A stretch of DNA of 39,695 bases, taken from contig JAFGPA010000019.1 of NCBI GenBank assembly GCA_016926175.1, positions 1-39,695 of the forward strand, read 5' to 3'. The DNA is from Microcaldota archaeon. Its GTDB lineage: Archaea; Micrarchaeota; Micrarchaeia; Anstonellales; Bilamarchaeaceae. Each line of letters starts with the position of its first letter. Position 1 is the stretch's first letter. Below the pieces are notes generated by a model. It was not told the origin of the DNA and did not search any database. It saw nothing but the letters and a program-made list of their open reading frames with translations. Both the position numbers and the translations under genes were made by a program. Shown in pieces: positions 1-39,695 of the stretch.

Positions 1-874
1 CAGTCTTCTCAATCGCCTCTTTCATTTCAAGCACATCATGAAAACGGTCGTCAGGATTTTTTTCAATTGCTTTATGAACAATAGGGCATATTGGGGATGG
101 GATGGACGGCATTAATTTTTCAAGTGAAGCTGGCCTTTTTCTTCTTGAAAGATTGATCCATTCAGCTTCGCTCATGGAATTAAGGGGAGAAAATGGGAAT
201 TTGCCGCCGCTCAAAACAAAGTACATTGACATGCCAAGGGAGTATATGTCTGCACGGCCGTCAACCCTGTCCTGGGGATAGGTTTGTTCAGGAGCAATGA
301 AATATACCGTACCAAGTGGAGCCGGAGGATAGAACTGTGAAGGATGATTAAGCGGAAGCTGGGTACAAGCAAAGTCGATGAGAGTTGCTTTTTTGAATGA
401 CTGGCCGTCTGTTTCAATCATGATATTGGCTGGTTTTATGTCCCGGTGTACTGCTCCCTTCAGGTGTATTTTGGATAATGAATCGCAGACAGCAAGAAAA
501 GCCTTGAGCTGTTCCGGCATGCTAAGGATGTGGTGGATTGTATGGAAATCCCGGCCGCTGAGAAGTTCCATGACAATTGCCGGCCCGCAATCCATATAAT
601 AATCTATAATTGAAACAATGCCTGGAGACTTCAGAAAGGAGAGGGAATGGAATTCATTATCAAAAAAGGTCTTTGTCAGTGGATGGTTTGCATATTCTTT
701 TCTTGGTGTTTTGACTGCTGCCTTGCCCAGGGCGCCGGATGCGGCAAAAATCTCTGTAAATGGACCTCTCCAGATAGATTGGCTTATGGAGTAGCTGGAC
801 TCTGGAAGTGGAGGTATGCGGTTGAAAATGCCGGATGGGGGTTCTGCTGCTTCTTTTTTGGCTGTCTGTCTCAT
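1..874 (-). CDS. Ser/Thr protein kinase, C-terminus cut by window edge
   Basis: Reading the minus strand from the ATG at 874 gives 291 codons without a stop, running off the left edge. The Hanks-kinase pattern is visible: Lys55 in an AVK motif, a helix-C Glu near 74, HRDIKPAN at 143-150, an activation segment beginning DFA at 167-169, APE at 194-196, a DIYSLG helix-F motif near 209 and a late Arg in DDRF. All catalytic residues are present, so activity is plausible; DFA in place of DFG is the one departure. There is no glycine-rich loop of classic form. Substrate is unknown. A minus-strand TATA-like element lies at 917-926, giving a short leader. A TTG start a few codons upstream is possible. 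The kinase domain is nearly complete in the window, so what follows beyond the edge (sensor or membrane segment) cannot be seen. Confidence 0.88.
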   Translation of the reverse strand, partial: MRQTAKKEAAEPPSGIFNRIPPLPESSYSISQSIWRGPFTEIFAASGALGKAAVKTPRKEYANHPLTKTFFDNEFHSLSFLKSPGIVSIIDYYMDCGPAIVMELLSGRDFHTIHHILSMPEQLKAFLAVCDSLSKIHLKGAVHRDIKPANIMIETDGQSFKKATLIDFACTQLPLNHPSQFYPPAPLGTVYFIAPEQTYPQDRVDGRADIYSLGMSMYFVLSGGKFPFSPLNSMSEAEWINLSRRKRPASLEKLMPSIPSPICPIVHKAIEKNPDDRFHDVLEMKEAIEKT

Positions 875-916
875 ATTTATCAGGTCCGGCAACAATAATG
901 TACTATATGATGCAAA

Positions 917-926
917 TTTTATATAG
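917..926 (-). promoter_or_regulatory. TATA-like box of the kinase gene
   Basis: The minus strand reads CTATATAAAA here, 43 nt or more upstream of the kinase ATG at 874. Archaeal transcription normally starts about 25 nt downstream of the box, giving a leader of roughly 15-20 nt. A second AT-rich element at about 943-956 can serve the divergent gene on the plus strand. Inferred from sequence only. Confidence 0.45.
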
Positions 927-1017
927 CATTAAGACAGTTATAATTTATAAATACTTATGGACATAAAAATTACAGAAGAGGCTGTATTTATCAGGTTATG
1001 GCAAATTTGTGAGGAAC

Positions 1018-1776
1018 ATGATACCGGTGAACAAGGAAAAATTAAAGATTATCATAAGGGCTTCAAGACGGATGTCGGAGCCTAAGGCAGAAGGCCTGGA
1101 TATGGATTTTGATTTGCTTGCAAAAACAATAAGAAAAATAATAAGAGATTCCTATAAATGCAAATTCGATATAATGAAGAATAACGACATAAATGTAAAA
1201 GGAATTGCTGCTTCTGCCTTATTCATAAAAAAGGCGTATGAAATAATAGGCATTAGGGGAGAAGGAGATGAAAAAGTATTGAAATGGGCCGAGCATCCTG
1301 ATTTTGAAGAAGAGTGGGATGGAAAACCTTCAAAGGCATACAGCTATATTTTTGACAGGCTGTTTTCAGCTATCATGGAAAAGGCAACTGATGGCAGGGA
1401 TGTTTTTTTTGCATTCCAGCTGTTGTTTGATGATGCCATGGAGGCTGGAGCAGGGCATATTGCAAAAAAGACAATATTCTATATGGACCAGATACCTGAG
1501 GCTGACCTGGAGATTTTTGCCGCGGATCTTTTAAGATATACAAAAAGAATAGGTGAAAATGCGTTTTTTGACAGGTTGCCAAAACTGTTTTTAAGAAAAG
1601 AAAAATCAGCATTTTGCAGAATAGTGGTACAAAAAATGGAAGCAGCTGTGAAAGGCGACGAAAAAACAAGGGAAAAGGCACGAAACTGGCTAAAGCATAT
1701 GGAAAAAGGAATAGGAGCTATAACTGTCCAGGACAAAAGTCTGCTTCCAAAAGATGCAGAATTCAAGAATAAGTAA
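1018..1776 (+). CDS. Hypothetical helical protein
   Basis: A 252-residue protein rich in Lys, Glu, Ala and Leu. I see no signal peptide, membrane segment, Cys cluster or nucleotide-binding motif; the pattern suggests an all-alpha soluble protein. I do not recognise the family. The start is uncertain: GTG at 1009 and ATG at 1018 are in frame with only nine bases between them, and a GAGG sits just ahead of the ATG but closer than usual. A TATA-like AATTTATAAATA lies near 943-954. The gene diverges from the protein kinase and ends one nucleotide before the discriminator base of the convergent tRNA-Val gene. Confidence 0.7.
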   Translation: MIPVNKEKLKIIIRASRRMSEPKAEGLDMDFDLLAKTIRKIIRDSYKCKFDIMKNNDINVKGIAASALFIKKAYEIIGIRGEGDEKVLKWAEHPDFEEEWDGKPSKAYSYIFDRLFSAIMEKATDGRDVFFAFQLLFDDAMEAGAGHIAKKTIFYMDQIPEADLEIFAADLLRYTKRIGENAFFDRLPKLFLRKEKSAFCRIVVQKMEAAVKGDEKTREKARNWLKHMEKGIGAITVQDKSLLPKDAEFKNK

Positions 1777-1849
1777 TGGGCCCGCCCAGGATCGAACTGG
1801 GGATCTCTACCATGTCAAGGTAGCGTCTTAACCACTCGACTACGGGCCC
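1777..1849 (-). tRNA. tRNA-Val (anticodon GAC)
   Basis: The minus strand folds into a canonical cloverleaf of 73 nt. It has a perfect 7-bp acceptor (GGGCCCG with CGGGCCC), T8 and A9, a D arm with A14, G18G19 and A21, a 5-bp anticodon stem CTACC/GGTAG enclosing TTGACAT (anticodon GAC, valine), a 5-nt variable loop, a 5-bp T stem CCCAG/CTGGG with loop TTCGATC, and discriminator A73. The CCA tail is not encoded. No intron is present. The 3' end abuts the stop codon of the convergent hypothetical gene. One D-stem pair (13-22) is G-A. Confidence 0.97.
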
Positions 1850-1888
1850 GAATTAGAAACTATATCACATTAAAATAGAATAAAAATG

Positions 1889-2314
1889 TTACGATGAAGA
1901 CAATTTTCTCAGAAGTGCATACTCATCACAATTTCCTGACTCTACAATATCGACTTTCATTTGCCGGAAATCATGTTCAAGAGTTCTATCAAGCACTATC
2001 ACTGCAACGGAAGAAACAGGATTGTTTTTCTTGAAAGCGCAGGTTGCAGTCCTTAGTTTATCAAGCTGCTGCGAAAACAGTTTTGAATTTCCCAAAAGAA
2101 GAACATCCGCTTTAAGTTCATCTGATTTTGCAAAGAATTCCCCGTATGAAATAACTGCAGAACTTTGATGGTAGTACATGCCAAGGATTCTGGAAAAGAT
2201 TTTTTCCAGGGAAGAAAAACTGGCTTCACTGGCTACGACTACAGCACGCTTTTCAGAAACCAGCAGTTTTGCCGTTTTTTTGGAGCGCGGTAAAGCTGTG
2301 TAGCGGGTCTTCAT
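1889..2314 (-). CDS. Hypothetical protein, possible Rossmann-like fold
   Basis: The start is taken at the ATG giving MKTRYTALPR, 25 nt after the SAM synthetase stop; the longer in-frame reading would overlap that gene. The 141-residue product alternates hydrophobic strands (AVVVAS, ADVLLLG, VAVIVLDRT) with helices, which suggests a small alpha/beta fold such as a receiver-like or Toprim-like domain. No family could be assigned. Its closeness to the SAM synthetase gene suggests cotranscription, but nothing in the sequence ties its role to SAM. Confidence 0.6.
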   Translation of the reverse strand: MKTRYTALPRSKKTAKLLVSEKRAVVVASEASFSSLEKIFSRILGMYYHQSSAVISYGEFFAKSDELKADVLLLGNSKLFSQQLDKLRTATCAFKKNNPVSSVAVIVLDRTLEHDFRQMKVDIVESGNCDEYALLRKLSSS

Positions 2315-2339
2315 TGTAACTGCATATGGAAGGAAATGC

Positions 2340-3536
2340 TTAAAATAAGGAAATTTTGCCTTCAACAATGAGATTGGATATTTCTGTAACGTTTTCAAAG
2401 CGGCTGTCAACCTCTTTTTTTATGGTAGCGGATAATTTCCTGAAGCTGCCATCTGTAATTACAGTAACTGACGCAACTTTTGGCTGGTCGATGGGTTTGC
2501 CGATCTGGGAAAGCAGGGTAATGTTTATTTCCTGGATATCAGAATTTTCAGCAGCTAGGGATTCTGCCATTTGGGTTGCAAGGACTGAATATATCTTGCC
2601 AACATGGTTTATTGGGTTTTTGCCGCATGCTGCTTCAAGAGTCATGGAGCGAAAGGGGGTTATAAGGCCATTGATGCGGTTTCCCCGGCCAACACTGCCA
2701 TCATCGCCCATTTCAGCGCTTGTGCCGGTAAGGGTAAGATAGACAGACCCTGTTTTATCATTGTCTGCACTGTTTAGGGTTACTTCAACATTGCAGTCAA
2801 CGATTTTGCCGGACAGGGAAAGGATATCCTGTTTCACCCGCTCCCTGGCTTCAACATAGGAAGGAAGATCGGGAAGATATTTCGAGATAAATGCACATGC
2901 AACTGTAAGTCTTATCTTGTCTTTTTCACGAAGCCCCATTACCTTTATGTCTGCGCCTACTTCCGGATGCCTTGACTTGTATTCCTTGGAGTTAAGATAC
3001 TTTTCAGTTGAAAGAACAAGCTTTTCGAGAGGGGTTAATGGCGCGAATCCTGTGCCGAAACTTGTATCATTTGCATATGGAATTCTTGGCCCTCTGAGGA
3101 AAAGTTCCACAAGGTCAGAGGATCCCTGCGCAATTCTTGAGACAATTTCAACGTCATTGCAGACAGAAAGGTCTGGAAGGAGGCTTTCAAGGTAATTATG
3201 TGCTGTTTTTTGGGCAATATGATGAACCGGAATTTTTTTTCCTTCTGCTTTTTCTGTTGCCCTTCCGCTCAGGAGGACATAGATAGGCTTTGTGAAGATT
3301 CCTCCGCCAAAATCAACACTGGTTCCTCCGCCGCAAATCTGACCCTTGTCAACATTGTGATGAAGAATTTTGCCGAATTCCCGCAGATATTCCCTGCTGA
3401 GCTCTTTGCTTATTTCTTCCATGATACCGTCTATAAGGCTGTCCGGGTGGCCAAGTCCTTTTCTCTCCACCAGTTCTACATCTCTTTCTTTGGTAGGAGT
3501 GTAATTCCCCTTTTCCACGACAATATTCCTATCCAT
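2340..3536 (-). CDS. mat: S-adenosylmethionine synthetase, archaeal type
   Basis: Makes AdoMet from methionine and ATP. The 398-residue length, the GLGHPDSLID block near the N-terminus, the GGGTSVDFGGG glycine-rich segment and the late GRGNRINGLI segment mark the archaeal MAT family, which has little similarity to bacterial MetK. The start is the ATG at 3536; the upstream in-frame extension is rejected because it would read through the promoter. A minus-strand TATA-like CAATTTATAAATA at 3568-3580 lies 34 nt or more upstream, giving a leader of a few nucleotides. The product would feed methylation and, possibly, the AdoMet-decarboxylase-like protein encoded at 15165-15590. Confidence 0.96.
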   Translation of the reverse strand: MDRNIVVEKGNYTPTKERDVELVERKGLGHPDSLIDGIMEEISKELSREYLREFGKILHHNVDKGQICGGGTSVDFGGGIFTKPIYVLLSGRATEKAEGKKIPVHHIAQKTAHNYLESLLPDLSVCNDVEIVSRIAQGSSDLVELFLRGPRIPYANDTSFGTGFAPLTPLEKLVLSTEKYLNSKEYKSRHPEVGADIKVMGLREKDKIRLTVACAFISKYLPDLPSYVEARERVKQDILSLSGKIVDCNVEVTLNSADNDKTGSVYLTLTGTSAEMGDDGSVGRGNRINGLITPFRSMTLEAACGKNPINHVGKIYSVLATQMAESLAAENSDIQEINITLLSQIGKPIDQPKVASVTVITDGSFRKLSATIKKEVDSRFENVTEISNLIVEGKISLF

Positions 3537-3567
3537 GAAACCAGCATAAAGAATAGAAGCCAACGGA

Positions 3568-3580
3568 TATTTATAAATTG
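3568..3580 (-). promoter_or_regulatory. TATA-like box of the SAM synthetase gene
   Basis: The minus strand reads CAATTTATAAATA. Expected transcription start is about 3544, so the message would have a leader of about eight nucleotides ahead of the ATG at 3536. Together with the 80-residue gene ending at 3595, it argues that SAM synthetase has its own promoter. Confidence 0.5.
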
Positions 3581-3594
3581 GGGAAAAAGTCCGA

Positions 3595-3837
3595 TCAGAA
3601 TAAATAGGTTTTATCCCAAACTGCATCTTCTGCCGGTTCAATGCCGGCTTTGTAAAATGCCTGCCGGGCGGTGTTCCTGACAGTATAGCAGGGATCATGC
3701 AGGGAAATATAATGCAAAGACAGCCTGGCCAGATAGCCTTCCCTATGACCTAGATAGCTGGAAATGTCCCTTATTGCCTTTTTTCTTTCCATAACGCTTT
3801 TGCTCGATAATTTCTTCAATAATGATTCAATGTACAT
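3595..3837 (-). CDS. Small HEAT-like helical protein
   Basis: An 80-residue protein beginning MYIESLLKKL, preceded by a GAGG in AAGAGGCGGCAAC directly before the ATG, which supports the start. Two helical hairpins are suggested by VMERKKAIRDISSYLG and DPCYTVRNTARQAFYKAG; the second resembles the D-x-x-x-x-V-R-x-x-A pattern of HEAT and PBS-lyase repeats. It would then be a short protein-binding module. The HEAT reading is my inference from the pattern. It lies upstream of the SAM synthetase gene in the same direction with a 58-nt gap holding a separate promoter. Confidence 0.6.
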   Translation of the reverse strand: MYIESLLKKLSSKSVMERKKAIRDISSYLGHREGYLARLSLHYISLHDPCYTVRNTARQAFYKAGIEPAEDAVWDKTYLF

Positions 3838-4008
3838 GTTGCCGCCTCTTCATACAATGTAATGTGGGGGAAAATGTTTTTAAATGTATTTAATTATGTT
3901 TAAATGTGTTTATAACGATAAACTGTTTTCAGACCCTGACAAATAGGTTTTATCATACAAACAAATTTGGTAAATAATAAAATGAGTTTGGTAGAGATCG
4001 TACTGCTT

Positions 4009-5742
4009 ATGAAATTCAAAAGGTCTCCGATAATATGTCTTCTGGCGCATGTGGATCATGGCAAGACAACATTGCTTGACAGCATTAGAGGCACAGGAGT
4101 TGCAAAAAAAGAAGCCGGCGGCATCACCCAGATGATCGGTGCCAGTTATGTTTCAAAGAAAACAATAGATGAAGTTTCGAAGAATCTTGCAGAAACAATG
4201 AAACTGAAGATAGAGATACCCGGACTGCTTTTTATTGATACCCCGGGCCATGAAGCATTCACAAATCTGAGGGACAGGGGAGGCAGCCTTGCTGATCTTG
4301 TCATTTTGCTTGTGGACATAAATCAGGGGTTTCAGCCCCAGACAGTGGAAAGCATAAAGATTCTGAAGCAGCATAAAACGCCTTTCATAATAGCTGCAAA
4401 CAAGGTGGATATGCTGAACGGATGGAAAAGTCATCCGACAAAATCATTCTTTGAATCCTTTGCCCAGCAGCCCGAACACATCAGGCAGCGGGTAGATGAA
4501 AAAATGTATGGGATAATGGGGAGCATTTCGGAACACGGATTTGACAGCGAAAGGTTTGACAGGGTCTCTGATTTTTCAAAGCAGGTTGCAATAGTTCCCA
4601 TAAGTGCAAAAACAAAGGAAGGGCTTGCAGAATTGCTGGTTCTGATAGGCGGACTCAGCCAAAAGTTCCTTGGAAGCAGGCTGGAAATAGAAAGCAGTGG
4701 AAGAGGCAAGGGAAGCATAATTGAAGTAAAAGATGAACGGGGGATGGGAACCACTGTAGACGTGATTCTTTATGATGGAATCCTGAGAAAAAATGATGAG
4801 ATAGCCTATATGACGGCAAACGGAATCAGGAAAACAAAGGTTAGAAGCCTTCTGGAACCAAACCTGTCAGGAAAGGAAAAATTCAGGTATGTAGACGAAG
4901 TAATTGCAGCTGCAGGGGTAAAGATAAGTGCGCAGGACCTGGAAGGAGCAATACCCGGATCTCCGGTTGAAGTGATCCATGATTTTGAAAAGGACCGGGT
5001 GGATATAGAAAACAGGTTCAAAGAAGTGATATTCCAAAAGAATGAAGAGGGGGTAATAATCAGGGCGGAAAGCCTTGGGTCTGTCGAAGCAATACTCAGC
5101 CTGCTGAAGGATGCAGAAATCAATGTCAGGGATGCGGCAGTTGGGCAGATCACAAAAAAGGACATACTTGCTGCTGCAGCACAGGACAACAGGTATCTCC
5201 AGGCAGTATTGGGATTCAATGTAAACATACTTGACGAAGCAAGGGAAGAAAGTAAAAAGTCCGGGGCGCAGATAATCTACAGCAATATCATATACAAGCT
5301 TCTTGAAGACTATCAGGAATGGATTAAAAGCGAAAAAGAGGCGATGAAAAAGGATGCTTTGTCAAGGCTCACCCTTCCGGGAAAAATCATTGTTCTGGAC
5401 GGCTATGTGTTCCGGGCATCAAAGCCTGCAATATTTGGAGTGGAAGTGATTGCAGGAAAAATCAGGAAAAATTACAGACTGATGAACAACGGCGGGATAG
5501 TCGGCGAAATAAGAGAAATACAGAAGGACAAGGAAAAAGTTGACGAGGCAAAAACAAAAGATCAGCTGGCAATTTCATGTGATGGAATAAACATTGGAAA
5601 AAATGTGATGGAAGGAGATGTATTGTATACCTACATGACAAAGGATGAAATAGATGCATGGAATGAAAGGCTGAATATGCTGAGTGATGAGGAAAAAGGG
5701 ATTTTTGAAGAGCAGAAAAGAATGTTGCTCAAAGTTTTCTGA
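4009..5742 (+). CDS. infB: Translation initiation factor aIF5B
   Basis: The archaeal aIF5B/IF2-type GTPase promotes ribosomal subunit joining and initiator tRNA placement. The sequence shows G1 AHVDHGKT (the family usually has GHVDHGKT), G2 region with a Thr in GGITQMIGA, G3 DTPGH, G4 NKVD and G5 SAK, then the beta-barrel domain II, the alpha/beta domain III and the C-terminal barrel and helix. At 577 residues it has the usual archaeal length and no intein, although this gene is a known intein site. Start: family alignment favours MKFKRSPII at 4009; an ATG at 3982 in frame, about 30 nt after a TATA-like TTTTATCATA, is the alternative and would add nine residues. Confidence 0.96.
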   Translation: MKFKRSPIICLLAHVDHGKTTLLDSIRGTGVAKKEAGGITQMIGASYVSKKTIDEVSKNLAETMKLKIEIPGLLFIDTPGHEAFTNLRDRGGSLADLVILLVDINQGFQPQTVESIKILKQHKTPFIIAANKVDMLNGWKSHPTKSFFESFAQQPEHIRQRVDEKMYGIMGSISEHGFDSERFDRVSDFSKQVAIVPISAKTKEGLAELLVLIGGLSQKFLGSRLEIESSGRGKGSIIEVKDERGMGTTVDVILYDGILRKNDEIAYMTANGIRKTKVRSLLEPNLSGKEKFRYVDEVIAAAGVKISAQDLEGAIPGSPVEVIHDFEKDRVDIENRFKEVIFQKNEEGVIIRAESLGSVEAILSLLKDAEINVRDAAVGQITKKDILAAAAQDNRYLQAVLGFNVNILDEAREESKKSGAQIIYSNIIYKLLEDYQEWIKSEKEAMKKDALSRLTLPGKIIVLDGYVFRASKPAIFGVEVIAGKIRKNYRLMNNGGIVGEIREIQKDKEKVDEAKTKDQLAISCDGINIGKNVMEGDVLYTYMTKDEIDAWNERLNMLSDEEKGIFEEQKRMLLKVF

Positions 5743-5779
5743 TGGATAATCATAAATACCTGTTTGGGATGAATTCTTC

Positions 5780-6499
5780 ATGAAAGCAGTAGACGTAAAA
5801 GACCTTGCAAAGGTGATTGGAGAAAAAATCATTGTAGACAGGGTCTCTTTTTCTGTAGAAGAAGGGGAACTTTTTGGACTGCTGGGATCGAATGGTTCGG
5901 GCAAAACAACCACCTTTAATATGCTTTCGGGCGTTTTGAAGCCTTCCTCAGGAGAAGTTGAGATATTCGGAAGGAACATACGGAAAAACAAGGAATTTGT
6001 AAAGGACATTGGGATGGTAACGCAGAACGATTCATTTTATGAAACGCTTACAGTAAATGAAAATCTGGAATTTTTTGCATCCCAGCACAAAGTAAGCAGG
6101 GAAGATGCGAAAAAAAGAATAAGGGAATTGTTGTCTCAGACCAATCTGACAACAAAAAGCGGGGCGCTGGCCGCAACACTTTCCGGCGGGATGAAAAAAA
6201 GGCTGAACCTGGCATGTTCACTGGTTCATGATCCTAAAATACTTTTTCTCGATGAGCCCACAGTAGGTCTGGATCCTTTAGTAAGAAAAGAAATCTGGAA
6301 GTTGATAAAGCAGCTTCAAACAAACAAAAAGACAATAATCATCACCTCTCACTATATGGAAGAGATAGAAACCCTTTGCAAAAAAGTTGCCATAATGTTT
6401 AGGGGAAGGATTGTTGCAAACGGAACGCCGGCTTCCTTGAAAAAGAAATATAAGCTCCAGCAGATGGAGGATGTATTTGCACATCTGGTGAAAAGATGA
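5780..6499 (+). CDS. ABC transporter ATP-binding protein (ABC-2 exporter type)
   Basis: A 239-residue ATPase with Walker A GSNGSGKTT, Q-loop GMVTQND, signature LSGGMKKR, Walker B LFLDEPTVGLD and the switch His in TSHYMEE. This is the CcmA/DrrA/NatA-like group that powers ABC-2 type exporters. A TATA-like ATCATAAATA about 25-30 nt upstream suggests a nearly leaderless message. Its last codons overlap the start of the permease gene by four nucleotides, so the two are translationally coupled and form one transporter at the cytoplasmic membrane. The substrate is not evident. Confidence 0.94.
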   Translation: MKAVDVKDLAKVIGEKIIVDRVSFSVEEGELFGLLGSNGSGKTTTFNMLSGVLKPSSGEVEIFGRNIRKNKEFVKDIGMVTQNDSFYETLTVNENLEFFASQHKVSREDAKKRIRELLSQTNLTTKSGALAATLSGGMKKRLNLACSLVHDPKILFLDEPTVGLDPLVRKEIWKLIKQLQTNKKTIIITSHYMEEIETLCKKVAIMFRGRIVANGTPASLKKKYKLQQMEDVFAHLVKR

Positions 6500-8412
6500 T
6501 AATCAGCTCTATCAAAAAAGAATTTCTTGAAATTGCCCATGACCGGACGATGCTTGGGGTATTGCTGATATTTCCGGTTTTCATAATGCTTTTCATGGGA
6601 AGCTCTTTCGGCTCTATTGAAATCAGCGGTCTTCCGGTAGGGGTTGTCGGGCCAACAAATACTGCTTTTTCATCCGTATTGTTTGGCGGCCTGAATGAAT
6701 CAACTGCATTTAAGCTGCAAAACTTTGAAACCCAGGAAAGTGCAATGGAAAGCTTCAGAAACGGCCAGTTGAGAGCAATAATTGTTGTTCCTGCGGATAT
6801 TGACCAGCAGCTTAGAAATGGAGATGGAACAGAGATAAAAATAATAGTTGACAATTCTGACATTGCCCTGCAAAAAGCAATAGTGGCTGCAATGTCGTCT
6901 GTAATGCAGGCATCTTCAACCAACATAACCAGATCCTATGTAAGTGAAGCCTGGAACGATCTTGGTGAACTCGACAAAAGCGCTGCAAATCTTGCACTAA
7001 GCATAAATGAAAGCAAAGGAAGCATGATTAGAACAAAACAGAATCTTGAGAACATCCGGGCAAACATTGATGATCTGGAGATAGGCAGTCTGGAAGAATC
7101 CCTCCATAATACTTCCCTTCAGATAAGTTCGCTAAGTGAATTTGCAGCTGGGGAAACCATTGGAAATGATAGTTGGAAATTTCTGGAAGATGCAGAATTT
7201 GCACTGAATGAATCCATACATACCGTAGGGGATACACATACAAAGATAAATGACCAGATTGACGGACTGGAGAAAACAGCTGAAGATCTTGAGCTGTCTG
7301 TGAGTGCACTTAAGATTGCGAAGAATACAACAACAGATCCCATAACTGCCGCAGTTCTTGATGCAAATATTGCTGCATTGGACTCGCTGAAAAATTCCAC
7401 AAAACAGCAGATGGCAGATGCAGAACAGCAGCTGGCTGAACTCGAGAGCCTTAATATGACACTACATGAGTTCAGTATTTCTCTTGATGAATATTCTGAA
7501 CTGGTTTCGCAGGCAGAGCTGGAGCAGAACACAAAAATTGAAGAATTCCAGGAAAAAATTTCAAGGCTTGATGTTTCTCTTGGAAAGGCAGAAAGCACAA
7601 TAAAAAAAATGAAGGACTTGTTTGCTCAGATAGATACTACAACAAATGATATAGAAAAAACGCTTGATGAGGTTCTTGTACAGATTGGAAATGTGGATGA
7701 CCTTATAGGGTCCTTGCAGGAAACGGTTGCAGAGCAGACGGCAAAGAATCCGGAGAGAATTGCGTCTCCATTGTCAGTAGTTGTCCAGGACCATTATGCA
7801 AGAAGCAGTTTTGTTGATTTTATAATACCTCAGGTAATTGCAGTTTCGCTGCTGTTTTCCTGTTTTCTTCTTGCATCAATAAGCCTGGTTAGGGAAAAAA
7901 CAAGAAAAACGGTTGTGCGGCTGCTGCTCATACCGGGGGCATTTGAAAATTCCATTATCGCAAAGATTGCCACCATAACCCTCATTTCCTTGGGGCAGGT
8001 AGCAATAATATTGCTTGTTGGAATTTCCATATTTTCTGTTCAGGCACCTGCAAACGCCATAATGCTTGTAATTGGAACTGCAATATCTGCCCTTGTGCTC
8101 TCTGCAATAGGCATTTTGCTTGGTTTCTTTGCCAGAACAGAATCTGCAGCAATACAAAGTTCTCTGCTTATTGCAATACCAATGCTTTTCCTTGGAAATA
8201 TAATGTTTTCGCCGGATCTTTTGCCGGCGTACACCCAGATCTTGCAGCAACTGCTCCCGCTGGCCCACATAACAAATATTTTCAAGATTGTTTTGATAAC
8301 AAACGGAGATCCAACAGCAAATATTCTTGCCCTGGTTTCCTATTTTGTCCTTCTGGCAGTAATAGTTGCATTCATAATGATCAGAAGGAGGGACATTAGT
8401 CAATACGCGTAA
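6496..8412 (+). CDS. ABC-2 type permease with large external coiled-coil domain
   Basis: A 638-residue membrane protein. One TM helix lies near residues 18-38, then about 390 residues rich in Ala, Glu, Leu and Asn that look like an extracytoplasmic coiled coil (about 130-430), then five TM helices from about 437 to the end. This layout resembles the YhgE/Pip and ABC-2 (PF12698-type) exporters in which an external domain splits the first helix from the rest. Many Asn-x-Ser/Thr sites in the external part fit archaeal N-glycosylation. It pairs with the ATPase just upstream (ATGA overlap). The substrate could be a lipid, polymer or drug; nothing here decides it. The last 17 nt overlap a convergent gene. 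Confidence 0.9.
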   Translation: MIISSIKKEFLEIAHDRTMLGVLLIFPVFIMLFMGSSFGSIEISGLPVGVVGPTNTAFSSVLFGGLNESTAFKLQNFETQESAMESFRNGQLRAIIVVPADIDQQLRNGDGTEIKIIVDNSDIALQKAIVAAMSSVMQASSTNITRSYVSEAWNDLGELDKSAANLALSINESKGSMIRTKQNLENIRANIDDLEIGSLEESLHNTSLQISSLSEFAAGETIGNDSWKFLEDAEFALNESIHTVGDTHTKINDQIDGLEKTAEDLELSVSALKIAKNTTTDPITAAVLDANIAALDSLKNSTKQQMADAEQQLAELESLNMTLHEFSISLDEYSELVSQAELEQNTKIEEFQEKISRLDVSLGKAESTIKKMKDLFAQIDTTTNDIEKTLDEVLVQIGNVDDLIGSLQETVAEQTAKNPERIASPLSVVVQDHYARSSFVDFIIPQVIAVSLLFSCFLLASISLVREKTRKTVVRLLLIPGAFENSIIAKIATITLISLGQVAIILLVGISIFSVQAPANAIMLVIGTAISALVLSAIGILLGFFARTESAAIQSSLLIAIPMLFLGNIMFSPDLLPAYTQILQQLLPLAHITNIFKIVLITNGDPTANILALVSYFVLLAVIVAFIMIRRRDISQYA

Positions 8413-8854
8413 TTTCAACAAAAGAACAGTTGTGTATGCACCGGTCAAGATCATCGAATATGCCGGCAATTTCCGGGGAATGGGAAAGAAGCTGAATCCG
8501 GCAAAGCTGGCTTGCAACGTGGTGTTTAATTTTCATTCTTTCTTCAAAATTGTCTTCGAGCATTGCCAGTTTCTTACTCACCGCATTAACATAAGCATCA
8601 GCAAGGAGTTTTTGAAATTCATTGTACTGCTCTTTCATAATGGCTTTGAAGATATAGCAAAAATCCCCACAAGCAACGATCCTGTTGACATGATTTTTGC
8701 GGGAAGAATGGGTGAGATTAAGTCCTATGGCACTTACAGAAACTTCAACAAGAGGACTGCCGGACAATAATCCTTTGCAGAAGGGCCTGACCAAATCACG
8801 GTATAATTTTGCATCTCTCCGGCCCATTATTACAGAATCTGATGAAACAGTCAT
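8396..8854 (-). CDS. Hypothetical protein
   Basis: A 152-residue protein starting MTVSSDSVIMG, with ordinary codon use and predicted helices in the second half (MKEQYNEFQKLLADAYVNAV). A minus-strand TATA-like element at about 8884-8896 and an AAGGTTGGAG just before the ATG support the reading on this strand rather than a 112-residue ORF on the other strand. The family is not recognised; no membrane segment or metal site is apparent. It converges on the ABC permease gene, overlapping it by 17 nt. Confidence 0.6.
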   Translation of the reverse strand: MTVSSDSVIMGRRDAKLYRDLVRPFCKGLLSGSPLVEVSVSAIGLNLTHSSRKNHVNRIVACGDFCYIFKAIMKEQYNEFQKLLADAYVNAVSKKLAMLEDNFEERMKIKHHVASQLCRIQLLSHSPEIAGIFDDLDRCIHNCSFVEITRID

Positions 8855-8916
8855 GCTCCAACCTTGTAATAATAAGAAATTAACAATATAAATGCTTATT
8901 TGTCCTGTGAAACGAA

Positions 8917-9030
8917 ATGATTAAAACGCAGGATAATAAAGATAACGGCCATTTCTATATTTGCCTGAAGAACCTGTTGCAAAATATCAGGGAGATTGCA
9001 GGTTCAGGGCATTCAAACAGCCGGGATTAA
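8917..9030 (+). CDS. Possible leaderless 37-residue small ORF upstream of trpS
   Basis: The ORF begins MIKTQDNKDNGHFYICLKNL and ends with SNSRD. Its ATG lies 24 nt after a plus-strand AATATAAATG box (8884-8893), the spacing expected of a leaderless archaeal gene. It lies in the same direction as trpS and ends 26 nt before it. It contains no Trp codon, so it is not an attenuator of the classic kind. It may be a real small protein, a leader peptide or chance. Confidence 0.3.
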   Translation: MIKTQDNKDNGHFYICLKNLLQNIREIAGSGHSNSRD

Positions 9031-9056
9031 AAAATTGAAAGAATATTGGGATAAGT

Positions 9057-10154
9057 ATGAATACTGAAATAGATCCGTGGGGCCAGGTAAATGTAAAGAA
9101 TTACGGCCAGTTATGCAAAGATTTTGGAATAGAAAAATTTTCGAAGGTACTGCCAAGGATGCAAAATCTGCCGGTTTATATGAGAAGAGGGGGGGTTTTT
9201 GGGCATAAGGATTTCGAACTCATATTAAAAGCAATAGAAGAAAGGAAAAAATTCGTAATGATGACCGGGCTGATGCCTTCCGGCAGTTTCCACTTTGGGC
9301 ACAAATTAGTGGCAGACCAGATCATATATTACCAGAAGCTGGGAGCGGAATGCTATATAGCTGCTGCTGATCTAGAAGCGCACCTGACAAGGGATATGCC
9401 GCTGGAAAAAGCAAGAGAGATTGCAATTGAAGAGTATTTGTTGAATTACATAGCACTTGGACTGAAACCGGAAAAAGTTCATTTTTATTTTCAGACAGAA
9501 GGCAAAAAAGAGTATATGAATCTGAGTAAATTTGTTTCGAAAAAAACCACATTAAATGAAATCAGATCCATATATGGCGATATCAGTCCTTCAAAAATTG
9601 TTTCTGCATTAACCCAGGTTGCTGACATATTGCACCCTCAGTTAAAGGAATATGGCGGCCCGAAACCGGTTATCGTTCCTGTTGGCGCAGACCAGTTGCC
9701 GCACATAAACTTTACGCGGGATATCGCAGCAAGAATGCATGGGGAATACAATTTTGTTCCCCCATCAGCAACTTTCCATATCCTCATTCCAGGACTTCAG
9801 GGGGGGAAAATGAGCTCTTCTGTGCCTGAAAGTTCCATATTCTTCTCGGATTCGCCAAAAGCAGCGGAAAAGAAAATAAGAAAATATGCATTTAGCGGAG
9901 GGCAGGCTACAACAGAAGAACACAGGAGACTTGGAGGGAATCCTGATATTGATGTGTCTTTCCAGTGGCTGAAAATATTATTCGAGGAAGATGATAAAAA
10001 ACTCCGGACAATTGAGGAGGAATATAGAAGCGGCAAACTTCTTTCCGGAGAGCTTAAACAGATACTTATAGAAAAAGTTGTGTCTTTCCTTGAAAGACAC
10101 GAAGAAGAAAGGGAAAAAGCCAGAGACAGGATAGGACTGTTTTGGCAGAATTGA
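9057..10154 (+). CDS. trpS: Tryptophanyl-tRNA synthetase
   Basis: Class I synthetase that charges tRNA-Trp. The HIGH motif appears as HFGH at residues 79-82 within GLMPSGSFHFGHKL, and the KMSKS loop as KMSSS near 251, the form seen in archaeal and eukaryotic TrpRS. Length is 365 residues, normal for the archaeal enzyme. The N-terminal segment beginning DPWGQVNV is typical of the family. The gene stands alone, with no tryptophan biosynthesis genes nearby. Confidence 0.96.
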   Translation: MNTEIDPWGQVNVKNYGQLCKDFGIEKFSKVLPRMQNLPVYMRRGGVFGHKDFELILKAIEERKKFVMMTGLMPSGSFHFGHKLVADQIIYYQKLGAECYIAAADLEAHLTRDMPLEKAREIAIEEYLLNYIALGLKPEKVHFYFQTEGKKEYMNLSKFVSKKTTLNEIRSIYGDISPSKIVSALTQVADILHPQLKEYGGPKPVIVPVGADQLPHINFTRDIAARMHGEYNFVPPSATFHILIPGLQGGKMSSSVPESSIFFSDSPKAAEKKIRKYAFSGGQATTEEHRRLGGNPDIDVSFQWLKILFEEDDKKLRTIEEEYRSGKLLSGELKQILIEKVVSFLERHEEEREKARDRIGLFWQN

Positions 10155-10270
10155 AATAAGGGAAAAACCGGAAACTGTCATCCAGTAGAAGTGGTTCCTG
10201 AAGAAAGGCAGAAAATGGCTTGGTATATATTCCGGTTTTTGTTGTCAGAATAGGATATGGAGAGGTTGGT

Positions 10271-10702
10271 ATGGGGCGCAGGAAAATGGCCACAGGAACA
10301 CCGATGCCAAAGGCGCTTGCCTGCGGTATGCTTGAAGATGAAGGAAGAGTTCTTTTTCTTAAGAAAACAGAATATGGAATTGAACGGCTGGAAATGCCTT
10401 GTGTTGTTGTGCCGTCTGGAAGAAGCCCTGTAGCTGAGATAAGGGAAAAATTCCTGGAATACACAGGTATTGATGGGGAAGTTCATGAGATAATTCATGA
10501 AGCAAAATACAATGCAGGTTCAAAAAGAAGGAAGACCTGGGTACCCTGCCTTGTTTTCAAGATTACTGCAAGGGAAAGAAGAGCAAGGCACTCGCAGGAA
10601 TTTTCAGGGTTCAGATGGCTGAGAATTGAGGATGCCATAAGAGAAAAACTTACAAAAAAATGCGAATGGATCAGAAAGACAGGAACAGCAAGGCAGATAT
10701 AA
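10271..10702 (+). CDS. Nudix-like protein with degenerate Nudix box
   Basis: A 143-residue protein whose strand order (ALACGMLEDEGRVLFLKK, then VPSGRSPVAEIREKFLEYTGI, then WVPCLVFKITA and FRWLRIEDA) matches the Nudix fold. The expected catalytic box G-x5-E-x7-REU-x-EE-x-GU is shortened and has lost most metal-binding Glu residues, so hydrolase activity is doubtful. Start chosen at 10271 because a GAGAGGTTGGT ribosome-binding site precedes it and a TATATAT element lies at 10223-10230; the longer TTG reading would begin before the promoter. The end overlaps the convergent GIDE-like gene by 32 nt. Confidence 0.65.
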   Translation: MGRRKMATGTPMPKALACGMLEDEGRVLFLKKTEYGIERLEMPCVVVPSGRSPVAEIREKFLEYTGIDGEVHEIIHEAKYNAGSKRRKTWVPCLVFKITARERRARHSQEFSGFRWLRIEDAIREKLTKKCEWIRKTGTARQI

Positions 10703-11459
10703 TGATAAGGACTGCCCCGATTGCGGCGCTGATCAGCTGCCTGCCAGTCAGCTGTTTTTGTATGTTCTCAAAGCTGTCTGTGGATATGAGGAATTTGTCT
10801 GGGCCTTTGCGTATTGATTTCCCGGCTATGTTGCCTATTACAACAACTTCATCGCCGGGTTTGATTGTTTCAAGGGTTGCCCTTTTCCTGAAGAGGCGGT
10901 ATTGGGTAAGTAGCCCGGCTATTTGCGGGTCTGACTCAAGCTGTGAGAGAATGCTCTGGTCCAGAATATCGGAATCAAATACAGTGCCATAGGGTTCTGG
11001 ATTCATTGTCCGGGAAAAAGGAATTTGGCTTATGGCCCTGTCGCGGGAGTATCTGAATTCGCTGAGAGTTCCTTTAATGCCTGTGCCTCCTGAAGGGCGC
11101 ATTTTCGGATTTTCCTGGAAAACCTGTTTTTTGACAACTTCTATTTTTGCCCCGGCCGGATCAATGGAAAGTTCATCAATCATGAACCGGGTTTTTCTTT
11201 CAAACATGTGGAGCGGCAGCCAGGAATTTCTTTTTGGATCAAGGAATTCAAGGGCAATCCGCGAAAAAACACAATCCTCATTAAGATAAGAGAGGATTGG
11301 CCGTTCTGTTGAAACTGTTCCGGCAACAACGATAAATCCGGAACCAGGATCATTAATCTGTTCCAGTTCCTTCCTGTATTGATAGGCCTGATAGATAAGA
11401 AAAATCCCTGACAAAACAACGGCAGTTGGAAGAAGAAGGAAAAAAAATAATTCGATCAT
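10671..11459 (-). CDS. GIDE-like domain membrane protein
   Basis: A 262-residue protein with a TM helix at the N-terminus (about 3-25) and a second at the extreme C-terminus (about 242-261). The middle holds a beta-rich segment ending in GDEVVVIGNIAGK and KFLISTDSFENIQKQL, which resembles the GIDE domain of MUL1-type proteins (there followed by a RING finger). No RING cysteines are present. In prokaryotes such proteins are of unknown function. The start overlaps the stop of the DUF35 gene by four nucleotides, making it the last gene of the leftward pentose phosphate operon. Confidence 0.65.
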   Translation of the reverse strand: MIELFFFLLLPTAVVLSGIFLIYQAYQYRKELEQINDPGSGFIVVAGTVSTERPILSYLNEDCVFSRIALEFLDPKRNSWLPLHMFERKTRFMIDELSIDPAGAKIEVVKKQVFQENPKMRPSGGTGIKGTLSEFRYSRDRAISQIPFSRTMNPEPYGTVFDSDILDQSILSQLESDPQIAGLLTQYRLFRKRATLETIKPGDEVVVIGNIAGKSIRKGPDKFLISTDSFENIQKQLTGRQLISAAIGAVLIIISALLFLSF

Positions 11460-11857
11460 TTAACCAGTTTGAACTTGAATCCATAATGCACAAGACCTTC
11501 AGGATCGTCTCTTTGTATTACTCTGAAGACTTGCTCTACTCTGGAACCGATTACCACGTCCTTCTTATTGACATCCACTATCTGGGCCGTAAGCCTTGCT
11601 CCCTCATCCAGCTCGATGATTGCAAGGATATATGGAATCTGATCCTCAAAGCCCTCCGGAGGAGCCGATACTTCAGTAAATGAATAGACTTTGCCTGTCC
11701 CTGCATATCGAATATCTGACAGGTTTCCTTTTCTCCTGCATTTGGGGCAAAGGAGTCTTCTCGGAAAGTAATGCCTGCCGCAGGTTTCACATTTCACGCC
11801 CAATAGCCTGTAGCGTTCGGGGATTCTTCTCCACGTCAATGGGATTGCTTCTTTCAT
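11456..11857 (-). CDS. Zn-ribbon/OB-fold protein, DUF35 family
   Basis: A 133-residue protein with a rubredoxin-like zinc ribbon (Cys23, Cys26, Cys37, Cys40) followed by an OB-fold with GTGKVYSFTEV and IPYILAIIELDEG. In archaea this family bridges acetoacetyl-CoA thiolase and HMG-CoA synthase and channels acetoacetyl-CoA in the mevalonate pathway. The likely thiolase partner is encoded at 15587-16744 on the same strand, separated by the pentose phosphate genes instead of being adjacent. It follows transaldolase after nine nucleotides and overlaps the GIDE-like gene by four. Confidence 0.92.
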   Translation of the reverse strand: MKEAIPLTWRRIPERYRLLGVKCETCGRHYFPRRLLCPKCRRKGNLSDIRYAGTGKVYSFTEVSAPPEGFEDQIPYILAIIELDEGARLTAQIVDVNKKDVVIGSRVEQVFRVIQRDDPEGLVHYGFKFKLVK

Positions 11858-11866
11858 AATATCACT

Positions 11867-12520
11867 TTATTGCATGGTTTTTTTATGTTTTTCGTGGTGC
11901 TCCCTGAAGGTTACAATCCCTTTGTCAGTAAGCGGATGGTTCCAGAGTTTCTCAAGGACTGCTGCCGGAACGGTTGCTATGTGGGCTCCAATTATTGCAG
12001 CTTCAACAACATGAACGGGATCCCTTACTGAAGCAACTATGACTTCTGTGTCGAACTCGTAGTTATCATATATATCCATGATATCCTGTATGAGCTGCAT
12101 TCCGTCTTCGGAAATGTCATCCAACCGGCCTACAAAAGGAGAAACATAAGTTGCGCCGGACTTTGCTGCAAGCAGTGCCTGGGATGCGGAAAAAACAAGA
12201 GTGACGTTTGTTTTGATGTCTTTTGCTGAAAGCAGCCGCACGGCTTTGATTCCTTCTTTTGTCATTGGTACTTTTATCACAACGTTGGGCGCCCAGGAAG
12301 AGAACTCCTCTGCTTCCTTGACTATCTCCTCTGCCGTTTCCCCAACTCCTTCAACAGAAACAGGTCCGTCCACCAGCCGGGCTATTTCCTGGATCACTTG
12401 TTTGTGATCTTTGCCTGCCTTCATGATCAGTGACGGATTGGTGGTGACACCATCGCAAACGCCAAGCGCTACAGCTTTCCTAATATCTTCAATAACTGCC
12501 GTATCAAGGAAAAATTTCAT
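11867..12520 (-). CDS. tal: Transaldolase (MipB/TalC small type)
   Basis: A 217-residue TIM barrel of the short transaldolase/fructose-6-phosphate aldolase group. It starts [13 protein letters not shown] and has DGVTTNPSL at 23-31, the Schiff-base Lys83 in [21 protein letters not shown] and [10 protein letters not shown]. Transaldolase activity is the more likely given the neighbours; F6P aldolase activity cannot be excluded from sequence alone. It overlaps the transketolase C gene by four nucleotides and so is translationally coupled to it. Confidence 0.94.
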
Positions 12521-13479
12521 TTTTTCACCTTCATTTCTTCTTCTACTTTTCGGGCAATGCCATCAGCATCAAGCTGGTATTTTTGGAGTAATTCGGAGGC
12601 AGATGCTGATTCGCAGAAACGGTCATAAATGCCGTGGCGCTTTACAGGCACATGGCATCTGTCAGCTACAGTTTCTGCAACTGCACTCCCCAGGCCTCCT
12701 ATAACCTGATGGTCTTCAACTGTAACTATAAGGCCGCATTGTTTGGCATATTTGAGTATTGCTTCTTCATCAACAGGTTTAATGGTATGGCAGTTTATAA
12801 CTGCTGCATCAATTCCTTTTTGCCTGAGTTTCTCAGCTGCCAGAAAAGAATCATAGGTTACCACTCCATGGGCGAATATTGCAACGTCTTTTCCTTCCCG
12901 GATAACACTGGATTTCCCGATTTCGAATTTATCATCAGGGGTGGTAAAAACGGGCGTATTTTGCCTCGATGTTCTGATGTAGCAGGGGGTTTTGACTGCT
13001 GCGGCTGCAATAGTCGCCTTTCTTGCCTCTTCCATATCTGCAGGAGAAATAACAATCATGTTTGGAAGGGAGCGCATAAGTGCTATGTCCTCAAGAATCT
13101 GATGTGATGCGCCGTCTGGACCGACTGTAATGCCTGAATGGGATGCATGGAAATTAACATTGACATCATTGTAGCATACAGAAACCCTTATCTGATCGAA
13201 ATTCCTTCCGGGAGAAAATGCTGCAAATGCCGAAACAAAAACTGTTTTTCCGCAATGTGCAATTCCGGATGCAACCCCTGCCATATTTTGTTCTGCAACG
13301 CCAACCTGGATAAACCTGCCCGGGAATTTTTCTGCAAACCAGTGTGTTCTCGTAGATTCGGAAACATCTGCTGACAGTGCCCAGACATTGCTGTCCTTCT
13401 CCCCGAGTTCCAGAAGCCCTTTTCCAAAACCGTCACGGGTTGGTTTTTTTGCTTCTGGTTTATTTAAATCGGCAATCAT
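12517..13479 (-). CDS. Transketolase, C-terminal subunit
   Basis: A 320-residue protein with the pyrimidine-binding domain of TPP enzymes ([27 protein letters not shown], HDxG-like [15 protein letters not shown]) and the C-terminal transketolase domain ending near [12 protein letters not shown]. The catalytic Glu is in VAEQN. Split transketolase is usual in archaea. Start at 13479 follows a strong GGAGGAGG site and overlaps the N-subunit stop as ATGA; the upstream extension lies inside the partner gene. Confidence 0.95.
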
Positions 13480-14333
13480 ATCTCTTCCTCCTCCATAATA
13501 GTTCTCATGTTTTCCAGTTCTGACAGTGCCCTGTTCATATCTTCCTGGCTTGGCGGCTTGCCATGCCATTCAAATCTCTGTTCCATAAATGAAACTGCTT
13601 TTCCAGGAATTGTGTGCGCTATGATCATTGTCGGCCTTTCATAAACCGCCTTGCTTTCATTGCATGCATCTATGATTTTCTTGATGTTGTGACCATCAAC
13701 ATTAATTACGTTCCAGCCAAAGGAGCGGTATTTCTCAGCTATTGGCTCGATAGGCAGTACTTCCTCGGTGTATCCGTCGATCTGGATATTGTTTCTGTCC
13801 ATTATTGCAGTAAGATTTCCGAGTCTGTATTTGGCTGCAAGCATTGCAGCCTCCCAGGACTGGCCTTCCTGCTGTTCTCCATCAGAAACCATGCAGTATA
13901 CCCTCCATTTTTTGCGCTCGCTTTTTGCTACAATCGCCATTCCAACTGCCTGTGAAAGTCCCTGGCCAAGGGGACCGGACGAATTTTCTATCCCGGGCAA
14001 AGCACCCCTGTGCGGATGCCCCTGAAGCCTCGAACCAAGTTTTCTTAATGTCATGAGCTCTTCTTTTGGGAAATAACCGGAATTGGCAAGAGCAGAATAA
14101 AAAACCGGACAGACATGGCCGTTTGACAGTACGAAACGGTCGCGATCAGGCCAGTCAGGATTGGCTGGATCATGATAAAGCACGTTGAAATAAAGCGCAG
14201 TGAATATGTCTGCAAGGCCTATCGATCCCGCAGAATGGCCACTTTTAGCTTCATAAAGCATTTTTACTACGTCCTGCCTTATGACATTTGCAATCAGATT
14301 AAGTTTTTTTATGCTATGAACCTTCTTCCACAT
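13476..14333 (-). CDS. Transketolase, N-terminal subunit
   Basis: A 285-residue protein carrying the TPP diphosphate-binding domain. It has GHSAGSIGLAD, a substrate His in LSNGHVCP, HPHRGALPGIENSSGPLGQG and the TPP motif SDGEQQEGQ running to Asn in MDRNN. It forms the enzyme with the C-subunit encoded directly after it. The start at 14333 is supported by GAGGTG six nucleotides upstream and lies 20 nt inside the end of the RPE gene; the longer in-frame reading would overlap RPE more deeply. Confidence 0.95.
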   Translation of the reverse strand: MWKKVHSIKKLNLIANVIRQDVVKMLYEAKSGHSAGSIGLADIFTALYFNVLYHDPANPDWPDRDRFVLSNGHVCPVFYSALANSGYFPKEELMTLRKLGSRLQGHPHRGALPGIENSSGPLGQGLSQAVGMAIVAKSERKKWRVYCMVSDGEQQEGQSWEAAMLAAKYRLGNLTAIMDRNNIQIDGYTEEVLPIEPIAEKYRSFGWNVINVDGHNIKKIIDACNESKAVYERPTMIIAHTIPGKAVSFMEQRFEWHGKPPSQEDMNRALSELENMRTIMEEEEI

Positions 14334-14955
14334 GAATAACACCTCTAAGAGCATTGATATTTTCTCTGATTTTTTCCTGTTTGAAAATCGCACTCGCAGC
14401 AGCAAGATAATTGGCTCCTGCTTTGTGTGCATGGACTATTGTTTCCATATTAATCCCTCCGTCCACCTCTATGTTCATATCAGGATAAAGCTTGCGGAGC
14501 CTTTCGATTTTTTTCTCCATTTCCGGCATATATTTTTGCCCGGAAAAGCCAGGACGAACGGTCATAACGAGAATTTCTTCAACTTTGTCAGCATAGGGAA
14601 GTATTTTTTCGAGTGGAGTATCCGGATTGATGGCAAGCCCAAGTTTTCCACCTGCTTTTTCCACCGCTGAAGTTAAAATATCAAAATCGGTAATTGTTTC
14701 TACATGAACAAGATGCATATACGGACCTGGAAATTGCACGATCCATTCTTCCGGGCGAAGAACCATCCAGTGGAATTCATAATTTGCAGGAGGGAGGCTT
14801 TTCAGCTCCTCAGGGCCTACGGTTTTGTTTGGAACAAATTCATTGTCCATGATATCCAGCTGGATGATGTTGACGTGTGGAAGCACAAGGTTTATTTTAT
14901 GCAGCAGTTCCTCTCTTTTTTTAACTAATATTGCAGGTATTATCTCTGTCCTCAT
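14314..14955 (-). CDS. rpe: Ribulose-phosphate 3-epimerase
   Basis: A 213-residue TIM barrel that interconverts ribulose-5-phosphate and xylulose-5-phosphate. Motifs are IIQLDIMDNEFVPN (metal and catalytic Asp), the MTVRPGFSGQKY loop with the usual G-F-G/S-G-Q pattern, and the second catalytic Asp in EVDGGIN with a phosphate-binding LAAASAIF at the end. The family His in HLMV appears as FHWMV. It is the first gene of the leftward pentose phosphate operon. An in-frame GTG at 14970 is an alternative start. A minus-strand TATA-like CTTTATATTA lies near 15000-15009. Confidence 0.92.
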   Translation of the reverse strand: MRTEIIPAILVKKREELLHKINLVLPHVNIIQLDIMDNEFVPNKTVGPEELKSLPPANYEFHWMVLRPEEWIVQFPGPYMHLVHVETITDFDILTSAVEKAGGKLGLAINPDTPLEKILPYADKVEEILVMTVRPGFSGQKYMPEMEKKIERLRKLYPDMNIEVDGGINMETIVHAHKAGANYLAAASAIFKQEKIRENINALRGVIHVEEGS

Positions 14956-14999
14956 TAATCTCAACCGCACTAATTCGTAAATAGAATGGGGTCTGAGTT

Positions 15000-15009
15000 A
15001 ATATAAAGC
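15000..15009 (-). promoter_or_regulatory. TATA-like box of the pentose phosphate operon
   Basis: The minus strand reads CTTTATATTA here, about 30 nt before the GTG at 14970 and 45 nt before the ATG at 14955. All five following genes overlap or sit within nine nucleotides of each other, so this is likely the main promoter of the six-gene unit down to 10671. Confidence 0.4.
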
Positions 15010-15164
15010 TAATGGAAAATGGTTGATTATTTCATTTTGTGGAGAATGGGAAGTGGCGGGGATGTATGGAATGTTTAAATACTTTTCGCGCATTAAAAAA
15101 ACAATTGAATTTTTTTGCCGGTGTTTGGCGGCCTTGACAAAAAAACAAAAAAGAAAGATGTCGA

Positions 15165-15590
15165 ATGAAACTGGAACATGTTCATTTAACGGTAAACGCA
15201 AAAATCGACCCGTCTTTCAGGGCGTTGCCCAGGGAGGATGCAAAGCGTTTTGTGGATAAGTTGCTGGCAGCGATAAACATGAAGCCCCTGGGTGGATTGA
15301 ACTGGGCAGATGCCGAGGATCTTGATTTTCCGGGGCAGAGTTTTGTGCAGATGATTACGACCTCCCACTGTTCATTGCATTTCTTTAAACATGAAGAAGG
15401 GGAAAACGAGATATACTTTGACCTTTATTCCTGCAGAGAATTTGAAGCAAACAAAGTAATTGAACTGCTTGATGAAAATTTTGCTTTGCAGGACTGGCAT
15501 GGAATACTATACACAAGAGCAACTGGAAGCAATCCTGAAGTAATTACTCTTGAAGGAAAGAAAAAAGAGGCCATCCGGCTCGAAAATTAG
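15165..15590 (+). CDS. AdoMet decarboxylase-like (SpeD fold) pyruvoyl-enzyme candidate
   Basis: A 141-residue protein whose core matches the short SpeD family. SHCSLH at 67-72 corresponds to the SHxSxH motif in which the first Ser becomes the pyruvoyl group, His72 matches the processing/catalytic His, and Cys90 in FDLYSC matches the catalytic Cys of DVFTC. The usual Glu before the cleavage Ser is Thr here, and the flanking WPE segment is replaced by FFKHEEG. It could be a true AdoMet decarboxylase, a pyruvoyl arginine or ornithine decarboxylase derived from SpeD, or a relative with another role. A TATA-like GTTTAAATAC lies at 15074-15083. It overlaps the convergent thiolase gene by four nucleotides. 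Confidence 0.6.
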   Translation: MKLEHVHLTVNAKIDPSFRALPREDAKRFVDKLLAAINMKPLGGLNWADAEDLDFPGQSFVQMITTSHCSLHFFKHEEGENEIYFDLYSCREFEANKVIELLDENFALQDWHGILYTRATGSNPEVITLEGKKKEAIRLEN

Positions 15591-16744
15591 TTTTTGTAAA
15601 TGTGAACAACTGCGGTGGCTCCAGAGCCGCCTACATTATGGCTTAGTGCTACGTGGGCGTCCTTCACCTGTCTGCCTTCAGCTTCTCCCCTCAGCTGCCA
15701 GACGCACTCAACAGCCTGCTTAACTCCCGTGGCTCCTACCGGGTGCCCGCATGCTTTCAGGCCTCCGGAGGTATTTATAGGGATGTCCCCTTCCAGGCTG
15801 GTTTTTCCTTCTAAGGTTGCCGGGCCCCCCTTGCCTTTTTCAAAGAAACCAAGGTCTTCTATGGCCATGATTTCTGCAATGGAAAAACAGTCATGTACTT
15901 CGGCAAGATCAATGTCTTTGGGAGTCATCTTTGCCATTTCAAATGCTTTTTTTGCAGCAACCTGGGTTGCTCTCAGCCCGCTAAGAGTTTCTCTGGAATG
16001 AAGGGCAATGGAATCGCTTGCTTGGGCAGTTGCAATAATTTCAACGGGTTTTTTGGAATAAGAAGCTGCGTGATCAAGAGGAACCAGTATTACCCCTGCA
16101 GCGCCGTCACTGATAGGAGAGCAGTCCAGGACTTTCAAAGGATCTGCAATCATTTTTGAATTGAGCACCTGCTCCATTGTGATTTCGTGGGGAAATTGCG
16201 CATATTTGTTTTTGGCGCCGTGCTTGTGGTTCTTGACTGATGCCGCTGCAAGCATTTCTTCAGTAGTGCCAAATTCTGTCATGTGCCTTCTTGCCATTAA
16301 CGCATAAATTGCAGGGAAAGTTGCCCCAAGAAAAAGCTCCCACTCCTGATCTCCGGCCCCACCAAGAATATCGCTTACAGCTGTGATACCAAGGTCGGTC
16401 ATTTTTTCCACCCCTCCAACAACCACAACATCCTTCATGCCGCTTGCAACAGCCATAAATCCCTGACGAAGGGCCAGAGAACCTGAAGCACATGCCCCCT
16501 CAACACGGGTGATTGGAATTGGATTAAGACCCATATAATCTGCCAGCAGACCGCCAATGTGCTCCTGCCCTATGAGCCTTCCTGAAGCCATGGTACCTAT
16601 ATATCCCGCATCGATTTTTTCTCCTGAAATGCCTGCGTCATCGAGTGCGCGGATGCCTGCTTCAACAACAAGTTCACGGAATCCTTTTTCCCATTCTTCG
16701 CCGAATTTTGTCATTCCGGCTCCAATAATTGCTACTCTTCTCAT
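15587..16744 (-). CDS. Thiolase (acetyl-CoA C-acetyltransferase, archaeal type)
   Basis: A 385-residue thiolase that condenses two acetyl-CoA to acetoacetyl-CoA, the first step of the mevalonate route to archaeal lipids. The nucleophile is Cys85 in EGACASGSLAL; the late motifs are NTSGGLKACGHPVGATG with the catalytic His, and HNVGGSGA at the C-terminus. Unlike classical thiolases the last motif has HN-GG rather than C-x-G, as is normal for the archaeal/SCP-x branch, which works with a DUF35 protein (found here at 11456-11857). HMG-CoA synthase is not in the window. Confidence 0.93.
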   Translation of the reverse strand: MRRVAIIGAGMTKFGEEWEKGFRELVVEAGIRALDDAGISGEKIDAGYIGTMASGRLIGQEHIGGLLADYMGLNPIPITRVEGACASGSLALRQGFMAVASGMKDVVVVGGVEKMTDLGITAVSDILGGAGDQEWELFLGATFPAIYALMARRHMTEFGTTEEMLAAASVKNHKHGAKNKYAQFPHEITMEQVLNSKMIADPLKVLDCSPISDGAAGVILVPLDHAASYSKKPVEIIATAQASDSIALHSRETLSGLRATQVAAKKAFEMAKMTPKDIDLAEVHDCFSIAEIMAIEDLGFFEKGKGGPATLEGKTSLEGDIPINTSGGLKACGHPVGATGVKQAVECVWQLRGEAEGRQVKDAHVALSHNVGGSGATAVVHIYKN

Positions 16745-16816
16745 AAATACTACCCTAATAAGTGGGAAATTAATGGCTCGAGCAGTTTAAAAAGATAATC
16801 AAAACGACGATGGACG

Positions 16817-17062
16817 TTATTTCCTTAGCCATCTTTGCTTGAGGAATGGCAGGGTTAGTGTTGGAAGTATGAAACCAATTGCAGGAACCGCTGCCGCAAG
16901 ATAGGGGTTGGGGGCTTCGATAATGATAAGGAAAACAAGCACGACGAGATAGGTGCCGGTGGCTATCACAGTCCTTCTGAAATAGCTCACCTCCCAGGCT
17001 TTTTCAGCTTCAACGCGGGCATTTCTTGCCTTGATTTTCTTGATTTCTTCCTCAACGAACAT
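16817..17062 (-). CDS. Small two-TM protein with charged N-terminal helix
   Basis: An 81-residue protein with a charged helix (EEEIKKIKARNARVEAEKAWEVS, split by charge pairs) followed by two TM helices near 31-48 and 55-74 and a basic C-terminal tail KQRWLRK. It resembles small conserved two-TM proteins common in archaea and candidate-phyla bacteria, function unknown. The gene diverges from purF across a 52-nt AT-rich gap that must hold both promoters. Confidence 0.75.
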   Translation of the reverse strand: MFVEEEIKKIKARNARVEAEKAWEVSYFRRTVIATGTYLVVLVFLIIIEAPNPYLAAAVPAIGFILPTLTLPFLKQRWLRK

Positions 17063-17114
17063 GGTATCTGGATATATCTAAAAACATTAAAAACAAACCA
17101 TTCTGAATACTCAT

Positions 17115-18482
17115 ATGAGTTCTGATAAAAAAGAGGAGTGTGGAGTCTTTGCCATTTATTCCAAAACAGGTGCAGATATTGCTCCGCTTCTTTACAAAGG
17201 CCTTTTTGCATTGCAACACCGGGGGCAGGATGCTGCCGGCTTTGCAGTTTATAATGACGGCAGATTCTATGCAAGAAAAGGCCTTGGCCTGGTCAATGAC
17301 ATTTTCAAACCAGAGGATTTTCAGATTAAAGGAAACGTTGGGATAGGGCATACCAGATATCCGACAATAGGAAACTGCAACCAGTGTGATGTACAGCCAA
17401 CTGTTTATGGAGAGGTTGCCGTGGCACACAATGGGCACATCGCCAATTACGACAGCATAAAGGAGAAGCTGGAGAAAGAAGGATACAAATATGAAAGTAC
17501 TGTTGACTCGGAACCCATGGCTTTTGTTTTTGATAAAAACAGGGGGGATATTGAAAAATCTGCATTGGAAATAATAGAAACTTTCGAAGGTGCTTTTTCA
17601 GATGTTGTGATTGCAGGAGGAAAACTTGCCATATTCCGGGACAGGTTTGCATTGAGGCCTTTGGTGTGGGGAGAAACCAGGGATTTTGTTTGTTTTGCTT
17701 CTGAGAGTGCTGCTCTTGACATAAACAATATCCCATATTGCGGCAGCGTCCGTGGAGGGGAACTGATAATAATCAATGGAAAAATGGAGAGGAAATCGCT
17801 TGTTCCGGAAAACAGAAAACATTGCATGTTTGAATATGTTTATTTTTCAAGGCCGGATTCCACAATTAACGGACTCAGTGTCCATGAGGTGAGAGGGAGG
17901 CTGGGAAAGATACTTGCGAGGGAAGCTCCCGTAAAGGCGGACGTAGTTGTTCCTGTACCTGATACTTCAAGAACCGCTGCCCTGGCAATGGCCAATGCGT
18001 TTGGAATTTCCTATGACGAAGGATTGATAAAAAACCGTTACATTGGAAGAACCTTCATCATGCCAACCCAGGAAAAAAGAAGGGATGCTGTCAAGCTTAA
18101 ACTTAATGCTTTGAAGGAAGTGCTGCAGGGAAAATCAATCGTTCTGGTTGATGACAGCATTATAAGGGGCACTACCCTGAAGGAGATTGTTTCAATGATA
18201 AAGCAGGCCGGAGCAAAAGAGGTTCATGTCAGAATCACCTGCCCGCCTGTAAAGGCCCCATGTTTCTATGGAGTTGACATACAGACGTATAGAGAACTGA
18301 TAGCAAACAAAAAAACCATTGATGAAATAAGAGTTCATTTGGGAGCAGACAGCTTGTCCTACATATCATTGGAAGGATTAAAAGAGGCAATTGGAATACC
18401 GATATGCCATAGTTGCCTTACAAATGAATACCATACAGAATTTGTAAAAAAACAAGCTCAAAAAACAAAGGAAAGTGAATGA
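17115..18482 (+). CDS. purF: Amidophosphoribosyltransferase
   Basis: First committed enzyme of purine synthesis: PRPP plus glutamine gives phosphoribosylamine. The Ntn-hydrolase Cys is residue 9 (ECGVFAIY), so an eight-residue propeptide must be removed. The glutaminase domain shows RGQDAAGF and the phosphoribosyl domain the PRPP motif VLVDDSIIRGTT near 342-353. Cys237, Cys383, Cys431 and Cys434 fall at the places of the 4Fe-4S ligands of the Bacillus-type enzyme, so an oxygen-sensitive cluster is likely. Length is 455 residues. The stop lies one nucleotide before the pheT ATG, giving a purF-pheT unit. No other pur genes are in the window. Confidence 0.96.
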   Translation: MSSDKKEECGVFAIYSKTGADIAPLLYKGLFALQHRGQDAAGFAVYNDGRFYARKGLGLVNDIFKPEDFQIKGNVGIGHTRYPTIGNCNQCDVQPTVYGEVAVAHNGHIANYDSIKEKLEKEGYKYESTVDSEPMAFVFDKNRGDIEKSALEIIETFEGAFSDVVIAGGKLAIFRDRFALRPLVWGETRDFVCFASESAALDINNIPYCGSVRGGELIIINGKMERKSLVPENRKHCMFEYVYFSRPDSTINGLSVHEVRGRLGKILAREAPVKADVVVPVPDTSRTAALAMANAFGISYDEGLIKNRYIGRTFIMPTQEKRRDAVKLKLNALKEVLQGKSIVLVDDSIIRGTTLKEIVSMIKQAGAKEVHVRITCPPVKAPCFYGVDIQTYRELIANKKTIDEIRVHLGADSLSYISLEGLKEAIGIPICHSCLTNEYHTEFVKKQAQKTKESE

Positions 18483-18483
18483 T

Positions 18484-20073
18484 ATGGTTGTTGTTGAATT
18501 TGCCTATGAGGAAATGAAAAAGCTTGTTGATATTTCAAGAGAAGACATGGTAGAAGGACTCAATAACCTGGGAGCTCCATGCGAATATGAAAAGGAAACC
18601 AAAAAGATACTGGCAGAGCTGACGCCAAACAGGCCTGACTGGTACTCAATGGAAGGGCTGGCAAGGGCACTGCAGGCATATTACAAAAGGAAAAAATCCT
18701 CGTATAAAACAAAAAAATCAGAATATGCTGTTATTGTTGATAACTCTGTAAAAAATATAAGGCCGTATACTGTCTGTGCTGTTGCAAAGGGACTAAAGTT
18801 CAATGATGAAAGAATAGTGGACATGGTTCTGCTCCAGGAAAAGCTTCTTGGAACTCTTGGAAGGAAAGTGAAAAAATTCGGAATTGGAATCTATCCTTTG
18901 GAGGCAATAGACTTTCCTGTAAAATATACTGCGATGAAACCTGAAGACATACGCTATGTCCCTCTCGGCCATGGCCGGGAAATGAGTGCAAATGAGATAA
19001 TAAAACAGCACAAAAAAGGGCAGCAGTACGGACATCTTATCAGTGGTTTTGAAAAATATCCTGTTTTTCTTGATGCAAAAAAAAGAGTAATGGCATTAGT
19101 GCCGGTTGTAAATTCCGCTGAAACCGGAAAGGTGGATGTTGAAACACAGAATGTTTTTGTCGAGGTTACCGGAAATGATTTGAATGCCTGCAATGCAGCC
19201 CTCAACATATTATCCTGTACGTTTGCCGATATGGGAGGTGAGATTCATGAGGTTTCTGTTGATTATGGAAACCGGAAGATAAAATCCCCTGACCTCTGCC
19301 GGAAAACGGTTGCTCTCAGCACAGAACAAGCAAACAAAATTCTTGGTACTGAACTAAATAGTAAGGAAATTGGGGGGCTTCTTGCAAAAATGGATTATGA
19401 ATATGCCGGAGGGAAAGTAAAGGTGCCTGCTTACAGGGCAGATGTCCTTGGCCCTATTGATGTTATTGAGGATATTGCAATAGCATACGGATATAATAAT
19501 TTCAGGCACACCCTTCCGGATTTCTTCAGTGCCGGAAGCAGGATTGATCCTTATGACTCTGTAGACAGTATTATGCGTGGCATGGGATTCCTTGAAATAA
19601 AAACATTCATACTTACAAACAGGGAAAAACTTGAAACGGTAGGTTATGCTGGCGAACTGGTTGAAATTTTAAACCCAAACAATATTGAGTTTACTGTTGT
19701 CAGACCCAATCTGCTTGCAGACATTCTTGATATTTTCTCAAATAACAAAATGAAAGGCCTGCCGCAGAAATATTATGAAATAGGCATAGCAGGAAGCGGA
19801 AGCCAAAGGCTTGTTTTTGGCATTATGGACAAAACACTGCAGCTTTCGGATGTCCGAGGTTACCTGCAAACACTTGCAAAGGAGATGGGAGCTGAGCTTT
19901 TGTTGGAAAAAACAGAAAACAAACTGTTTGAAGAAGAAGACTCATGCAATGTTCTGATAAATAATAAAAGGATGGGGAGTTTTGGCAAGGTAAAAAAAGG
20001 GGTTCTTGACAAATTCGGACTCGGATTTGACATTTATATCTGTGAATTAGTTCTGGATGGTAAGGTTCAGTGA
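18484..20073 (+). CDS. pheT: Phenylalanyl-tRNA synthetase beta subunit
   Basis: A 529-residue archaeal-type PheRS beta chain. It has the N-terminal LTPNRPDWYSMEGLARAL segment, a B3/B4-type editing domain (RPYTVCAVAKGL, ISGFEKYPVF), the B5 domain near VKVPAYRADVLGPIDVIEDIAIAYGY and a class II-like catalytic fold at the end. The alpha subunit is not in the window, so pheS and pheT are separated here. The ATG at 18484 directly follows the purF stop with GGAAAGTGA ahead of it; a GTG at 18475 is a possible alternative. The end overlaps the convergent secreted-protein gene by 27 nt. Confidence 0.95.
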   Translation: MVVVEFAYEEMKKLVDISREDMVEGLNNLGAPCEYEKETKKILAELTPNRPDWYSMEGLARALQAYYKRKKSSYKTKKSEYAVIVDNSVKNIRPYTVCAVAKGLKFNDERIVDMVLLQEKLLGTLGRKVKKFGIGIYPLEAIDFPVKYTAMKPEDIRYVPLGHGREMSANEIIKQHKKGQQYGHLISGFEKYPVFLDAKKRVMALVPVVNSAETGKVDVETQNVFVEVTGNDLNACNAALNILSCTFADMGGEIHEVSVDYGNRKIKSPDLCRKTVALSTEQANKILGTELNSKEIGGLLAKMDYEYAGGKVKVPAYRADVLGPIDVIEDIAIAYGYNNFRHTLPDFFSAGSRIDPYDSVDSIMRGMGFLEIKTFILTNREKLETVGYAGELVEILNPNNIEFTVVRPNLLADILDIFSNNKMKGLPQKYYEIGIAGSGSQRLVFGIMDKTLQLSDVRGYLQTLAKEMGAELLLEKTENKLFEEEDSCNVLINNKRMGSFGKVKKGVLDKFGLGFDIYICELVLDGKVQ

Positions 20074-21102
20074 TACATATCCTGTTGAAGGTTGGCTCCC
20101 CACATAATCAGAAAGAACAATACCTGCCCACCCGGCCCTTGTACTAAAACCAAAGTTATATGGAGTATTGACCTTGATTTCTCCAAATGCTTTTGAAGCG
20201 AAAGATGCGTGCCCCGGAACTGTTTCGAGCTCAACCCCCTGGGAAAACAAAAATGAGCTTTGTTTTAGCTGGCTTTGTGTCTGAAGCAGAATAAACTCTG
20301 TGGCAAATCCACGCCCATCGAAAAAACTCAGGTAAACAGGTGTAATGAGAGACCTTACAAGATATCTGTCGGAAGACTTGTAATTTATAGAATATGTCAT
20401 GTAAAAAAAGTGGTTTTGCGGATCGCTTGCAATGCCCCCGCCAAACCGCTCAAATCGTATTGGAGGGATGTTTTTTGACAGTAAAGTCGGAATAAGGAGT
20501 TCAAACCCTCCAAAACTTCCATACCAGACTGTTGCGGTATTTGTACTTGAGTAAGTTGAATCGCGGGATTGCACAACTGTCTTAACTCCATAGTGTTGGT
20601 ATCTTAATGAGGCATAAATATCAAGTTCCAGAGGAGTTGCACCAAACACTCCTGAAAAAGAAGCTGATGGGGTGAAACTGACAACAGAACCAAAGCCAAA
20701 CGCTTCCTTTTGGGATTCTTCCCCGCTTGTATGATTTGTTCTTAGTATGACGTCATTAAGCTTCAGTTTGTCATATTTCAATGATATACCCATTCGAATA
20801 GGAAGGGGACTGGTTGGTGTTTTTTTCTCCATGTGTTCCCGAACGGATTTTTCATTGTTTTTGAAAAAATAATCTGCTTCTATTTCAAAAGAAAAATATG
20901 ATGCTGCCCTTGGATTTAAAGTGTGAAGGTAGTTGTAGGAACCTTCAGGCGATAGCAAAATAGAGTTTGGCTTAGAATCTACAAAATAAGTAGGATCCAG
21001 TTTATATCTTTCAAACTCTGTTTTTTTGGGTTGTGCAGCATTTAATGTATTAATACCAGCCAAAACCACAAAAAAGGCAGTTTTTCCTTTTATTTGCCTC
21101 AT
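20047..21102 (-). CDS. Secreted beta-rich protein, outer-membrane-barrel-like
   Basis: A 351-residue protein. The start at 21102 (MRQIKGKTAFFVVLAG) follows a GGTGGG site, and a TATA-like TTATAAATCC lies about 40 nt upstream. The N-terminus looks like a signal peptide with a cleavage site near LNAAQ. The remainder has repeated amphipathic strands with alternating aromatic and polar residues (ELDIYASLRYQHYG, HFFYMTYSINYKS, FGFSTRAGWAGIVLSDYV, GYVSLNLTIQN at the end), many Ser, Tyr, Phe and Gly, and no hydrophobic helices. This is the texture of a beta-barrel membrane protein or a secreted beta sandwich. No family recognised. An in-frame ATG at 21171 would give a longer product with a poor signal. 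Confidence 0.7.
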   Translation of the reverse strand: MRQIKGKTAFFVVLAGINTLNAAQPKKTEFERYKLDPTYFVDSKPNSILLSPEGSYNYLHTLNPRAASYFSFEIEADYFFKNNEKSVREHMEKKTPTSPLPIRMGISLKYDKLKLNDVILRTNHTSGEESQKEAFGFGSVVSFTPSASFSGVFGATPLELDIYASLRYQHYGVKTVVQSRDSTYSSTNTATVWYGSFGGFELLIPTLLSKNIPPIRFERFGGGIASDPQNHFFYMTYSINYKSSDRYLVRSLITPVYLSFFDGRGFATEFILLQTQSQLKQSSFLFSQGVELETVPGHASFASKAFGEIKVNTPYNFGFSTRAGWAGIVLSDYVGSQPSTGYVSLNLTIQN

Positions 21103-21203
21103 GCACCCACCATAAGACATAAACATTAACAACAAAGGATTTATAATCCTGGATTTTTTCATTAAAACCAACAGTTAATAGTGACCCCCCACACTTCCAC
21201 TAT

Positions 21204-21449
21204 TCAGAGCTCTTCTATTGTTTCGGCCATAATTTTGTAAATTTCAATAGATTTCCTGAATTTTTTAAAAAACAAATCCATTGTTTTTTCTTTTTCAGTA
21301 CTAACTGCAATAGTAGATTTTGTTTTCCACACATTTTTCCCAAGGTTGAGCTTGTGCAAGTGATAATAAAAAAGGCGTTTTGTTCTGTTGAATTTTTTTT
21401 TGTTTTTTGCTTTTATATCATAAATATAAACAATTTTCAAAAACAACAC
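21204..21449 (-). CDS. Orphan Cas2-like small protein
   Basis: An 81-residue, strongly basic protein starting (GTG) MLFLKIVYIYDIKAKNKK. The first strand ends in YDI, like the metal-binding Asp of Cas2 and VapD-type ferredoxin folds, followed by a helix with FNRTKRLFYYHL, a WKTKSTIAV strand and a helix with FFKKFRKS, ending in a YK-x-x-x-x-x-IEEL strand. It resembles small Cas2-like proteins found outside CRISPR loci in archaea. No cas gene or repeat array is near. The base composition is more AT-rich than its neighbours. The family call is by pattern and should be treated as tentative. Confidence 0.5.
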   Translation of the reverse strand: MLFLKIVYIYDIKAKNKKKFNRTKRLFYYHLHKLNLGKNVWKTKSTIAVSTEKEKTMDLFFKKFRKSIEIYKIMAETIEEL

Positions 21450-21532
21450 CTGCTATGCTAATTATGTATCTATAGTTACATAGAAATAAAAACAAACAAC
21501 AAACAATATTAATAGTGGAATAATACCCCCCC

Positions 21533-22924
21533 TCATTTGAGTTTTTTTATGTATTTGGAATAAGTCACGAATCTTTCCACCGCTTTGACTGCGGCTGTGG
21601 GGGAGCTGTAGCTTGGTACCCCGTTTCTTTCAAGTATTTTTCTATATGCTTCTGTGTATGCCCCACCAACAGAAATTGTTGCTATCGGCTTTCTTCTATC
21701 ATCAGAAGCTTTTGTAAGAACATGGATAATCCTTTCATCCATCGGCGGCGTTTGAAGCAAAACAACAATAATAAGAACGTTTATTTCATCGGCATTCATC
21801 ATAATCTCAATTGCTTTTTTGTAAGAATCTACACCAGAATCTGCAACCAAATCCAATGGATTTCCTACATTTCCATATGGCGGCAAAATTTTTGCGATTT
21901 CTTTTTTTGTGGATTCGCTGAACTCAGCCAAATGAAGGTTTTCCTTTTCTACAAAATCAGTTGTTATGATGCCCAGCCCCCCACCATTAGTTATTATTCC
22001 TATTCCGTCTCCTTTTGGTTTTGGCTGGTTGAAAATTTTTACAATATCAAACAATTCATAAAGGCCATCAGCTTCTATTACCTTCGCCTGTTTGAATGCA
22101 GCATTGTATGCCATATAACTTCCAGCAATATTTCCCGTGTGTGATTTTGCTGCCGCCTGGCCTCCGCGTCCCTGGCCCCCCTTCAGTACAATAATTGGTT
22201 TTTTCTTATTTACTTTTTTCATAATTTCCAGGAATTTTCTTCCGTCTTTTACACCTTCAATATACAATATTATCACTTTTGTTTCCTTATCATTCATTAC
22301 ATATTCGAGATAATCACTTTCATCCAGGACCGTTGCATTTCCATAAGAAATGAATTTGGATATGCCGACCCCATAATATGCGGCGAGATCTATTATTGTC
22401 GAGCCAACGGCCCCGCTTTGGGTTATGAAGGCAATGTTGCCTGCCCTGGGCCGCTCAAGCTTGTACATCGGCAGAAAAATGCTGTCTATTTTTGAATACG
22501 GATTGAAAACCCCCAGGCAATTCGGGCCCACCACCGGCATATTATTTTTAACTGCAATTTCCCTGATCTTTTCTGCTATATCTGTTCTTCCACTTTCTTC
22601 AAAACCACTAGTGATCATTACAATGCCGCCGACTTTTTTCTTTGCGCATTCATTCATAATTTCCGGAATTGTATCTGCCGGAGTAGCAAGGACTGCACAG
22701 TCAATTTTGCCGGCAATTTTAGAGATTTGCGGGTAGCATCTTCTTCCAAGTATCTCGTCATATTTTGGATTTACCGGATAAATTTCCCCATCAAACATGC
22801 CTTCAACAAAATTTTTCAAGACAACATTGCCAATTTTGTTTGTTGTTGGCGTAGCTCCGACAATGGCAACGGATTTTGGATAAAATATCCTGTCAAGCCT
22901 TTTTACCATCATTTTCATAAACAT
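21533..22924 (-). CDS. acdA: Acetyl-CoA synthetase (ADP-forming), alpha subunit
   Basis: A 463-residue subunit of the enzyme that converts acyl-CoA, ADP and phosphate to the acid, CoA and ATP, the main substrate-level phosphorylation of fermenting archaea. It has the CoA-binding domain (SVAIVGATPTTNKIGN, VGPNCLGVFNP), the ligase domain FITQSGAVGS and the phosphorylated His262 in KSHTGNIAGS, then GIITNGGGLGII. The ATG overlaps the beta-subunit stop as TAATG with a strong GGAGG ahead. Acetate specificity is presumed; other acyl groups are possible. Confidence 0.95.
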   Translation of the reverse strand: MFMKMMVKRLDRIFYPKSVAIVGATPTTNKIGNVVLKNFVEGMFDGEIYPVNPKYDEILGRRCYPQISKIAGKIDCAVLATPADTIPEIMNECAKKKVGGIVMITSGFEESGRTDIAEKIREIAVKNNMPVVGPNCLGVFNPYSKIDSIFLPMYKLERPRAGNIAFITQSGAVGSTIIDLAAYYGVGISKFISYGNATVLDESDYLEYVMNDKETKVIILYIEGVKDGRKFLEIMKKVNKKKPIIVLKGGQGRGGQAAAKSHTGNIAGSYMAYNAAFKQAKVIEADGLYELFDIVKIFNQPKPKGDGIGIITNGGGLGIITTDFVEKENLHLAEFSESTKKEIAKILPPYGNVGNPLDLVADSGVDSYKKAIEIMMNADEINVLIIVVLLQTPPMDERIIHVLTKASDDRRKPIATISVGGAYTEAYRKILERNGVPSYSSPTAAVKAVERFVTYSKYIKKLK

Positions 22925-23547
22925 TACCTCCGGAACCTCACATCTACGATATCACAGCCACTGTGATCACATATAACCGGGTTCAAATCCATTTCCTTGA
23001 TATCTTTTTTTATCATGAATTTGCAGGTTTTAAGTACCAGTTCCTGGATTGCCTTTTTGCTCAGCGGGCGCTCCCCTCTTGCACCGTCTATTATGGGGTG
23101 TGATTTGAGCTCCGAAATCATCTCTTCTACATCCATCCCTTCAACAGGGCAGATTCTTGCACTGACGTCCTTGAAAATTTCAACATATATACCACCAATT
23201 CCAAGCACTACCATATGCCCGAATTGCGGGTCTTTTTTACCCCCGATAATCAACTCTACGCCCTTTCTTGCCATCTTTTGTATCAAAACCCCATCCACTT
23301 CAAATCCTTTGGCATTCTCCATCATTTCAGCATATGCTATTTTCAAAACTTCAGGACTTTTTATCCCGGTTTTTACCCCACCCACATCTGTTTTGTGTTC
23401 TATTTCTTTTGATATTATCTTCATTGCCACCGGATACCCCAGATCATCTGCTGCTTTTAACGCCTGTTTTTCATTTTTTGCAGTTTTGTAAGGTATAAGC
23501 CTAAATCCGTTTTTTTCAAGAAGTTCAAAATCATCAACCATAGTCAT
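22924..23547 (-). CDS. acdB: Acetyl-CoA synthetase (ADP-forming), beta subunit
   Basis: A 207-residue ATP-grasp subunit partnering the alpha chain. It shows AADDLGYPVAMKIIS, the conserved HKTDVGGVKTGI segment that carries the second phosphorylated His, GKKDPQFGHMVVLGIGG and the metal-binding EMDLNPVI near the end. Being encoded separately but one base from alpha gives the usual heteromeric archaeal form rather than the fused one. The 5' end faces the divergent histidine kinase gene across a gap that contains its promoter. Confidence 0.94.
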   Translation of the reverse strand: MTMVDDFELLEKNGFRLIPYKTAKNEKQALKAADDLGYPVAMKIISKEIEHKTDVGGVKTGIKSPEVLKIAYAEMMENAKGFEVDGVLIQKMARKGVELIIGGKKDPQFGHMVVLGIGGIYVEIFKDVSARICPVEGMDVEEMISELKSHPIIDGARGERPLSKKAIQELVLKTCKFMIKKDIKEMDLNPVICDHSGCDIVDVRFRR

Positions 23548-23642
23548 GGATTTACTATCCTCTCACAAAATTTTTAATCATCGTTATTTGATGGTACCCC
23601 ACAAAATTGCATTTGTTATAATATATATTAATTCTACAGTTG

Positions 23643-23661
23643 GAAAAAACGTTTATATATG
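23643..23661 (+). promoter_or_regulatory. Promoter block shared with the second histidine kinase
   Basis: The sequence GAAAAAACGTTTATATATG combines an A-rich BRE-like part with a TATA box TTTATATA. The identical 19 bases occur at 27730-27748, and in both places the block ends 26 nt before the A of an ATG that starts a PAS histidine kinase. The spacing predicts leaderless or nearly leaderless transcripts and fixes the start of this kinase at 23687. Confidence 0.75.
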
Positions 23662-23686
23662 TTCTGGAAGCAATAGTTACAGTTGT

Positions 23687-25261
23687 ATGGGTGGGGACAG
23701 CAAGAGACCAAAGAGACTTTCCAATCCTCCACGCAAGAAAAGGCCCAGCTCTCAAATAAAACTCCTCCGGCAGGAAGCAGAGCGCCGCCTTCGGGAAGCA
23801 GAAAAATTCAAGCTCATTCTTGAAAATATGCATGATGTAGTTATGCTTACCCAGAGCAACGGTACAATATCATATATCAGCTCTGCATCCACTTTTGTTC
23901 TTGGATATTCGCCGGAAGAGCTTGAGGGCAGGCAGCCCTGGATTATACACCCGGAGGATCTCCCTAAAATCCGTAATTTGCATAATAAAGCACTGCAGGG
24001 TCAAAGTGCCAAGGATGTGCAATACCGCATTATAACGAAAAATGAAGAGACAAAATGGATTTCACATTCATGGTCTGTTGTTTTTACAGGGGATGGTTCT
24101 GTTGAAAGCATTGTAAGCGTTGTGAAAGATATAACCGAAAGAAAACAATTGGAGGCGGAAAAGGTAAATGTTGAAAAAATGCAGGCCCTTGCAAGATTTG
24201 CTGCAGGAATTGCCCATGATTTCAAAAACCTTCTGATGGGCATTGATATCGGAATTTCTCTTATAAAAGGAACCATGAAAGCTCCCATGGACAGAACAGA
24301 CGGGCAGCTTCAGACAATCCAGGAAGCAACCGGAAGGGCCATCAACATGACTAAAAAACTGATGTTGTTTTCGCGGCTTTTTTCCAGAGACGCTCCAAAA
24401 CCTGATTTAAAACCGCTTTCGGTTCCAAAGGCAATATTCGACACGGTTAATTTTGCCTCCAGAACCCATGCAATATCCAATGTTGAAGTTTCCTATAGCC
24501 TTCCAACAGATCTTTATATTGTGGATGCAGATCCAATTCAGATCGAGCAGGTTTTCCAGAACCTTACGATAAATGCCGCCCAAGCAATGCCCGAAGGCGG
24601 CAAAATCGAAATTCTGGCAGAAAACATTGAGAAACAAGGGGAAAAATACATAAGAATCACATTCGCAGATAACGGCACAGGCATCAAAAAATGCGATCTT
24701 CCACATATATTCAAACCCTATTTCACTACCAAAAAAGGCGAAGGCACCGGCATAGGGCTTGCGGCTTCCCTTGAAATTGTCAGAACCCACAACGGCACCA
24801 TTCTTGTTGAATCTGAAGAGGGAAAAGGAACAACATTTATACTTGAGTTTCCTGCATCACAAAAACTACCAAAACAAACAGAAGAGGGGTCGCCTCCGCT
24901 CAAATCCAATTTTCGCATATTGCTTATGGACAATGAAAAGGTCATACGCGATCTTGCAGGCCGGGTCTTCCAAAGAATTGAATGCGATTATCTGACAGTA
25001 GCAAACGGCACGGAAGCAACAAATGCATATGCCAGGTCTCTTGAATCAGGCAATCCTTTTGACATTGCCATTCTTGACCTCAGCATTCCTGAAGGAATGG
25101 GAGGTGAAGAAGCAGCCCATATCATGAAATCACTTAACCCCCAAATCAAAATAGTTGCGTCCAGCGGCAGTTCGGATTCTCCGCCAATATTCGATGCTTC
25201 CCTTCCAAAGCCCTATCGGATGAATGAACTTATTCAGATTATCAACACCCTTCTTAGTTAA
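23687..25261 (+). CDS. Hybrid PAS histidine kinase with receiver domain
   Basis: A 524-residue soluble sensor. Order: basic N-terminus, a PAS domain at about 41-155 with the end motif VVKDITERKQ, a dimerisation helix with the phospho-acceptor His177 in GIAHDFKNLL, an HATPase domain (N box NLTINAAQAM near 290, DNGTGI, FTTKKGEGTGIGLA near 350), and a C-terminal receiver at about 409-524 with phospho-acceptor Asp464 in ILDLSIP and Lys508 in LPKPYRM. There is no TM segment, so it senses an internal signal such as redox or a ligand. The start is set by the promoter block ending 26 nt upstream; the upstream reading is rejected. It is a paralogue of the kinase at 27774-29501. Confidence 0.92.
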   Translation: MGGDSKRPKRLSNPPRKKRPSSQIKLLRQEAERRLREAEKFKLILENMHDVVMLTQSNGTISYISSASTFVLGYSPEELEGRQPWIIHPEDLPKIRNLHNKALQGQSAKDVQYRIITKNEETKWISHSWSVVFTGDGSVESIVSVVKDITERKQLEAEKVNVEKMQALARFAAGIAHDFKNLLMGIDIGISLIKGTMKAPMDRTDGQLQTIQEATGRAINMTKKLMLFSRLFSRDAPKPDLKPLSVPKAIFDTVNFASRTHAISNVEVSYSLPTDLYIVDADPIQIEQVFQNLTINAAQAMPEGGKIEILAENIEKQGEKYIRITFADNGTGIKKCDLPHIFKPYFTTKKGEGTGIGLAASLEIVRTHNGTILVESEEGKGTTFILEFPASQKLPKQTEEGSPPLKSNFRILLMDNEKVIRDLAGRVFQRIECDYLTVANGTEATNAYARSLESGNPFDIAILDLSIPEGMGGEEAAHIMKSLNPQIKIVASSGSSDSPPIFDASLPKPYRMNELIQIINTLLS

Positions 25262-25292
25262 TCTTTTTAACTTCTTTATCTAAAAGATTATC

Positions 25293-25826
25293 ATGCGTAT
25301 TTATACCAAATTTGGAGATAAAGGAAAAACAACCCTGCTTGGCGGCGCAACTGTTTCAAAAAATGACCTGCATGTGGAGGCGTACGGTTCTGTTGACGAA
25401 CTTAATGCAATTCTCGGCACTGTGATTGCATTTTGCGATATTCCTGAACTTACAGTTTCATTGAAAAAAATCCAGATGGATCTTTTTGTTATCGGGGCAG
25501 AACTTGCATCCAAAGGGGAAAAAACAAAGACTATTTCCCTAATGCGTATTGAGGATCTGGAAGCAGAAATAGACCTCATTGCCCCCGAGCTTCCGCCACT
25601 CCACAACTTTATTCTTCCTGGAGGGAGCAGGACCTCCTCCCTTCTTCATCTTGCCCGGACAGTCTGCAGGCGCGCTGAACGAAAAGTCGTTGCTTTGCAG
25701 GAAAATGAAAAAATAAACCCCGATATTCTTACTTATCTTAACCGCGTTGGAGATCTGCTGTTTATGCATGCACGGCAGACAAATTACAGAAAAAAAGTAG
25801 ATGAAGTTGTCTGGAAAGGCCACTGA
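25293..25826 (+). CDS. Cob(I)alamin adenosyltransferase, PduO type
   Basis: A 177-residue four-helix protein that adenosylates cob(I)alamin using ATP. It starts with the family signature RIYTKFGDKGKTTLLGG, followed by VEAYGSVDELNAILG, then LPGGSRTSSLLHLARTVCRRAERKV split over the helices with the conserved ATP-binding Arg residues, and YLNRVGDLLFMHAR. All core motifs are intact. It lies 31 nt downstream of the hybrid kinase in the same direction and may be cotranscribed, which would link the kinase to cobalamin or redox state; this link is inference. No adenosylcobalamin-dependent enzyme is in the window. Confidence 0.95.
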   Translation: MRIYTKFGDKGKTTLLGGATVSKNDLHVEAYGSVDELNAILGTVIAFCDIPELTVSLKKIQMDLFVIGAELASKGEKTKTISLMRIEDLEAEIDLIAPELPPLHNFILPGGSRTSSLLHLARTVCRRAERKVVALQENEKINPDILTYLNRVGDLLFMHARQTNYRKKVDEVVWKGH

Positions 25827-25912
25827 ATGTTTTATGGCATGCATTGCCGCCTGCTGCCATTCGACTCATTACCATTTCCTGGAATAAAATGGAACTTAAA
25901 AATAGCAGAGCC

Positions 25913-25933
25913 AAAAAAACCGTTCTAAAAAAA
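25913..25933 (-). terminator. Two T7 runs after the TauE/SafE gene
   Basis: On the minus strand two runs of seven T occur at 25933-25927, partly inside the last codons, and at 25919-25913. Archaeal RNA polymerase terminates at oligo-T without needing a hairpin, so this is a likely end of the TauE/SafE message. Confidence 0.4.
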
Positions 25934-26689
25934 GAGTTCTCTTAAAATCATCAGAATACCCATCAATATCATAAACGCTACAAAAGCGGCCCTTCTTTTT
26001 TTCTCATCTATATGAACTACGAGGTGCGAGGCAGCATATACCCCAATAACTGACCCTGCCATTACAGGTATCAGCAGGTCAAGTACAATATTTCCAATTG
26101 CCAGATGGGCAAGAGAACTTGAAGTGGAATATATCACAATTATGGCCAAAGAGGTTGGAACCGCCATCTTTATTGGCAATCCCCGGAATTTCATCAGGAG
26201 AGGCACAAGTATCCCGCCTCCCCCAATGCCGAAGAACCCATTCAGGAATCCTCCAACTCCGCCTAACAAGGCAGTTCTGGCAGCCTTTTCTTTCATGGTA
26301 TGCTCTTTTATCTTTTCTACAGGCAAATTCCAGACGAAATATGCAAGAAAGAAAAACAAAACCCCGGTTCCAAACATTAATGCCGAACTGTTAAACAAGC
26401 CCGTCATATATGCTCCCATTACCGAAAAAATAATCCCTGCCAGCCCTGCAACTATTGCAGTTTTTAGCTTTATTTTTGTCACTCCCTTCATATGAAAGCT
26501 CATGGCCCCTGCCAGTGCAGTTGGAATGGTAAGTGGAACCGTTGTTGCAATGGCTTCATGGCCAGTCAGCCCAAAAAATATCCTGAATGCGGGTATGATA
26601 AGCATGGCGCCTCCTATTCCGAATATTGCCGCAAGCACTCCTGCTGCAAGCCCCAGGACGAACCCGCCAACTATCAATATCTCGTCCAT
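25925..26689 (-). CDS. TauE/SafE family membrane permease
   Basis: A 254-residue protein with about eight TM helices in two similar halves. The family hallmarks GLAAGVLAAIFGIGGAML near the N-terminus and VGGFLNGFFGIGGGGILVPLL in the middle are the two repeated glycine-rich motifs. The family exports sulfite, sulfoacetate or other organic sulfur anions; the substrate is not given by sequence. A TTAGGAG precedes the ATG. The gene diverges from the methionine sulfoxide reductase gene over a 75-nt gap with back-to-back TATA-like elements. Confidence 0.92.
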   Translation of the reverse strand: MDEILIVGGFVLGLAAGVLAAIFGIGGAMLIIPAFRIFFGLTGHEAIATTVPLTIPTALAGAMSFHMKGVTKIKLKTAIVAGLAGIIFSVMGAYMTGLFNSSALMFGTGVLFFFLAYFVWNLPVEKIKEHTMKEKAARTALLGGVGGFLNGFFGIGGGGILVPLLMKFRGLPIKMAVPTSLAIIVIYSTSSSLAHLAIGNIVLDLLIPVMAGSVIGVYAASHLVVHIDEKKRRAAFVAFMILMGILMILRELFF

Positions 26690-26764
26690 TACTCCTAATT
26701 TCGTTGGCTATAATTGAAAAACTTTTGGAAATATCCATATAAATTCAAATTGCGTTGAAACATC

Positions 26765-27634
26765 ATGAAAAAACTTACGCTTCAGGAGGAAAATGTAATA
26801 CTTTACAAAGGCACAGAGCCGCCTTTTTCAGGAGAATACAATGATCATTTTGAAGCTGGAACCTACCTTTGCAAAAGATGCGATGCACCACTTTATCTTT
26901 CAGATGATAAGTTCCGGTCTTCATGCGGGTGGCCAAGTTTTGATGACGCGATTCAAGGTGCAGTAAAAAGAATTCCGGATCCGGACGGCACAAGGACAGA
27001 AATCCAATGTGCCCGGTGCGGTGCACATCTTGGCCATGTTTTCAAAGGTGAAAACCTCACTCAAAAGAATCTCCGCCATTGCGTGAACTCGGTTTCCCTG
27101 AAATTTATCCCCAAGAGCGACATCTGCTCAATAATCCTTGGAGGGGGGTGCTTCTGGTGCATTGAAGCAGTCTTCAAGATAGTTCCGGGAGTTCTTTCTG
27201 TGACTCCTGGCTATGCTGGCGGCACAACAGAAAATCCAACATATGAACAACTCTGCACTGGAAAGACCGGACATGCTGAAGTTGTGGAAGTTAAGTATAA
27301 TCCCAACAGGCTTTCTCTTGAAAAGATAGCTGAAGTATTTTTTGCTGCCCATGATCCTACAACATTGAATCGCCAGGGCAATGATGTCGGAACGCAGTAT
27401 CGCTCAATAATCCTCTACAATTCCAAGGAACAGAAGAATGTCTTGGAAAAACTCATCAAAGAAATACGGGCAGATTATGAAGCTCCAATAGTAACGGAGC
27501 TGGTGCCTCTTGAAGCTTTCTATCCGGCAGAAGATTACCACAAAGATTATTTTGAAAAAAACCCACAACAGACTTATTGCCAGGTTGTCATAGCTCCAAA
27601 AATCAATAAAATCCAAAAATTACTTTATCCCTGA
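26765..27634 (+). CDS. msrBA: Methionine sulfoxide reductase MsrB-MsrA fusion
   Basis: A 289-residue repair enzyme for both sulfoxide stereoisomers. Residues 1-118 are MsrB, with zinc-binding Cys pairs (CKRCDA and CARCGA), the SSCGWPSF segment and the nucleophile Cys106 in RHCVNSVSL. Residues 122-289 are MsrA, with Cys129 in GGCFWC, PGYAGG, GHAEVVEV and HDPTTLNRQGNDVGTQYRS. The N-terminal MsrB order is the less usual arrangement seen in part of the prokaryotes. No signal peptide, so it acts in the cytoplasm. A TATA-like CATATAAAT about 25 nt upstream suggests a leaderless message. Confidence 0.96.
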   Translation: MKKLTLQEENVILYKGTEPPFSGEYNDHFEAGTYLCKRCDAPLYLSDDKFRSSCGWPSFDDAIQGAVKRIPDPDGTRTEIQCARCGAHLGHVFKGENLTQKNLRHCVNSVSLKFIPKSDICSIILGGGCFWCIEAVFKIVPGVLSVTPGYAGGTTENPTYEQLCTGKTGHAEVVEVKYNPNRLSLEKIAEVFFAAHDPTTLNRQGNDVGTQYRSIILYNSKEQKNVLEKLIKEIRADYEAPIVTELVPLEAFYPAEDYHKDYFEKNPQQTYCQVVIAPKINKIQKLLYP

Positions 27635-27715
27635 AATTATTACAACACGATTCTTTCCATATTTTTTAGCGCAGCCAGGGCATATGGCACTGTACTGGAT
27701 GAATTTTCGCTTCAT
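27620..27715 (-). CDS. Possible 31-residue Cys-pair small ORF
   Basis: The minus strand encodes MKRKFIQYSAICPGCAKKYG followed by KNRVVIISGIK. The CPGC followed by basic residues looks like half of a zinc ribbon. The ATG lies about 25-30 nt from the reversed TATATAAA of the promoter block at 27730-27748, so a divergent leaderless transcript is conceivable. It overlaps the 3' end of the MsrBA gene by 15 nt. It may be chance. Confidence 0.25.
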   Translation of the reverse strand: MKRKFIQYSAICPGCAKKYGKNRVVIISGIK

Positions 27716-27729
27716 TCCAATATGTGTCA

Positions 27730-27748
27730 GAAAAAACGTTTATATATG
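27730..27748 (+). promoter_or_regulatory. Promoter block shared with the first histidine kinase
   Basis: Exact 19-base copy of the block at 23643-23661 (A-rich BRE-like part plus TTTATATA), again ending 26 nt before the kinase ATG. Sequence beyond the block differs between the two copies, so its retention suggests a common basal or regulated promoter, or a recent duplication. Confidence 0.75.
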
Positions 27749-27773
27749 CGTTCCTTTATAATAATTAATCGCC

Positions 27774-29501
27774 ATGAGCAGCCAAAACAAAAAATCGAAA
27801 ACATCCAATGGTATTCCCGGAAGTTTCGAAGAGGCACACAAGCTTATACATACCAGTTCAGACAATGAAACCAGTTTTACGCGCAGACTGCTGTTTCCCT
27901 GGTTCAAAGGTCCCCTTGAAGAAGGTCCTCCATCAGCAAGAACGGTAGATCACATACGCAATAATGCCCATGCCGTGCTTTTTGCCCTGCTAAACAATCC
28001 TCTGCATGCCATTGTTTCAACCGATGATAATGGGGTGGTGCTGGGATGGAATCAGGCCGCCCAAAAATTCTTTGGCTATGAAGCTTCTGAAATTATCGGA
28101 CATCCATCATCAATGCTTTTTTCATCAAGATACCCAGTCAAGCATGGCGGCTGCAAAATTGAACCTATAAAAGGGATTCCATCGCTGTTTCTCGGCACTG
28201 CTGTTGAGGTTCAGGGCAGGCATAAAAACGGAAACGAATTTCCCATTGAATTGTCTGTTTCCTTATGGAAACCCGAACAGGTAACCAGCCTGATCTCAGG
28301 CGGCTATACTGCAGTAATCCAGGATATTTCAACCCGTAAAAAAGCAGAATCAGAAAAAAGAGAGTCAACAACCAGGCTTGAAGTTGCCCTGAAGGCCCTT
28401 ATGGAAAGCGAAGCCCACTGGAAAGTAATTGTTGAAACCAGCCAGGATGTTATAATGCTTACAAGTCCTTCAGACGGGACAATAACATATCTGAGTCCTT
28501 CATGTTCTTCAGTTTTCGGTTATGCCCCTCATGATCTGATAGGTCAAAGGCCGTGGATTGTCCACCCGGAAGATCTTGACCGTTTCAAAGTTCTTCATTA
28601 TCGTGCATTGGCTGGAGAGCCGGGCACAAATGTTGAATACCGGATAAATACCAAGGACAAGAAAATACGATGGGTATCGCATTCATGGTCTCCGATAGTT
28701 GATGAAGAAAAGGCAGTAGTGGAAATAATCAGCATTGTAAGGGATATAACCGAAATCAAAAGAGCAGAGGAAGCAAGACGTACAGAACTTAAACTGGAAA
28801 CTGCAAGAACAACTGCAGGTGGCATAGCCCACGATTTCAACAACGTTCTTGCCAAGATCGTTGCTGCACTTTCCTTTGCCGAATCATTACTTGGAAGAAT
28901 TAAGGAAAGCACCCCCCTTGCACCAGTAAGAAAATATCTCCAGACAGCTGCAACAGAAGCACAGCATGGAAGCGAATTAATTGCACAGCTCATGGCATTT
29001 GCCAAAGGAACCGCACTGCAGAAATCCGCGCTTTCACTTTCAGATCCAGTGGCAAATGCTGCAGCCTCCTGTATTGAACATGAAGACGGCATTGAACTTT
29101 CATGCGATTTCCCGAACGATCTTCCATTTGTCTGCGCGGATCCGGTTCAGATAAAACAAGTGATACATAATATAGTTACAAATGCGGTTCAGGCAATGCC
29201 TCACAGAGGAAAAATTGAAATCACAGGCCACGAAATATCACTTGGTCCAAACCAGATGCCCCAGCTGCCCGGGGGCAAGTATGTCAAATTATCCATTCGC
29301 GACCAGGGAATAGGAATCAGTTCGGAAAACCTGGAAAAAATCTTTGAATTTTCATTTACCACAAAAAAACAAGGGGACGGGCATGGCATTGGTCTCGCAA
29401 TTTCATCCCAGATAATAAAGGAGCACGGAGGACATATTGAAGTCGTGTCTGAATCTGACAAAGGCACAACATTCCATATCTATCTTCCTGTTTCTGAATA
29501 A
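27774..29501 (+). CDS. Double-PAS histidine kinase
   Basis: A 575-residue soluble sensor. A polar N-terminus is followed by PAS1 at about 65-195 (IVSTDDNGVVLGWNQAAQKFFGY), PAS2 at about 215-330 (DVIMLTSPSDGTITYLSP, IVRDITEIKRAEE), His353 in GGIAHDFNNVLAK and an HATPase domain (NIVTNAVQAM, DQGIGI, FTTKKQGDGHGIGLA). It ends after the HATPase without a receiver. PAS2 and the kinase core closely resemble the PAS and core of the kinase at 23687-25261, so the two are paralogues. A natural possibility is that it phosphorylates the receiver attached to its sibling. No TM segment. Confidence 0.93.
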   Translation: MSSQNKKSKTSNGIPGSFEEAHKLIHTSSDNETSFTRRLLFPWFKGPLEEGPPSARTVDHIRNNAHAVLFALLNNPLHAIVSTDDNGVVLGWNQAAQKFFGYEASEIIGHPSSMLFSSRYPVKHGGCKIEPIKGIPSLFLGTAVEVQGRHKNGNEFPIELSVSLWKPEQVTSLISGGYTAVIQDISTRKKAESEKRESTTRLEVALKALMESEAHWKVIVETSQDVIMLTSPSDGTITYLSPSCSSVFGYAPHDLIGQRPWIVHPEDLDRFKVLHYRALAGEPGTNVEYRINTKDKKIRWVSHSWSPIVDEEKAVVEIISIVRDITEIKRAEEARRTELKLETARTTAGGIAHDFNNVLAKIVAALSFAESLLGRIKESTPLAPVRKYLQTAATEAQHGSELIAQLMAFAKGTALQKSALSLSDPVANAAASCIEHEDGIELSCDFPNDLPFVCADPVQIKQVIHNIVTNAVQAMPHRGKIEITGHEISLGPNQMPQLPGGKYVKLSIRDQGIGISSENLEKIFEFSFTTKKQGDGHGIGLAISSQIIKEHGGHIEVVSESDKGTTFHIYLPVSE

Positions 29502-29639
29502 TTAGTTATGATTTCCAGAAGCATTGCATCCTGCTCCGGCAGTTAACTTTGCTGTTTATTCATCTTTGTCAAGGTTTTGTGAGCGATTGCGCTCGTTGAG
29601 GGCGCATTAAGCAGCCATCAGGAACAATACAACTCCTAA
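29502..29639. other. Convergent intergenic gap with small hairpin
   Basis: This gap separates the converging kinase and YdeI genes. It holds a short perfect inverted repeat GAGCG-ATTG-CGCTC near 29581-29594, more GC-rich than its surroundings. No promoter or further ORF is evident. The hairpin may act in termination or be incidental. Confidence 0.35.
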
Positions 29640-30209
29640 TCATTCCCTTATGAATCCGAACCGCTTGTGTTTTGCTGTCCTATTGATGAAATTATGAAGG
29701 CTTTTTCTGTAGGCTTCCTCACCATGGCGCCTGCGTTCCTGAATATATGCCACTCGCACCCGTATGTATGCTGCCGGAAGTTTCTGGAAATACTCCCAGG
29801 CATCAGCATTCTTCCTGATCGCCTTTAATATGCCCGTAGGTATGATGAAGTTGTCATGGTCAGAACCAGGGTCATATGCATGCGACACGGCCGCGAGCCC
29901 GGACCTAGTCATTCTTCCCTCCAAAACCAGTTTCCTTATGCGCTCCTTGTTCGCCTGTGAAAGCCGGCTGCCCCGCCTCCTCGGAGAAAAACGTTGGGCA
30001 GTTCTTTTTTCATCCATCCTTTTCACGATGCTGTCTATCCAACCGAAGCATAGCGCCTCTTCAACTGCGTCATTGTAGGGGATTCTGGGTTTTCCTGCCG
30101 CTTTTTTGTAATATACGAGCCATATATCTTTTTCTGTGCCATGGTGTTTTGAGAGCCAGGCGCGCCATGCCTTCCTGTCCTTGGCGTAGATTGTTTTTCC
30201 GAGTTCCAC
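29640..30209 (-). CDS. YdeI/OmpD-associated family protein
   Basis: A 189-residue protein with the family pattern: AKDRKAWRAWLSKHH, EKDIWLVYYKKAAGKP, the DAVEEALCFGWIDS core, the FSPRRRGSRLSQANKERI segment and GRMTRSGLAAV. The C-terminal half has the helical bacteriocin-protection type domain (YFQKLP, RRRHGEEAYRKSL). The family is mostly bacterial and its biochemical role is not settled. The GTG at 30209 is chosen because GGAG lies seven nucleotides upstream and a TATA-like ATTATAAAAC lies at 30229-30239; longer in-frame reading passes through this promoter. Probably gained from bacteria. Confidence 0.88.
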   Translation of the reverse strand: MELGKTIYAKDRKAWRAWLSKHHGTEKDIWLVYYKKAAGKPRIPYNDAVEEALCFGWIDSIVKRMDEKRTAQRFSPRRRGSRLSQANKERIRKLVLEGRMTRSGLAAVSHAYDPGSDHDNFIIPTGILKAIRKNADAWEYFQKLPAAYIRVRVAYIQERRRHGEEAYRKSLHNFINRTAKHKRFGFIRE

Positions 30210-30228
30210 CAATGAACTCCACACACCA

Positions 30229-30240
30229 GTTTTATAATCG
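30229..30240 (-). promoter_or_regulatory. TATA-like box of the YdeI-family gene
   Basis: The minus strand reads CGATTATAAAAC, 20 nt or more upstream of the GTG at 30209. It predicts an almost leaderless transcript and argues against the longer in-frame start at 30287. Confidence 0.4.
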
Positions 30241-30353
30241 CAGGTGCCGGGCAGGTGTTCTATTAAAGGTGTCAGACCGCACGTCACTAATCATTGCCGA
30301 AGCTCAGCGATCACCGTTGTCATCATCCACAGCATAACTAGGTATCCATCACT

Positions 30354-31847
30354 TTAAATTGCATTTCTTATCTCCGGATAAAGATTTTTGAACTGTGAAA
30401 GCCATTCTTTTCTTTCTTTTTTCAGTTTTTCTGTCAATTCTGCGTACTTTTCACTATTGTAATGCTTTTCAGGATGAAATTTTGAAGTTTCTATCCCCGG
30501 GCAGGAATCAAGAACTTCATAACCCCAGTCAGGATCTTTTTTCCATATTAAAGTTTCTCTTGCAATCTCCCTTATGATAGTAACGGAATCATATACTGTG
30601 ATTTTTTCTCCAGGTTTCTCTTCACCCTCACCTATTTTTCCAGTATTGAGAAGATAGCACTGGCAGTCAGGATTGTTTTTGATGATGTCATAAAACCGGT
30701 TTCCTTCCTCATCTCCGGAACCTATAATGAACGGATTTGTTCCGACTACCCTCCTGGATTTCCCGGGGTCAACATCAGAAGCAGAGCTTCCTATCGACTC
30801 TCCAAGCATGAAGAATGCCGCCCCCTGCTCATTGTTTAATCTGGCAACCGGCGGAACAATGGTGTTTCTTCTTGTTATGAATATTATCATATGTGCGGCC
30901 GGTATGTCTATCTTCATATCTGTGTATCTCATCTCGCTTCTAAGGACAACTGCTCTGCCATTTGATGTCAGGCCTATATCAAAAAAATCTATTTCACCGT
31001 CCCTTACCATGATATTTTCAAAAAGAGTGTTTTTGCCAAGCGCCGCTTCATAAAGAACCGGCTGGTATTCCGCTTCAAGTCCATCCGTCTTAATATAAAA
31101 ATTCTTTTCAGTACCCAGACAGGAGCCGTCCTTTTGCATCAATACGACATCATCCTGCCTTATTGTTACTCCTTCTCCTTTCTCAGCATCCAGCCAATGA
31201 TGATGGCAGGTCAAAGTTGTCTTGCCGGTTGCACTAAGTCCAAAAAGAAGAATTCCTTTTTCTTTAATTCCGCCATCCTTTACTATTCTTATAAGCTTTG
31301 AACCTGCATGAAGTCCGAGGCCTCCACGCTGTTTTGCCCTGTACATTGCCATTCTGAGATTGGCTTTTTTCATTTCCCCGGTATAATCTGATCCAAGGAC
31401 AAATGTGATGCCTGTCTGTGCTTCTACCAGGACTTTTGTTTCAGGCCATTCAGGTATTTGCACGGTGGTAAAATCCGGCTGTTCAATTTTCATTTCCCTG
31501 AACAGCATTTCTCCCCACATATATGCAATATGCGGGTATTTTGCAGAAACATATGCCCTGCAGTGTAATGGACTATTGATGCACATCTGCCTGTCTATCT
31601 GAAGCAGTTTTTTTCCTTTCAGGTATCCAACCACATTTTCAACTGTTCTGGCCTGGTTTTCTGCCGGTTCCCTTTCGATTATTTCAGTGAGTTTTCCGCT
31701 TCTTCCTTTTATCCGGGTAGTGAAATACAAACTTCCGTGTTTTGTTTCGCCTCCGTTTTCGAGGCACATTTCCCTCAGTTCTTCTGTTGATGGATTGAAA
31801 ATTATTTGTGCATTTCTGGTTATTTCAGATATCGCCTTTTCAAACAT
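30354..31847 (-). CDS. pckA: Phosphoenolpyruvate carboxykinase (ATP-type)
   Basis: A 497-residue enzyme interconverting oxaloacetate and PEP. It carries the ATP-type P-loop GLSATGKTT, the following HHHWLDAEKGEG and RQDDVV region with metal-binding Asp residues, SEMRYTDMKIDIP, the ARLNNEQGAAFFMLGESIGSSASD segment and KPGEKITVYDS near the end. The ATP type is less common in archaea than the GTP type, which fits acquisition from bacteria or a lineage-specific form. The ATG at 31847 (MFEKAISEIT) is preferred; an upstream in-frame start would run toward the divergent rad50 promoter. It works next to acetyl-CoA metabolism in gluconeogenesis or in fermentation. Confidence 0.93.
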   Translation of the reverse strand: MFEKAISEITRNAQIIFNPSTEELREMCLENGGETKHGSLYFTTRIKGRSGKLTEIIEREPAENQARTVENVVGYLKGKKLLQIDRQMCINSPLHCRAYVSAKYPHIAYMWGEMLFREMKIEQPDFTTVQIPEWPETKVLVEAQTGITFVLGSDYTGEMKKANLRMAMYRAKQRGGLGLHAGSKLIRIVKDGGIKEKGILLFGLSATGKTTLTCHHHWLDAEKGEGVTIRQDDVVLMQKDGSCLGTEKNFYIKTDGLEAEYQPVLYEAALGKNTLFENIMVRDGEIDFFDIGLTSNGRAVVLRSEMRYTDMKIDIPAAHMIIFITRRNTIVPPVARLNNEQGAAFFMLGESIGSSASDVDPGKSRRVVGTNPFIIGSGDEEGNRFYDIIKNNPDCQCYLLNTGKIGEGEEKPGEKITVYDSVTIIREIARETLIWKKDPDWGYEVLDSCPGIETSKFHPEKHYNSEKYAELTEKLKKERKEWLSQFKNLYPEIRNAI

Positions 31848-31899
31848 AATTTCATATCCCAGTAAGTCTTTTTTAGGCCTTGCCCGCAATTATCTTTTG

Positions 31900-34167
31900 A
31901 TGATAAGATCCCTTCGCCTAATTAACTGGCGTTCTCATAAAGACACCAGGCTGGAGTTCAGAAAAGGCACCAATCTGCTCGTTGGCATAATGGGCGCAGG
32001 CAAGTCGAGCGTTCTCGAAGGAATTACCTTTGCCCTTTACGGCACATTTCCGGCTCTTGAAAGGAGAAAAATCAGGCTTGAGCATCTTATCCGCCTCAAC
32101 GAGCAATCTGCCACGGTTATTCTTGAATTCGAATTTAACGGATCTCTTTACAAAATTGAAAGGACCATTGAGAAGAAAACCTCTGCAGAACTATTCAAAG
32201 ATGGCCAGCTTGTCGAGCACGGAACTGTTCCGGTTACCAGATACCTGTCTGATCTGCTTCAGGCAGACTATGATCTTTTCACCAGGGCAGTATTATCCGA
32301 ACAGAACAACATCGAGCATTTTCTCAATCTTGACCCCCGAAGGAGAAAAGAAGAGCTTGATAATCTCCTGGGCCTTGACCGCTTTGAAAATGCCCGCTCC
32401 ACAATTACAACTGTAATAACCCGTATTAAGACCGAAAGACAGGCTCTGGAAAGCCAGTTCAGCCTTGCGGGCCTTCAGGAGCAGCAGGAAAAGGAAAAGC
32501 AGCACCTGCAAAAAATATCCGGTGCCGAAGCCAGGCTCAAACAAGAGCAGGAACTCCTCAAAAGCAAAACCCTGGAGCTTTCTTCATATTCCTCAGCATT
32601 TGAAAAAATGCAAAAGGAAAAAGAACAATCCGAGTTAATTGAAAGGGAAATCATCCGCCTCTCTGCCCAGTATGAATCGCTTCAAAAGGAGGTCCGGGAG
32701 GTTGATGAAGAGAAACTTGGGCTATCAAAATCCTGCCTCCGGCAAAAGCTCCAGGAAAAGACGGTACTTTCAGAATCCCTGAAAAAAACCAATGAAAAAA
32801 CAACCTTTCTTTCCAAGCAGCTTGGCTCCATACAATCAGAAATAGCATCATCTGAAAAATCCCTTGAAAAGTCTTCAAAAATCAAAACCCAGCTTTCAGA
32901 GCTGCTTGATGGACACTCCATCCAGTCCTTACAGTCAAAACAAAAGGAGCTTGAACAATCCATCCTTCAGTTCCAGTCGGATAAAACATCTGCAGAACAG
33001 TCATTCTCAGAAGTTTCCGATCTTCTTGCCAGACTGAAACCAGGTACTTCACAATGTCCGCTTTGCTTATCCCAGATCTCAGAATTGTCCCGGCAGCATA
33101 TCCGGGCAGAAAAAGAACGGTTTCTCGGGCAGAAAAAATCCCGCATCACAGAGCTTTCTGCAATTCTTGAAAAAAACCAGCAGCAGAATATCCAGCTAAA
33201 AGAAAAAATGCAGAAAATCAGCGAGCTTTCATCTATTTACAGATCAATCGAGATCCGGGATACCGGCTTCCTGAGGACTGAAGCTGCAAAAATAACAGAA
33301 GAACTCAGGACTCTTGCAGAACAAATGGTTTCCCTTGAAAAACAAATAGAAACAATTTCAGCCGAAGCAGAAAAACTCAGACAGGAAATAAGCAATTCTG
33401 AGACCATTCTCAAAAAGGCCAAACAGATGGAACAACTTTCAGAAGAACTTTCCAAAGCAAAAAAGAAGGCAATATCCTTTGACAAACAGGAATTTGAAGA
33501 ACTCCGGAAGAAAACAGAATCATTACGGCTTGAAATTGAGCGCACTTCATCGGCAATAAGCTCGATTGACTCTGAAAAAAAGCTTTCCCTGCAGCTTCTT
33601 GAACTGGTGGTTGCCGATATCAGAAAACTACAGATGCTCCAGTCAGAGATATCCCGGCTTTCTTCAACCGAGGAACAGCTTTCAATCTATAGGAATGCCC
33701 TGCTTGAGACACAGACTTCTCTGAGATCCAGCCTTTCAGAGGCCATAACTGAAGGCATGAATGAGCTATGGCATATCTTTTATCCCTATCACAATTACAA
33801 AGCCCTCCGCCTCAAAGTGACAGACAAAGACTATCTTTTTGAAGTGGATGATGGCCAGTGGAAGCCTATAGATCTGGTTGCAAGCGGAGGCGAAAAGGCA
33901 ACTGCAGCCCTGACGCTCAGAGTGGCGCTTGCGATGGTTCTTACCCCCAATCTGAGCTGGCTTATCCTGGATGAACCTACGCATAACCTTGATTCAACTG
34001 CAGTTGAAATGCTTTCATCTGCCCTGCAGTTAAAGGTTCCTGAAGTTGTAAATCAGATATTTCTTGTTACTCACGATGAAGCTTTCATGGGGTCTGAATT
34101 TGCAATGAGCTACAAGCTGAGCAGGGAAAAACAAAATAACGGAGAAACAAAAATAGAGATTATCTAG
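31900..34167 (+). CDS. rad50: Rad50 double-strand-break repair ATPase
   Basis: A 755-residue SMC-like protein that partners Mre11 in end processing. The N-terminal Walker A is GIMGAGKSS at 29-37, the zinc hook Cys386-Pro-Leu-Cys389 sits at the tip of two long coiled coils, and the C-terminal lobe has the signature VASGGEKATAAL, Walker B LILDEPTHNLD near 687-697 and the His switch VTHDEAF. The coiled coils are shorter than in typical archaeal Rad50 of about 850-900 residues. The ATG at 31900 gives the expected MIRSLRLINWRSH start; the upstream reading overlaps pckA. No mre11, herA or nurA gene is adjacent. Confidence 0.95.
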   Translation: MIRSLRLINWRSHKDTRLEFRKGTNLLVGIMGAGKSSVLEGITFALYGTFPALERRKIRLEHLIRLNEQSATVILEFEFNGSLYKIERTIEKKTSAELFKDGQLVEHGTVPVTRYLSDLLQADYDLFTRAVLSEQNNIEHFLNLDPRRRKEELDNLLGLDRFENARSTITTVITRIKTERQALESQFSLAGLQEQQEKEKQHLQKISGAEARLKQEQELLKSKTLELSSYSSAFEKMQKEKEQSELIEREIIRLSAQYESLQKEVREVDEEKLGLSKSCLRQKLQEKTVLSESLKKTNEKTTFLSKQLGSIQSEIASSEKSLEKSSKIKTQLSELLDGHSIQSLQSKQKELEQSILQFQSDKTSAEQSFSEVSDLLARLKPGTSQCPLCLSQISELSRQHIRAEKERFLGQKKSRITELSAILEKNQQQNIQLKEKMQKISELSSIYRSIEIRDTGFLRTEAAKITEELRTLAEQMVSLEKQIETISAEAEKLRQEISNSETILKKAKQMEQLSEELSKAKKKAISFDKQEFEELRKKTESLRLEIERTSSAISSIDSEKKLSLQLLELVVADIRKLQMLQSEISRLSSTEEQLSIYRNALLETQTSLRSSLSEAITEGMNELWHIFYPYHNYKALRLKVTDKDYLFEVDDGQWKPIDLVASGGEKATAALTLRVALAMVLTPNLSWLILDEPTHNLDSTAVEMLSSALQLKVPEVVNQIFLVTHDEAFMGSEFAMSYKLSREKQNNGETKIEII

Positions 34168-35045
34168 CTGTAAATGTCTTCTTCAATCCTGTCAACAAGG
34201 TCAATCTGGTCTTCAGGCGCTTTTCCTGTTTTCTGTTCGTACCATTCATTGCAGCTTTTCTCGTTTGCTGCGGCGTAAGTTGCAACAGAAACATAAATGT
34301 CTTCTTTTGATGCAATTCCTACTGCATAAAGATACTGGAGGATTGATTTGAATTCATCAATAACATAGCTTCTTTTTCTTGAAACTCTTAATCTCCTGAG
34401 GTCTGTGAATTTCATATCCTCTTTTCCAAGGAGAATATTATTCAGCGTAAATCTTCCTATAATAAGATTGTTTGCATGGAGTTCGGAAATCTTTTCCGTT
34501 ATCATTTCAATGAGCTTTGTCCTGCTTTTCTGGTCAAGATCATCCACTTCTACGTGGATTACCGGGCCCCTTGCTATTCTCCTGTCAAAAACCCACGACT
34601 CGTTTTCAATCTTGGAAATAATGTAATCCATACCAGCAACTGATCTAAGATAACCAATGACATTTTCAATGGCTCCGTGTATTTTTCCATGTGCATTGTA
34701 AATTGCCCGGGCAATCTCTTTCATTGTTTTTCTAAGAATATAGGTTGTTCCATTGTGCGTAAATGAAATGCTGTCTGCACCGTCCCTTGCATTTATCCTG
34801 TACAATCCTTCAAGCCTCTCTCCGGATCTGTACTCTATCTCTTTCACCTTGATGCTGGGCGAAAAAATCTGATCCCATTCATATTCAATAGTAATTGTGC
34901 TGTCGGATTCACTCTTTTTTGAGGATTTTGGTATTTCCTTTGTGAATTCCGGAAGATCGTAATCTTCACTTTTTCCTATTTCCAGTTCCTGCTTTATCTC
35001 AGTAGTATCTGGCATATGAAATCCTGTGTAATTTGTTTTTTTCAT
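34164..35045 (-). CDS. Bud32/RIO-like kinase-fold protein, probably inactive
   Basis: A 293-residue protein. After a polar N-terminus (1-75), the rest resembles a small protein kinase fold. ISELHANNLIIGRFTLNNILL matches the LHxxxIIHGDLTTSN catalytic loop of Bud32, but the catalytic Asp is replaced (GRF instead of GDL) while the Asn remains. TDLRRLRV stands where IDFGLG is expected, and DEFKSILQYLYAVG matches the helix after it. Loss of the Asp points to a pseudokinase. It lies between rad50 and pcn and shares its stop palindrome CTAG with rad50. ATG at 35015 is an alternative start. The kinase relation is by pattern, not proven. Confidence 0.55.
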   Translation of the reverse strand: MKKTNYTGFHMPDTTEIKQELEIGKSEDYDLPEFTKEIPKSSKKSESDSTITIEYEWDQIFSPSIKVKEIEYRSGERLEGLYRINARDGADSISFTHNGTTYILRKTMKEIARAIYNAHGKIHGAIENVIGYLRSVAGMDYIISKIENESWVFDRRIARGPVIHVEVDDLDQKSRTKLIEMITEKISELHANNLIIGRFTLNNILLGKEDMKFTDLRRLRVSRKRSYVIDEFKSILQYLYAVGIASKEDIYVSVATYAAANEKSCNEWYEQKTGKAPEDQIDLVDRIEEDIYS

Positions 35046-35116
35046 TTATCTGGACACCTGCTATACACTGACCTATATTTCTATTTTTTGCCACAAACCC
35101 TTTTTAAAGCTGCCTG

Positions 35117-35860
35117 TCATTCAGTTTCTATCCTTGGGGCAAGATAATAGACCACATGGGCGCCTTCTATGTCATATTCCAGTTTGAGCGGCCTGTCAGT
35201 TTCCAGATTGATTCTGACGCTGGAGTTTGCTGAAGTGGCTTTTACCATATCTTCAAGGTACTGCAACGGGAATGTCGCTTTTGCTCCGGATTTGGTGCTT
35301 AATTCCATAATATCTCCATTACCCTTGTCAAATTCAGCCTTTACATCGCCGTTTTCCCCTCTTACGTCAACAATAACCTGTTCAGGCGTCAGCTGAAGCC
35401 TAACATGGGAACTGATCAATTTGGCATCCTTCAGGGTCTCCTTGATAGCTTCTGCCCTGACAATGGCATAGTTGCCAAATTCAATCTTGGGCTCTTTCTG
35501 CACCCTGTCTCCGGTTTCGATCAAAGGCACCTTGAATGTTCTCTTGTGCTTCTCTCCTATGAACTTTACCACGAGCCGTCCCTCTTCTGTGGACAGTTCG
35601 GCCTTTTCCCCCCGTTTTCCCCTGGCAAGTACATTGGCCAGCTGGCTGATGTCAATCCCTACTTTGGTTTCCTCCGGCACACTGTATTCGACGAAGGCCT
35701 CCTTTGGCATCCTGAAAGATACCATGGATATCTGTGACGGATCCATGGCTTTGAAGTTTAAGCCTTCATTCCCGAGTTCAAACTGCCCCTCTTCAACGAG
35801 ACAAACAATAGAATCAATGGCAGATTTCAATGCTGGTGCATCCTGAACAACTAATTTCAT
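35117..35860 (-). CDS. pcn: DNA polymerase sliding clamp (PCNA)
   Basis: A 247-residue clamp protein that forms a trimeric ring on DNA. Two repeated domains are visible: the first with FKAMDPSQISMVSFRMP, the second with PLQYLEDMVKATSANSSVRINL and the C-terminal LKLEYDIEGAHVVYYLAPRIE, where the last residues form the PIP-binding pocket. Length and motifs are typical. A GGGAGG site lies just before the ATG. The upstream gap to the SGNH gene (about 100 nt) holds divergent promoters. Confidence 0.97.
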   Translation of the reverse strand: MKLVVQDAPALKSAIDSIVCLVEEGQFELGNEGLNFKAMDPSQISMVSFRMPKEAFVEYSVPEETKVGIDISQLANVLARGKRGEKAELSTEEGRLVVKFIGEKHKRTFKVPLIETGDRVQKEPKIEFGNYAIVRAEAIKETLKDAKLISSHVRLQLTPEQVIVDVRGENGDVKAEFDKGNGDIMELSTKSGAKATFPLQYLEDMVKATSANSSVRINLETDRPLKLEYDIEGAHVVYYLAPRIETE

Positions 35861-35963
35861 AATTATCCTCCCGTATGCTATTCAGTCAGAACAATATTAA
35901 GCCTTTGCGGCCCGGCTGAAATAATAGATATCTTTAAATATACTCTTTACCACTTATTATAAC

Positions 35964-36731
35964 ATGCAAAAACAGGTATTGTGCCGTCAATTTTCTTTGA
36001 GAAATGTCCAAAGATCAATTGCATCTTCTATAATGGTAGCTTCTATCATGGCTTGTAATGCTAAAGAAGCCCCTAAACCAGAAAAACTTGATTATGGTGA
36101 TTATAAACCTCCAGCATCATCCCCCGCACCCAAACCAATGACCAAAGCGCCGATTGTAAGAAGCTTTCAAATTGGCATTATCGGAGATTCAATTACCCAT
36201 GGCGTTTATTTCAGAAACAGATATCCAGACACTCTCGAAAAAACCCTAAAAGAGAAATTTCCCAAATCCAAAGTGGAAGCATATGGCATATCCGGGCAAA
36301 CTACTGAAAAACAAAAAGCAAGCTTTCAAAGGGATATCCTCGATCATAGTTATGATACAGTGATTATACAAGGAGGAACCAATGATCTTTATGGCGGTTC
36401 CAAGGTAAAACCTATCCAGGATAATCTTACTGAGATGATCGAAGCCGCAAAAAAAGAAGGCCTGAAAGTTGTCCTTCTCACAGTTGGCCCATGCAATGAC
36501 TACCCCAAATGGACTTCAGGAAAAGAACAAAGAAAAGAAGAGCTCAATCAATGGATAATGCAATACCCCGGAGTAATTGCTGTTGATACCCAGGCAGTAC
36601 TTTCGCAAGGAAATCCTCCTACAATGAAACCAAAATATTTTCACAAAGATTACATCCATCCAAATGCAAAAGGGCTGGATGCAATGGCAAAGGCAATTGC
36701 TGCTGCACTAGATGTGGCAACTCAAGAATGA
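35964..36731 (+). CDS. SGNH/GDSL hydrolase, putative lipoprotein
   Basis: A 255-residue exported hydrolase. The N-terminus is basic, then a short hydrophobic stretch ends in SIMAC with Cys31 as possible lipidation site, followed by a Pro/Ser/Ala-rich linker to about 65. The catalytic domain has IGIIGDSITHG (Ser76), a block II Gly near ISGQTT, GGTNDLYGG (block III Asn) and DYIHPNAKG (Asp/His of block V). It probably acts on esters of lipids or acylated surface sugars outside the cell. A TATA-like TTTAAATATA lies about 25 nt ahead of the ATG, so the message is nearly leaderless. The Cys lipobox lacks the usual Leu at -3. Confidence 0.9.
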   Translation: MQKQVLCRQFSLRNVQRSIASSIMVASIMACNAKEAPKPEKLDYGDYKPPASSPAPKPMTKAPIVRSFQIGIIGDSITHGVYFRNRYPDTLEKTLKEKFPKSKVEAYGISGQTTEKQKASFQRDILDHSYDTVIIQGGTNDLYGGSKVKPIQDNLTEMIEAAKKEGLKVVLLTVGPCNDYPKWTSGKEQRKEELNQWIMQYPGVIAVDTQAVLSQGNPPTMKPKYFHKDYIHPNAKGLDAMAKAIAAALDVATQE

Positions 36732-36733
36732 AG
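36716..36733 (+). repeat. Short direct repeat, copy 1
   Basis: GGCAACTCAAGAATGAAG, which forms the last codons and stop of the SGNH gene. It is repeated with one mismatch at 36771-36788. Read on the minus strand it encodes Leu-His-Ser-stop, the same C-terminus that copy 2 gives the LAGLIDADG gene. Confidence 0.6.
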
Positions 36734-36770
36734 CACAATTTACCTTTTCCCCACCTGTAAATTGCTTAGC

Positions 36771-36788
36771 GGCAACTCAGGAATGAAG
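36771..36788 (+). repeat. Short direct repeat, copy 2
   Basis: GGCAACTCAGGAATGAAG, one mismatch from copy 1, starting 55 nt downstream. It contains the stop codon of the convergent LAGLIDADG gene. Confidence 0.6.
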
Positions 36789-37727
36789 TCTAATGAATTT
36801 TTCTCCATTTTCTGTTAATTTCCAGATTATGCTGCCATTTTCCTCTGATTTTTGGATTAATCTGCCTTTTACTAAACAGCTTTTTTGCGAATATATCAGC
36901 GAATTAATCTTTTGGGGATAAGATTCCAATGAATCATAGATCTCATTTCTGGTCATTGGCCGTTTTTGCAGTTCTCTAAGAAGTTTTAATGTTGTCACGT
37001 ATTTTCTTGAGATTTTTTTCTTATAAGAACTAAGTCCTTTCCTCATTTTTTCTTTTTTATCCGGATGCATATCTAAAATCCCCAAAGAATAAAGTTTCTC
37101 GAAGTTTTCATATCCGGTTATATTAACACAATAATAGTCTGCTTTTCTCTCCTTTATGACAACACGATTTTCAATTCCAAATTTTTTCAGCATCTTGCTT
37201 ATTGAATTAGGTATCTCTTTTCCTTTTTGCGGAAACTGTACTGAATTAGGCACTTCCTTTCTTACTTTTCCAGGAATTATTGCTCCCTCAGCAGCAAAAA
37301 ATCCACGAAGAAATCCTAATTGTGTGTTTTGTTGATTAATCTTGCCTTGAAGAACTCTCTTTATACCTTCTTTAATTTCTTCTTCAATCTCCTTATTTGT
37401 AATTCTAGCCGTTAAGATTCCTTGTTTTACCATGGTTTTCCTGCCTTTCGATATTCTAACATTTTTAATTCCAAGATTTTTTGTCCAAAATTTTTCACAT
37501 TCTTTTTCTGAAGAATTTGTAGGAATTTGAAGATAAAAAGAAAATTTCTCAATACCGATTCCAAAAACAGTTTCAAAATTTTTCAATATCTCTTTCATAC
37601 ATTCCATCTTGGCGTTCGAAAATGAAAGTTGTTTTTTCAAACACCCATCTCCCAACATGAACCCTAAAATTTCCCCATACCTTGTATCATAAGTGTGCAG
37701 TAACTCAAAAGCTACTCTTCCGGTCAT
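36777..37727 (-). CDS. LAGLIDADG-family protein with C-terminal winged helix
   Basis: A 316-residue, Lys-rich protein. Two LAGLIDADG helices are visible: GEILGFMLGDGC near residue 20 and LGFLRGFFAAEGAI near the middle, each ending in the acidic metal ligand (Asp and Glu). The C-terminal 70 residues (LKLLRELQKRPMTRNEIYDSL, then LIQKSEENGSIIWKLT) look like a winged-helix DNA-binding domain. It may be a free-standing homing endonuclease or one turned into a regulator. No intron or intein surrounds it. Start at ATG 37727 is preferred; ATG 37760 and GTG 37769 are in frame. A TATA-like GGGTATATTC lies near 37775-37784. Confidence 0.82.
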   Translation of the reverse strand: MTGRVAFELLHTYDTRYGEILGFMLGDGCLKKQLSFSNAKMECMKEILKNFETVFGIGIEKFSFYLQIPTNSSEKECEKFWTKNLGIKNVRISKGRKTMVKQGILTARITNKEIEEEIKEGIKRVLQGKINQQNTQLGFLRGFFAAEGAIIPGKVRKEVPNSVQFPQKGKEIPNSISKMLKKFGIENRVVIKERKADYYCVNITGYENFEKLYSLGILDMHPDKKEKMRKGLSSYKKKISRKYVTTLKLLRELQKRPMTRNEIYDSLESYPQKINSLIYSQKSCLVKGRLIQKSEENGSIIWKLTENGEKFIRLHS

Positions 37728-37861
37728 TGTCTTACGACTCCACTGGGACGGTGATTTCATCGTTACCACACAAAGAATATACCCCGATGAATGTTTAAGA
37801 ATCGGATGGTCTTATTCCTGCTGCTATGGAATACCATTAAAAATTCATGTTCTGGGGCCGG

Positions 37862-37870
37862 CTTTATATA
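37862..37870 (+). promoter_or_regulatory. TATA box of the leaderless hypothetical gene
   Basis: The sequence CTTTATATA matches the archaeal consensus and lies 24 nt before the ATG at 37894. It sets the start of that gene and rejects the longer in-frame ORF that would begin at 37693 inside the LAGLIDADG gene. Confidence 0.65.
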
Positions 37871-37893
37871 ATTTTTCTGCCATTATCTGCTAT

Positions 37894-38535
37894 ATGAGGC
37901 CTCAAAAAGAGGGACTGGTCAAAGGAGTTTCTGTTTCTGATAATACAAAAACAAATTTTGCCAAACTGATTCTTGTTGAAGGAATTATAGGAAAAGGAGA
38001 TGATCCTTTGATTAAACTTGCCGGCTCTGAACTGATGAGCGCCCTGAACCGGGAGAGCGAGGAAAAAGAGCAGAAACTGCCTTCCATGAAACTTATTCGC
38101 AACCTCAATGTGGATTATGATCTGCTTGGAAAGGCTACACAGTTTACAAGGTCAATGCAGATTCGGCTGGCAGACCTGGCACTGGAAGGATTTTCCTATG
38201 ATCCGCATTCCCTGGTTGATGCAGTTGCATTGATGGTCTTTCTTGAAAACTCTGATGATAAATCAATTGCTAGCGGGCTGATACAATCCATTTCTTCTGA
38301 ACGTTACGAAAAAATTCTTGCGTCTCTTCTTGCTTCACAGACAATAACTACTGAGCAGGCAGTCGGCCTCACACGCCTGGAAAGCACCAGTCCTCCGCGG
38401 AGTGGCTGCGAAACAGCAATTCCATCAGAGGAAATCCAAAATACCATTCCCTGCATTCAGTCTTTTAGCAATGGTCCTGTAAGCGATTCAGGACTGCAGC
38501 TCAAAAACATAGGAAAAAAGGCTTCCGGGCAGTGA
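37894..38535 (+). CDS. Hypothetical protein, likely leaderless
   Basis: A 213-residue protein starting MRPQKEGLVKGVSVSDNTKT. The first 150 residues are predicted helical with acidic and basic charge; the tail from about 165 is polar, rich in Ser, Thr, Pro and Ile (RLESTSPPRSGCETA), and probably disordered. No recognised domain, TM segment or metal site. It diverges from the LAGLIDADG gene and converges on the deaminase gene, leaving an 18-nt gap there. Confidence 0.65.
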   Translation: MRPQKEGLVKGVSVSDNTKTNFAKLILVEGIIGKGDDPLIKLAGSELMSALNRESEEKEQKLPSMKLIRNLNVDYDLLGKATQFTRSMQIRLADLALEGFSYDPHSLVDAVALMVFLENSDDKSIASGLIQSISSERYEKILASLLASQTITTEQAVGLTRLESTSPPRSGCETAIPSEEIQNTIPCIQSFSNGPVSDSGLQLKNIGKKASGQ

Positions 38536-38553
38536 AGATTTAAGCCAACCCCC

Positions 38554-39561
38554 CTAATCTATTTTGTACTGTCTCACTTCTATTCCAGCTTCCTTCAAAA
38601 GTTTCAGGGGAACCTCGCCCAATGGATAATCTGCATTGTAAACAACCTCCCTGATCCCTGCATTGAGAATCATCTTTGTACAAAGCAGGCAAGGCGAAAA
38701 TGTAGTATATATCGTAGAATCCTTGATGCTTATACCATGATAGCTTGCCTGGACGATGGCATTCTCCTCTCCATGGCTGCAGTAGCAGTCCTCCAGGCTT
38801 TTTCCGCCATCAGCAAAACTATTGCACCTGGGGCAGCCTCCTTCAGAACAGTTTTTTGTTCCTCTCGGGGTTCCATTGTATCCTGTTGATATTATCCTCT
38901 TGTCCTTGACAATTACGGCTGCAACTTTTCTCTTGATACAATTGCTTCTGCTTGCAACCACCTTTGCAATTTTCATGAAATATGCATCCCAGCTGGGCCT
39001 TGAAAATTTGAAGCTTGCTGGGATTCCTGCCAGAACACCATCTACTTTTTTGTGAAGTTCCTCTATAGTTCCGTCATTTACAATTTTCTTGTCTGCAAGT
39101 CCTGCAGTCCCCTTCAGGTTCTGCTTGTTATTGTCCTTATTTTCTAGTTCCAGGTTCTCAGTTCTCCTGAATTCTTCCAGGGTTTCAGGATCCCCCTCTC
39201 TTTTTCTTAATCTTATTCTTTCAAATCTTGTTTCCTGGGGAGCGCTGACATGAATAAGGAAAAATCCTTCAATTTTCTTCAGCTCTTTTGCCTCTTCGGG
39301 GTTTCTTATAGAATCAATAACATAATTTTTGTCATCCTGGAGTTTCTGTGCAATTAGTTTTCCCAACACGCCGGGGCCCAGCGCTTCCCGCAGCAGGTTT
39401 CCTTTTGTTATGAGATTGTCCCGTGTATTTTCAATGCCCTGCTCCTTCAGTATCTCCCTTAGAACATCTGATAATGAATGGTAGTAAAAGCTTTTTTTCT
39501 TCAGATATTCTGCAACCGTGCCTTTGCCCGCGCAATTCTCTCCCGTTAGCCCTATAATCAT
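38554..39561 (-). CDS. P-loop nucleotide kinase-like/dCMP deaminase fusion
   Basis: A 335-residue two-domain protein. Residues 1-180 resemble a P-loop NMP kinase (Walker A GLTGENCAGKGT at 4-15, LIHVSAP, ETRFERIRLRKREGD). Residues about 190-335 are a deoxycytidylate deaminase with catalytic His263 and Glu265 in HGEENAIV, zinc Cys291 and Cys294 in PCLLC, plus the extra CSEGGCPRC and DCYCSHG cysteines that bind a second zinc in dCMP deaminases. It would provide dUMP for thymidylate synthesis. The same domain order is known in fungal dCMP deaminase. Whether the kinase-like half is active is unknown. The gene is probably leaderless, with CTATTTAACT about 25 nt upstream. Confidence 0.9.
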   Translation of the reverse strand: MIIGLTGENCAGKGTVAEYLKKKSFYYHSLSDVLREILKEQGIENTRDNLITKGNLLREALGPGVLGKLIAQKLQDDKNYVIDSIRNPEEAKELKKIEGFFLIHVSAPQETRFERIRLRKREGDPETLEEFRRTENLELENKDNNKQNLKGTAGLADKKIVNDGTIEELHKKVDGVLAGIPASFKFSRPSWDAYFMKIAKVVASRSNCIKRKVAAVIVKDKRIISTGYNGTPRGTKNCSEGGCPRCNSFADGGKSLEDCYCSHGEENAIVQASYHGISIKDSTIYTTFSPCLLCTKMILNAGIREVVYNADYPLGEVPLKLLKEAGIEVRQYKID

Positions 39562-39593
39562 GAAACTGAGTTTGCAATCAAATAGTTAAATAG

Positions 39594-39695
39594 CTATCGG
39601 CTCGTTTTCACCTTGCTTTCTTCTTCTATGGCTTCCTGGATTATTCTTTTTATCCTAGGGTCTTCTATATGGTTTCTCTTGATATCCAGGGAAGC
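39594..39695 (-). CDS. C-terminal fragment of an unknown protein
   Basis: The minus strand carries 33 in-frame codons entering from the right edge (beginning ASLDIKRNHIEDPRIKRIIQ) and a TAG at 39596-39594. The charged helical tail has good coding character. It ends 32 nt before the fusion deaminase ATG, so the two may be cotranscribed. The family cannot be told from this piece. Confidence 0.55.
   Translation of the reverse strand, partial: ASLDIKRNHIEDPRIKRIIQEAIEEESKVKTSR

Follow-up and report, generated by a model that had tools for sequence, protein, structure and literature searches.

A barrel-like secreted protein of a Micrarchaeota archaeon and its relatives in a genus-wide operon

The locus and the start of the gene

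The window, by which we mean the whole stretch of 39,695 nucleotides that was analysed, is contig 24 of a 1.05-Mb genome in 39 contigs (93% complete, 0.4% contamination). Its gene of interest, P0001, had been described in an earlier note, made without database searches, as encoding a secreted protein resembling a bacterial outer-membrane barrel. Translation showed the open reading frame of 351 codons to be present on the minus strand as that note had placed it, and it is not a chance frame because relatives occur in other genomes. It converges with the gene for the beta subunit of phenylalanyl-tRNA synthetase, the two ends overlapping by 27 bp, and on its other side lies a gene for an acetyl-CoA synthetase (ADP-forming)-type alpha subunit (Table 1). 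No significant match to P0001 was found in Pfam, PDB sequences, NCBIfam or phage records. A phage or viral origin was considered and rejected, since those phage records, and the viral contigs searched with a profile of the long form of the family, gave no match.

Residues 1-23 have a basic n-region, a hydrophobic h-region and an end of small residues. No predictor was applied, and the signal peptide claimed in the earlier note is therefore supported only as a signal-like N-terminus recognised by inspection. The ATG chosen there, which has a Shine-Dalgarno-like GGTGG (an inferred assignment) 4 nt upstream, is a better start than the TTG at 21171, which would add a second hydrophobic stretch in front of the first. 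The in-frame extension between the two contains a near-lipobox as well as a hydrophobic stretch of its own; it is likely to be untranslated, although translation cannot be excluded. Elsewhere in the window there are two PAS-containing histidine kinases, in a DPANN genome of 1 Mb, and one of them carries a fused receiver domain.

Table 1. Features of the window and of related loci. Positions without a prefix are those of the window; a prefix (L) denotes another locus.
Feature	Position	Strand	Basis
P0001 gene, 351-aa barrel-like secreted protein	20047-21102	-	Translation, relatives in genus, AlphaFold2
P0001 start codon, ATG	21100-21102	-	
Signal-peptide-like N-terminus, residues 1-23, MRQIKGKTAFFVVLAGINTLNAA	21034-21102	-	Inspection of sequence only
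GGTGG, Shine-Dalgarno-like	21107-21111	-	Sequence; inference
In-frame upstream extension, MVLMKKSRIINPLLLMFMSYGGC	21103-21171	-	
Barrel domain, residues 65-350, 13 predicted amphipathic strands	20053-20910	-	AlphaFold2, Foldseek, periodicity tests
C-terminal strand, TGYVSLNLTIQN	20050-20085	-	Alignments; AlphaFold2 strand 340-350
Phenylalanyl-tRNA synthetase beta	18475-20073	+	
Acetyl-CoA synthetase (ADP-forming)-type alpha subunit	21533-22924	-	
PAS-containing histidine kinases	23546-25261, 27774-29501	+	
Operon in host genome (contig 32)	L039:242-9777		
Operon in other loci	L034, L037, L038, L043-L048, L078, L082-L088		
Tandem barrel pairs	L034:7721-11953, L035:7734-11947, L036:1687-5937, L038:1005-5084		
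Small signal-peptide-like ORF	L044:4493-4707, L045:7664-7908, L043:7647-7914, L037:9796-10031, L046:7031-7261, L047, L048		
Array of five related genes	L037:292-4910	one strand	

Predicted fold and strand periodicity

AlphaFold2 produced a meander of 13 strands, each of 11-25 residues, between residues 65 and 350, with residues 1-66 unstructured or of low confidence. Confidence in the model was moderate (pLDDT 61, pTM 0.58) and it rests on only 10 sequences, taken from the window and from related loci. When the model was compared with the PDB using Foldseek, there were 15 matches at E ≤ 1e-3, every one a bacterial outer-membrane protein (OMP) barrel; they included OmpU (the best, E 1.6e-5), FadL, the BamA barrel, Omp32 and an autotransporter domain. 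All 50 of the listed matches were outer-membrane or secretin barrels, with no soluble fold among them. A sequence search of the PDB with the family matched nothing. The TM score against OmpG (0.63-0.66 of the OmpG length) suggests a barrel shape in the predicted structure, but closure of that barrel is only inferred, because the coordinates of the model could not be inspected. The number of modelled strands is odd, whereas closed OMP barrels usually have an even number.

A long relative of 649 amino acids, L034, was modelled separately with higher confidence (pLDDT 79), giving a helical region to residue 309 followed by 13 strands. Its PDB matches were weaker than those of P0001 (best E 5.8e-3), and mostly OMPs again. 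Both models thus meet a criterion for OMPs of at least eight long amphipathic strands in an antiparallel meander. The outer-membrane-barrel-like pattern claimed earlier is therefore supported by the model and its fold matches, and neither a confident soluble sandwich nor a confident helical fold, either of which would have counted against it, was obtained. The length given for the strands, about 320 residues, held only in part and was slightly generous, as they span about 290; the strand-like C-terminal end held, being strand 340-350 of the model and coinciding with GxLN[LI]TLT in the aligned relatives.

The periodicity of the sequence was OMP-like. The difference in hydrophobicity between the two faces of the P0001 strands exceeded that in within-strand shuffles (p = 0.005), a result conditional on the AlphaFold2 model, and residues 57-351 taken as a whole also alternated more than their shuffles (p = 0.03). 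Ten barrels of the family gave beta-periodicity z values of 1.4-4.3. The E. coli proteins run for comparison gave 1.3-4.7 (seven OMPs) and -0.9 to 1.0 (six secreted soluble proteins). The aromatic content of the family barrels was 10-15%, which is also OMP-like. The Cys-rich protein encoded next to the main family member (c2, below) had a low z in one species but reached 2-3 in some others, so a barrel cannot be recognised among beta proteins by periodicity alone. The Pfam family OMP_b-brl (PF13505) matched one of 11 family members weakly (E 3e-4). It had no match in a whole-genome search of the 17 congeners, and the lone match therefore gives no family assignment.

P0001 ends in LTIQN, with a terminal Asn and without the C-terminal aromatic residue of the OMP beta-signal. 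The canonical PoXGXXHyXHy signal was looked for by inspection and rejected, as GYVSLNLTI is out of phase with it. Six of the nine proteins, family members or syntenic, whose chain stops at the last strand have Phe or Trp at the terminus, against 4.4% of background ORFs (binomial probability about 6e-7); the set of nine was chosen after the fact.

Relatives, operon and assembly genes

A search of 99 related genomes with the single P0001 sequence gave matches confined to its own genus. With a profile of the barrel domain, relatives were found in 13 of the 17 genomes of the genus; across 295 genomes of the phylum, the only further genus with a match was one from the same family. The host genome contains three divergent copies. 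Besides P0001 these are a protein of 711 aa (contig 32) and one of 413 aa (contig 26), the latter with a signal-peptide-like start. Such starts are also present in the contig-32 copy, in P0001 and in L010 and L032, these three last being short, variable, stand-alone copies. The relatives come from independent metagenome-assembled genomes, the named ones being of Candidatus Micrarchaeota, on contigs of up to 302 kb where they adjoin archaeal genes. The archaeal setting, which the earlier note had wished to see checked through homologues and binning, held on all these points and on the 0.4% contamination; the source of P0001 is archaeal, and its contig is not a stray bacterial one.

The main member of the family is the middle gene of a conserved three-gene operon that is shown in the genus and recurs through the family and into some of the order. 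The first gene encodes a giant protein (about 1080-1840 aa) with an N-terminal hydrophobic segment, often preceded by an HLNS-like motif, and the second a helical domain joined to the barrel (the long form). The third encodes c2, which is secreted and rich in Cys, is about 700-1130 aa long and in most species has a conserved C-terminal end of the CWE[FY] type. After c2 there are often a beta-CASP gene and an ACT-domain gene; the former is an aCPSF1-type archaeal nuclease (TIGR03675, E 7e-117), often convergent with the operon. Four relatives have tandem barrel genes, of which copy A has a signal-peptide-like start and copy B lacks one. One operon lies beside an array of five related genes on one strand, four encoding about 255 aa and one 529 aa. 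None of the barrel, giant or c2 proteins matched the S-layer families, and neither the family nor the operon was found in the literature searched.

The c2 profile found members in 16 of the 17 congeners and in 36 of 99 relatives across the family and order. In the other genera a middle gene adjacent to c2 is usual, yet it is not recognised by the barrel profile. The last 320 residues of these middle proteins gave z values of 2-4 in L082-L085, L087 and L091 and lower ones in L086 and L090, with L080 an exception at -1. Profile-profile comparison of the genus family with L082, L083, L085 and L090 detected no homology; the orthology of these four therefore rests on position, and apart from that they are tied to the genus family only by the neighbouring c2 and by periodicity.

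In most congeners the operon barrel begins with MAQ or MGG, without an in-frame signal peptide and with an in-frame stop just upstream. The roughly 200 nt in front of it contain a conserved small ORF, which has a basic start and a hydrophobic segment rich in Ala and ends in an APIPxAFTI-like sequence; in the genome of the window the corresponding stretch and the barrel form a single reading frame. A hairpin (CCATYAG..TTCAC/GTGACTR..ATGG) that is conserved spans the end of the small ORF together with the ribosome site (GGTGA) and the ATG start codon of the barrel gene, with 96% of the cells paired in seven genomes and one compensatory pair. The arrangement resembles translational coupling, with the export of the separate barrel unexplained. 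A programmed frameshift joining the small ORF to the barrel was rejected, since the shift required would be +1 in some genomes and -1 in others.

None of the BamA-like assembly genes that the earlier note had suggested seeking was found. Omp85 (PF01103) was absent from all 45 genomes searched, which included the host genome and all congeners, and POTRA (PF07244) from all 99; diderm bacterial controls were positive for both. P0001 itself matched neither. The genomes are incomplete, but gaps do not explain an absence from every one of them. The known assembly route is thus removed, in line with a survey of Omp85 and TpsB proteins which found none in archaea (PMC4104836).

A probable membrane-type barrel and its alternatives

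Transmembrane beta-barrels are generally seen as a property of diderm bacteria and of the organelles derived from them. P0001 and its family resemble the bacterial OMPs (OmpG, OmpU, FadL, Omp32 and the autotransporter barrels) in the signal-like N-terminus of P0001, which most operon barrels lack in frame, in a meander of long amphipathic strands reaching the C-terminus, in periodicity and aromatic content, and in having OMPs as their best PDB fold matches. They differ in being archaeal, in lacking detectable sequence homology to solved OMPs and in lacking Omp85 and POTRA, and P0001 differs further in its 13 modelled strands and its terminal Asn. The PopA superfamily has 16 strands, a plug and an oligomerising loop 8 (PMC12228718), whereas the P0001 model has 13 strands and no plug domain, and in the fold search with the long form, L034, the PopA structure 9ga1 came no higher than rank 31 (E 0.06). 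OMP_b-brl is like the family in its weak match to one member and unlike it in its absence from the congeners. Among the S-layer and envelope proteins of DPANN and Micrarchaeota, the similarity is to c2, which is of a Cys-rich, secreted, surface type.

On balance we favour, by a modest margin, the reading of P0001 as an OMP-type beta-barrel inserted in a membrane; closure, insertion and function are all inferred. Against it stand the moderate confidence of the P0001 model, the odd strand count, the weak best match of the long form, the limited specificity of periodicity, the loss of the known assembly route, the terminal Asn of P0001, the lack of an in-frame signal peptide in most operon barrels and the S-layer described as the outer layer of ARM-1 (PMC11329633). 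In this reading it would be an exported, single-chain, up-and-down barrel of transmembrane type, encoded alone as a short form of a family specific to its lineage. Export would be by Sec, and the barrel would most likely sit in or span the outer layer of the archaeal envelope, as a pore or as a surface anchor or protein. Its route of assembly is unknown; a role as insertase or chaperone could most naturally fall to the giant protein or to c2. The earlier suggestion of a pore, an adhesin or a host-contact protein remains undecided among the three. Since Omp85 is missing, P0001 lacks the C-terminal aromatic, and both its closure and its location are only inferred, we would not class it among the bacterial OMPs.

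A bolder reading is that members of an order of Micrarchaeota have a true outer membrane or an equivalent lipid layer, with their own barrels, a three-gene envelope operon and assembly independent of Omp85. We think it less likely than not. An inner and an outer membrane with a periplasm have been described in cells of ARMAN, a group to which Micrarchaeota belong (PMC4243693), and two membranes were also reported in PMC8871954; these descriptions count for the membrane-type reading as well. A possible distal relative of PopA has been mentioned in Candidatus Altiarchaeales (PMC12228718). Given these reports, barrels in DPANN are not an entirely new idea.

The strongest alternative, which remains possible, is a non-membrane envelope protein, that is a large soluble beta-barrel or layered sheet in an S-layer or coat together with the giant protein and c2. 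In its favour are the nature of c2 (secreted, Cys-rich, with the CWE[FY]-type end), the periodicity that some beta-rich c2 proteins share with the barrels, the absence of Omp85, and the outer layer of the cultured micrarchaeon ARM-1, described from cryo-ET as an S-layer that is hexagonal and has a pore at its centre (PMC11329633). Against it, no soluble fold appears in the list of matches, the lumen of a 13-stranded barrel would on structural reasoning be too wide for a packed hydrophobic core, and several relatives end in Phe or Trp.

It is unlikely that the barrel acts in the membrane of another cell or in vesicles, where an episymbiont would use it as a secreted pore or for contact with its host. 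In favour of this, DPANN in culture live as ectosymbionts and depend on a host (PMC11291902), there are several secreted paralogues per genome, and the short stand-alone copies are variable. However, the main copy is in a stable, genus-wide operon near housekeeping genes, which looks more like structural envelope than effector, and no toxin-like domain was matched.

Recent transfer from a diderm bacterium is very unlikely and contamination is ruled out: OMPs are otherwise bacterial or organellar and one member matches OMP_b-brl weakly, but there are three divergent paralogues in the bin, relatives in most congeners on long contigs, an archaeal nuclease flanking the operon and no Pfam family assignment. 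A lipoyl-ligase-like (LplA-B_cat) or other soluble enzyme is all but excluded, as the PF21948 match of P0001 (E 0.016, 15.6 bits) is below the 27-bit Pfam gathering threshold, is confined to one member and conflicts with the strand-only model.

If the membrane-type reading is true, a conserved, multi-copy archaeal barrel family without detectable Omp85 would mean either an independent origin or an unknown insertase. The family would then mark the disputed outer membrane of ARMAN and Micrarchaeota, and it makes the question of that membrane directly testable.
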